The position numbers and the translations under genes were made by a program. A DNA stretch of 39,659 nt from positions 1 through 39,659 of the IMG/VR virus record IMGVR_UViG_3300045003_000010, one strand, 5' to 3'. This stretch comes from a virus. A model generated the notes under the pieces. The model did not search any database. It was not told where the DNA came from and saw nothing but the letters and a program-made list of their open reading frames with translations. Within the stretch, counting starts at the first letter, position 1. Each line of letters opens with the position of its first letter. Of this stretch, positions 1 to 39,659 are shown one piece after another.

Positions 1-127
1 CCGCCACTCTCTAGCACACCCCTTTAGTGTAAATTAAATCTGAAAGGCAAATCAAATGACATTCGATCCTGCAACGTTCCTCAACCAAACCTATGACGAA
101 GCCATGGACACGAAGATTATTCCCTGT
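1..127. repeat. Terminal direct repeat, left copy
   Basis: These 127 bases are identical to 39533-39659. The repeat holds the right arm end of a hairpin, the leader of the single-strand-binding gene and its first 24 codons. A length of exactly 127 matches a common assembly k-mer overlap. I therefore read it as a sign that the contig is circular, or comes from circularly permuted DNA, rather than as a packaged physical terminal repeat. Confidence 0.95.
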
Positions 128-505
128 CCAGCTGGTGAATACAATGGCCTCGCATCGAAGGTTGATGTTAAAGCTTGGTCCTCCAAGGACGGTTCTTCCT
201 CTGGGCTAAAGCTTGTTATCCTCTGGGAAATCCAAGATGATAACGTCAAGGCAATCACAAATCGTAATCCAACGATTGTGAAGCAGGAACAGATGCTCGA
301 TCTGACTGATACTGGAAATTTGGATTTTTCAAAAGGCAAGAATGTCGGCCTCGGACGCATTCGCGAAGCCCTGGATCTCAACACTCCAGGTCAGCCTTTT
401 GGCTTCTCCATGATTCAAGGTCGTATGGCCAAGTGCAATGTTACCCATCGGGTGGATGGCCCTGACATTTACGACCAAGTAAAGTCAATCGCAGCACTTT
501 CATAA
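56..505 (+). CDS. DUF669-like single-stranded DNA-binding protein
   Basis: This 149-residue protein resembles the DUF669-type phage proteins thought to bind single-stranded DNA. Visible features are an early CPAGEY segment, a beta-rich middle, a predicted helix (NVGLGRIREALDL) and a late GRMAKCNVTHR strand. On the circular map it directly follows the Sak4-like ATPase (38647-39480), which is a common pairing in phage recombination modules, so it probably coats single strands for annealing or strand exchange. The start is the ATG at 56, preceded by GAAAGG about 9 bases upstream. A G6/C6 hairpin lies just after its stop. The family call rests on overall pattern and context, not on a catalytic motif. 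Confidence 0.6.
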   Translation: MTFDPATFLNQTYDEAMDTKIIPCPAGEYNGLASKVDVKAWSSKDGSSSGLKLVILWEIQDDNVKAITNRNPTIVKQEQMLDLTDTGNLDFSKGKNVGLGRIREALDLNTPGQPFGFSMIQGRMAKCNVTHRVDGPDIYDQVKSIAALS

Positions 506-512
506 CTTCGGT

Positions 513-541
513 AGGGGGGTGAAATTCCCCCCTGCCCTTTT
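513..541 (+). terminator. G6/C6 hairpin terminator
   Basis: A perfect stem of GGGGGG (514-519) and CCCCCC (527-532), extended by an A-T pair, encloses a 7-base loop and is followed by GCCCTTTT. It lies between the single-strand-binding gene and the MazG-like gene. It could end or attenuate transcription from the recombination genes before the replication genes. Confidence 0.65.
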
Positions 542-584
542 CTAAATCTTGAAATGCGACCAAGGTTTAGAAAAGGAGCAGGGT

Positions 585-1145
585 ATGGAATACGACTTTC
601 ATAGACGTTATTCAGTTGACATCAACCGCGACAATGTAAAAGCGGGATGGTGGACTGACTTAAAAACAAACACGCCGTTGAAAAGGAACTTCGGTGAGAT
701 GGTAGCACTTGTGCATAGTGAACTGAGCGAGTGTTATCAAGGTATTAGTCTAAATCTTCAAGACGACCATCTTCCACAGCTACCTATGTATAAAGTGGAA
801 ATTGCAGATGCTTGTATTCGTGTTTATGACATACTTGGCGGAATGTTCATGGGGATTCCTGAATATACCACTTTTACCTTAGATATGCCACAGGGATTTT
901 TAAGCGTAGAGTTTAGACTTTTGTATTTGCATGGGCTTTTATCTTATGCTTTAGAGCATTTTCGTAAAGGTCACCGCGCCGAAACTAAAATGCTTTTTTA
1001 TCGCTTTCTCGATGCTTGCTTTGAGTGGGCTGAGGGGCAGGGATGGGATCTTGAGGAAGTGATTAATCTCAAGCGCGAATACAATCGTTCGCGCGCCGAC
1101 CACAAACTTGAAAACCGCTCCAGCGAAGAGGGAAAGAAGTTTTAA
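585..1145 (+). CDS. MazG-like nucleotide pyrophosphohydrolase
   Basis: The 186-residue product shows the all-alpha pyrophosphohydrolase pattern. An HSELSE segment supplies the paired glutamates of the metal site, and VEIADACIRVYDILG about 40 residues later supplies the second E/D set. MazG-type enzymes hydrolyse (d)NTPs or alarmones to monophosphates plus pyrophosphate, and phage copies may adjust nucleotide pools or host (p)ppGpp. I chose the ATG at 585 because AAGGAG lies 6 bases upstream. A longer frame would begin at a TTG at 549, with no good ribosome site. The gene and the next one are clearly more AT-rich than the rest of the genome. The exact substrate cannot be read from the sequence. 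Confidence 0.65.
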   Translation: MEYDFHRRYSVDINRDNVKAGWWTDLKTNTPLKRNFGEMVALVHSELSECYQGISLNLQDDHLPQLPMYKVEIADACIRVYDILGGMFMGIPEYTTFTLDMPQGFLSVEFRLLYLHGLLSYALEHFRKGHRAETKMLFYRFLDACFEWAEGQGWDLEEVINLKREYNRSRADHKLENRSSEEGKKF

Positions 1146-1147
1146 TT

Positions 1148-1840
1148 ATGTTAACCTGCATAAGCCTCTACGATGAAAGCGGTAACATGCTTCGCCCTTG
1201 GGCCGAAAATGGTTATATTTGCTATTGCTTTGATCTCAATCAAGAAAACCAACATATCGAGCGGACAGGTTTAGGAGAACTGCATTTTATTCAATTAGAT
1301 GTAATGGATGATAGTATGGTTAAAATTGTATCGAAACTTCAGCCGCATTTTATATTTGGTTTTCCTCCCTGCACTGATGTTGCAGTATCAGGCGCAAGAC
1401 ATTTTGAAAAAAAGTTTAGTAACGACCCTTATTGTCAAGCAAAGACAGCTGACTTAGCTTTTCGCATACCTCAACTGGCTCAAATTTCTCGGTCTATTTG
1501 GGCCTTTGAAAATCCTAAATCAATGCTGAAACATTATATAGGTGATCCAGATTACAAATTTGATCCGTGGGAGTTTGGTGGTTATCTTTCAGAAGATGAT
1601 GTTCACCCTAGATGGCCTGATTATATTCCGCCGCGCGATGCTTATAGTAAAGAAACTTGGTTGTGGGCAAGTCCAAGATTTATTTTTCCTCCCAAAGCTC
1701 CGGTATACTGTCCTCCAGGTTGGTCTCCCCAAACAACTAGGTTGGGAGGAAAGTCAAAAAAAACTAAGCAAATTAGATCAGAAACTCCTAGAGGCTTTGC
1801 AAAAGCCGTATTTTTAGCAAATAGAGTTAAGGAGAATTAA
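1148..1840 (+). CDS. C5-cytosine methyltransferase-like protein
   Basis: The 230-residue protein has the order of landmarks expected for the DNA cytosine-5 methyltransferase superfamily. A GFPPCTD loop carries the possible catalytic cysteine at residue 75, an ENPKS motif at about 121-125 matches the usual ENV/ENP motif, and TPRGFAKAVF near the end matches a late FAKA-type motif. The N-terminal cofactor motif (ISLYDESGNM) is poorly conserved, and the protein is short compared with about 300-400 residues for full enzymes, so the target-recognition domain is reduced. It starts 2 bases after the MazG-like stop and is strongly AT-rich. It may methylate phage DNA to evade restriction. A nucleotide-modifying relative or an inactive copy remains possible. 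Confidence 0.55.
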   Translation: MLTCISLYDESGNMLRPWAENGYICYCFDLNQENQHIERTGLGELHFIQLDVMDDSMVKIVSKLQPHFIFGFPPCTDVAVSGARHFEKKFSNDPYCQAKTADLAFRIPQLAQISRSIWAFENPKSMLKHYIGDPDYKFDPWEFGGYLSEDDVHPRWPDYIPPRDAYSKETWLWASPRFIFPPKAPVYCPPGWSPQTTRLGGKSKKTKQIRSETPRGFAKAVFLANRVKEN

Positions 1841-1844
1841 TAGA

Positions 1845-3161
1845 ATGGAACACCATAGTATTCCTTATTCTGAAATTACAATCGCAGCTAATCGTCAGCG
1901 TAAGGACTTTGATCCTGAAGCTATTACCGATCTTGCTAACTCTATTTCCACAGTCGGCCTGCTTCATGTGCCGATCCTCCGTGAAACCCCCTCCGGGTTC
2001 GTTCTAGTCGCCGGTGAGCGCCGACTGCGTGCTATGGAAACAATCTGGATATGCGGCGATGGGGTACGCTATAACGGCCACTCTTATGCGCCGTATGAGG
2101 TGCCGTATTCAACTCTGGGCGAACTCACCCCGCTTGAAGCTGAAGAGGCCGAACTTGATGAAAACCTCAAGCGACGCGATCTTACGTGGCAAGAAAGGTC
2201 AGAGGCTTTAGGGCGTCTCCATGCCTTGCGAATGGCACAAGCAACTCAAGCTGGCGAAACTCATATCATTGCCGATACGCTGAGGGAGATTGAAACTACT
2301 GATTATTCAGGAGATAGGCAAGCTATTCTTTTAAGCCAGCATTTGGATAATCCAGCAGTCGCTGCCGCGCGAACGGTTAAAGACGCTTTTAAAGTCATTA
2401 AGCGCGAAGAGGAAAAACTAAAGGCCGAAGCTCTTGCAGAACAAGTAGGACAAAATTTTAATTCTTCTGCTCATACCCTTGTCCACGCTGACTGCCTCGA
2501 ATGGTTTACTCAATGCCCTGACAACACCTTCGACGTACTTCTCTGGGACCCTCCCTACGGCATGAACGCACATAAGTTTGGTGATGCGGCAGGTAAACTT
2601 TCTGGAACAGTCCATGATTATGACGATAGTCCTCAAGCCTGGAACGAACTCATGCGACCAGCGTGTGAACAAGCTTTTCGCGTTGCTAAGCCACAGGCTC
2701 ATGCTTATATCTTTTGCGACTTCGATCGCTTTCACATGCTTCGACAATTCATGTTAAACGCTGGATGGGATGTTTTCAGAACCCCACTTATTGTGTACAA
2801 GCTATCCTCTGGCAGAATCCCTCGCCCTGAACATGGGCCTCGACGCCAGTGGGAAATGTGCCTCTACGCAATTAAAGGTGACAAACAAGTCACTGGAATT
2901 TTTTCAGACGTTATCCCATGCAAGCTGGAAGAGAATCTATTCCACGGCGCGAACAAGCCAGTCGAACTCTACGTCGATCTTCTTCGTCGATCAGTCAGGC
3001 CAGGTGATAGCGTTCTTGATGCTTTCTGTGGGACGGGAACGATCTTTCCTGCAGCGCATGAATGCAAGGTTTATGCGACAGGGATTGAGAAAAGTTCTGA
3101 ATACTACGGCATCAGTGTCAAGAGACTAAACGCTCTCGACGACGAACCTTCAATGATTTAA
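1845..3161 (+). CDS. ParB/N-terminal domain fused to a DNA methyltransferase
   Basis: The 438-residue protein has two parts. Residues about 1-115 are a ParB/Srx-like domain, with VPILRET and the signature AGERRLRAM. Residues about 210-430 form a DNA methyltransferase with DPPY at 235-238 preceding the cofactor loop DAFCGTGT at 392-399, the order of the beta class (N6-adenine or N4-cytosine). The middle (about 115-205) is helical and charged. The ParB part probably contributes DNA binding or a nucleotide-dependent clamp, and the C-terminal part transfers methyl groups from S-adenosylmethionine. AAGGAG lies 10 bases before the ATG. Next to a second methyltransferase-like gene, it suggests a DNA-modification island. 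Both catalytic motifs are intact. Confidence 0.85.
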   Translation: MEHHSIPYSEITIAANRQRKDFDPEAITDLANSISTVGLLHVPILRETPSGFVLVAGERRLRAMETIWICGDGVRYNGHSYAPYEVPYSTLGELTPLEAEEAELDENLKRRDLTWQERSEALGRLHALRMAQATQAGETHIIADTLREIETTDYSGDRQAILLSQHLDNPAVAAARTVKDAFKVIKREEEKLKAEALAEQVGQNFNSSAHTLVHADCLEWFTQCPDNTFDVLLWDPPYGMNAHKFGDAAGKLSGTVHDYDDSPQAWNELMRPACEQAFRVAKPQAHAYIFCDFDRFHMLRQFMLNAGWDVFRTPLIVYKLSSGRIPRPEHGPRRQWEMCLYAIKGDKQVTGIFSDVIPCKLEENLFHGANKPVELYVDLLRRSVRPGDSVLDAFCGTGTIFPAAHECKVYATGIEKSSEYYGISVKRLNALDDEPSMI

Positions 3162-3175
3162 CTCTGAGGTCCACC

Positions 3176-5590
3176 ATGCTCTTACCTCGTGGGCCTTCTG
3201 ACGCCCGAATGATGATCGTAGCTGATTGCGTTTCATATCGTGATCTTCAGCTAAATTGCATTCTCAATGACAGAGAATTTGATAGAATGCTTGAGGAAGC
3301 ATCAGTTGATCGCGCGCGGTGCTTTGTCACTGCTCTTATCCGCGGAGAAATTCGTTCTCAGACCTTTGACTATCAAGTCGCAATGTCTAAGAACCAAATA
3401 ACTCCCGACCATTCTTCCTTACACAATCGCTACGTCAGAAAGGAACTTCTTCCCTATGTCGAGGCCCTTACAAGAGATATTGATCTTGTCAAACCAAAGG
3501 TCATCCTTGCCCTCGGCAATGGTCCTTTGTTTACTCTCACCGGACGTTGGGGGATTAAGGCTTGGCGAAGCTCAATTATTGAATACACTTCTCCGAATGG
3601 GCATAAGTGTCACATTATCCCAACGTATCCTCCGAGCTTTATACAGTCGGTATGGAAAGAAAGAAATACTTGTGTCTTTGATATTCGCAAAGCATGGAGA
3701 CTTGCTACAACCGATCAAGAAATCAAGACACCCGAGTATAACTTTCTTGTCGAACCTTCATTCTCAAATGTGATGAATGTTCTGGATGACTTAAAGAGAA
3801 AGGTCGCGCGCGAGCCTCTAAAACTCTCTGTGGATATAGAAACTCGCGGAGGACATATTGCTTGCATCGGCCTTGCTTGGTCTGACGTAGATGCACTTTG
3901 CATTCCTCTTCTTCGCGCCGTGAGCCAAGAAACTCCTGATTGGCAGTCTCGTATTCATTACTGGCGTGAGGAAGAAGAAGCTTATTTAATGTTCCAGCTG
4001 TATAAGCTCCTCTCACATTCTAACACAAAGGTTATAGGCCAGAATTTTATATACGATGCTCAGTATTTCCACCGCTGGCTTCTCTACATTCCAAACTTTC
4101 TCCGCGATACGATGTGGACACAGCATTGTATGTTCTCGTCAATGCCAAAGGGCCTTGATGTTCTCTCTTCTTTTTACTGCGATCATCATGTCTATTGGAA
4201 AGACGAGTCGAAAAACTGGAACCCTAAGCTTGGAGAGAAGCAGCTCTGGATTTACAATTGCATTGACTGTGTTCGAACCTTTGAGATCGACACTAACCAG
4301 CAAAAGGTTATTTCTGACTGGCGCGCAACCTGGCCTGAATTACAAAGCGTCCATGACTTCCAGCAAAGCCTTTTCTATCCAGTTCTCACTACCATGAACA
4401 GAGGCTTACACGTTAACAACGAATCCAAGGCTCAGTTATCTTCCGAACTCTCAGACGCAATTGCCGAACGTAACGCTTGGATAACGGAGGTCTTAGGCCA
4501 TGAACTTAACATCAAATCGCCAAAGCAAATGGTCGATCTTTTCTATCGCGTCTTTGCTCAAAAAGAAATCAAAAAGCGAGGAACACTATCACCTACCTGT
4601 GACGACGCCGCGCTCGAACGCATCGCAGCCAGAGAACCTCTTCTCTTACCTCTCTGCGATAAAATCAGGGAACTACGTTCACTTGGAGTTTTTCGATCCA
4701 CGTTCCTTGAGGCTCCAGTCGATAGTGATCTTAGAATGCGATGCAGCTTTAATGTCGCTGGAACTGAAACATATCGCTTCAGCTCTTCAGAAAACGCCTT
4801 TGGCTCCGGAATGAACCTTCAAAATATCCCATCCGGCGACGAAAGTGACAATCTTCCTAATATAAAAAAACTCTTCCTTTGCGACGAGGGTATGGAGTTC
4901 TTCGACATAGACCTTGACTCCGCGGACCTCCGAGTTGTAACTTGGGAAAGCGACTGCGCGGGGATGAAGCGCTACTTCGCCGAAGGGAAAAAACCCTATG
5001 TGGAAGTTGCCAAGAATTATTATCAAGACGACTCGATCGACAAGAACCACTCGGCGTATAAGTTATTCAAGGTTATCTGTCACGCTAGTAATTATCTTGG
5101 CACATCCAGTGGCATTATCTCTAGGCTTCCTAAGAGTGCAAAGAGTGGAAATGCCATTACATCGCAGATGATTGATACCATCCAAGAATGGTACTTTAAA
5201 CAATTTCCAGAAATAAAGGACTGGCAAAATCGTGTCATATCACAGCTCAAACAACACCGCTATGTTCAAAACGTCTTCGGTTATCGTATCTATTTTTTCG
5301 ATAGACTTGAAGGCACCATCTTTAACGAGGCTATTGCTGCAATCCCCCAATCAACAGTCGCATGTCTTATCAATCGTGGTTACAGAAATATCTTCGTCAA
5401 CGAACCTGAGATTGAGGTGCTTCTTCAAGTCCACGACAGTCTCGCGGGCCAATACCCCATCGCCGCGCGAGAGACTGCTGTTAAAAAAGTTATTGACCAT
5501 TGTTCGATCCCGTTGCCATATGCTTCTGGCGAATTAATCATACCAGTTGGGATCAAGACTTCCCAAGTCTCGTGGGGGGACTGCGCTTAA
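3176..5590 (+). CDS. DNA polymerase family A with UDG-like domain and 3'-5' exonuclease
   Basis: This 804-residue protein is the likely replicative polymerase. Residues about 1-180 resemble family 4/5 uracil-DNA glycosylases (GPSDARMMIV, a KPKVILALGN strand, IPTYPPSF near 150), but the usual GEAPG loop reads VADCVS. A DnaQ-like exonuclease follows, with DIE at 220-222, an NFIYD motif and a YNCID motif. The polymerase part has motif A at 579-586 (DLDSADLR) and motif C HDS at 753-755. In motif A the usual glutamate of the sugar-selecting position is aspartate (D584), and motif B (KVICHASNYLG) is divergent. GAGGT lies 5 bases before the ATG. Its stop abuts the next gene. Polymerase assignment is firm; glycosylase activity is doubtful. 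Confidence 0.92.
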   Translation: MLLPRGPSDARMMIVADCVSYRDLQLNCILNDREFDRMLEEASVDRARCFVTALIRGEIRSQTFDYQVAMSKNQITPDHSSLHNRYVRKELLPYVEALTRDIDLVKPKVILALGNGPLFTLTGRWGIKAWRSSIIEYTSPNGHKCHIIPTYPPSFIQSVWKERNTCVFDIRKAWRLATTDQEIKTPEYNFLVEPSFSNVMNVLDDLKRKVAREPLKLSVDIETRGGHIACIGLAWSDVDALCIPLLRAVSQETPDWQSRIHYWREEEEAYLMFQLYKLLSHSNTKVIGQNFIYDAQYFHRWLLYIPNFLRDTMWTQHCMFSSMPKGLDVLSSFYCDHHVYWKDESKNWNPKLGEKQLWIYNCIDCVRTFEIDTNQQKVISDWRATWPELQSVHDFQQSLFYPVLTTMNRGLHVNNESKAQLSSELSDAIAERNAWITEVLGHELNIKSPKQMVDLFYRVFAQKEIKKRGTLSPTCDDAALERIAAREPLLLPLCDKIRELRSLGVFRSTFLEAPVDSDLRMRCSFNVAGTETYRFSSSENAFGSGMNLQNIPSGDESDNLPNIKKLFLCDEGMEFFDIDLDSADLRVVTWESDCAGMKRYFAEGKKPYVEVAKNYYQDDSIDKNHSAYKLFKVICHASNYLGTSSGIISRLPKSAKSGNAITSQMIDTIQEWYFKQFPEIKDWQNRVISQLKQHRYVQNVFGYRIYFFDRLEGTIFNEAIAAIPQSTVACLINRGYRNIFVNEPEIEVLLQVHDSLAGQYPIAARETAVKKVIDHCSIPLPYASGELIIPVGIKTSQVSWGDCA

Positions 5591-6817
5591 ATGTCCAGTA
5601 AGCGTCACTTTGATAATTGGATTTCTGCATTTATGGATTATGCTTCTTTTTCAGAAGCGCCTAAACACATGCACTTTTGGACTGCAGTATCAACAATCGC
5701 AGGTGCGTTAAGGCGTCGCGTTTGGATTGATATGGCTTATTTTAAATGGCATCCGAACTTTTATATCATACTCGTCGCGCCACCTGGCATTGTCTCCAAA
5801 TCCACAACAGCAGGGATAGGAATGTCCCTTCTTAAAAAGGTTCCAGATATAAAATTTGGACCTGATGTAGTAACATGGCAAGCATTAGTAACGGGCTTTG
5901 CGGAGTCCTCAATGGCCTTTGAACTCCACGGTGAATTTCATACCATGTCAGCGATGACTATCGAGTCCTCCGAGTTCGGCAATCTTCTTAACCCTTCTGA
6001 CAAAGAAATGGTCGATCTTCTCGTATCTCTATGGGACGGCAAGCCTGGTCTATTCACCAAAAAGACCAAGCACTCTGGCAACGACGATGTAGAAAATCCT
6101 TGGATTAATCTAATCGCGTGTACGACGCCTTCGTGGATTGCAGGAAATTTTCCAGAATATATGATCGGGGGAGGCTTTACTTCCCGTTGTATATTTGTCT
6201 ACGCAGAGAAAAAAGCACGGCTCGTAGCATATCCTTCAGAAATTGTCCCTCCTGACCTCCTCGCGCTGGCACAGAAACTCGTAGAAGATTTATGCCAAAT
6301 CTCTATTCTCGCTGGAGAATACAAGCTAACCCCAGAAGCTGTTGAATGGGGTAAGGCTTGGTACGCTGCACACTATAATGACAAGCATATTCACCTCGAC
6401 GATGATCGTTTTGGCGGCTACCTTGCGCGCAAACAAACCCATATCCATAAGCTATCAATGGTACTAGCAGCTGCTGAAAGTGATCGCTTAGTTATAACAG
6501 CAGAACACTTAGCTATCGCAAACCAAATGGTTACAGACCTCGAACCTGACATGCAATTCGTCTTTTCTAAGATTGGAAAAAGCGAAGATGCTGTTTATGC
6601 AGAGCGTCTTATCTGGTATGTTGTCAAGCGCGGCGGGTGTCCATATCAAGAAGCCTATCGCTTTGTTCACGCCCATTTTCCAAAGATGCAAGATTTCGAC
6701 GCCATTATGACTGGCTCTATTCGCTCTGGCTATTTAGTGCTAAAAGCCAAAGGTTCGGATACTTGGCTTTATCCCGGCAGCGCGGCGGTCGATCAGACCA
6801 AAATAGCTGCAGAATAA
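5591..6817 (+). CDS. DUF3987-like P-loop ATPase, putative replicative helicase/primase partner
   Basis: The 408-residue protein begins directly after the polymerase stop. A P-loop is visible at residues 63-72 (APPGIVSKST), a form typical of the DUF3987/virulence-associated-E type ATPases often encoded beside phage polymerases. An N-terminal helical segment (MHFWTAVSTIAGALRRRVWID) matches that family's opening. A Walker B site is less obvious, perhaps around FHTMSAMTIESSEF. The C-terminal 80 residues resemble a small helical DNA-binding domain. It most likely acts as the helicase or helicase-primase of the replisome, since no other replicative helicase is seen. It is the last plus-strand gene before the convergent terminator. 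Confidence 0.65.
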   Translation: MSSKRHFDNWISAFMDYASFSEAPKHMHFWTAVSTIAGALRRRVWIDMAYFKWHPNFYIILVAPPGIVSKSTTAGIGMSLLKKVPDIKFGPDVVTWQALVTGFAESSMAFELHGEFHTMSAMTIESSEFGNLLNPSDKEMVDLLVSLWDGKPGLFTKKTKHSGNDDVENPWINLIACTTPSWIAGNFPEYMIGGGFTSRCIFVYAEKKARLVAYPSEIVPPDLLALAQKLVEDLCQISILAGEYKLTPEAVEWGKAWYAAHYNDKHIHLDDDRFGGYLARKQTHIHKLSMVLAAAESDRLVITAEHLAIANQMVTDLEPDMQFVFSKIGKSEDAVYAERLIWYVVKRGGCPYQEAYRFVHAHFPKMQDFDAIMTGSIRSGYLVLKAKGSDTWLYPGSAAVDQTKIAAE

Positions 6818-6850
6818 TTCCCGAGATTTTGAAATTTCAAATTTTCGGGA
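6818..6850. terminator. Palindromic element E1, convergent terminator
   Basis: TTCCCGA and TCGGGA arms flank an AT-rich palindrome centred on GAAATTTC. The 16-bp stem has two mismatches and a T-rich tail on both strands. It lies exactly between the end of the plus-strand replication genes and the end of the minus-strand late operon. It fits a bidirectional terminator and is one copy of a dispersed family (see 19866, 29224, 31299 and 36738). Confidence 0.7.
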
Positions 6851-6861
6851 TTTTCAAAAGA

Positions 6862-7071
6862 TCAGTCCCGCCAACCCTTAATAACTTCCCACGGAATTTC
6901 TTGACCGCAGTTTATACAACAAACTGGATCGACCTCGTGCGACCCAATCCAGTCAGGATCGATTCCCCTCGCAAGACATTCTTGTCTATGCTTCTGCCAC
7001 TTACGCTGCATAGCCCAGCGAAAAGCATCATGGGCTTCTTGGGGGGTTAGGATAGTTCTCTGAAAAACCAT
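6862..7071 (-). CDS. Small zinc-finger-like protein, last late gene
   Basis: The 69-residue product has a basic, tryptophan-rich helix (about residues 10-35) and a C-terminal CCINCGQEIPW segment, whose CxxC (52/55) could be half of a metal site. The ATG overlaps the TAA of the upstream gene (TAATG), which supports a translated, coupled gene at the end of the late operon. No function is recognised. A packaged or regulatory DNA-binding role is possible but only inferred from the basic helix. Confidence 0.6.
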   Translation of the reverse strand: MVFQRTILTPQEAHDAFRWAMQRKWQKHRQECLARGIDPDWIGSHEVDPVCCINCGQEIPWEVIKGWRD

Positions 7072-7526
7072 TACGCACTAGGAGAATTAAGAGCTAAAGG
7101 ATAATGCCCTCCAAGCCATAAGCGAATAATATTCGCCCAGGCGTGACATATAGCTGCGCAAGTTGCAAGTGCAATGGTATAGCCATAGGAATTTGCGCTC
7201 CAGCTTGTTCCAGTAGCTGTATTAGGAACACACAGCAATCCACATTGATAAGGCCATTTACTGGACACGTTAGGATTGCTTATATTGTATTCATTCAGTT
7301 CCATAAACCAGTGCATTGGGCGAAGGTGTAAAGCAAAGGTTACATTAAGTGTATATTTCAAGCCCACTACCAGTTTATTCCCGTCGATTGTCAGCATCGG
7401 CTCTGCGATCAGTGCAGACAATTGTGCATCTGTCGCTGCGTCTTCGCCAGTAAGACCGCTAGGGCCAGTGAATATACTCAGCCCTAGCGCGTCTAGTTGG
7501 TCAGCTATTGAAGTGGTTATAGTCAT
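7071..7526 (-). CDS. Hypothetical late protein
   Basis: This 151-residue protein is not recognised. It begins with a short helical stretch, has a beta-rich centre (LTIDGNKLVVGLKYTLNVTFAL) and a hydrophobic helix near the end (IALATCAAICHAWANIIRLWL) that could be a membrane segment. The start overlaps the upstream stop as ATGA, and its own stop overlaps the next start as TAATG, so it is embedded in a tightly coupled late unit beside the lysis genes. A membrane-associated lysis accessory or minor virion protein would both fit. Confidence 0.55.
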   Translation of the reverse strand: MTITTSIADQLDALGLSIFTGPSGLTGEDAATDAQLSALIAEPMLTIDGNKLVVGLKYTLNVTFALHLRPMHWFMELNEYNISNPNVSSKWPYQCGLLCVPNTATGTSWSANSYGYTIALATCAAICHAWANIIRLWLGGHYPLALNSPSA

Positions 7527-7888
7527 GCTGTGGTTGTGGGAGTTGCTGGCATGCCGCCAGGCGTCGGATCAGGAGAAACTGCCAACAGCGCGTTGGTCAT
7601 ATCTGTAACCTGCTGCTGCAATGCTGCGATTTGTGTATCCTTCGCCGCGCCTGCACTTATCAGTGACTTCACCTGATTTGTCAAATCAGTCACCTGACCT
7701 TGCAACTGTGTAACGGTCTGCGCATCGCTCGCGCCTGTAGCCAGCAACGCCTTAATCCGATCTACTGCGTCAGAAAATGCTTGAGGAAGTGCCATAGTAA
7801 TTTCCTTCTCTATAAAAACCCCTGCTTCTTCAAAAGGCTTAAAAAACCCCTTAACCAGATTGACAAGTTTTTTCATAAACGAGGTCAT
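7523..7888 (-). CDS. Coiled-coil late protein with two possible starts
   Basis: The 121-residue frame has a basic amphipathic N-terminus (MKKLVNLVKGFFKPF), then heptad-rich helices (about 40-105) with TQLQGQVTDLTNQVKSL and IAALQQQVTDMTNALL, and a proline-threonine tail. Two starts have good ribosome sites: ATG at 7888 behind GAGGTG, and ATG at 7795 behind AAGGAA. The second would give a 90-residue form without the amphipathic segment. It overlaps the outer spanin gene and couples to the next gene by ATGA. The function is unknown. A membrane-binding lysis accessory is one possibility, a trimeric virion fibre stalk another. Confidence 0.6.
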   Translation of the reverse strand: MTSFMKKLVNLVKGFFKPFEEAGVFIEKEITMALPQAFSDAVDRIKALLATGASDAQTVTQLQGQVTDLTNQVKSLISAGAAKDTQIAALQQQVTDMTNALLAVSPDPTPGGMPATPTTTA

Positions 7889-8099
7889 GGTTTTTCACCT
7901 CTTGAATCGTCTCTGGAGTATCGTACTTATTCGTCTGATCTTCAACGTCCGTCCCGTGAGGCTCACTATATGTAATACCCTTAGCCAAGAGACAATAATC
8001 ATGGATGGTGCGGACAGTTCCTGTCGTACTTGTTGCACACGATGTTAAGCTGCTCAGCGCTAGGATGCTGGACAACTTCATCAGCATTTTGTACCGCAT
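7851..8099 (-). CDS. Outer-membrane spanin lipoprotein (Rz1-like)
   Basis: The 82-residue frame has a signal peptide with a lipobox at residues 18-21 (LTSC), predicting lipidation at cysteine 21 and transfer to the outer membrane. It partly overlaps the inner spanin gene in another frame by about 100 bases, the classic Rz/Rz1 arrangement. The start at 8099 is preferred because GGAG lies 7 bases upstream; a longer reading from 8225 has no signal peptide. With its partner it would fuse inner and outer membranes after endolysin action, which implies a Gram-negative host. The sequence after the lipobox is not notably proline-rich, unlike lambda Rz1. Confidence 0.75.
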   Translation of the reverse strand: MRYKMLMKLSSILALSSLTSCATSTTGTVRTIHDYCLLAKGITYSEPHGTDVEDQTNKYDTPETIQEVKNHDLVYEKTCQSG

Positions 8100-8295
8100 T
8101 AATAGTCTCCGATTGACTTTGAAGTCGCTCTGTCTGCGCGCCGATGGTTTGGTTGGCTTGAGCAGTTTTTTTCGTATGATTGTGGATGATAAGAAAAACC
8201 ACCCCGCAGAGAATAAGCAGTCCAATCCCTGCAGTCACATACCTCCCAATAGGAGATTTAACTGCATCCCAGATCACCATTAAAACCTCAGGCAT
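7999..8295 (-). CDS. Inner-membrane spanin (Rz-like)
   Basis: The 98-residue protein has one membrane segment at about 18-40 (YVTAGIGLLILCGVVFLII), followed by a polar, glutamine-rich helical periplasmic part (about 42-80). This matches an inner-membrane spanin, though it is shorter than lambda Rz. Its start overlaps the stop of the holin candidate by 8 bases. Its 3' third overlaps the lipoprotein gene. Topology, location and the embedded lipoprotein together make the assignment solid even without sequence similarity. Confidence 0.72.
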   Translation of the reverse strand: MPEVLMVIWDAVKSPIGRYVTAGIGLLILCGVVFLIIHNHTKKTAQANQTIGAQTERLQSQSETINAVQNADEVVQHPSAEQLNIVCNKYDRNCPHHP

Positions 8296-8533
8296 TCGAA
8301 GTCCCTTGCATCGTAGCTACTGCCTTTGCCGCGCCAATATCTTTCGCTCCAATCATAACCCCAATCGCGCCTAAGACCAGTGCATATCCTGTCCCAAATG
8401 ATGATGGATCAGGAACAACGCCTTTAGCAATAACGTCCCAAAGGTAAGGAAATGGATAGATTAAAGCCGCCGATGCGCCGACTAGTCGAGTAAGTTCGAT
8501 CTTGCCAGTGAAGCCTTGTAGTGCACTTAGCAT
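8288..8533 (-). CDS. Putative holin, two membrane segments
   Basis: The 81-residue protein has two hydrophobic stretches, about 16-37 (LVGASAALIYPFPYLWDVIA) and 46-63 (FGTGYALVLGAIGVMIGA), and lies between endolysin and spanins. Small size, two membrane segments and position fit a class II-type holin that opens the inner membrane to release the endolysin. Its start overlaps the endolysin stop by 7 bases. No family was recognised with confidence. The 84-residue membrane protein at 9256-9510 is a second candidate. Confidence 0.6.
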   Translation of the reverse strand: MLSALQGFTGKIELTRLVGASAALIYPFPYLWDVIAKGVVPDPSSFGTGYALVLGAIGVMIGAKDIGAAKAVATMQGTSNA

Positions 8534-9078
8534 GTTATATCCCCCAAACGGTTAAGCCAACCATATTCAAAAATCTCTTGTGAAGGATTATTCTCAGCAA
8601 TAGATATATACCTTGCAGCGCGCAAGCCTTTAACCCCTGCAAGCAAGACATTTTCGCCTGCCGCGCCTCTTGCTGCCTTATACCCCGCAAGCGCTTGTAT
8701 AGTCAGCTGCCCTATACTCCCATCAACCACTATATCAGGATAATCCGTATGCTGTCTATTCAGCACATTTAGAACCCTTTGAAACGCTATAGTCGCAGTC
8801 TGTGACCCGCTATTCACACCAAAGTCAAAGAGCTCGTTGGCCAGCACTGGAAAATAACCTGCAACTTGGTCAAACCCTGGCTTTGTCCAGTAATCAAGCT
8901 CGTATATGGATCGGGCAGTGGCTTCTGGTAAATCTCGCATATCTCCGTTATAGCCGAAGGCACGCGCGCGCTGCTCGGTGATGCCAAAGTTAGTTGGCCC
9001 GCCAGTATCGGCAGGATTATTAACATACCCACCTTCTCTCATTAAAAGATCATCAATCATTTGATCTATAGTAAGCAT
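8527..9078 (-). CDS. GH108 endolysin (muramidase) with peptidoglycan-binding end
   Basis: The 183-residue protein matches the GH108 (DUF847) lysozymes. A catalytic glutamate sits at residue 15 in REGGYVN, followed by the family's DTGGPTNFGIT segment and the FDFGVNSG repeat region. The C-terminal part (VDGSIGQLTIQAL) resembles the peptidoglycan-binding type 3 domain that often accompanies GH108. It cleaves the glycan backbone of peptidoglycan during lysis. There is no obvious signal peptide, so release depends on a holin. ATG at 9078 lies one base after the stop of the preceding small gene. Confidence 0.88.
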   Translation of the reverse strand: MLTIDQMIDDLLMREGGYVNNPADTGGPTNFGITEQRARAFGYNGDMRDLPEATARSIYELDYWTKPGFDQVAGYFPVLANELFDFGVNSGSQTATIAFQRVLNVLNRQHTDYPDIVVDGSIGQLTIQALAGYKAARGAAGENVLLAGVKGLRAARYISIAENNPSQEIFEYGWLNRLGDITC

Positions 9079-9079
9079 T

Positions 9080-9256
9080 TCAGCCCATTCTTTTCAAAAG
9101 GTTTGTCTGATCTTCAGGAAGCTTTTTCTTAACTCCGCGATCAAAAGCCTGATGTAAAAGAGCATTACTCTGAGCAACAGCCGTTGCTGCAAGTCGTAAA
9201 GCTTGCGCTGCTCTTTTCAAATCCTTAAGCGCTGCAAAATTTTCTTCGCTGGGCAT
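9080..9256 (-). CDS. Small helical protein upstream of endolysin
   Basis: This 58-residue frame runs ATG 9256 to TGA 9080. It is rich in alanine and leucine at first (LKDLKRAAQALRLAATAVAQS) and ends basic (GVKKKLPEDQTNLLKRMG). Its start overlaps the stop of the preceding gene as TAATG, and its stop is one base from the endolysin ATG, which strongly supports translation. There is no membrane segment. The function is unknown; the position suggests a lysis-timing or virion accessory role. Confidence 0.65.
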   Translation of the reverse strand: MPSEENFAALKDLKRAAQALRLAATAVAQSNALLHQAFDRGVKKKLPEDQTNLLKRMG

Positions 9257-9510
9257 TAGCGCAACCTATTCTGTATACTTGTAACAGCTCCGGTTAACGA
9301 CGCGAGAGAAGACGAGAGTTCCTTATCCATTTCCAAGCGATTTTTATCAAAGTCCAGTCTCCGCTCTTCCATTAGCTTCTCTTGTTCAAGTCGTCGTTCT
9401 TCGAGATTTTCTCGCACCTTATCTGTATGAATATCTTTCCATATCAAAAAGGCAATTACAATACCAAGCCCACCAAACTGACTTAGATCGTGAAAGATTG
9501 AAAGGTCCAC
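9256..9510 (-). CDS. Membrane-anchored coiled-coil protein (XhlA/holin-like)
   Basis: The 84-residue protein has a short hydrophobic segment at about 12-25 (FGGLGIVIAFLIW), followed by a long, highly charged helix (about 28-65, repeats of EERRL and EKLMEERR). This layout resembles small phage lysis-associated membrane proteins, but the order is opposite to classic XhlA, whose membrane segment is C-terminal. It lies just upstream of the endolysin block. A holin-like, antiholin-like or tail-anchoring role is possible. Confidence 0.5.
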   Translation of the reverse strand: MDLSIFHDLSQFGGLGIVIAFLIWKDIHTDKVRENLEERRLEQEKLMEERRLDFDKNRLEMDKELSSSLASLTGAVTSIQNRLR

Positions 9511-9521
9511 TTCATAAACCC

Positions 9522-9947
9522 TTACGCAAAGTCGACTTGAGCTGTCATACTTACAGATGAAGAGGCAATAATAACTTGATCTACCACCCTACGAACTTGG
9601 ATATTTAAAGAACAGCCTGTTGAGCCAGTAAGACTCCTCGAAATAGTCCATGAACGAGAAGTTCCGAGAGAAAGCCATGAGCCTACTGGTGAGCCTGAAG
9701 GAGTCGATCCACTTACTAGAGTAGCCTGAATTTGATAGTCAGTATTTAAGCCGTATAGTAACCAAGTCCAGTTTCCACTGCTGTCAGCAGCATTTCCTCC
9801 ATAACTCGCACTTCCATCAGAATTAATATCATAAAAACAAGAAGCTACTGACGGTTTAGTAACTTCGCTTAGTATAGAAGCGCTAACTAGACTGACTTGC
9901 GTCAGTGGAGCAGCTGATCTAAATCGAAGAGCTTGGATTGGAAACAT
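9522..9947 (-). CDS. Beta-rich virion protein downstream of fibre
   Basis: The 141-residue product is rich in Ser, Thr, Gly and Val, with a fibronectin-like run of strands (SWTISRSLTGSTGCSLNIQVRRVV). The start is taken at the ATG at 9947, because it overlaps the stop of the fibre gene as TAATG; the frame extends 10 codons further but into the fibre gene. It is probably a small tail or fibre-associated protein, perhaps a fibre tip or adhesin. No family is recognised. Confidence 0.55.
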   Translation of the reverse strand: MFPIQALRFRSAAPLTQVSLVSASILSEVTKPSVASCFYDINSDGSASYGGNAADSSGNWTWLLYGLNTDYQIQATLVSGSTPSGSPVGSWLSLGTSRSWTISRSLTGSTGCSLNIQVRRVVDQVIIASSSVSMTAQVDFA

Positions 9948-10894
9948 TATTGCTGCGCCACCGCTACAATATCCCACTTCGTATCAGCAGCGTTATAGAT
10001 AGCCGCAATGTAAAGTGTTTTTCCAGCCACAGTTGTTGTAGGCAAAGTCACTCCAATTGCTCGATACTGAGTACCAAAAGCAATCGTTTGTGCAGTTCCA
10101 TTATCCTTAATGCGAATAACCAGTCCCCAAGCATCGACAGCTATTCCTGTCGGATTGGCTAAGGTTAATGCCACTGCTTGCGCGGTAATATTTACCTGAT
10201 CGTTTGAGAAGTTCGGAGTAACTGTCGCAGCTGAAGTAACAGTCTGAATTTGCGGAGTAATTGGCTTAGCACCGATGGAGTTATAAGAAACAGTAACTCC
10301 CGTTGCGCCGTTAAAGGTTGAGCCTGACGCTGCGCCGTTACCTGTATTAGAAAGAGTTAGCGGGAATGACGTACTTCCACCGCCACCCCCGCCTGCTGCT
10401 GCAATAGTAATTGAACCTGCATTGTTTGTAATAGTAATGTTCGCGCCAGCTGTTAATGTAGCTAGCGCAAATCCAGCTCCATTGCCAATCAATAGTTGGC
10501 CGTTAGCGGCAGTTGCTGCGTTAACCCCCGTTCCGCCGTATTGAGCCGATAGTGCCGCGCCGAGAACAAGAGAACCCGCAGTTAGCGAGCCGGTAACGCC
10601 TAGCGTCCCTCCAATCGTCCCATTGCCAGTTACAGATAGCGATCCTGCGCTAATGGCTCCAGTGATAGAAGAACTTGCTGCCGCGAACGCACCGACGTCT
10701 GTAAGGTTTTTTCCATTCCAGTCGATATTGGCTGAAGGTTTTCCTTGCCCATCCCGCGTAATACACAGAGAAAGTGCAGAAGCTAGATCATTAATAACTG
10801 CGTTATAGTAACTAGATACAATGACCTGTCCTGCGACAGCTGGAAAGTCCGGTGCGCCTGGAGGGACGTAGTTACCTGAACCATCGAAAGGCAT
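9947..10894 (-). CDS. Tail fibre-like protein
   Basis: The 315-residue protein opens with MPFDGSGNYVPPGAPDFPAV, a start often seen in phage fibre proteins, then a collar-like region with low-complexity repeats of SLSVTGNGTIGGTLGVTG type. It has a QYGGTGVNAATAANGQLLIG segment characteristic of phage fibre shafts. A seven-glycine run near residue 175 divides the shaft from a beta-rich C-terminus. It is probably a trimeric appendage. It sits between the internal virion proteins and the lysis genes. The receptor cannot be inferred. Confidence 0.75.
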   Translation of the reverse strand: MPFDGSGNYVPPGAPDFPAVAGQVIVSSYYNAVINDLASALSLCITRDGQGKPSANIDWNGKNLTDVGAFAAASSSITGAISAGSLSVTGNGTIGGTLGVTGSLTAGSLVLGAALSAQYGGTGVNAATAANGQLLIGNGAGFALATLTAGANITITNNAGSITIAAAGGGGGGSTSFPLTLSNTGNGAASGSTFNGATGVTVSYNSIGAKPITPQIQTVTSAATVTPNFSNDQVNITAQAVALTLANPTGIAVDAWGLVIRIKDNGTAQTIAFGTQYRAIGVTLPTTTVAGKTLYIAAIYNAADTKWDIVAVAQQ

Positions 10895-10897
10895 TTA

Positions 10898-13705
10898 TCA
10901 ATCTCCAGTCAAATGCTTGCGAATAGCATCTGCAATTGCATTGCGAGTAGCTTCGTTATTGATAATGGCAGGACGAGTTCCTGACAGAATGCCTTGCGTA
11001 AGTCTCTTTACTCCCGGCATATACACCGCCGCGCCGCCTCCCCCAAGTGCCGCCGCTACAGTTGGGTTGAAGTAGCCAAGACTACTAAGCCCTCCAAGAG
11101 TAAGAGCCGTATCCCTTAGTGGAGTTCGCTCTGCAACACTTCCTGAACCCATAATGTCTTGTGCAGCCATTGAATAAGGCTGATCGAAAGCGTTACCACG
11201 GGACGTATAACCTTTATTCGCCGAGGTATCGAATTTTTTGATACTAGTAGTGTACTGGCTCGGAGAGTAAATTCCTCCATTCGAAGCCATTGCACGATTA
11301 CTAGCGTCTTCAATTCTAACCTTCTGTGCCCACGTTCTTTCGACGTTTTTAAGGTCAGCTGCTACATCAGGAGTTTGTCTTTGCACAACAAATTGCATTT
11401 GCTTGCGTGCTTGCTCAGCGGCTCTCGACATATCCTGCGCGGCAACCGAACCTTGATTCTCCGCTTGCGTAGAGAAAAGATCAGTCAACGCTCTCAGTCT
11501 TTGCGACGCCGCTTGATAACCTGCACCAGTATAATTTCCATTCGCATCTTTAAACAGCCCAATTGCCTTATTAATCTCGCCCATCATAGCTTGCTTTTCA
11601 GGCGTATCTGCAAGAGCATTAATAGCATTAATACCATTGTTAAACTGATCATCTACCACACCGCCAATTTTTGGCTTAATAGTGTTATAGAAGTTATTAG
11701 CCTGAGTATTGATATAATCATTCAAGGCTGGCCCAGCTGGCATCCCTTTTGGAACGCTACTGCCGATATAACTCAAAGCTCGATTGGCGTTATCAATATT
11801 AAAGCTCTTAACCGCATTAACCTGTGCTCCCTTGGCAAACGGCACACTACGAAGAGTTTCTTCGGCTTTACCAAGCCCAAGCCTCTGTAACGTAGTAAGA
11901 TCTACTCCAGAAAGCTTAGCAAGGTTAGCAATAGTTTCGTCACTAAGAAGAGGAGTTACTCCTTTAGCTATAGCTTCACCACCAAGACCACCAACCGCGC
12001 CTCCAGCAGCACCTTCTATCGCACCTTCCCCGCCTTGTCCTACATTCGCATCATTAAAGCCACGAATACCGCCATAGCCTGCAGAGTTAGCAACATTTCC
12101 TAAAGCCGCAGCCCTTCCTTCACCACCCAAAAGCGTAGCAAGCGTATCTGCTGAAACTCCCGCAGCTTCCAGACCTTTCAGCGCAGCGCGCGAAAGTCCT
12201 CCCATTCCAATAAGCGACCCACCAATATCGCCTGCCAGAGAAGAACCTGGGTTATCCGCACTCAACATTGCGAATTTGTCTTTATCATCTTGCGGCATCG
12301 CTGCCTTGACCAGACCCAAAGTCGCCGCGTTTCCAGCATTTGCTACAGCAGCTGCGATAGGATTATCACTAAGCATTGCAGCTATATGACCAGCAGTTGA
12401 TAGCGGCTTATTACCAACAGGAATAGTTACGTTTGCAGGATCATTTCCATGATTGTAACTATTAACAAAGTTTTGAACACCTTCAGGACTGAGATTACTC
12501 GTCGCGCCTCCAGATAGATACTTTGCATCCATCGCTTTGCGAAAGTTTTCATAATCCTGCGCAGTCAAAGTGCCAGGTGGATGTGCTTGTAAAAAAGCAG
12601 TATGCTCATCCTGATAACCCTTTGGGAGTTGGATAGCTTGTTCGGTAGTAGATAGTTCCTTATCCTGTTGAGGAGGGGTGAAGGGAGTATTCTGCGCCTT
12701 TTGATCTGGCGTCTGACCAAAATCATCCGCAGTAAACTTTTGATAAGCCTGTTTAGCCTGCGGAGAGATCAACGAAAATATATCTGCATTAGGTCCAACA
12801 GCTTGTTTGAACCTAAAATTCGCTGCATCAATTCTACCGCCCAAAAGTTGCGCGGCAGTCTTAGCAGCCGAATCAAACCCTTCTGGACTATTATTCAAAG
12901 ACAAAACATTTTGCCAGTGTTCTAGCGAAGAAAGTGCAGGATCGTTTCCACCCTTAAATGCCGCTGCTAATTCTGTAGCTACTGCGTCGCGCGACTCTTT
13001 CGCTGCTGTATATCGAGGGTCATTTTCAAAGTTCATTAACGCTACATGCGCGGCATTTTCAGGCAGCGACAGTAACCCTTGTTTATAGTTATTAAGGTTC
13101 TGCGCATCATTATAAAAAATACTAAGATGCTGAAGTGCCTGGTTCACGCGGTCCATTGTTCGACCATCAGGACCACTAGTAAACGATTGCAAGGCAGCTT
13201 GCCTACGCTTGAATGTAGTAAGATCAAATCCTGGATCGTATTGCGCTGTGTCCTTAAGCAGCTGCATATACTGCGGCGAACGATAAGAATAACTACTGCC
13301 CGGCGGCACGCGACCTTGGTCAAATCCCTGAATAATAGCTGCATATCCAGGGTCTTTAGTTTTAAGAAAGTCTTCACCAGTAGGAGCGTTAGGATCATTA
13401 GCTGATGTAACATTGGCAGGAGGATTAAGCGGATCATAACCATAACGCTGCTTAAACTCTTCGCGTTTAATAGCATTTCCAAGTGCATCGTTTTGCTCTT
13501 GTCGCCGTTCCGAGTCTTGCCCGCGTGCCGCAGTTTGTGCTGCCAGATCGAGCTGAACCGCGCGCGGATTTATCAAAGTCGGAAGCCCATCCGATCCCAT
13601 AGTCGGCGGAGCAGCTAATCCTTGTTGATCTACATTCGGCTGCTGTGTTTGTGACTGCTGTTGCTGTATCTGTGCCAGCATTGAAGGATCAGTAATCGGC
13701 GGCAT
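10898..13705 (-). CDS. Large internal virion / DNA-ejection protein
   Basis: This 935-residue protein is the largest in the genome. It has a glutamine-rich N-terminus (QIQQQQSQTQQ), a long helical first half, a glycine-alanine-rich hydrophobic stretch (about 490-590) and a helical C-terminal domain with AQDMSRAAEQARKQM. Size, composition and its place directly after the transglycosylase gene fit an ejection protein like T7 gp15/gp16 or P22 gp16/gp20, delivered into the cell to form a DNA channel. Its ATG overlaps the previous stop (TAATG). The Gly/Ala stretch is a candidate membrane-inserting region. I recognise no catalytic domain. Confidence 0.7.
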   Translation of the reverse strand: MPPITDPSMLAQIQQQQSQTQQPNVDQQGLAAPPTMGSDGLPTLINPRAVQLDLAAQTAARGQDSERRQEQNDALGNAIKREEFKQRYGYDPLNPPANVTSANDPNAPTGEDFLKTKDPGYAAIIQGFDQGRVPPGSSYSYRSPQYMQLLKDTAQYDPGFDLTTFKRRQAALQSFTSGPDGRTMDRVNQALQHLSIFYNDAQNLNNYKQGLLSLPENAAHVALMNFENDPRYTAAKESRDAVATELAAAFKGGNDPALSSLEHWQNVLSLNNSPEGFDSAAKTAAQLLGGRIDAANFRFKQAVGPNADIFSLISPQAKQAYQKFTADDFGQTPDQKAQNTPFTPPQQDKELSTTEQAIQLPKGYQDEHTAFLQAHPPGTLTAQDYENFRKAMDAKYLSGGATSNLSPEGVQNFVNSYNHGNDPANVTIPVGNKPLSTAGHIAAMLSDNPIAAAVANAGNAATLGLVKAAMPQDDKDKFAMLSADNPGSSLAGDIGGSLIGMGGLSRAALKGLEAAGVSADTLATLLGGEGRAAALGNVANSAGYGGIRGFNDANVGQGGEGAIEGAAGGAVGGLGGEAIAKGVTPLLSDETIANLAKLSGVDLTTLQRLGLGKAEETLRSVPFAKGAQVNAVKSFNIDNANRALSYIGSSVPKGMPAGPALNDYINTQANNFYNTIKPKIGGVVDDQFNNGINAINALADTPEKQAMMGEINKAIGLFKDANGNYTGAGYQAASQRLRALTDLFSTQAENQGSVAAQDMSRAAEQARKQMQFVVQRQTPDVAADLKNVERTWAQKVRIEDASNRAMASNGGIYSPSQYTTSIKKFDTSANKGYTSRGNAFDQPYSMAAQDIMGSGSVAERTPLRDTALTLGGLSSLGYFNPTVAAALGGGGAAVYMPGVKRLTQGILSGTRPAIINNEATRNAIADAIRKHLTGD

Positions 13706-14805
13706 TATTGACCATCCGGGTTATCATAGGGAACGCCATTAATCATCCAATAAGGCTTACCATTGACATTACCGTCAGGTGCTCTGGATGATTGTGATTG
13801 TGAGAAGTTTTTCACATAATCTTGTGTTTCGGCTGGAAGATGGCTTAAAAAGTTGCCACCCATTCCAAGTGCTCTATCTACAGCACCTGGACCAGCATTG
13901 TATGCTGCGGCTGCTTCTGTAGGGTTGCCATTATACCTTTGCAGCATTGCTGCAGCATAATCTCTTCCCACTCGATCATATTCTGCAGCACTGTCATTAG
14001 CCGCTGGCGTAATCCCAAAGCCTGGATTATGTGCCGTCGAAGGGGTTACCTGCATTCCGTACATTGCGCCTTTAGGGCTAATAACTGGCTGTCCGTTAGG
14101 AAGAAAATCGCGTCCTCCACTTTCTACAGACTCGATGTTAGGAGCAGTAAACGGCCTTCCAGCAACAGTAGCAGCTATGGCTGCGCGACCAGCTGGATTT
14201 ACCCCAATAGGCGCCGCGCCTACACTTCGAAGCAGTGCGTTAGCCGAAGTAGCATCAGCAGGTACTAGCTGCGATACTTGACTCGCTACCAGCTTCGTCG
14301 GGTTAATCTCTGGCTTTCCCGTAACAGGGTTCCTTACAACCGCATCATTAGGACTTCCAGGATCGTAGCCACTAACAGCAGCTTGTGACTTAGGCATTAC
14401 CCTCCCACCGAAGGTGGTATATTCTGCACCTGACTTTTGTCCTGCGTCTAGCGCGTCAGCATAAGGTTTAAGCCTATCAGCTAGTAACTGATTTCCGCTA
14501 TACTTTTGTACTAAATCCTTTGGTGACATTCCACTATTCACATCTGCGTCAAATTGTGCAGACTGTGTTTTATAAGCATTAGTCAGTGCGGTATTATACT
14601 GATCACTAAGCTTATCTGCTTGCGCTTCTAAATGCCTTCCAGCCAGCGCATCACCGATTTGTCCTAGAACCTGAGTCCAGCTTCTAATTCCCGGTTGCGG
14701 TTCTAAACCCATTTGAGTATAAGCATCAGCAAGCTTACGGCGCGCCTCTTCTCTTGCCTGAAGATTCTCAAATCCAGTTGGAAGTGTAAATTTTGTAGCA
14801 GCCAT
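13705..14805 (-). CDS. Virion lytic transglycosylase (SLT-like)
   Basis: The 366-residue protein carries an SLT/GH23-type domain in its C-terminal half. Visible are ESGGRDF with the likely catalytic glutamate, the SPKGAMYGMQVTPSTA segment, and AAAMLQRYNGNPTEAAAAYNAGPGAVDRAL, which is diagnostic of the family. The N-terminal half is helical. As part of the virion it would cut peptidoglycan locally so that the ejection channel can cross the cell wall. Here the enzyme is a separate gene rather than the N-terminus of the giant ejection protein, as in T7 gp16. Its neighbours on both sides are ejection-type proteins. Confidence 0.85.
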   Translation of the reverse strand: MAATKFTLPTGFENLQAREEARRKLADAYTQMGLEPQPGIRSWTQVLGQIGDALAGRHLEAQADKLSDQYNTALTNAYKTQSAQFDADVNSGMSPKDLVQKYSGNQLLADRLKPYADALDAGQKSGAEYTTFGGRVMPKSQAAVSGYDPGSPNDAVVRNPVTGKPEINPTKLVASQVSQLVPADATSANALLRSVGAAPIGVNPAGRAAIAATVAGRPFTAPNIESVESGGRDFLPNGQPVISPKGAMYGMQVTPSTAHNPGFGITPAANDSAAEYDRVGRDYAAAMLQRYNGNPTEAAAAYNAGPGAVDRALGMGGNFLSHLPAETQDYVKNFSQSQSSRAPDGNVNGKPYWMINGVPYDNPDGQ

Positions 14806-14816
14806 TTACTAAGTTC

Positions 14817-15713
14817 CTAAATAAACGGAATTGCCGCGCCACCGATCTGCGCCAGTCCACTTAGAAACGCATTAGAGTTCTGCATTTGTGTTTGGTACTG
14901 CTGCATCGCAGCGTTGTACTGGTCTGCAGTAGCTTGATAGATCGGTGCTGCTTGGACCGTCGCGCCGCTTGCTCCACTCCCAAACTGTGGCATTGTGACT
15001 TGATTACCAGTCCTCAGCGCATTCAGTTCATTCAATGGTTGATTGCGGAAATAATCTGCCTCTGAAATCGCCTGTTGCTGTGCCTGATTTGCAAACTGAC
15101 TACTCGCTAATCCCCTTTGAAACTCGTTTTGCTGTTCCGCGTCACCGGCAAGTAGCGCTTGAGTTCTTTGATCGTTAACGCTGCGGTTGAAAGCATCTTC
15201 ATCAGCTGCGTAGGCCTGCGATCCATTTGTAATTCCTTGGTTCGCTAGTCTTGCTTCCATCGAAGCGCGATCTTGGTCAATCTGTGGCTGCAGTCTTGCC
15301 ATGTATGCATTAGTGATCTGATCGCGAACGTCTGTTCCGTTATTGGGATTAACACTAGAAGTAAGAGGATTAAAATTAGCCGCAGTTTCTGGAGTACCGA
15401 CTGCGTTGGCGACATAGCCAATTCCCTGGCTTGCTAGGTTATTAAGCGACTTCGAAATGCCAGTTTGCTGATCGAGCAAGGTCTGCTGATCTGGACTTAG
15501 CGTCGTAGTAGCTGTAATCCCAGGAACTACAGTACCATCAGGAAGCTTTTCTCCCTTTGTCGGGTCATAGGAATACGTCAGGCTGCCATAAGGCGTAACC
15601 TGGTTCGGACGATTGAGATATGAAGTCGCTAGTGCAGCGTTTTCGTTCGCCGCGCCTTGAGCAGTTGCTGCTGCTGCGTAATCAGGAGGTGCAGGTGCTG
15701 AGGGTTTGCCCAC
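14817..15713 (-). CDS. Internal virion protein (DNA-ejection component)
   Basis: The 298-residue protein begins MGKPSAPAPPDYAAAATAQG, an opening I know from many phage internal or ejection proteins beside transglycosylase genes. It is rich in Ala, Gln and Asn and predicted mainly helical (DRASMEARLANQGITNGSQAY; DAEQQNEFQRGLASSQFANQ). By position it corresponds to T7 gp14-like proteins. It overlaps the GNAT gene's end by 32 bases. A role in the ejection channel is inferred from context and composition only. Confidence 0.65.
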   Translation of the reverse strand: MGKPSAPAPPDYAAAATAQGAANENAALATSYLNRPNQVTPYGSLTYSYDPTKGEKLPDGTVVPGITATTTLSPDQQTLLDQQTGISKSLNNLASQGIGYVANAVGTPETAANFNPLTSSVNPNNGTDVRDQITNAYMARLQPQIDQDRASMEARLANQGITNGSQAYAADEDAFNRSVNDQRTQALLAGDAEQQNEFQRGLASSQFANQAQQQAISEADYFRNQPLNELNALRTGNQVTMPQFGSGASGATVQAAPIYQATADQYNAAMQQYQTQMQNSNAFLSGLAQIGGAAIPFI

Positions 15714-16140
15714 GATAAGCTTCCGTCAAGTTAAGCCATTTACACTGATCTTTAGTCATAGAGTAGATCAGTAAATCTCCGTTAGGAGCAGCATCCTTGA
15801 GGGTCGCCTCTAAGGTAAATCCTAAATGTTCATCGAGCTTCTGAGCTGCGATATTAGAACTCTCAACTATACCTAAAATTTTGTCAACACCGAGCTGTTC
15901 GAAGGGATAATAAAAACAATACCACAAGAACTCTCGATTCATCCACTTGCGGCCAAGTCCAGCTAAGTGTCCTATAATGGAACGACCATTACAACTTTCA
16001 TAGAGACAAGCTGCGATCGGACCTTTATCATCGTCCCAAAGTCCTATGACTTCGCCGCGTCCATTAATCCACTTCGTCCCTAATTGCTGACAAATCCAAG
16101 GACCAAAAATATCATTATGATGGTCTAAAACTCTTTTCAC
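15682..16140 (-). CDS. GNAT-like protein (T7 gp13 type)
   Basis: The 152-residue protein resembles the GNAT acetyltransferase fold. A central GHLAGLGRKWMNREFLWYCFYYPFEQLG helix region is followed by KILGIVESSNIAAQKLDEHLGFTLEATLKDA, the typical GNAT end with the N..A..L.E.LGF pattern. The acetyl-CoA R/QxxGxG/A loop is weak, so catalysis is uncertain. T7-type phages carry an acetyltransferase-like gp13 next to their internal proteins, and this gene holds the same position. Start is GTG at 16140, overlapping the upstream stop as GTGA. It probably acts in virion assembly rather than as a free enzyme. Confidence 0.7.
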   Translation of the reverse strand: MKRVLDHHNDIFGPWICQQLGTKWINGRGEVIGLWDDDKGPIAACLYESCNGRSIIGHLAGLGRKWMNREFLWYCFYYPFEQLGVDKILGIVESSNIAAQKLDEHLGFTLEATLKDAAPNGDLLIYSMTKDQCKWLNLTEAYRGQTLSTCTS

Positions 16141-17699
16141 AAAATTCCTGCAGCCTTGATAACCAGATCGCTAGAGGTCCAAGTAAAATTACCAGAGCTT
16201 GCTACGATCTGTAATCTCAATGAGTGCATATAACCAGGGTTATTAGGCACCGTTGTCCACTGAGGTTCAAAAAGACTTACCCCGGCATCCCACTTGCCCG
16301 AATCCCAAAGACCTGTATCCCATATTGCTCCAGTTCCAACTGGAGTATAGGAAAATTGTGTCTGGCCGTTGAATGTATTAAAATCGTTATCAAAGGCCAT
16401 CATAATTTGGGCCGAGCCAGTAAACCCAAAATTTGGCCTAATCATTTCAATACGCTTTTGTGAGTGCATACCGAAATAATTATAAGCTTGCGCACAATTC
16501 GCTACAATCGGCGCTCCAGCATCATTACTTCCAACCCAAGCTTGGACAGTTTTCGTTCCTGCAGTGAAATAAAGATTCCCGTTAAACTCTATCCATGAAG
16601 AAGCATTCCAGCCTGTAAACCTACACCACGCTTTAGTCGTAGTATTCATTACATACTGATAAGACAGCACATCTTGCTGAACAGGTACGTTCACGATTAG
16701 TAAATTACCTGCCTTATGAATAATCATATCCCAGCCAATTACTGACGAATATGACGTTGCTGCGGTAATAAACGCACCGTCTATATTAAAGCTAATACTC
16801 GACGATCTATCAATAATAGTTGATTGAGCAAGCTTCGATAGCGGAATGATCCCAATAGTGCTAAGATATAAAAGATCTCCACCATAGGCCAAAAACGGCT
16901 TATCTCCTATCGGCAACGGTACGTCGAAGATACCAATCAATGACCAGGTGGAGGAACTTGCTGGGTCGATACCTTGATAAACAGCAATTTCACCGTTAGA
17001 AGTAGCAATGACAAACCGATCATCAACACCAAAGCCAAAATCAAGTGTCCAAGTCCCGATAGCGACAATGTGACCTCCCTTTCTGAAGAGAGCCCCTACT
17101 GGAAATAGCGTCGCTGGTCCGGCGATAGAGTCAATTCCGAGATAGTAAAGGTTTGTAGAGTTTTTCTGAATAGCCCAGATACGGTGCTTGTGCGTAGCTA
17201 CATAATTCCACTGAGTAGTGTCCGCACCAGTAATGGAAGGATTACTCCAAGTCGTACCGTCGTAGAGAATGGCTGCATCGGAACCATTTACGCCAAAGAG
17301 AAAATTCCCTCCAGCCGTAGCCATCATCGTAGTTTTGAAGAAACCTCCAGTACAAGCAAAAACTGACGCGCCGATAGCACCGCTGTTCGTCACATCGTAG
17401 ATGCCAGAAGTCGTTGCTGCAAATAACTTATTTGTAACAGGACCATTGTAAGGCAAAAAAGAGTGCAACGTCGCTGGCGCGCCTGTAGCCCAATTAACAC
17501 TTCCATTGCGAATAACTACGTCTTGCACACCCGGAAAAAAGTTATCCAACTGAATTGCTTCAGTTGGTCGCATGTTTGCTAGATTACCTCTTGCGTTCCA
17601 ACCATCATACGGTGCTAGAAGTGTAGTCGGTCGCGCAGTAGCCTCGTTCGGAGGTGGGATCATGCTTCCACTTCTATTCGCTATCTTAATCCCACGCAT
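16137..17699 (-). CDS. P22 gp10-like tail hub / DNA stabilisation protein
   Basis: The 520-residue protein has the signs of the beta-propeller-like stabilisation proteins that close the portal channel. It carries an early NMRPTEAIQLDNFFPGVQDVVIRNG segment and repeated strands with aromatic-glycine turns (GNLYFTAGTK, GGDLLYLSTIG, AWCRFTGW). A C-terminal domain reads WDTGLWDSGKWDAG and HSLRLQIVASSGNFTW. These features recur in gp10-like proteins of many podoviruses. It follows the adaptor gene directly (ATGA overlap), the same order as P22 gp4 then gp10. Assignment is by pattern and synteny. Confidence 0.8.
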   Translation of the reverse strand: MRGIKIANRSGSMIPPPNEATARPTTLLAPYDGWNARGNLANMRPTEAIQLDNFFPGVQDVVIRNGSVNWATGAPATLHSFLPYNGPVTNKLFAATTSGIYDVTNSGAIGASVFACTGGFFKTTMMATAGGNFLFGVNGSDAAILYDGTTWSNPSITGADTTQWNYVATHKHRIWAIQKNSTNLYYLGIDSIAGPATLFPVGALFRKGGHIVAIGTWTLDFGFGVDDRFVIATSNGEIAVYQGIDPASSSTWSLIGIFDVPLPIGDKPFLAYGGDLLYLSTIGIIPLSKLAQSTIIDRSSSISFNIDGAFITAATSYSSVIGWDMIIHKAGNLLIVNVPVQQDVLSYQYVMNTTTKAWCRFTGWNASSWIEFNGNLYFTAGTKTVQAWVGSNDAGAPIVANCAQAYNYFGMHSQKRIEMIRPNFGFTGSAQIMMAFDNDFNTFNGQTQFSYTPVGTGAIWDTGLWDSGKWDAGVSLFEPQWTTVPNNPGYMHSLRLQIVASSGNFTWTSSDLVIKAAGIL

Positions 17700-18418
17700 C
17701 AGTTATGCACCGGCCAGGTATTAGTTGGAACCATCACTCCAGGTTTAATCTCATTCGGATATGGATTAGCCAGATCAATACGACGCTTGACCTTATCCTT
17801 TGCGATATAGTTATTCAGTAATTCCCAAAACCTACTTTCATCGACTTGGTAAGGAAGTCCCTTAACCTGCTTCCACCTGAACATTAATCCCTTACGAATG
17901 ATGTTCTCAGGCAGAATAAAAAGATCGGTGTCAGCCGTGATACTAGACTTAAGATTACCATTAGCGTCAGTCACTAGCCACTTGCTCATGTATTCAAAAG
18001 CAATATCATCTGACGTAGTGCCAGGAACTGGATACAATAGTAAGTGATTCTGCCTAATTCTAAATTTATACCACGTCCCTGCGCTTGGCAGTGCCATTAA
18101 CGCCTGCCATTCACTTTCATCAACCGGACCTGTCAATGCTCGCATCAATGTCCGGTCGAAGAAAGTCTCAAATATAGCAAAAGCATAACCATTCGGCGCG
18201 AGGCTGTCCATCGATCCCTGATCCATTCCAGGAATAGTCGAAAAAACAGCCTCTTGTGTAGCTACGTTATACTTTGACTCTCCTGCAATATCATCTAAAA
18301 GTTCTTGCAAAATAGCCAATAGCTGTTGCGTCTGTGTATCCGTAGCATTAACCACACCTGAAGGTACAGAGAGTGCGTGTATCTGACAGTGATTTTGGAT
18401 CACAGACAATACGGACAT
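17699..18418 (-). CDS. Head-tail adaptor, P22 gp4-like
   Basis: The 239-residue protein fits the adaptor proteins that dock under the portal. It has an N-terminal helical part (TQQLLAILQELLDDIAGE), a beta strand region with WYKFRIRQNHLLLYPVP, and a later helical part with LPENIIRKGLMFRWKQVKGLPY. The W.K.RI..N.L.L.P.P core is common to phage gp4-like adaptors. It lies directly upstream of the gp10-like gene and one base after the preceding stop. P22 gp4 also has muramidase activity; no such motif is apparent here. Confidence 0.72.
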   Translation of the reverse strand: MSVLSVIQNHCQIHALSVPSGVVNATDTQTQQLLAILQELLDDIAGESKYNVATQEAVFSTIPGMDQGSMDSLAPNGYAFAIFETFFDRTLMRALTGPVDESEWQALMALPSAGTWYKFRIRQNHLLLYPVPGTTSDDIAFEYMSKWLVTDANGNLKSSITADTDLFILPENIIRKGLMFRWKQVKGLPYQVDESRFWELLNNYIAKDKVKRRIDLANPYPNEIKPGVMVPTNTWPVHN

Positions 18419-19024
18419 TTAAGCATCTTCCTTTTTAGAAGCTTTGACAGTCAATGCCTCTACCTGTGCTTGAAGTTTTTTAATCTGAGCATCACGCTCC
18501 TTGTCGCGCTCCTTCAGCTCTAGGTTCTCAATTTCCAGGGCATTCATTTTTTCTACAAGTTTGCCCTGTTCGTTGGAACTTTCAAGCCAAATAACAGCCT
18601 TTTGCTTCAGCGCTCGCGCGCCCATCCCCAACCGCGCGAGCGCTTCTTCGTTAGCTTCGGCCAGCAATTCGACTGTCGTAATGCCCATATCTAAAAGCGA
18701 ATTAACCTGAGCTGGCGTAACACTCGGCCAATCCTTAATCGGCGCGCCAGTCTCTGGCGTTTCCCGAGAAGCTTTGTAATCTTCGTACTTCCGCCTATAG
18801 TGATGCAGCCAACTCTCTGGAACGCGCTCCTGCTTAACGCCTTCCTCAAGGTTAGCAAGCCAGTCATCGACCTTTTTTTCGATTCGATCTTTCGTCCCAG
18901 CAGGGGTTACAATTGCGTAAACTACATCATTACCAACGTAGTGCCCAGCCTTGATAGTCGCCGCGCGATCTTCTTCTGGCCTAATTTCAAACCTTACATA
19001 CGGCGGTTTAGGTTCATCAGCCAC
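18419..19024 (-). CDS. Structural accessory protein with helix-hairpin-helix-like and coiled-coil parts
   Basis: The 201-residue protein has an N-terminal globular part beginning VRFEIRPEEDRAATIKAGHYVG. A central VNSLLDMGITTVELLAEANEEALARLGMGARALKQKA resembles a helix-hairpin-helix/SAM-like fold, and a C-terminal coiled coil (about 150-200) carries repeats of EIENLELKERDKE. It lies between the decoration-like gene and the adaptor. In podoviruses this position holds head-completion or minor virion genes. No enzyme motif is seen. Its gene is preceded by a stem-loop at 19059-19097 that may reduce read-through. Confidence 0.6.
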   Translation of the reverse strand: MADEPKPPYVRFEIRPEEDRAATIKAGHYVGNDVVYAIVTPAGTKDRIEKKVDDWLANLEEGVKQERVPESWLHHYRRKYEDYKASRETPETGAPIKDWPSVTPAQVNSLLDMGITTVELLAEANEEALARLGMGARALKQKAVIWLESSNEQGKLVEKMNALEIENLELKERDKERDAQIKKLQAQVEALTVKASKKEDA

Positions 19025-19058
19025 TTAAAACTCTCCGAGAAAATTCCCCCTCAAAACA

Positions 19059-19097
19059 CTGCCAGCGGAGACTTGAGGGGTAAATCCCCGCTGGCAG
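19059..19097 (-). terminator. Stem-loop between decoration-like and next late gene
   Basis: A perfect 10-bp stem pairs 19059-19068 with 19088-19097. In the minus direction it is followed by TGTTTTGAGG. A smaller AATAG/CTATT stem sits next to it, just after the stop of the 242-residue gene. It probably attenuates transcription, so that coat and decoration genes are expressed more than the genes below. Confidence 0.5.
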
Positions 19098-19119
19098 ACC
19101 AATAGCCGAACGCTATTAG

Positions 19120-19848
19120 TTAGGTAATTGCGCCCTGAGCAATCGGGCTATTAAGCTGGACGACGTTAAAGAAAACCGTACCGTTATTATAAGTCGCGGT
19201 CACAGTTCCATTAACCTGTCCAGTAGTAGCTGCGCTCAAGGTCACAACGTTGCCTGATGGATCGATGTCACTTACAACCGTAGCAGCAGCAATGCCGGTG
19301 CCAGACAAGTAAGCTCCAATAAACCATCCATCGCTGTTGGGAACAAACAGCGTCACTGAGCCGTTATTAGCAAAGCAGTTACTCTTCGCAACAGTCTGCG
19401 AAGCTGCGATCGCTACTCTAGCACCAAGCAGCTGTTTGCTCGCAGTCTGCGCGCCACCCTGCCCAGCCGCCGCAATACCCAAAGAAGTATTCGCAGCTAC
19501 CGAAGCATTGCAGTTAACTGGCGCAACGCCGCAGACCATGAACCAACCATACTGACCTGCAGTAAACGAAGTCATTGCAACGTAGATCGACTGACCAAGG
19601 TTAGCCGTATTCGGCACCTCAGTCATCTGATGCAATACAGCATTACCGCTGATTACTGGAGTATCAACGCAGAGTCCGCCCATGCGAATAGTTCCATTCG
19701 CCTGAGCGTACATAATCTCCGCGCCACCCCAATACTGATCAACAAAGGTATTGATCAGCCCAGAAGGCATTCTCGCCGTTGTGTCTGGAAGACCAACGAA
19801 CGCTGCTCTCTGGGAGCCCACAAGGGGAGCAACTGAACGAAAAGTCAT
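19120..19848 (-). CDS. Capsid decoration/structural protein candidate
   Basis: The 242-residue protein follows the coat gene, separated by the palindromic element E2. It is beta-rich, with many Ala, Gly, Val, Asn and Thr residues, and a late Ig-like or fibre-like region (VVSDIDPSGNVVTLSAATTGQVNGTVTATYNNGTVFF). Position after the coat gene and composition suggest a capsid decoration, head-fibre or abundant virion protein. AAAGGA precedes the ATG by 7 bases. No family is recognised with confidence. Confidence 0.55.
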   Translation of the reverse strand: MTFRSVAPLVGSQRAAFVGLPDTTARMPSGLINTFVDQYWGGAEIMYAQANGTIRMGGLCVDTPVISGNAVLHQMTEVPNTANLGQSIYVAMTSFTAGQYGWFMVCGVAPVNCNASVAANTSLGIAAAGQGGAQTASKQLLGARVAIAASQTVAKSNCFANNGSVTLFVPNSDGWFIGAYLSGTGIAAATVVSDIDPSGNVVTLSAATTGQVNGTVTATYNNGTVFFNVVQLNSPIAQGAIT

Positions 19849-19865
19849 TTCAAAGTCCTTTCATA

Positions 19866-19899
19866 TTCCCGAAAATTTGGATTTTCAAAAGTTCGGGAA
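19866..19899. repeat. Palindromic element E2 after the coat gene
   Basis: Arms TTCCCGAA and TTCGGGAA enclose an AT-rich core containing GGATTTTCAAAAG. It lies in the 55-base gap between the coat stop and the next start. It is the same kind of element as 6818, 29224 and 36738. It may act as an RNA stem that protects or attenuates the coat message. Confidence 0.7.
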
Positions 19900-19903
19900 T
19901 TTC

Positions 19904-20878
19904 CTATGCGTGAATGACGCCCTGCAACCTGCGGTTGGTGCAGACAAGGTTGCCCATCCAGAGCACCGGGATAACCGCTGCGTCTTGGTTATAAGGCTTC
20001 ATCTCGTCCTGCACTGACAGGTTCGCATCACGATGCACCACCAGCTCAAGGTAGTCCGTATTAAGGAAATACATATGAGCCGCTGGAATACCGCTGCCAC
20101 CGTCAAAGATCACGTCGCAGTTTTTATACTTCAACGTCGTGAAGCCAGCATCACCATCAGTCGTATTGGTATAACGCTTGATAGCAACCTGCGAGGCTTC
20201 GTAGAACGTAAAGTAGTCATTCGATGCAACTGCAAGATCAGGCTGATCGTCGCCGCGCACCTGGTTCAACCATAGCGGAAGCATCAGACTGGTTTCCATA
20301 GTAGTCGCAGACGGTGTGACTGCACCACCACCCTGAATAGGCGCTGCCGCAGACTGCACCGCGTTCGCCCAGAAAGGCCATGCAGAAGAGTCAATCCCTC
20401 CCACAACGCCTGTTCCGGCATCAGCCACAAGCGCCTGAAGACCGCCAATCTGATTCGGCAGCGTTCCATCCGCATAAAGATCATACGAAAAGTTATTCTT
20501 GAAAGTCCGCATGGCATTTTTAATGCGAGCCTTTGCAAGCTTAACAATCGCAAACCCTGCGTTGTTGCTGCGAAGTTCCAAACCAGACGCAACGATGTTC
20601 AGCGCAATCTGTCTCCACTGAAACTCCGCAGCAGTGATCACATCACTCTGCTGAATATTCAGAACATCGTAACCAGAATAGCGCTGGTAAGTGCCATTCG
20701 CATTGTAATCAAGTGGCTGAGCAATCGTCAAACCACCATCTTCCAGTCGAATGTTACCCTTCTTTGTCAACCTTGCATAAAGCGCATTATTGCGCGAAAC
20801 GTTGTCTTTCACGTCGCTGGAGTGATTCCTCCAGGTAGTCGCGACCAGCTCCGTGAAGACTGAACTAGGAGTCGCCAT
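19904..20878 (-). CDS. Major capsid protein (P22-like coat fold candidate)
   Basis: The 324-residue protein has the features of a phage coat. It opens with TELVATTWRNHSSDVKDNVSRNNALYARL. A long helix region carries LAKARIKNAMRTFKNNFSYDLYADG (the backbone-helix pattern), and the C-terminus reads DYLELVVHRDANLSVQDEMKPYNQDAAVIPVLWMGNLVCTNRRLQGVI, typical of a coat's last strands. It follows the scaffold gene, with 19 bases between. I assign a HK97-fold coat. Whether an insertion domain like that of P22 is present cannot be seen. Confidence 0.88.
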   Translation of the reverse strand: MATPSSVFTELVATTWRNHSSDVKDNVSRNNALYARLTKKGNIRLEDGGLTIAQPLDYNANGTYQRYSGYDVLNIQQSDVITAAEFQWRQIALNIVASGLELRSNNAGFAIVKLAKARIKNAMRTFKNNFSYDLYADGTLPNQIGGLQALVADAGTGVVGGIDSSAWPFWANAVQSAAAPIQGGGAVTPSATTMETSLMLPLWLNQVRGDDQPDLAVASNDYFTFYEASQVAIKRYTNTTDGDAGFTTLKYKNCDVIFDGGSGIPAAHMYFLNTDYLELVVHRDANLSVQDEMKPYNQDAAVIPVLWMGNLVCTNRRLQGVIHA

Positions 20879-20897
20879 TTGTCAGTCCTTTTCTATC

Positions 20898-21929
20898 CTA
20901 ACCGCGTTCTTGGATTGCGGCCATTGTTTCTTCGAGCGTGTCGTCCATCGAACCTTTTGGAACCGTACCGTTCCGCGACTTCGAAGTTACGTCCACATGA
21001 TCGCCCATTGCACGTTGGCGCTTGGCAGCTTTCTTGGCCGCTTCGTCTTTTTGAGCGGATAGTTTTTCGGCTGTTAGCCGCTCTATCTCTTTCTCACGAA
21101 GATCAGGCCGACCCCATAGCGCGCGGTCATAGGCGTCTTGGAGACTTGTCGCAGCTCCAGCGTTAATGATCTTGTTGATGTCGTCAGCAAGTTCATCAAA
21201 TAGCGGGTGATTACCGTCATCAGCAAAAGCGTCGATTTGCGAGCGAGCAACTGCGCGGCGGCGTTCAATTTCTTGGTTCTGGGCAGAAGATAGACGATTT
21301 TCAAGTTCCTGGAAACGTCTATCATAAGCAGCTAGTCGGGGGTCTTGAGGTTCTCCTTGACCAGCTATATATTCGAGAAAATCCTTGAGAGGGATATTAT
21401 AGCTTTCGAACAGTCGCGCCGTTAGTTCAAGCTTCTGAGCAGGAGTACCGCGCGAAAGGAGGTAATGATTAGCTGCAAATGATTGAAACAATCCCACAGG
21501 ATCGATATTTTCTGCGGCCAAGATTGGTGCATAAGGTTCTACTACCTTTGAATATCTTGCGCCTAGATCAGCCGCTTCTCGATACGCATTAATCCCGCGC
21601 ATCATATCTTCTTCACGCTTTAAAATCTCTTGCTGCGCGCGCGAAGGTATCTTTGCCCAATCCTCAAGAGCCTCTTTTGTCCAAGTCTTTGGAGCCCCTA
21701 CGTCTTGGACAGCTTGCGAGTTGACTACCGGCTCGCTCGAAGTTTGGGCAGGAGGTTCAGCCACATCAGCAGTCTCGGTGCTGCCGGAAGACTTATCCTC
21801 CTGCCCCCCAGCAGTTTCGTCCGTTCCCTCGTCAGAACCTGCCTGTCCAAACAGTTCTTCAGAGATTTCCGCAGCACCAGCGGCGACGTCGAAATCTGAC
21901 TGGGTTTCTTGTTCTTTCTCTTCGTTCAT
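20898..21929 (-). CDS. Scaffolding protein candidate
   Basis: The 343-residue protein starts with a very acidic, disordered segment (about 1-75: EEKEQETQSDFD, DEGTDETAGGQEDKSS), followed by long helices with TKEALEDWAKIPSRAQQEILKREEDMM. A basic end (residues about 300-325) contains KKAAKRQRAMGDHVD. Acidic disordered start, helical core and basic coat-binding tail directly upstream of the coat gene are the hallmarks of internal scaffolds. It assembles the procapsid and leaves before or during packaging. Confidence 0.8.
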   Translation of the reverse strand: MNEEKEQETQSDFDVAAGAAEISEELFGQAGSDEGTDETAGGQEDKSSGSTETADVAEPPAQTSSEPVVNSQAVQDVGAPKTWTKEALEDWAKIPSRAQQEILKREEDMMRGINAYREAADLGARYSKVVEPYAPILAAENIDPVGLFQSFAANHYLLSRGTPAQKLELTARLFESYNIPLKDFLEYIAGQGEPQDPRLAAYDRRFQELENRLSSAQNQEIERRRAVARSQIDAFADDGNHPLFDELADDINKIINAGAATSLQDAYDRALWGRPDLREKEIERLTAEKLSAQKDEAAKKAAKRQRAMGDHVDVTSKSRNGTVPKGSMDDTLEETMAAIQERG

Positions 21930-21947
21930 AAATCCCCCCGAGGGTTA

Positions 21948-22355
21948 CTATCTTCGTTCGACTGCTAAATCACAGTGTGTGAGTTCGTTATAAAGTCGCT
22001 CTTTCTTAGCCGATGGAAGAGCTTCAATTTCTTTTTCGATGGTAGCGTCGAGCTTTCGATCAAGAGAAGCATCCGCAGCTTTTCTATATCTTTCAGCTGC
22101 CTCTTTTTCTCCAGTTTCCAAAACTCGGCAGTCATGGCGCTTGAGATTCTCTTCGTGGGCGCGGCGGGAATAAATATGCTGTCCAGTGATAGGACAACAA
22201 TAATCTGTCTGATCTACCGCAAACATAGGAGTAGAAATGACCCGCCGCGCCACCGATCCACAAGAGCAAAAAATTTCCTCTTCGAATTTGGCTAGAGGAA
22301 TAACGCGCTCGAAGATCTTTCCTGACCTCTCGCACTTAATATCATAAAGCGGCAT
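21948..22355 (-). CDS. Zinc-ribbon (FmdB-like) protein in head module
   Basis: The 135-residue protein opens with MPLYDIKCERSGKIFERVIPLAKFEEEIFCSCGSVARRVIS, which matches the FmdB-type zinc ribbon, though the first CxxC is reduced to a single cysteine before a CSCG pair. The C-terminal two thirds are helical and charged. Its start overlaps the portal stop (TAATG). Proteins of this type are frequent between portal and scaffold in podoviruses; the role is unknown. Confidence 0.6.
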   Translation of the reverse strand: MPLYDIKCERSGKIFERVIPLAKFEEEIFCSCGSVARRVISTPMFAVDQTDYCCPITGQHIYSRRAHEENLKRHDCRVLETGEKEAAERYRKAADASLDRKLDATIEKEIEALPSAKKERLYNELTHCDLAVERR

Positions 22356-24511
22356 TAGTCACTCTCGCTATCGTCGACAGACTGCACCTCTTGCCGCATC
22401 ATTGCCATTCTTTGCTCATGTTGCAATGCAGAGAACTCTGCTTTCTGTGCCAGCTGCGTCATCTGGTTCTGGGTTCCAGCGACCTTAGCTTGCATTTCTT
22501 GCATCTTTAGATTATGCTCAAGAACAGCCTCTGCCTGCGTATGTTCAAATTTTTGCTGCTCTAGCTGCTGCTCCATCGACATTTTAACTTGATCATTCTG
22601 CGCTCGCATTTGTTCTGTCTGTGCCTTCGCGCTTTCAGCCATTGCCTTGGCTTGGTCTGCTGGATCAGGGCCCTTAGGCGGAGGAGGCTGCATCATGTTG
22701 ATAGCATCTTCAAGCTGCGAACCGAAGTTATACCTGCGCGATATGGTAAGAAGCATCTGCTTCGCAACTTCCATAGGCATGACTTGTTCTTGAACAAGCG
22801 GCGCGATACCGTTGAGGAACTGACTAAGCGCATTGAGCAGATCAGAAATATCTTGTTTATCTTGACTTGCCTCAGCATCAATTGTCGAGTCAGTTTCTAT
22901 ATCAATTTTGTAATTAAAAATAAGCCGATTCTGCAGCACCTGCATTATCTGATCCCACGAAGGTGCTTGCATTGCCAAAGCGATTTGCGGTGGCAGTTGC
23001 GGCGGTGCAGGAGGTTGAGGAGGCTGCGCTGGGGGCTGTCCAGGCAGTTGGGGTGGTTGGGCTGCCGCAGCTTGCTGTGCCTGTTGCGCAGCTTGCATTT
23101 GCTGCATCTGAAGCTGTTGCTGGACTTGGGCCTTTTGCTCTTCGGTCATATAAGGCAATCCAGTCATTTGCTGAATTGTCTTTAGATCAAAGTTAGTTGC
23201 AGCAATTTCAATAATAATAGAAACAGCATCTCGACAGTATCTCTGAACCTCCCTCTGCATTCTTCTTAATCTCAGCGTTCCCCATTGCTGTTTAATTGTC
23301 TGCGCAGTGGCAGTCTCCGATGCGACTGTCGAGCCCCGAAGAATGTCTGAGATTCCAGTAATCTCATAAATAACTTGTTTAACCTGTTCCCGTTGTTGGT
23401 ATAGACTCTGTGCTGTAACAGCCAGTTCTTGCACGGGAACCGTCCACAAAAGCTTATCCATCCCACTACCATCTGGCATGGATTGGCAGTTCTCTACAGG
23501 CACCATCTCATTATCATCTGCCTGGAGCATCTTTTCGATGCCCTCGACTGCCGAGTTATAAGCTCCGCGAAACTTGATTGCTTTAACAATCGCCTTGAGC
23601 CGCCGCGTTAACTCGTTCAACTCACTAGCTTGCTGTTTATACTGTTCATAAAGCGGAGTCGGAACAAGCGTCGTAACCTTCCGCATGAAATTCATAGGCT
23701 TCGGGACAGGGAAAAAGCCAGTCAATTTCAGCGGATCATCAGAATACTTCAAAATAGTATCAGGCGCGAGAGGTGAGATAAAAAAGACTTTCTTTGTTCG
23801 CTTATCCCATATCTCATAAACTTTATAAGTCCTAACCCCCGTAAGCTCCTCACGATCTTGACCTTCGACAGCATTATCTCCGTCATCAGTCGAACCACCA
23901 GTCTTTCGAAGATCTGTAAACTTAGCTTTTTTGAAATTCTTTTTTAATTCATCGCTGGACATATCCCATTCGAAGCCGATCCAAGGAACCTTTTTCCAGG
24001 TCCGAGCGTAGCCGTGGATAAATTTATCCCATCGAACGGCTTCGCCATAAACGCACTCTTCGCCATAGCCATTCTCGTGAGCGAAATAGCGAAAGCGGCT
24101 AAGCCCGCGATTGACTAGAACCGCATCAAGAACAGCTTGCTGCGTTAGATCATCGAAACAGTCAAAATCTTCATCATCGTTATCGAGAAGAAACTTTGCA
24201 ACTCTCGTACATACTTCAGAGACAGCTTTACCAACCGGATCAGGGTCTTTAAACTTCCTCTGAACCATTGGGATGGGAAGTGCACTGTAGATAGCAGGAA
24301 CAAGCGTTTCAGTATTAGAATAAAGAATAGCAAAAGGTGTATTTTCAGGCTCGCGCGCCTCATACAATTTAACCACCTTTGCCCCGCGCTCACGATACTT
24401 CTTTTCCCGCTTCAGTGCGTCTTTAATCTCGGTCATCCACGCCTTGATAAAGTTCGTAGGATTACCCTTTGGCCCGAGTTCGGTTTCGTCATCGTCTGTA
24501 AGATCAGGCAT
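22355..24511 (-). CDS. Portal protein (P22-like)
   Basis: The 718-residue protein matches podovirus portals in length and layout. It has an N-terminal helical part with YSNTETLVPAIYSALP, a beta-rich wing with KVYEIWDKRTKKVFFI, and the crown/stem region with EQYKQQASELNELTRRLKAIVKAIKFRGAY. The ITGISDILRG segment is highly typical of this family, and a Gln/Pro-rich linker (about 470-510) is followed by a helical C-terminal barrel. It forms the dodecameric channel through which DNA is packaged. It overlaps the large terminase stop by 8 bases. The Q/P-rich stretch is an unusually long low-complexity insert. Confidence 0.92.
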   Translation of the reverse strand: MPDLTDDDETELGPKGNPTNFIKAWMTEIKDALKREKKYRERGAKVVKLYEAREPENTPFAILYSNTETLVPAIYSALPIPMVQRKFKDPDPVGKAVSEVCTRVAKFLLDNDDEDFDCFDDLTQQAVLDAVLVNRGLSRFRYFAHENGYGEECVYGEAVRWDKFIHGYARTWKKVPWIGFEWDMSSDELKKNFKKAKFTDLRKTGGSTDDGDNAVEGQDREELTGVRTYKVYEIWDKRTKKVFFISPLAPDTILKYSDDPLKLTGFFPVPKPMNFMRKVTTLVPTPLYEQYKQQASELNELTRRLKAIVKAIKFRGAYNSAVEGIEKMLQADDNEMVPVENCQSMPDGSGMDKLLWTVPVQELAVTAQSLYQQREQVKQVIYEITGISDILRGSTVASETATAQTIKQQWGTLRLRRMQREVQRYCRDAVSIIIEIAATNFDLKTIQQMTGLPYMTEEQKAQVQQQLQMQQMQAAQQAQQAAAAQPPQLPGQPPAQPPQPPAPPQLPPQIALAMQAPSWDQIMQVLQNRLIFNYKIDIETDSTIDAEASQDKQDISDLLNALSQFLNGIAPLVQEQVMPMEVAKQMLLTISRRYNFGSQLEDAINMMQPPPPKGPDPADQAKAMAESAKAQTEQMRAQNDQVKMSMEQQLEQQKFEHTQAEAVLEHNLKMQEMQAKVAGTQNQMTQLAQKAEFSALQHEQRMAMMRQEVQSVDDSESD

Positions 24512-25961
24512 CTAATTGACTTTCAAGTCGTCGAGATTTGTTCTTATTAACTAGATCAATGAAACGCATTTGATTTGGCAATAGGGGCATTTTAAGTGGT
24601 GCAACAGGAGTTATTAGCTTGGGTTTCCAAGGCCTCGACATACAGGCATAACGAATTTCATCCGCAGCGTGATCTTCTCCGTCAGTGTCAAGGTCTTCAG
24701 TATTCTTTTCGTCGTGCTGGAGAATAGGAAGTGTGCGAATCGTATCTTCGCAACTGTCTGCGACGTAAAGCATAGGAACGCCGTTTTCGCCGCCAAGGCG
24801 CTGACGTAGCTGCTCCCACCCAGGAAGTCGTTTGTTGTCGGCGCGGCGCCAGCGACAAATTGCCATACTCTCTGCAATAGAAGGACCACCATTTCGGATA
24901 AAGATAGCTGGATCAGCCACAGCATATCTAATTCGTTCATTTCGTTCGAAGTCTATAATCTGTTTCGCAACATGATCTGCAAGCATTCCTAGACCTTTAT
25001 TTGGTCCACTTGCCCCGTACCATTCTCTATAACGAAACAGCGCGCCGAAAGGCAAAGGATCGATTTCCGGCCAAGTCCCGTCACAAATAGCCCACCAACC
25101 TACTGAAAATGGCTTAGCCGAACCCCAGTCAAATGATCTAAACCTAACTGTCTGCGGTGGGGCGTATTTTATATAATCTCTATCCTTGACATGCTTGGCC
25201 TCGTCGAAGTCAAAATACGCTCCATCAACAATATCCCAATTGCCTTCTAACCACGCCTTAACCAGTGCCTCTGAGCCTGACTGCCTCAAGCGAAGCACAT
25301 AAGTAGGATCATTACGCAGCAATAACATATTGTCGCCAAGCTTCGATGGGATAAAGACTCGTTCGAGTTGAACAGTTCTTACTTCTCCATCAATCTCGAC
25401 TTCACATTCTTCGGTGATTAGTTTATACCCCTGTGGTGCGGGGTCGATATACCTCGCCTTTACCCAACTATGACCCGGACCACCAGGATTACCAGTAAGA
25501 CGCATACCAACAGGTACACCACACGAGCTGCGGAGGGTTGCCCTGAGCTTGTTGATTGGACTTGGACTGGCGAAGTTGGTAACTTCTTCCACATAAACAC
25601 GCGTGTAATTATGGCCTTGATATTCTTCAGCATCAGAGTCCCTTTCTAGGTAAACAAATTTAAGTCGCGCGCCACCGGCCATTCTCCACTCAGCTTTTTG
25701 CTCATTGTACTTAGCACCTAGCTTTGGGAATATCTGCTTCGTTCGCGCGATTACTTCAGCAAGCTGCTTAAACTTTCTCCGAACGAAGATACCAATAGCC
25801 GCTTCGCCGTAGGTAGAAGAGTGCTCTAGCCAGTCGCCAATAGAGCCTTCTGTCTTTCCGCCGCCTCGCGCGCCACCATAGAAGACCTCAAAGACTGGAC
25901 ACTGTATAAGCGCAGTCTGAGGCCCTTCCTGCGGAGCCCATATGACAGTTTGCTGATTCAC
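24504..25961 (-). CDS. terL: Terminase large subunit
   Basis: The 485-residue protein has the packaging ATPase at the N-terminus, with Walker A GGARGGGKT at 29-37 and Walker B RVYVEEV at about 121-127. A C-terminal RNase-H-like nuclease follows, in which FRSFDWGSAKPFS supplies the first metal-binding aspartate. Walker A begins GGARGGGK, as in several P22/T4-like large terminases. It drives DNA into the procapsid and cuts concatemers. Start is GTG at 25961, two bases after the preceding small gene. Headful or cohesive-end packaging cannot be decided from the sequence. Confidence 0.95.
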   Translation of the reverse strand: MNQQTVIWAPQEGPQTALIQCPVFEVFYGGARGGGKTEGSIGDWLEHSSTYGEAAIGIFVRRKFKQLAEVIARTKQIFPKLGAKYNEQKAEWRMAGGARLKFVYLERDSDAEEYQGHNYTRVYVEEVTNFASPSPINKLRATLRSSCGVPVGMRLTGNPGGPGHSWVKARYIDPAPQGYKLITEECEVEIDGEVRTVQLERVFIPSKLGDNMLLLRNDPTYVLRLRQSGSEALVKAWLEGNWDIVDGAYFDFDEAKHVKDRDYIKYAPPQTVRFRSFDWGSAKPFSVGWWAICDGTWPEIDPLPFGALFRYREWYGASGPNKGLGMLADHVAKQIIDFERNERIRYAVADPAIFIRNGGPSIAESMAICRWRRADNKRLPGWEQLRQRLGGENGVPMLYVADSCEDTIRTLPILQHDEKNTEDLDTDGEDHAADEIRYACMSRPWKPKLITPVAPLKMPLLPNQMRFIDLVNKNKSRRLESQLDA

Positions 25962-25963
25962 AC

Positions 25964-26143
25964 TTAGCGATGCATCTTTTCGAGGGTCTCTGCAAGCCTC
26001 GCACGCGCGCCGAGTTTGCCTCCAGCCTTTGCTGCTTTATGCAGCGTAGCTTGCGGAATAGTTTCGCCTTCCGGAATCCCTAGTTCCTTATGCAGTGCGC
26101 CAGGGTGCTTGATTGCGCTCTGGATAAAATGCTTCTTTGCCAT
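25964..26143 (-). CDS. Small conserved protein upstream of terL
   Basis: The 59-residue product begins MAKKHFIQSAIKHPGALHKE and has HKAAKAGGKLGARARLAETL near its end. I recognise this opening (a KKFIQxAIKHPGAL pattern) as a widespread small phage protein of unknown function. It is basic and helical, ends two bases before the terL start and is preceded by GGAAAGAAA. A DNA-binding or packaging accessory role is possible but only inferred from charge and position. Confidence 0.75.
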   Translation of the reverse strand: MAKKHFIQSAIKHPGALHKELGIPEGETIPQATLHKAAKAGGKLGARARLAETLEKMHR

Positions 26144-26166
26144 TTTCTTTCCTTTCCCCTCAATAA

Positions 26167-27990
26167 CTACGGACCGATAAGACCATGACCTGCGGTTGAA
26201 TGTAAATCGTCTTTTAGCGCTTTAATTGTTTGAGAAATGTTTTGAAGTGCGGCTTCTATAGCAGCAATTCGCGTAGCTGAGGCAGTTTGTTCTGACTGGA
26301 TATAGGTAGAACTAAATGTGAGTGTTGCGCCTGCCACATAGGTAGCTAGAGAAGATCGAAGTGCGGTTCCTGTATCTGTCGACCAACCAGTCTTTCGCGC
26401 GGTCACTACTTGCAAACCGTTAACTTTATAAACCTTACCGGACTGTAAGGCGATACCTGTCGAGTCACTAGTCCAGATCAGTGCAGAGTTTATTTCAAAG
26501 TTATGAACTAACAGAGCATCGTAGATAACTCCGGCAGTTTTGTGGACATTTAATCTAAACTGACGTGTTTGAACTCCAGAAGTCCAAGTGTAAAAGTCAT
26601 TCGTAATCTGATTGTTGGTAGTGTTCCATAGACCAGAATAGTCAGCAGCAGCAGCTGCACTGCCAGAAGGACCAAAGTTATGATTAGACCCAGAGTTATT
26701 AAGCGAAAGTGTTGATAGAATATTTTCGGTAACAAAGCTTCCAAGGTTACCACGTAGATATATAATAGGATTTGAAGCAGCTATAGAAACTCCAGCACCT
26801 TGTTGGCCTCCGTCTATGACTGAAGGAGAGTTGCCTTGGATTGGACCTTGACCACCTTCGGTATAGCAGCCATAAACGCGGTTCTGTGAATTGGCGTTTA
26901 AATAAAGTGCCGCACCACCAGCCCTTAATGTCATCCCGTTAGTATAAAGTGGTATATTCAATGGAAGGTTCGTGCCACCTGCTCCAAGATAATACCATAC
27001 AACCACCCCTCCGATGATATTATTTGAAGTTCCTACTGGTGGATTGACGCTGGCAACAGACTCTTGTCCATAACCAACTGCCCAGCGAGAAGCTCCATCT
27101 GAAACTACCGACGGCGGGACACCAGTAATTAAACCACAATCAGAGATCTGACCTCCAATATAAGTACTTCCCAAGAAGGAAGTTTCATTTCTTCCCCACC
27201 TTCGACAGGCAGCAGTTTCTAAATCCACCACTACCCAAGCATTAGAGTTTTGACCTGTCTTCCGAAGCCCATCGCGGCAGCCGCTGACAGTGCAACCTAC
27301 TAACCTAGTCCCGTTGCTATTTCCTGCAATACCGCTCGATCCGCCGTCATCAGCATCGGACATAATACCATCGCCAGAGAATCCGTCGATGTTAATGTTA
27401 TTCCCAACCATTCGCGCGCGAACGTGGATGCCATTATATTCACCTTCGGTAGCAGTATACCCACCCGAAAGTCGCATGTTCGCCATTGTAAAGCCGTCTC
27501 CGCCTGTACCACCTGCGGAGGTATTGTATCTTTCTACAGTTATTCCGGTAGTTAAATCTGACCACTGAAGCCAAGTGGCAGATACAATATCAGACTTTGC
27601 TAGCGAAGGACTGCCTATTAGAGGAAAACAATGGTAGATGCTGAGGTTCGTAGTACCGAGAAAGTACTTTTTACCCATGCAAAAGATTGGCGGCCCAGCA
27701 CGGTAGTAGCCATTTGAGGTAAGATTAACCCCATTCGCAAATGACCAAGCAATAGCATCTACGAAAGCTGCTCCATCATTGGTAACTCCATCACCCTTGG
27801 CACCGAAGCTTTCTACAGTTCGCGCGCCAGCGAAGCCGAAGTTAACTGCCTGCGGAGAAGTCCCGTTCCAGAAGTAAACTATGCCTGTGTTCTGATCTAT
27901 CGCAATCGGCGAGCCAGAGCCATAGGTAGAACCAAAGTCTGGTTCTACAGGAGACCCATTAACAAGATTAACCCAACTCGGAGTACCCAC
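26167..27990 (-). CDS. Tailspike with pectate-lyase-like beta helix
   Basis: The 607-residue protein has a short N-terminal virion-binding part with a FWNGTSPQAV segment. The pectate-lyase-3 signature ARTVESFGAKGDGVTNDGAAFVDAI follows at about residue 55-80. A right-handed beta-helix with stacked short strands comes next (NIDGFSGDGIMSDADDGG; NGTRLVGCTVSGCRDGL), and the C-terminus ends in a coiled coil (RIAAIEAALQNISQTIKALKDDL). Such spikes bind and often degrade surface polysaccharide. The gene sits between the small and large terminase genes rather than with the fibre, an uncommon location. The substrate cannot be predicted. Confidence 0.88.
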   Translation of the reverse strand: MGTPSWVNLVNGSPVEPDFGSTYGSGSPIAIDQNTGIVYFWNGTSPQAVNFGFAGARTVESFGAKGDGVTNDGAAFVDAIAWSFANGVNLTSNGYYRAGPPIFCMGKKYFLGTTNLSIYHCFPLIGSPSLAKSDIVSATWLQWSDLTTGITVERYNTSAGGTGGDGFTMANMRLSGGYTATEGEYNGIHVRARMVGNNINIDGFSGDGIMSDADDGGSSGIAGNSNGTRLVGCTVSGCRDGLRKTGQNSNAWVVVDLETAACRRWGRNETSFLGSTYIGGQISDCGLITGVPPSVVSDGASRWAVGYGQESVASVNPPVGTSNNIIGGVVVWYYLGAGGTNLPLNIPLYTNGMTLRAGGAALYLNANSQNRVYGCYTEGGQGPIQGNSPSVIDGGQQGAGVSIAASNPIIYLRGNLGSFVTENILSTLSLNNSGSNHNFGPSGSAAAAADYSGLWNTTNNQITNDFYTWTSGVQTRQFRLNVHKTAGVIYDALLVHNFEINSALIWTSDSTGIALQSGKVYKVNGLQVVTARKTGWSTDTGTALRSSLATYVAGATLTFSSTYIQSEQTASATRIAAIEAALQNISQTIKALKDDLHSTAGHGLIGP

Positions 27991-28506
27991 TTAATACCCC
28001 GCATCAATGATGTAGAAATTTGTAAGAGTTCCTACAAACCCGTCTGGAGTAAAAAAGCCAAATTCGCCAGTTCCGTCACCGACTTCATTGGTAAGGAAGC
28101 CTTCGTAATGACCTGGGACAGTCTGCGCGGGGGCAAGAGCTACACCGGAGCCGAAATAAGGTCCAACACTTCCAGCGGTTCTAGTAAGCAAATCCCACTT
28201 ATAGTAGTATGTACGGCCTGGAGTTAGGCCTAAGCCGCGCTCTCCGCCTACGATGTCAAAAGGAAGTGTCATAAAAAAGTAGCTGTTAGCTACTCCAGTC
28301 GAATTCGCCGCGCCACCAGAGCATGACCAACCTGCTCCATTAAAATTAGCCCAATGCCAAGATTCTTGGTTAAACGGGTTAGTGAGGTTTCCAGAAAATT
28401 GCGGGTCTGGGTTCATACCACCTATTACCAGCTCTCTAACCCCATTCCTCGTACGAAGATGGTAAGAGCCATAACGCTGTTCTGTGATGATCAGATCAGC
28501 TGCCAT
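27991..28506 (-). CDS. Beta-sandwich virion protein paired with tailspike
   Basis: The 171-residue protein is glycine- and aromatic-rich (WHWANFNGAGWSCSGG; GRTYYYKWDLLT). This is the pattern of a carbohydrate-binding-like beta sandwich of the type often found in phage structural proteins. It overlaps the end of the upstream gene by 11 bases and stops one base before the tailspike ATG. It may be a head or tail decoration, or an adaptor for the spike. Confidence 0.6.
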   Translation of the reverse strand: MAADLIITEQRYGSYHLRTRNGVRELVIGGMNPDPQFSGNLTNPFNQESWHWANFNGAGWSCSGGAANSTGVANSYFFMTLPFDIVGGERGLGLTPGRTYYYKWDLLTRTAGSVGPYFGSGVALAPAQTVPGHYEGFLTNEVGDGTGEFGFFTPDGFVGTLTNFYIIDAGY

Positions 28507-29116
28507 TTGCGATCCTTTTTACTTGTCCGTGCTCGGAGGCCCATTCGTCTGAAGATTGAGCCTTGGTTGGGAGCTGAATGACGAATTGGTTGACGTTGTT
28601 ATTGCCAGCAGTTCGCGCGCCGAAGCCAAGAGCCTTGGCTGAAATATCCAAAGCTTTCAGCGCGAGGTCAGTGTTTTGTGAAGTTTCTAACTTCTGGGCA
28701 ATAATATCAAGCGACTGCCGCGCGAGGCCATTGAACCTCTCTTCCATCGTAGCGATTAGAAAAGGATCAGTAATCTCCTCGCGCCGCTTTGCCAAAGCAG
28801 CCTGAAAAGCATCCGAACCTATGATTCTCGAAATCCAAGGAACCGAGCGATCAAATCGCTTAGCAAGTTCGTTTTGTGTGATTGTTGGCTCAGCAATAAT
28901 TACATCAATCATTGCTTCGTGCGAATATCTTGTCTTTCGAATACGTCCATACGACTGATCATAGCCCTTGTCTGAGGCAAGTCCTTGATGCCTAGGGTGA
29001 TTGACGCTGTACCAGTCTCTATCCCGCACCGGCGCGCTATCGGCAGTAATTAGTTTCTCTGGAACCTCTGTCCCAGGAACTACTACTCCCTCAGCTATCT
29101 TCTCATAGTCAGGCAC
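28496..29116 (-). CDS. Terminase small subunit candidate
   Basis: The 206-residue protein has a helix-turn-helix at about 70-105 (AEPTITQNELAKRFDRSVPWISRIIGSDAFQ) and a helical middle (about 120-170). This is the architecture of many small terminases, which recognise the packaging site. Start is GTG at 29116 behind AGAGGT, 7 bases away. It is the first gene of the late operon, directly after a gene-free region with a large inverted repeat that could include the packaging site. A late regulator with the same fold is the alternative. Confidence 0.65.
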   Translation of the reverse strand: MPDYEKIAEGVVVPGTEVPEKLITADSAPVRDRDWYSVNHPRHQGLASDKGYDQSYGRIRKTRYSHEAMIDVIIAEPTITQNELAKRFDRSVPWISRIIGSDAFQAALAKRREEITDPFLIATMEERFNGLARQSLDIIAQKLETSQNTDLALKALDISAKALGFGARTAGNNNVNQFVIQLPTKAQSSDEWASEHGQVKRIANGS

Positions 29117-29223
29117 GACACTTACCTCTTTTCGACCTTAAAATTCGCGCGGCGGGTCGGGGAAGTCAATCCCCTCGCGCCACCCTCTTCGATTCCTTTG
29201 ACCCTCCTCAAAGCTCTCTAATC

Positions 29224-29256
29224 TCCCGAAGATTTTAAATTCCAAATTTTCGGGAA
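29224..29256. repeat. Palindromic element E3
   Basis: TCCCGAA and TTCGGGAA arms enclose an AT-rich core, followed on the plus strand by TTTTTCCCTTTT. It is the copy closest to the small terminase start (about 110 bases upstream). It could end plus-strand transcripts that would oppose the late genes, or set late-promoter boundaries. Confidence 0.65.
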
Positions 29257-29571
29257 TTTTTCCCTTTTATTTTTATTTAGACTTAGAGGGGATTTGGAGA
29301 TGGGAAAGAGGCAGAGAGTGGTAATGGCCGATAAAGGTGCGAACGCGACGACCCCTCCTGCCGGGAAGATACCCCGCCAAGCCATAGTGACCGGTCGATT
29401 TACGGAATAGGCTTTGAATGAGAGTAGTGGGGATAGAAAAGATCGGGCCGCGCGGCGATGGGGATTGGTAGAAAAGAGCCAGGGTTGAGCGATAGTAGAA
29501 ATGAACGACGCGCCTTCGATTAGGGAAATCGTTAGCGTCGCGCGATCTTCGATCATGGGATGTCTCTTAAT

Positions 29572-29782
29572 GGCTCGTCGGGTATCCGCCTATGTCTATT
29601 AGTATCACTACGGGGGGTACATTTATCCCTGAAGCCGTGGGAAACCCCCGCGAGTAACGCCTGTATCACTAGTAACCCCCCTCTCTCTATTTCCGACACA
29701 GGGGGATTCACGGGGAGGGATCGGGGGATAGAGGTGGGGACCGTAATGATACGAATAGACATAGGGGGATGATCGAGGAGCC
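29572..29782. repeat. Large imperfect inverted repeat
   Basis: The 42-base arms at 29572-29613 and 29741-29782 match at 35 of 42 positions when one is reverse-complemented. The inner 25 bases (29589-29613 against 29741-29765) match at 23. The 127 bases between continue with weaker self-complementarity (TTATCCC...GGGATA, CCCCC/GGGGG). The right arm overlaps a perfect hairpin with arms 29777-29783 and 29789-29795. Candidate roles are replication origin, packaging site or a structured RNA. Confidence 0.75.
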
Positions 29783-30033
29783 CCTAGAGGGCTCCCTAGA
29801 TAGGCAGAGGAGAGGGGTTTAGCGCTTGGAGGGGGAGGGAGAGAGTATGAGGTTGCGCGGCGAGGAGAATGACGGAGGTTGGTGGCGTGACATGGCTCTA
29901 GAACGCGCGTGGATGGGGGTAGGACGCGCGATTTGAGAATTTGGCTAGGGAGGTAGCGCGGCGGCGCGGACCCCCCGCAAATCGAGGGACATAATGAGAA
30001 CGGAGATGTTGTAACATTACGTTGTCAGAGGAA

Positions 30034-30075
30034 ACAAAAACCGCGCTAGAGCTGGGATAGCAACTTAGCGCGGTT
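30034..30075 (-). terminator. Intrinsic terminator of the small minus operon
   Basis: A perfect 8-bp stem (CCGCGCTA at 30041-30048 and TAGCGCGG at 30066-30073) is extended by A-T pairs and has a 17-base loop. In the minus direction it runs straight into GGTTTTTG. It lies 25 bases after the stop of the 43-residue gene and ends the three-gene unit 30991-30100. Confidence 0.85.
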
Positions 30076-30099
30076 CTGGGATAGTTATATAGATAACTC

Positions 30100-30231
30100 T
30101 CAGCGCCCCAACGCAATGCCGAGAATGCGGTAATAAGCGCTTGTTTTCGGCTGCCCGCTCGCGTCCCATTGCTTGACCAACAGCATCGCCTTCGTGCGCT
30201 CGGCGTCCAATTTCTCTGCAACTTTAGCCAT
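30100..30231 (-). CDS. Small hypothetical protein
   Basis: The 43-residue product begins MAKVAEKLDAERTKAMLLVK and continues with QWDASGQPKTSAYYRILGIALGR. The start has GGGAG 7 bases upstream, and a strong terminator follows the stop, so it is probably expressed. It is basic, with an N-terminal helix. No family is recognised. It is the last gene of a minus-strand mini-operon. A longer overlapping frame in the same region (29898-30254) is discounted. Confidence 0.6.
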   Translation of the reverse strand: MAKVAEKLDAERTKAMLLVKQWDASGQPKTSAYYRILGIALGR

Positions 30232-30257
30232 CTCTCAACTCCCTTCAAAATCACAGG

Positions 30258-30380
30258 TTAGGGGAGGGTTAGTCCGATGAACAACACAACTGAAAATGTG
30301 ACGACCATTAGAACTGCTTCGCGCCAATGGATTGCCGCATAGGCGGGTGCGCGAATTAGACGGATACGAGGGTCAGTCAT
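30258..30380 (-). CDS. Small membrane protein
   Basis: The 40-residue protein (start MTDPRIRLIRAP) has one membrane segment at about 22-39 (AVLMVVTFSVVLFIGLTL) and a basic N-terminus, predicting an N-in, C-out topology. I chose ATG 30380 because GGAGA lies 7 bases upstream; the longer frame from 30446 has no such site. It sits between the LLGELGL protein and the 43-residue gene. The role is unknown. Confidence 0.6.
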   Translation of the reverse strand: MTDPRIRLIRAPAYAAIHWREAVLMVVTFSVVLFIGLTLP

Positions 30381-30451
30381 TGCGGAATCTCCATCTGTGG
30401 AAAAGAGGCGCGACAGCCTAAACCATCGCGCCTCAATTCTAGCCAATCGAA

Positions 30452-30991
30452 TTACAATCCCAACTCACCCAACAGCGCGGACGTATCCACTGGCGCTGCA
30501 GTCGAACCGCGTTCCGATTTGAGCTTTTCGATAATCGTCGCAATGGCAGGAACATTGCGCAGAGCCAACTGACCCGCACGATCCATTGCGTCATATCGAG
30601 CGCGGATTGCGTCATGGTCAGGAGCGGGCTTTTTGCTCTTCGCGGCCATGTCATTAACCCACTGCTCAAACGCGCGGAAAATAATTCCCGCGACCGGACC
30701 CGAACCATCGCCGGAACGCTTCGACCAATCTCCAGACTGAAGCCGTTCGGCGACCGAACGCATAGCCTCGAATTTAGTCTTCGCATCCTTCTTAGCATCG
30801 CCGGTTAGATCAGCCTTCGGCATAGCCGCCGCATCGCTGATCTTCTGAACAATGCCGTGGTTCAGCGCACTAGAGCGAATTTCATCGCTCAATGCGGCTG
30901 TGTCGATTGTGAATGAATGAGAACCGCCGACAGTGAATGTCAAAACCGTTCCCTCTGACGACACAGCAATAACGCTATTCTTGCGTGACAT
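30452..30991 (-). CDS. LLGELGL-tailed protein A
   Basis: The 179-residue protein has an N-terminal beta part (SVIAVSSEGTVLTFTVGG), a helical middle and a C-terminus VDTSALLGELGL. It is a divergent paralog of the plus-strand protein at 33089-33709. Shared positions include HGIxQKxxDA, a GxW segment, LALRxxxxxxxIIExL and the AVDT/PVDT-x-LLGELGL end. The ATG at 30991 has GGAGG 6 bases upstream, and the promoter at 31058-31085 lies just before. Function is unknown. Expression from its own promoter and terminator suggests an early, separately controlled role. Confidence 0.75.
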   Translation of the reverse strand: MSRKNSVIAVSSEGTVLTFTVGGSHSFTIDTAALSDEIRSSALNHGIVQKISDAAAMPKADLTGDAKKDAKTKFEAMRSVAERLQSGDWSKRSGDGSGPVAGIIFRAFEQWVNDMAAKSKKPAPDHDAIRARYDAMDRAGQLALRNVPAIATIIEKLKSERGSTAAPVDTSALLGELGL

Positions 30992-31057
30992 AATCAACCT
31001 CCATTTGCGCGGGTGAGAAACGATGGAGAGCCGCGCGCCCATTTCCATCTGCGAGAG

Positions 31058-31085
31058 ATAATACGCTTTTGAGCAGAGGTTGCAA
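31058..31085 (-). promoter_or_regulatory. Sigma70-type promoter of the minus mini-operon
   Basis: On the minus strand TTGCAA (31085-31080) and TATTAT (31063-31058) are separated by 16 bases. The -10 box matches 5 of 6 and the -35 box 4 of 6 consensus bases. Transcription would start near 31050, giving a leader of about 60 bases before the ATG at 30991. Confidence 0.6.
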
Positions 31086-31188
31086 CAACTATTTTTGTCC
31101 CAATGCGGGATATCTCCAGCGGGTGAAACGCGCCGCGCAACCAAATCTCCGACCTCCATCCTGGCTCTCTTAATTCGGCGAAATTAAC

Positions 31189-31236
31189 GTTGCGTTTAGC
31201 TACTAAAATCGTCAGTCCCGTTGCATTTAGCTACTA
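31189..31236. repeat. Two 17-base direct repeats (iteron or operator candidates)
   Basis: GTTGCGTTTAGCTACTA (31189-31205) and GTTGCATTTAGCTACTA (31220-31236) differ at one base and lie 31 bases apart, about three helical turns. A partial third copy (TTTAGCT) is at 31240-31246. Each contains the small palindrome TAGCTA. Same-face spacing fits binding by a regulator or initiator. Confidence 0.65.
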
Positions 31237-31298
31237 GAGTTTAGCTTGGCGTTGATATGGCTTTCATAAGCAAAACCAAAAGCGAAATAGGAAATTGC

Positions 31299-31327
31299 GG
31301 GGGATTTGAAATTTCAAATTAGAGGGG
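31299..31327. repeat. Partial palindromic element E4
   Basis: The core ATTTGAAATTTCAAAT (31303-31318) is a perfect palindrome like the core of E1, but the outer arms are GGGGG and GAGGGG, which are not complementary. It looks like a decayed or differently used member of the E family in the early control region. Confidence 0.5.
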
Positions 31328-31484
31328 ATTTAGGAATCGGCTGCGCGGCGACCTTTTATATCCCACGCGCGCGTGAACGGCCCTAGTCTCACCTGTCATT
31401 ATCTATTGATTGACGCGCATCCCTCATCCATCAATGGTCGTAAATGGCACGATTGCCAAGTTTTTATAAAAGGAACTGTTCCCA

Positions 31485-31697
31485 ATGATTGAAGATAACG
31501 AAGATGACTTCAGCGACTTTGAGGACGAAGCTCAGCCCGAAGGATCGGCGAACATTGATCCGCCTTCGCTCTCTGGTTTCCACGTCCTGGCTGGCGATGG
31601 GTCGCATCTTGGGACTTATGGAAGTCGAGAAGATGCAGAAGCCTTCGTAAATGGGCATCTTGCTGATCACGAAGGCGTAACCATCGTCGAGAGTTAA
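31485..31697 (+). CDS. Very acidic small early protein
   Basis: The 70-residue protein opens with a strongly acidic run (MIEDNEDDFSDFEDEAQPEG, about half Asp or Glu). A small domain with FHVLAGDGSHLGTYGSREDAEAFVNGHL follows, which looks like a beta hairpin plus helix. It is the first plus-strand gene after the control region and has its own strong terminator. Phage proteins of this sort can be nucleic-acid mimics that block host enzymes, but that is an inference from charge and position only. Confidence 0.65.
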   Translation: MIEDNEDDFSDFEDEAQPEGSANIDPPSLSGFHVLAGDGSHLGTYGSREDAEAFVNGHLADHEGVTIVES

Positions 31698-31708
31698 ATT
31701 TTCAGCTA

Positions 31709-31761
31709 GGCGTAGGAGGAAGACCCCTCCAACCTCCTCTTCCTCCTACGCCGACCCTTTT
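31709..31761 (+). terminator. Strong stem-loop terminator
   Basis: A perfect 15-bp stem (31709-31723 with 31738-31752) has a 14-base loop and is followed by GACCCTTTTTC. It comes soon after the stop of the acidic early gene. It should end most transcripts there, so that downstream genes need read-through or another promoter. Confidence 0.8.
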
Positions 31762-31780
31762 TCAAGGCTGTTCTGTCCAA

Positions 31781-32209
31781 ATGCCTTTACAAAAATCTAT
31801 CACCCGCGAACATCGCATTTATCTCGCACTGTGGCGCAAAGCCCTAAATGATGAAAAGTGGGACGGAATTATTAACTGCTCTTCCCGTCAAATGGCTATT
31901 TCCATGCGACAGGGAATGTATCGAGCAATTCGACCTTTTCGTATAGGCGAGATGAACGATATGGAGCTGCAAACAGCAGCGGAGAAGTTTGTTATTGTCT
32001 TGCATCAGGACAAAGCTGCAGGGACTGGCTTTTTAGAAATAAAACCACGTCTAACACTTGCGGCGCTGGATGCAATGTTCGACACTCTCGGCATTGATGA
32101 AGAAGATCTTCTTCTCGGCGACGAACGCCGCGCGAATTTAGACCTTCAAAAACTCCTCGAAGAAGAACCCGAAACCCGCTCGACACCTTTTTACACAAGA
32201 GGAGAGTAG
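31781..32209 (+). CDS. Hypothetical early protein
   Basis: The 142-residue protein is not recognised. It has a basic N-terminus with ITREHRIYLALWRKALND, a middle with WDGIINCSSRQMAISMRQGMYRAIRPFRIG, and a helical acidic C-terminus (ALDAMFDTLGIDEEDLLLGDERRANLDLQKLLEEE). The central segment could form a small DNA-binding helix pair. It lies in the region where phages keep host-takeover genes, two bases upstream of the next gene. Confidence 0.6.
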   Translation: MPLQKSITREHRIYLALWRKALNDEKWDGIINCSSRQMAISMRQGMYRAIRPFRIGEMNDMELQTAAEKFVIVLHQDKAAGTGFLEIKPRLTLAALDAMFDTLGIDEEDLLLGDERRANLDLQKLLEEEPETRSTPFYTRGE

Positions 32210-32211
32210 AA

Positions 32212-32478
32212 ATGGGTTTTAGTCCTGAGTTCGATGCCCATCCTAACGATGGCTTTATTATCCTCGATAGGTTTAATCAGCCCTGGGCGCGAACGCTATT
32301 CAAAACCAAATCACAAGCACTTCAAGCGCTACAAATGTCGCACTGGAACAATGACGATCTTCGTCACTTCAAAATTGTTCCAGCCAAATTCGATTGGGAT
32401 AAAGGTGAAATATGCTCTATTTCTTCTACGGACGAGATGGAACTTTCGGACCATTCACCAAACTCGAAGTCAGAATGA
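32212..32478 (+). CDS. Hypothetical early protein
   Basis: The 88-residue protein begins GFSPEFDAHPNDGFIILDRFNQPWARTLFKTKSQALQAL, which suggests a small alpha-beta domain. The last 25 residues are acidic and may be disordered. GAGAGTAGAA precedes the ATG. It overlaps two short frames at its 3' end (32412 and 32494). No function is recognised. Confidence 0.55.
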   Translation: MGFSPEFDAHPNDGFIILDRFNQPWARTLFKTKSQALQALQMSHWNNDDLRHFKIVPAKFDWDKGEICSISSTDEMELSDHSPNSKSE

Positions 32479-32528
32479 TATTGGTAGGGTACCATGATCG
32501 AAAGACAATACGGCAACATCGTATTTAG
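32412..32528 (+). CDS. Possible 38-residue overlapping gene
   Basis: A frame beginning MLYFFYGRDGTFGPFTKLEV sits inside the end of the 88-residue gene, with AAAGGTG four bases upstream of its ATG. The YGRDGTFGPFTK segment looks like a real small beta fold. Overlap with two neighbours makes it uncertain. Confidence 0.3.
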   Translation: MLYFFYGRDGTFGPFTKLEVRMILVGYHDRKTIRQHRI

Positions 32529-32646
32529 CTGTGATGCAGATACAAGATTCTGGGAGGAGGCTTTTGAGGATGCTGGTTGGCGCGCCCGCAAACATCGCGT
32601 TGGCTTAAAAGAAGAAACTCGTGGGCTGGCATTACCGAAACCCTAG
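32494..32646 (+). CDS. Small hypothetical protein
   Basis: The 50-residue frame begins MIERQYGNIVFSCDADTRFW and continues EEAFEDAGWRARKHRVGLKEETRGLALPKP. It resembles a natural protein in composition. The ribosome site (GGTAGGG, 4 bases away) is imperfect. It overlaps the next gene by 26 bases. No function is known. Confidence 0.45.
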   Translation: MIERQYGNIVFSCDADTRFWEEAFEDAGWRARKHRVGLKEETRGLALPKP

Positions 32647-32959
32647 CGCGTTTCCGAACGCTTACCATCGAGCGCTTTTAAATGCTTGTCTCGAACCTTC
32701 TGTTCCACAAGTCATTAACTCCTTCCCAAATCTCGCTAATTTAAAGGTCGAGGCCGAGCGTTTTCGCTGGTTTCGCTGGTGTATTCGCCAGCGACCATCT
32801 GCTGCTTTTGAATTGGCTAGGCTTCTCGATCAATTTGAAACTCGAACCTTTTATAAAGAAATAGAAGGTAGATTTATTCTCTTTCTCATAGCACAACCAG
32901 ATGTTCTTTCAGAGTTTATACGCCTAAATCCACAGCTTAGCGATACATTCGCAGCATGA
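32621..32959 (+). CDS. Hypothetical helical protein
   Basis: The 112-residue protein begins at a GTG (GWHYRNPSAFPNAYHRALLNACL) and is predicted largely helical, with arginine- and aromatic-rich stretches (AERFRWFRWCIRQRPSAAFELARLLDQF). The start lacks a strong ribosome site and may be coupled to the overlapping upstream frame. Its stop overlaps the start of a tiny membrane protein (ATGA). It is not recognised. Confidence 0.5.
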   Translation: MGWHYRNPSAFPNAYHRALLNACLEPSVPQVINSFPNLANLKVEAERFRWFRWCIRQRPSAAFELARLLDQFETRTFYKEIEGRFILFLIAQPDVLSEFIRLNPQLSDTFAA

Positions 32960-33045
32960 TCGCTCGCGCGCGGATTGTTGTTGTCAATCGTTTTATTTTC
33001 CTCGCAGCCGTTCTCCTCCTATTGACTCTCACCCTCGCGCTATGA
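32956..33045 (+). CDS. 29-residue membrane micro-protein
   Basis: ATG 32956 overlaps the preceding stop as ATGA. The product is MIARARIVVVN followed by a strongly hydrophobic run (FIFLAAVLLLLTLTLAL), which is one membrane segment to the last residue. The coupling and clean topology suggest that it is real. Its role is unknown. Confidence 0.45.
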   Translation: MIARARIVVVNRFIFLAAVLLLLTLTLAL

Positions 33046-33088
33046 GAATATCTTCGCGGACACTATTTTGTCCAAAGGAGAAATGAAA

Positions 33089-33709
33089 ATGGCAACTGAA
33101 GCTGAAACCGCAACGAAGCCTTCAAAGACTGAAAAGGTCTCTGTCACTATGAAGGACGGTCGCGCGGTCGAGTTTAATAAAAAGCAAAAACTCGTAAAGA
33201 CCTCGACTGTCTCCGATGACGGCTCTGTCTCTGTCCGATTGGATTTCGTCAACGGCGAGACCCGTAACTTTATCCCTCGCGATGATATGATCGCACGCTT
33301 CGCTGCTCACGGTATTGAGCAGAAGCTTGGCGACGCGATTGCAGGTGAAACTGACATCAACGACGCTGTTCTTTCAGTCGATGATCTTATCAACCGCCTG
33401 AATGAAGGCGAATGGAATATCACTCGCGCGGCGGGTTCTTTCGCCGGAACGTCAATTCTCATCCAGGCGCTGGTCGAGGCTTCTGGCAAGTCGGTCGAAG
33501 ACATCAAGGCCTTTCTCGCCAACAAGTCTCAGGCGGAAAAGCTCGCACTTCGACGTTCGGAGAAGCTCAAGCCCATCATCGAACGTCTGGAAGCAGCCAA
33601 GGCCAAGAACTCCAAGAACGCTGTTGACACCGACAGTCTGCTTGGAGAGTTGGGACTTGGTGGTGCACCAAAGACCACTCACAAGCACAAAGAAAAAGAA
33701 CCTGCATAG
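33089..33709 (+). CDS. LLGELGL-tailed protein B
   Basis: The 206-residue protein is a divergent paralog of the minus-strand protein at 30452-30991. An N-terminal basic, beta-containing region (VSVTMKDGRAVEFNKKQKLVK) is followed by a helical core (HGIEQKLGDAIAG; INRLNEGEWNITRAAGSFAG; LALRRSEKLKPIIERLEAAK). AVDTDSLLGELGL follows, then a basic 19-residue extension (APKTTHKHKEKE). I prefer the ATG at 33089 because AAAGGAG lies 8 bases upstream; at 33083 the spacing would be 2. A strong terminator follows. Expression is probably high and early. The function is unknown. Confidence 0.75.
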   Translation: MATEAETATKPSKTEKVSVTMKDGRAVEFNKKQKLVKTSTVSDDGSVSVRLDFVNGETRNFIPRDDMIARFAAHGIEQKLGDAIAGETDINDAVLSVDDLINRLNEGEWNITRAAGSFAGTSILIQALVEASGKSVEDIKAFLANKSQAEKLALRRSEKLKPIIERLEAAKAKNSKNAVDTDSLLGELGLGGAPKTTHKHKEKEPA

Positions 33710-33734
33710 TCTCCGATCCTATCGCTAGGTTCTT

Positions 33735-33780
33735 CCCCGGCAGTAGTTAGTCCCCCTTTTCTACTGCCGGGGTTTTATTA
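33735..33780 (+). terminator. Intrinsic terminator after protein B
   Basis: A 12-bp perfect stem (33735-33746 with 33761-33772) has a 14-base loop and is followed directly by TTTTATTAT. It ends transcription of the gene at 33089-33709. Confidence 0.85.
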
Positions 33781-33809
33781 TCTCCAGCTTATAACAGCTA
33801 TTGTATATT

Positions 33810-33837
33810 GTCGGGAATTATGCGACAACATTCCGAC
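33810..33837. promoter_or_regulatory. Palindrome upstream of the zinc-ribbon gene
   Basis: GTCGGGAAT (33810-33818) and ATTCCGAC (33830-33837) are complementary with one bulged G, enclosing an 11-base loop, 29 bases before the ATG at 33867. An operator or leader hairpin is possible. Nothing in the sequence identifies the binding protein. Confidence 0.4.
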
Positions 33838-33866
33838 GGCCATTTTTCCGTCAAGTGGAGGTTGGA

Positions 33867-34391
33867 ATGACTACTGAACTTGATCCCTTTTTTGCCGAAC
33901 TAGAGGCCGAGATCGAAAAGGCCAAGGCAAAAAGCAGTCTTAAAAAAGACGCTGAAAAGCTTCGCAAGGACGCGAACAACATGCGGCTCGAAGCTCATAT
34001 CCGTCGCCGCGCCAGCGAAGAACTCAAAGCACTACAAGCCATCCTCGATGCTACAGCCTGGAAGCCGATCGCTATCGGCGCGCTGTTTACCGAGCAGCAT
34101 TGTGATGGTTGCGATACCATCCATCGAACTTTCCTCCAATACATGCAACAGGAGCAAAAAATTTCGCAACCCTCTACAAAACGCTGGGTTAGAATATCTA
34201 CTCCTGAACTTTCTCTTCCCCACGAAACCATTGTACAGCCTATCCGCACCCATATCTGTGCTGCTTGCGCGCCTGAACACGGCTTCGATGCGGACTTTCC
34301 TACCATCCGCTTAATGCCTTCTCTCGGTACTCTCACCGTTTCCTCGACTTACGTACAAGGAGATATAAATGCCCAGAACGAAGCTGATTGA
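33867..34391 (+). CDS. Coiled-coil zinc-ribbon-like protein
   Basis: The 174-residue protein has a charged coiled coil (about 10-62), then two CxxC pairs (C79/C82 in HCDGCDTIH and C131/C134 in ICAACAPEHG) spaced like a zinc ribbon. A helical insertion lies between them. GGAGG lies 5 bases before the ATG at 33867, which decides the start against a longer frame from 33801. Proteins of this layout often bind nucleic acid or transcription machinery, but I recognise no family. Confidence 0.6.
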   Translation: MTTELDPFFAELEAEIEKAKAKSSLKKDAEKLRKDANNMRLEAHIRRRASEELKALQAILDATAWKPIAIGALFTEQHCDGCDTIHRTFLQYMQQEQKISQPSTKRWVRISTPELSLPHETIVQPIRTHICAACAPEHGFDADFPTIRLMPSLGTLTVSSTYVQGDINAQNEAD

Positions 34392-34554
34392 TCGACCACG
34401 AAAGGTCGAAGTACAAATACCTTCTTCTGTCTGGGATAAGGTTCAAAATGAGCTTTATTCCGATGTGGAAGGTAAAATCCCATTCGGCGCAACATCGCGC
34501 CTTGCAACGCAGTTGTTTATAGATTGGCTTAAGGCTAGAAAGGTAGCTATATGA
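34369..34554 (+). CDS. Small ribbon-helix-helix-like protein
   Basis: The 61-residue product reads RKVEVQIPSSVWDKVQNELYS in its first half and LATQLFIDWLKARKVAI at the end. A short strand followed by two helices resembles ribbon-helix-helix DNA-binding proteins. AAGGAGATATAA precedes the ATG. It overlaps the previous gene by 23 bases and the next as ATGA. A transcriptional regulator is a reasonable guess, not demonstrated. Confidence 0.55.
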   Translation: MPRTKLIDRPRKVEVQIPSSVWDKVQNELYSDVEGKIPFGATSRLATQLFIDWLKARKVAI

Positions 34555-34769
34555 CTTATTTAGTTACTGGAACAAATCCGCGTTTAGAAGTGCGCAAGTA
34601 CACTATTTGGGATACAGTGAAAGAAGCTATCGACGATGCCGAAAAGTCTATTAAAACAGGTTTTACAGATATTATAATCTGGGAACATTATGCGACTCCG
34701 GTGGTAAGACCAGTTATAGACTGGAAACATCGGACTTCTTCTTCGCATGACCGAAAGGACCACCCATGA
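34551..34769 (+). CDS. Small hypothetical protein
   Basis: The 72-residue protein begins MTYLVTGTNPRLEVRKYTIW. It looks like a small alpha-beta domain with one helix (TVKEAIDDAEKSIKTGF) and a strand (DIIIWEH). Both ends overlap neighbours (ATGA), which fits a coupled operon. No function is recognised. Confidence 0.55.
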   Translation: MTYLVTGTNPRLEVRKYTIWDTVKEAIDDAEKSIKTGFTDIIIWEHYATPVVRPVIDWKHRTSSSHDRKDHP

Positions 34770-35437
34770 CCAAGATTGAACTGGTGGCGCTTGCTAACCG
34801 CTGCGAACGCGCCTTAGGGCCGGATCGGGAGTTGGACGCGCGGATCGTCGAAGCACTCGGGTATCGGCGCACAGTCGAACGAGAAGGCAAGGTTTGGCGC
34901 TACTACGGCAGCGGTCCTCTGGGGAATATCGAAAGATTGGCTAAAGCAACTTTGCCGCGCTACACCGCCTCCCTCGACGCCGCAATGACGCTGATCGAGC
35001 CGGACTGGGCCTTCAGCATCGACAATGGACCGTGCCACTGGATTTGTCTTGGCGAGGAGAAGCCGATGGGCCGGTGCGACATCAAATATCCGAAGCCGGA
35101 TTACGACGGCGAAGGTGATAGCTGGATCACCGTAAGGGCGATCGCAGCAACCCCCGCCCTCGCTCTCTGCGCCGCAAGTCTAAAAGCAATCGCATCACAG
35201 GAGGATGACGCGAGCGAGTTGGGCGACGAAAGCACCGTCTCGGTATGCAGGGACGCAATCGACGAAATCGACCGTCTCAATGCACTGCTGGGGGAGGCGA
35301 GGGATTATCTTCAGCGGTTAGCTGACCATCAGCAGAATACGCGGGGCGATATGCTCTACAAGGGCTACGCAGACGACGAGCTGATCTCCCTCCTCACCAA
35401 GCTCGGGGAAGGCTCGCGCTGCGGAGCCGAACAATGA
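34766..35437 (+). CDS. Alphaproteobacterial-type hypothetical protein, higher GC
   Basis: The 223-residue protein has an opening (LVALANRCERALGPDRELDARIVEALGYRR) and a PRYTASLDAAMTLIEPDWAFSID segment that I recognise from a hypothetical family common in alphaproteobacteria and their phages. It is noticeably GC-richer than both neighbours (codons such as GCG, CGC, CCG), a sign of recent transfer. A middle part reads TPALALCAASLKAIA, and the C-terminus is helical. The function is unknown. It is the best host clue in the window. Confidence 0.65.
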   Translation: MTKIELVALANRCERALGPDRELDARIVEALGYRRTVEREGKVWRYYGSGPLGNIERLAKATLPRYTASLDAAMTLIEPDWAFSIDNGPCHWICLGEEKPMGRCDIKYPKPDYDGEGDSWITVRAIAATPALALCAASLKAIASQEDDASELGDESTVSVCRDAIDEIDRLNALLGEARDYLQRLADHQQNTRGDMLYKGYADDELISLLTKLGEGSRCGAEQ

Positions 35438-36714
35438 ACAACTTCACACCTACAGAAGAGCAAGCAGCTGCAGTTGAATCTATTATCAACTGGTTTCGCG
35501 GCGATCCGAATTACTATGTTCTTAAAGGCTATGCGGGAACAGGTAAAACTTACCTAATGACTTATCTAGTCCATACAGGCCTGGGTAATCAATATCATAA
35601 GCCAATTTTGCCTTCCCGTATAATCTTCACCGCGCCAACAAATAAGGCTGTTAAAGTCCTTCGCAACTATCTCGACGGCGCGGGGCTGCAAGAATGCCCT
35701 TCAGCAACGATCTTTTCCCTTCTCGGCCTTAAACTCATGCCCAATGGCGAAGTTAAAGAAATTGCTTCGCCTGAAGAACCTACTGATCTTTCGCGTTATG
35801 ATCTTATCGTCGTGGACGAATCGTCCATGATTAATCGCTTTCTTATGTCCGAAATCGAAAAAGCATTTTCAGAATGGAATGTCCCTTTTCTCTTCATGGG
35901 TGATCCAGCCCAACTCCCGCCAGTCGGCGAGCCTTTTACTCCTGTCTGGAATATTCAAGACCACTCAACTCTTACTCAGGTAATGCGATATGGAAATTCT
36001 ATGCTTGATCTTGCTACTTCTATTCGTAAGGTGGTGGACCATCCTTTTCCATCAATCAGGATTGAGACCGCGCCACCTGTTTTTCGCCTTCAAAAGTCCG
36101 AATGGATGGACAGGATTGTGGAGAATTTGGAACATCTTAAATCCGGGGATGCTAAGGTTATTGCTTGGAGAAATGTTACTGTCGATACTTACAATCGTTT
36201 TATACGCAGTCATTTATTCGGAGTAACCGCGCGCGAGCCCTGGCTTCCAGACGACAAGATCGTTGCAACTGCCCACCTCAAAGGTCTAGATGATGAAACC
36301 TTTATGCGAACAGATGAAGAAGCCACAGTCCTCGAAGTTGTCCGAGGCTTCCATCCAAGATTTAATGAATTCGAGATTTGGAACCTTCTCGCACTCGACG
36401 AGACGGGGAAAAAAGTCACAATCCGAACCCTTACTCCAGAAGGACAATTCGCGCTGAACAATCGTTTAAACGAATTGTCAATGGAAGCGAAGCAAGGCAA
36501 ACGCTATAAATGGGCTGAATTTTGGAGGCTAAAAGAAGCCTTTAACGAAGTCCGCCACTCCTACGCGATTACTTCTCATCGTTCGCAAGGTTCTTCTTAT
36601 ACAAAGACTTTCGTTGATCTCGAAGACATTATGCTCAATCGCAATCGCAATGAAGCCTTTCGATCGCTTTATGTTGCTTGTACAAGACAAAGAGAGGAAT
36701 TATATATCAGCTAG
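35434..36714 (+). CDS. Dda/RecD-like SF1B helicase
   Basis: The 426-residue protein has Walker A GYAGTGKT at 32-39, Walker B DLIVVDESSMI, motif III FMGDPAQLPPVGE, and a late YAITSHRSQGSSYTKTFVD with YVACTRQREELYIS at the end. This is the full set for RecD/Dda-type SF1 helicases that move 5' to 3' on single-stranded DNA. It probably unwinds or remodels replication forks and recombination intermediates. Its start overlaps the previous stop (ATGA). It is shorter than RecD and close to T4 Dda (439 residues). Confidence 0.9.
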   Translation: MNNFTPTEEQAAAVESIINWFRGDPNYYVLKGYAGTGKTYLMTYLVHTGLGNQYHKPILPSRIIFTAPTNKAVKVLRNYLDGAGLQECPSATIFSLLGLKLMPNGEVKEIASPEEPTDLSRYDLIVVDESSMINRFLMSEIEKAFSEWNVPFLFMGDPAQLPPVGEPFTPVWNIQDHSTLTQVMRYGNSMLDLATSIRKVVDHPFPSIRIETAPPVFRLQKSEWMDRIVENLEHLKSGDAKVIAWRNVTVDTYNRFIRSHLFGVTAREPWLPDDKIVATAHLKGLDDETFMRTDEEATVLEVVRGFHPRFNEFEIWNLLALDETGKKVTIRTLTPEGQFALNNRLNELSMEAKQGKRYKWAEFWRLKEAFNEVRHSYAITSHRSQGSSYTKTFVDLEDIMLNRNRNEAFRSLYVACTRQREELYIS

Positions 36715-36737
36715 AAAAACAACAATGGACATCATTA

Positions 36738-36772
36738 TTCCCGTAAATTAGAATTTTCAAATTCTCGGGGGA
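36738..36772. repeat. Palindromic element E5 before the LLGELGL micro-gene
   Basis: TTCCCG and CGGGGGA arms surround an AT-rich core containing GAATTTTCAAATTC. It fills the gap between the helicase stop and the next ATG at 36780, and its right arm overlaps the purine-rich ribosome region. It may act as terminator, attenuator or translation-control stem. Confidence 0.6.
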
Positions 36773-36779
36773 TTCCCTT

Positions 36780-36983
36780 ATGGTTCCGTCAGTTGAAACT
36801 ACAATCCGCATAGCTGAGCTTCGGCAAAAGGCTAGGGATGGTACACTTACTCTCGATGAAATGAAAGAGGCAATTGCCTTTCTACGCCAAGAAAGACTTG
36901 CAATGCCACAGACGAGTTCGAAGCCTCGAACCAAAGCCGCGCCTATTGATCCAGATGCGTTGCTTGGAGAGTTGGGACTGTGA
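36780..36983 (+). CDS. Small LLGELGL-tailed protein C
   Basis: The 67-residue protein begins with a helical pair (IRIAELRQKARDGTLTLDEMKEAIAFLRQERL), followed by a flexible basic part (PQTSSKPRTKAAP) and the end IDPDALLGELGL. The helical part resembles a common small phage family (ELRQKxxxGTLTxxEMKEAI). The tail is the same as in proteins A and B, and at DNA level 19 bases (36961-36979) equal 33639-33657. It sits between helicase and nuclease genes, so a replication-adaptor role is plausible, not shown. Confidence 0.7.
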   Translation: MVPSVETTIRIAELRQKARDGTLTLDEMKEAIAFLRQERLAMPQTSSKPRTKAAPIDPDALLGELGL

Positions 36984-37066
36984 ACTTTGGCATAATCTGC
37001 CTAGTGATTTGCGTAATCGCCTGTCTAATAGGACCAGACGAAGAGGAAGGACTATCCGATGAATGA
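36980..37066 (+). CDS. 28-residue membrane micro-protein
   Basis: GTG 36980 overlaps the previous stop as GTGA. The product begins MNFGIICLVICVIACLIG and ends acidic (PDEEEGLSDE), one short membrane segment with an acidic tail. It overlaps the next start by 8 bases. Coupling on both sides supports translation. Confidence 0.45.
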   Translation: MNFGIICLVICVIACLIGPDEEEGLSDE

Positions 37067-37160
37067 AGCACTTTCGCAATTTGAAATCTTATTCCTAATG
37101 CTAGGCTTGTTACTTGGAGGAATATTTGGCTTCGCCTTTGGCCGCGTGACGAAGCAATGA
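37059..37160 (+). CDS. 33-residue membrane micro-protein
   Basis: ATG 37059 has GGAAGGA 7 bases upstream. The product is MNEALSQFEILFLMLGLLLG followed by GIFGFAFGRVTKQ, one glycine-rich membrane segment with a basic end. Its stop overlaps the nuclease ATG (ATGA). The role is unknown; it may tether the neighbouring complex to the membrane. Confidence 0.5.
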   Translation: MNEALSQFEILFLMLGLLLGGIFGFAFGRVTKQ

Positions 37161-38125
37161 GCCGTCCTTATTTTCCTGTCGCTATCGACAGCACACTTCT
37201 CGCCGCCTTTCGCTCATGTCCTCAGCGCGCCTATCGCCAGTATATAGAGCATTGGAAGCCTGCGGCAGACTCTGTCCATCTAATAGCTGGAGGCGCATTT
37301 GCAAGCGGAGTGGAAGAAGCTCGCCGCGCTTATTACGAAAACTCAATGTCTAACGACGACTCAGTTGCGGTCGGACTACGCGCGCTTATCGACAAGTATG
37401 GCAACTTTGAATGTCCGCCAGACAGTGCAAAATCGCTGGAGCGCACTGCGGGCGCTCTCGAATTTTACTTTGAAAACTATCCTCTCGGCGGAGATGGGGC
37501 TGTGCCCATCACTTTCGGAGATGGAAGAAAAGGAATTGAATTTACTTTCGCTCAACCTTTGCCGATCAATCATCCAGTCAGCGGTGATCCAATCCTCTAC
37601 ACTGGACGTGCAGATATGATTGCCGAAGCCTACGGCGGAGTTTACATCTATGACGAAAAGACAACTTCTAGTCTTGGAGCTTCTTGGTCCAGACAATGGG
37701 ATCTCAGATCGCAATTTACAGGTTACTGTTGGGCGGCGCGCGAGTTTGGCCTTCATCCCACTGGAGTCTGTGTCAGGGGAGTTAGCATCCTTAAGACTAA
37801 ATATGACACAGCCCAAGTCGTCTCTTATCGTTCGGATTATGAGGTCGAAAGATGGCTCAGTCAAACTGTCCGTGACGTCGGAAGGATGATCGAGTGCTGG
37901 AAAGAAGGTTATTGGGATTATAATCTCGACCATGCTTGTACGGAGTATGGTGGTTGCGCGCTCGCGCCTGTTTGTAAATCCGCCGACCCTGAAGCTTGGC
38001 TTAAAACATACTTCACCAAGCGCGTTTGGAACCCCCTCGCGCGCGAAGAACAAACCATCGAACAATACGAAGCAGAAATGAAGGAGTGGCAAGGTGAAAT
38101 ACCTTCGGAAATGGCTCCTTCCTGA
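37157..38125 (+). CDS. Cas4/RecB-like PD-(D/E)XK nuclease
   Basis: The 322-residue protein has the PD-(D/E)XK core, GRADMIAE (motif II aspartate) followed by YIYDEKTTS (E-x-K), and a later QFTGYCW helix. Cysteines at CPQRAYRQY near residue 21 and CTEYGGCALAPVC near 265-280 form the one-plus-three pattern of a Cas4/AddB-type iron-sulfur cluster. It would resect DNA ends to give single strands for the Sak4-like recombinase and single-strand-binding protein. Its start overlaps the previous micro-gene (ATGA). Confidence 0.85.
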   Translation: MSRPYFPVAIDSTLLAAFRSCPQRAYRQYIEHWKPAADSVHLIAGGAFASGVEEARRAYYENSMSNDDSVAVGLRALIDKYGNFECPPDSAKSLERTAGALEFYFENYPLGGDGAVPITFGDGRKGIEFTFAQPLPINHPVSGDPILYTGRADMIAEAYGGVYIYDEKTTSSLGASWSRQWDLRSQFTGYCWAAREFGLHPTGVCVRGVSILKTKYDTAQVVSYRSDYEVERWLSQTVRDVGRMIECWKEGYWDYNLDHACTEYGGCALAPVCKSADPEAWLKTYFTKRVWNPLAREEQTIEQYEAEMKEWQGEIPSEMAPS

Positions 38126-38462
38126 CGGAACGGCAGTACATCGCTATGAAGAAGTGGAACACCCCGAAGATTGGGGAATGTCGTTCTTTTGGTATTGTAG
38201 ACACTGCGCTCGAACATATGCTTCGTGCCAGTTGTTTGCAGAACATAAAGATGATGTTTCTACCCCGCGACCCTGGCAAGCTGTTTCGGGAATATGTCCT
38301 GAATGTCCAGAAGATAAGTGGAATCTTGCGGGCTCGCTCGAAGGAGCACCGACGATAGGATGGAAAGTTCCTTTAGAAGTCGCGCGCTACCAACTCGCAG
38401 TAGAAATCGAATTTCTCGATCACGAAAAGCATCCATACAATTCAAAGGAGGTTGTGGAATGA
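38094..38462 (+). CDS. Small zinc-finger-like protein
   Basis: The 122-residue protein starts at GTG 38094 with AAGGAG 7 bases upstream, inside the end of the nuclease gene. It has FFWYCRHCARTYASCQLF and GICPECPEDKW, giving two cysteine pairs that could bind zinc. No family is recognised. It lies in the recombination gene group. Confidence 0.6.
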   Translation: MKYLRKWLLPDGTAVHRYEEVEHPEDWGMSFFWYCRHCARTYASCQLFAEHKDDVSTPRPWQAVSGICPECPEDKWNLAGSLEGAPTIGWKVPLEVARYQLAVEIEFLDHEKHPYNSKEVVE

Positions 38463-38647
38463 ATACTTATACAGTCACCGACTTCGATGGAAAAGTAGAA
38501 TACGTTAATGCAGTAGGTTGGGGCATTACACCGGCCGGTGACCTTATCTTCTCTGACAGCCCAAACCAAGCACCTAAGCTCGCTTTCGCGCATGGAAATT
38601 GGGCAAAGGTCTGCCTCTCTCCTATCCAGCACGGAAAGGCTTCCTAA
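38459..38647 (+). CDS. Small hypothetical protein upstream of the recombinase
   Basis: The 62-residue protein begins MNTYTVTDFDGKVEYVNAVG and is predicted beta-rich (PAGDLIFSDSPNQAPKLAFAHGNWAKVCLS). The start at 38459 has AAAGGAGG 7 bases upstream and overlaps the previous stop (ATGA). Its own stop overlaps the recombinase start (TAATG). The function is unknown. Confidence 0.6.
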   Translation: MNTYTVTDFDGKVEYVNAVGWGITPAGDLIFSDSPNQAPKLAFAHGNWAKVCLSPIQHGKAS

Positions 38648-39480
38648 TGCTAGAGCCTCCGTTCAATCTTCCAGGCTTCAATGTTCTTCTCATGGGACCG
38701 GCGGGAACTGGCAAGACCCACTCTATCGGTACGATGGTAGATCTTGGCATAGACGTTTTTTATCTCGCGATTGAAAGTGGGATGGAGAGCCTTTTAGGCT
38801 ATTGGAAAGATAGGGGAAAGGAAGTTCCTCCCAACCTCCACTGGCATAAACTTGCAGTTCCTAAAGCTTCTTTCACCGAAATGATTGGAAATGCGAAGAA
38901 TGTAAACCTTTTAGATCAATCTGCTCTGGCAAAAATGGTTGATCCAAACAAAGGGAAGCACAATCAATTCATTTCTCTTCTCGAAGCGCTTAATAACTTT
39001 CCCGATGATCGAACTGGAGAAAAATTCGGTCCTGTAGATCAATGGGATCAATCAAAAGTTCTTTTCATCGACGGCGCGACGGGAGTAAGTCAGTGCGCTA
39101 TGTCCCTTGTCGTTGGCGGAAAGCCTGTTCGTTCACAAGCCGACTGGGGTATTGCTCAGGATCAGGTCGAAAAGCTTGTCCGAATGCTTTGCGATAATTG
39201 TACTTGTCACTTTGTCCTTATTGCACATGTAGAACGCGAGCAGGATGCTGTTCTCGGCGGTATAAAGCTAATGGTTTCTACTCTCGGGAAGGCTCTTGCA
39301 CCTAAGTTTCCAGCCATGTTCTCTGACGTTATTCTCGCAGAACGCAGTGCAGATAAATGGTCATGGAACACGGCCAGCGCAATGGCTGATGTAAAGACTA
39401 GAAATCTTCCTATAGCTTCTGGTCTCGCGCCAGATTTTAAGCAAATTGTGGATAAATGGGTTAACAGAAATAAAGCGTGA
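38647..39480 (+). CDS. Sak4-like RecA-fold recombinase ATPase
   Basis: The 277-residue protein has Walker A GPAGTGKT at 17-24 and Walker B KVLFIDGAT. A late HFVLIAHVEREQDAVLGGIKLMVSTLGKALAPKFPAMFSDVILAER resembles the phage Sak4/DUF3920-type AAA ATPases, single-domain RecA-like annealases. ATG 38647 overlaps the previous stop (TAATG); a longer frame starts earlier, but without a ribosome site. It would act with the Cas4-like nuclease upstream and the single-strand-binding protein next on the circle. Confidence 0.75.
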   Translation: MLEPPFNLPGFNVLLMGPAGTGKTHSIGTMVDLGIDVFYLAIESGMESLLGYWKDRGKEVPPNLHWHKLAVPKASFTEMIGNAKNVNLLDQSALAKMVDPNKGKHNQFISLLEALNNFPDDRTGEKFGPVDQWDQSKVLFIDGATGVSQCAMSLVVGGKPVRSQADWGIAQDQVEKLVRMLCDNCTCHFVLIAHVEREQDAVLGGIKLMVSTLGKALAPKFPAMFSDVILAERSADKWSWNTASAMADVKTRNLPIASGLAPDFKQIVDKWVNRNKA

Positions 39481-39500
39481 TTTGAGCATGTTGCTCAGAT

Positions 39501-39535
39501 CGGCGCGGAGGTTTTCGTGTGCTTCCTCCGCGCCG
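39501..39535. terminator. 11-bp hairpin between recombinase and SSB genes
   Basis: CGGCGCGGAGG (39501-39511) and CCTCCGCGCCG (39525-39535) form a perfect stem with a 13-base loop. No T-run follows. The first bases of the terminal repeat lie inside the right arm. It may attenuate transcription between the recombinase and the SSB gene. It would not act as a complete rho-independent terminator on its own. Confidence 0.6.
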
Positions 39536-39659
39536 CCACTCTCTAGCACACCCCTTTAGTGTAAATTAAATCTGAAAGGCAAATCAAATGACATTCGATC
39601 CTGCAACGTTCCTCAACCAAACCTATGACGAAGCCATGGACACGAAGATTATTCCCTGT
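39533..39659. repeat. Terminal direct repeat, right copy
   Basis: This is the identical second copy of bases 1-127. It ends with the first 24 codons of the SSB gene starting at 39588, so that partial gene is a duplicate of the gene at 56 and should not be counted twice. Confidence 0.95.

Follow-up and report, generated by a model that had tools for sequence, protein, structure and literature searches.

The stretch of DNA analysed here, referred to as the window, spans 39,659 bases and is a virus record from IMG/VR; it consists of a replication module on the plus strand, a virion module on the minus strand and many small genes. Three of its open frames code for proteins, designated A, B and C, which share a short acidic peptide at or near the C-terminus. 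Protein A (30452..30991, minus strand) has 179 amino acids and belongs to an undescribed family; its best PHROG match is weak, and that PHROG is itself of unknown function. Protein B (33089..33709, plus strand, 206 amino acids), likewise of an undescribed family, is a paralogue of A, and a profile comparison aligned the two over about 147 columns with a probability of 99.9 and an E-value of 7e-33. Protein C (36780..36983, plus strand) is a protein of 67 amino acids with a body rich in R and K and a basic linker, and its gene is the next one after the gene for a Dda-like helicase. Pfam, PHROGs and NCBIfam left A, B and C without an assigned function, and when their profiles were compared with the PDB sequences, no hit was significant and gp32 did not appear. 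For B, a five-stranded N-terminal part and helices were predicted by AlphaFold2 (pLDDT 91.1, pTM 0.70); a PDB search with this fold gave no significant match, and the best viral matches were unnamed.

The tails of A, VDTSALLGELGL (30455..30490, minus strand), and of C, IDPDALLGELGL (36945..36980, plus strand), form the very C-terminus of their proteins. An earlier note on this DNA had described a C-terminal peptide common to all three proteins. All three indeed bear it, but in B it lies only near the end, since VDTDSLLGELGL (33623..33658, plus strand) is followed by a further 16 residues, GGAPKTTHKHKEKEPA, and not by 19 as counted in the note. Residues 181-187 in the tail of B are predicted by AlphaFold2 to form a short helix. 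Common to A, B and C is the motif [D/N]-x-D-x-L-L-x-E-L, with the fuller form [D/N]-[T/S/A]-D-[A/D/S]-L-L-x-E-L(-x-L), and the mean net charge was determined to be +2.0 for the linker and -2.7 for the tail. More than four residues beyond the motif are present in 24 of 64 A and 43 of 83 B proteins, and because 67 of the 147 A/B proteins extend in this way, a free C-terminus is dispensable for the motif; all 57 C proteins end at most four residues after it. The profile alignment of C to B is confined to the 15-column tail, as expected from the earlier observation that C has no other similarity to A or B. An identity of 19 bases between the genes for B and C had also been reported, and the sequence concerned, TGCTTGGAGAGTTGGGACT, was found in the window solely at 33639 and 36961.

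Conservation and co-variation of the tails

The families are kept in about 80 related IMG/VR contigs (the profile scan yielded 80 loci), one genome from Manatee Spring (MW202489) and one Microcystis phage (Mel-JY34), and relatives of both B and C were identified among them. The phages bearing them are a little-known group, lytic and mostly uncultivated. No A/B relatives were found in bacterial genomes by two pattern scans, or in plasmids by one query. The 49 long genomes contain 98 A/B members, and C is present in 48 of them, most C copies having been located by linkage within the loci. Scored with a matrix trained on these same tails, the motif was identified in 96% of the A/B and 96% of the C members, versus 3% (A/B) and 1% (C) of shuffled copies of the same proteins. 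Among the C-termini of other open reading frames, 61 of 10,331 carry the motif at a lower score threshold, and the next-best family among those present in at least 12 genomes is a structural gene, with 25% of its members carrying it. The scan used two patterns, one of them being the tail; it is thus biased towards tailed A/B proteins and may have passed over tail-less members. All six B relatives that were found independently of the tail pattern carry the tail. Profiles made from the bodies alone, after trimming of the tails, recovered the three proteins in every case in which the locus extends far enough, IMG/VR contigs sometimes being incomplete, and nearly all of the recovered proteins end in the tail. 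This confirmed that the shared tail is genuine and beyond chance, and that it is conserved on two unrelated bodies. Absence of the motif from related phages had been named beforehand as an observation that would speak against a docking function; instead, it is present in nearly all of them.

The motif is retained in relatives with polymerase identities as low as about 32-37%. In VS-ABTNL-3, a cultured phage of Vibrio splendidus with a polymerase 32% identical, two distant A/B relatives were identified (E-values 1e-9 and 2e-5) which share a variant tail, ending in DFDVDSLFN and SFDINDLF. The gene downstream of the helicase in this phage codes for a protein ending in KIDPQALLDDILGGI, and its likeness to C comprises the tail and linker only.

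Within one genome the tails are more alike than between genomes, and for every family pair none of 5000 shuffles reached the observed value. When the three nearest relatives were used for comparison, the effect was found for A-B (p 0.002), was marginal for A-C (0.07) and was not significant for B-C (0.27). In 24 independent sister pairs taken from the replication-gene tree, a one-sided Wilcoxon test gave p=0.003 for A-B, 0.027 for A-C and 0.039 for B-C. The co-variation of A-C and B-C is weaker than that of A-B, and part of the likeness of the A and B tails is inherited, because A and B are paralogues. Joint switches of the tails were located on the tree in G033 and G049 (mostly to AKF), in G051 (all to F) and in G034 (DELL/EELV/GELL).

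A proposed common docking partner and its alternatives

The same replication module and the tails were identified together with three or more different virion modules (in the window and in the relatives L016-L032 and L113-L210). The tails are therefore linked to the replication module and not to the virion module, so that a partner in the virion is unlikely and a partner in replication is favoured. Taken together, the sequence data make the tail a candidate short linear motif by which the three proteins would dock on one shared partner in replication or recombination, with a probability of about 0.7. The earlier note had likewise suggested a common docking peptide, and this idea gained from the presence of the motif in nearly all relatives and from a co-variation that persists under phylogenetic control. 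According to this model, a basic linker that is presumably flexible would carry the tail as a helical tip, acidic and amphipathic, and one groove on the partner would accommodate the tips of all three early proteins, namely the paralogues A and B and the small C, which is unrelated to them. The tail would thus bind a protein, the same site would serve all three, and the partner would be encoded by the phage as part of its DNA replication and recombination machinery.

Among the candidates, the family-A DNA polymerase (3176..5590, plus strand) is placed first, although its identification as the partner is tentative. It has an N-terminal domain of the UDG superfamily and a weak match to a 3'-5' exonuclease, and was confirmed in 44 of 44 relatives tested; the polymerase match is split in two in G017, G020, G021, G040, G042 and G045. 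The next two candidates, each somewhat less probable, are a ssDNA-binding-like protein with an OB fold (56..505, plus strand) and a Sak4-like RecA-fold annealase (38599..39480, plus strand; phrog_124, E 1.2e-19), identified in 48 of 49 genomes. The former is predicted with high confidence to be a beta-barrel (AlphaFold2 pLDDT 93.8). Its closest solved fold is PrgE, a DNA-binding OB-fold protein of plasmid pCF10 (Foldseek, 8s4t, E 3.5e-05), followed by an archaeal RPA OB domain (E 4.6e-03), and its C-terminus lies directly after the last strand, without an acidic tip. The PD-(D/E)XK exonuclease (37157..38125, plus strand; 48 of 49 genomes) and the fusion of ParB_N with an N6/N4 methylase (1845..3161, plus strand; 46 of 49 genomes) are, even jointly, improbable partners. 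A partner outside this list, either the A/B bodies or a host protein, is about as conceivable as the OB-fold protein. The polymerase, Sak4, the nuclease and the protein at 56-505 are encoded in every sufficiently complete contig, and the ParB-methylase nearly always. Covariation, by protein or by column, singled out none of the candidates. The highest mirror-tree value was obtained for TerS, which probably reflects saturation of the replication-gene distances.

The Dda-like helicase (35434..36714, plus strand) was rejected as an obligate partner, since it was not found in five tailed genomes (G018, G020, G047, G048 and the complete Mel-JY34); its columns are mildly enriched among those that track the tails. 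Next to B, a core gene codes for the Cys-rich protein D (33867..34391, plus strand) with the N-terminal segment LDPFFAELEAEI. In this family the N-terminus is acidic, hydrophobic and tail-like, as in DDFFAEL or LDDLLAES, and no other core family has a related segment. Only 11% of the D proteins exceed the tail threshold, and a role as a further tail bearer is therefore a suggestion that we do not claim; D is missing from several tailed genomes. Copies of the motif were also seen at the N-terminus of TerS-like proteins in G040 (40390-40983), G043 (21119-21757) and G048 (2487-3233), and the copy in G040, NSDALLDILLGG, is close to the tail of A in the same genome, VDSDALLDTLMVGG; as motif bearers, these N-termini are suggestive only.

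Early phage proteins commonly take over the host, and the tail might be aimed at one of its conserved proteins, for example the sliding clamp, RNA polymerase or a replication factor, with the tail variants following the host. This has a low probability: that no phage-encoded partner stood out in covariation agrees with it, but the tail is accompanied by a fixed replication module, and none of 204 tails matches the clamp motif Q-phi-x-[LM]-[FL]. On the latter result the beta clamp was rejected as a partner, and the link to clamp-binding peptides on which the earlier note had speculated is not supported.

Similarly improbable is a docking of the tail on the A/B body itself, by which A and B would chain or pair with the tail in a groove and C would cap or regulate them through the same groove. 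A/B is the most universal family, all three tails co-vary, and residues 181-190 of B are modelled with a pLDDT of 86, as if this block might be packed; however, the columns of the A and B bodies are not enriched among the tail-tracking columns.

A degradation or capsid-targeting signal is very improbable. A short hydrophobic C-terminus can act as a protease signal, and a cargo peptide can likewise lie at the end of a protein, but the extension of about half of the A/B proteins by more than four residues beyond the motif and the persistence of the tail with at least three virion modules argue against both.

That the peptide is a functionless recent copy, or the product of gene conversion between the genes, can practically be dismissed: the 19 bases identical in B and C, and a codon identity at the shared tail residues slightly above the expectation from codon usage for B-C (0.461 versus 0.409), stand against values close to expectation for A-B (0.416 versus 0.391) and A-C (0.380 versus 0.408), and against retention of the motif in the most distant relatives. 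The 19-base identity is thereby poor evidence of recent copying. The match of synonymous codons is about that expected from codon usage. The tails are therefore not explained by recent copying, which was rejected as their origin, and the likeness within genomes points to selection at the protein level. A recent copy of A or B, the second observation named in advance as speaking against docking, was supported neither by the codons nor by the body-only profiles.

For docking on a common replication partner, these results mean that the partner becomes testable by way of the co-variation. Whereas docking motifs of phages are mostly discovered in individual proteins, the present one was identified in two undescribed families and in about 80 genomes, and it offers a way into three core genes without an assigned function.

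Comparison to known replication systems

In phage T4, the acidic, amphipathic C-terminus of gp32 serves to recruit several proteins of replication and recombination (PMC3016280, PMC11551737). Residues 248-270 of gp32 dock as a helix on Dda and constitute the optimal Dda-binding part, while residues 271-301 bind Dda weakly (PMC11551737). The extreme tip of gp32, LDDLLNDL, falls into the latter region and scores as the motif of A, B and C. The tips LDDLLAGL or LDDLLNEI of gp32 relatives also fit the motif, and the tips of cyanophage gp32 proteins do not. The systems differ in that gp32 is an OB-fold SSB, whereas here three bearers exist, and A, B and C showed no relation to gp32.

Tails of the T7 type, as in gp2.5 and gp4, have an aromatic residue at the extreme C-terminus. 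This was not found here, where the last core position is occupied by leucine in 190 of 208 tails and the A/B proteins continue beyond it in about half of the cases. In T7, the tails of gp4 attach to the family-A polymerase gp5 (PMC12593628); for gp2.5, the tail has been implicated in contacts with the polymerase and the primase-helicase (PMC5686142). The likeness lies in the use of acidic tails by two different phage proteins in one replisome, and the difference in the sequence, which here is a leucine motif, often not terminal, on neither the SSB nor the helicase.

The binding motif for the beta clamp, with the consensus Q-phi-x-[LM]-[FL] (PMC11139829), resembles the tails as a short linear motif by which many unrelated proteins reach one pocket; neither this consensus nor its hexameric form is present in the tails.

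Phage and bacterial SSBs usually have an acidic tip (PMC5686142). An acidic, hydrophobic tip after a linker is also found in A, B and C, with the negative charge, the conserved leucines and a probably flexible linker, but no OB-fold carrier was found, since B has no significant fold match in the PDB and the OB-fold protein of the phage has no such tail. In phage HK620, the last six residues of the SSB bring in Sak4, so that a short acidic-hydrophobic C-terminus takes the annealase to ssDNA (PMC5928155). There, the tail NDYPPF is located on the SSB itself, while the SSB-like protein encoded in the window is tail-less.

As with the SSB tails of other phages, docking on a common partner would deliver clients to the fork or ssDNA; unlike them, the recruiting tip would be spread over three non-SSB proteins. 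It is possible, though rather doubtful, that the recruiting tail has moved off the SSB onto three core proteins with two unrelated folds, resulting in a distributed-tail replisome. The three tips might then serve the same site and co-evolve with it, which is equally doubtful, and these phages would offer a test of whether recruiting tails can move from the SSB.
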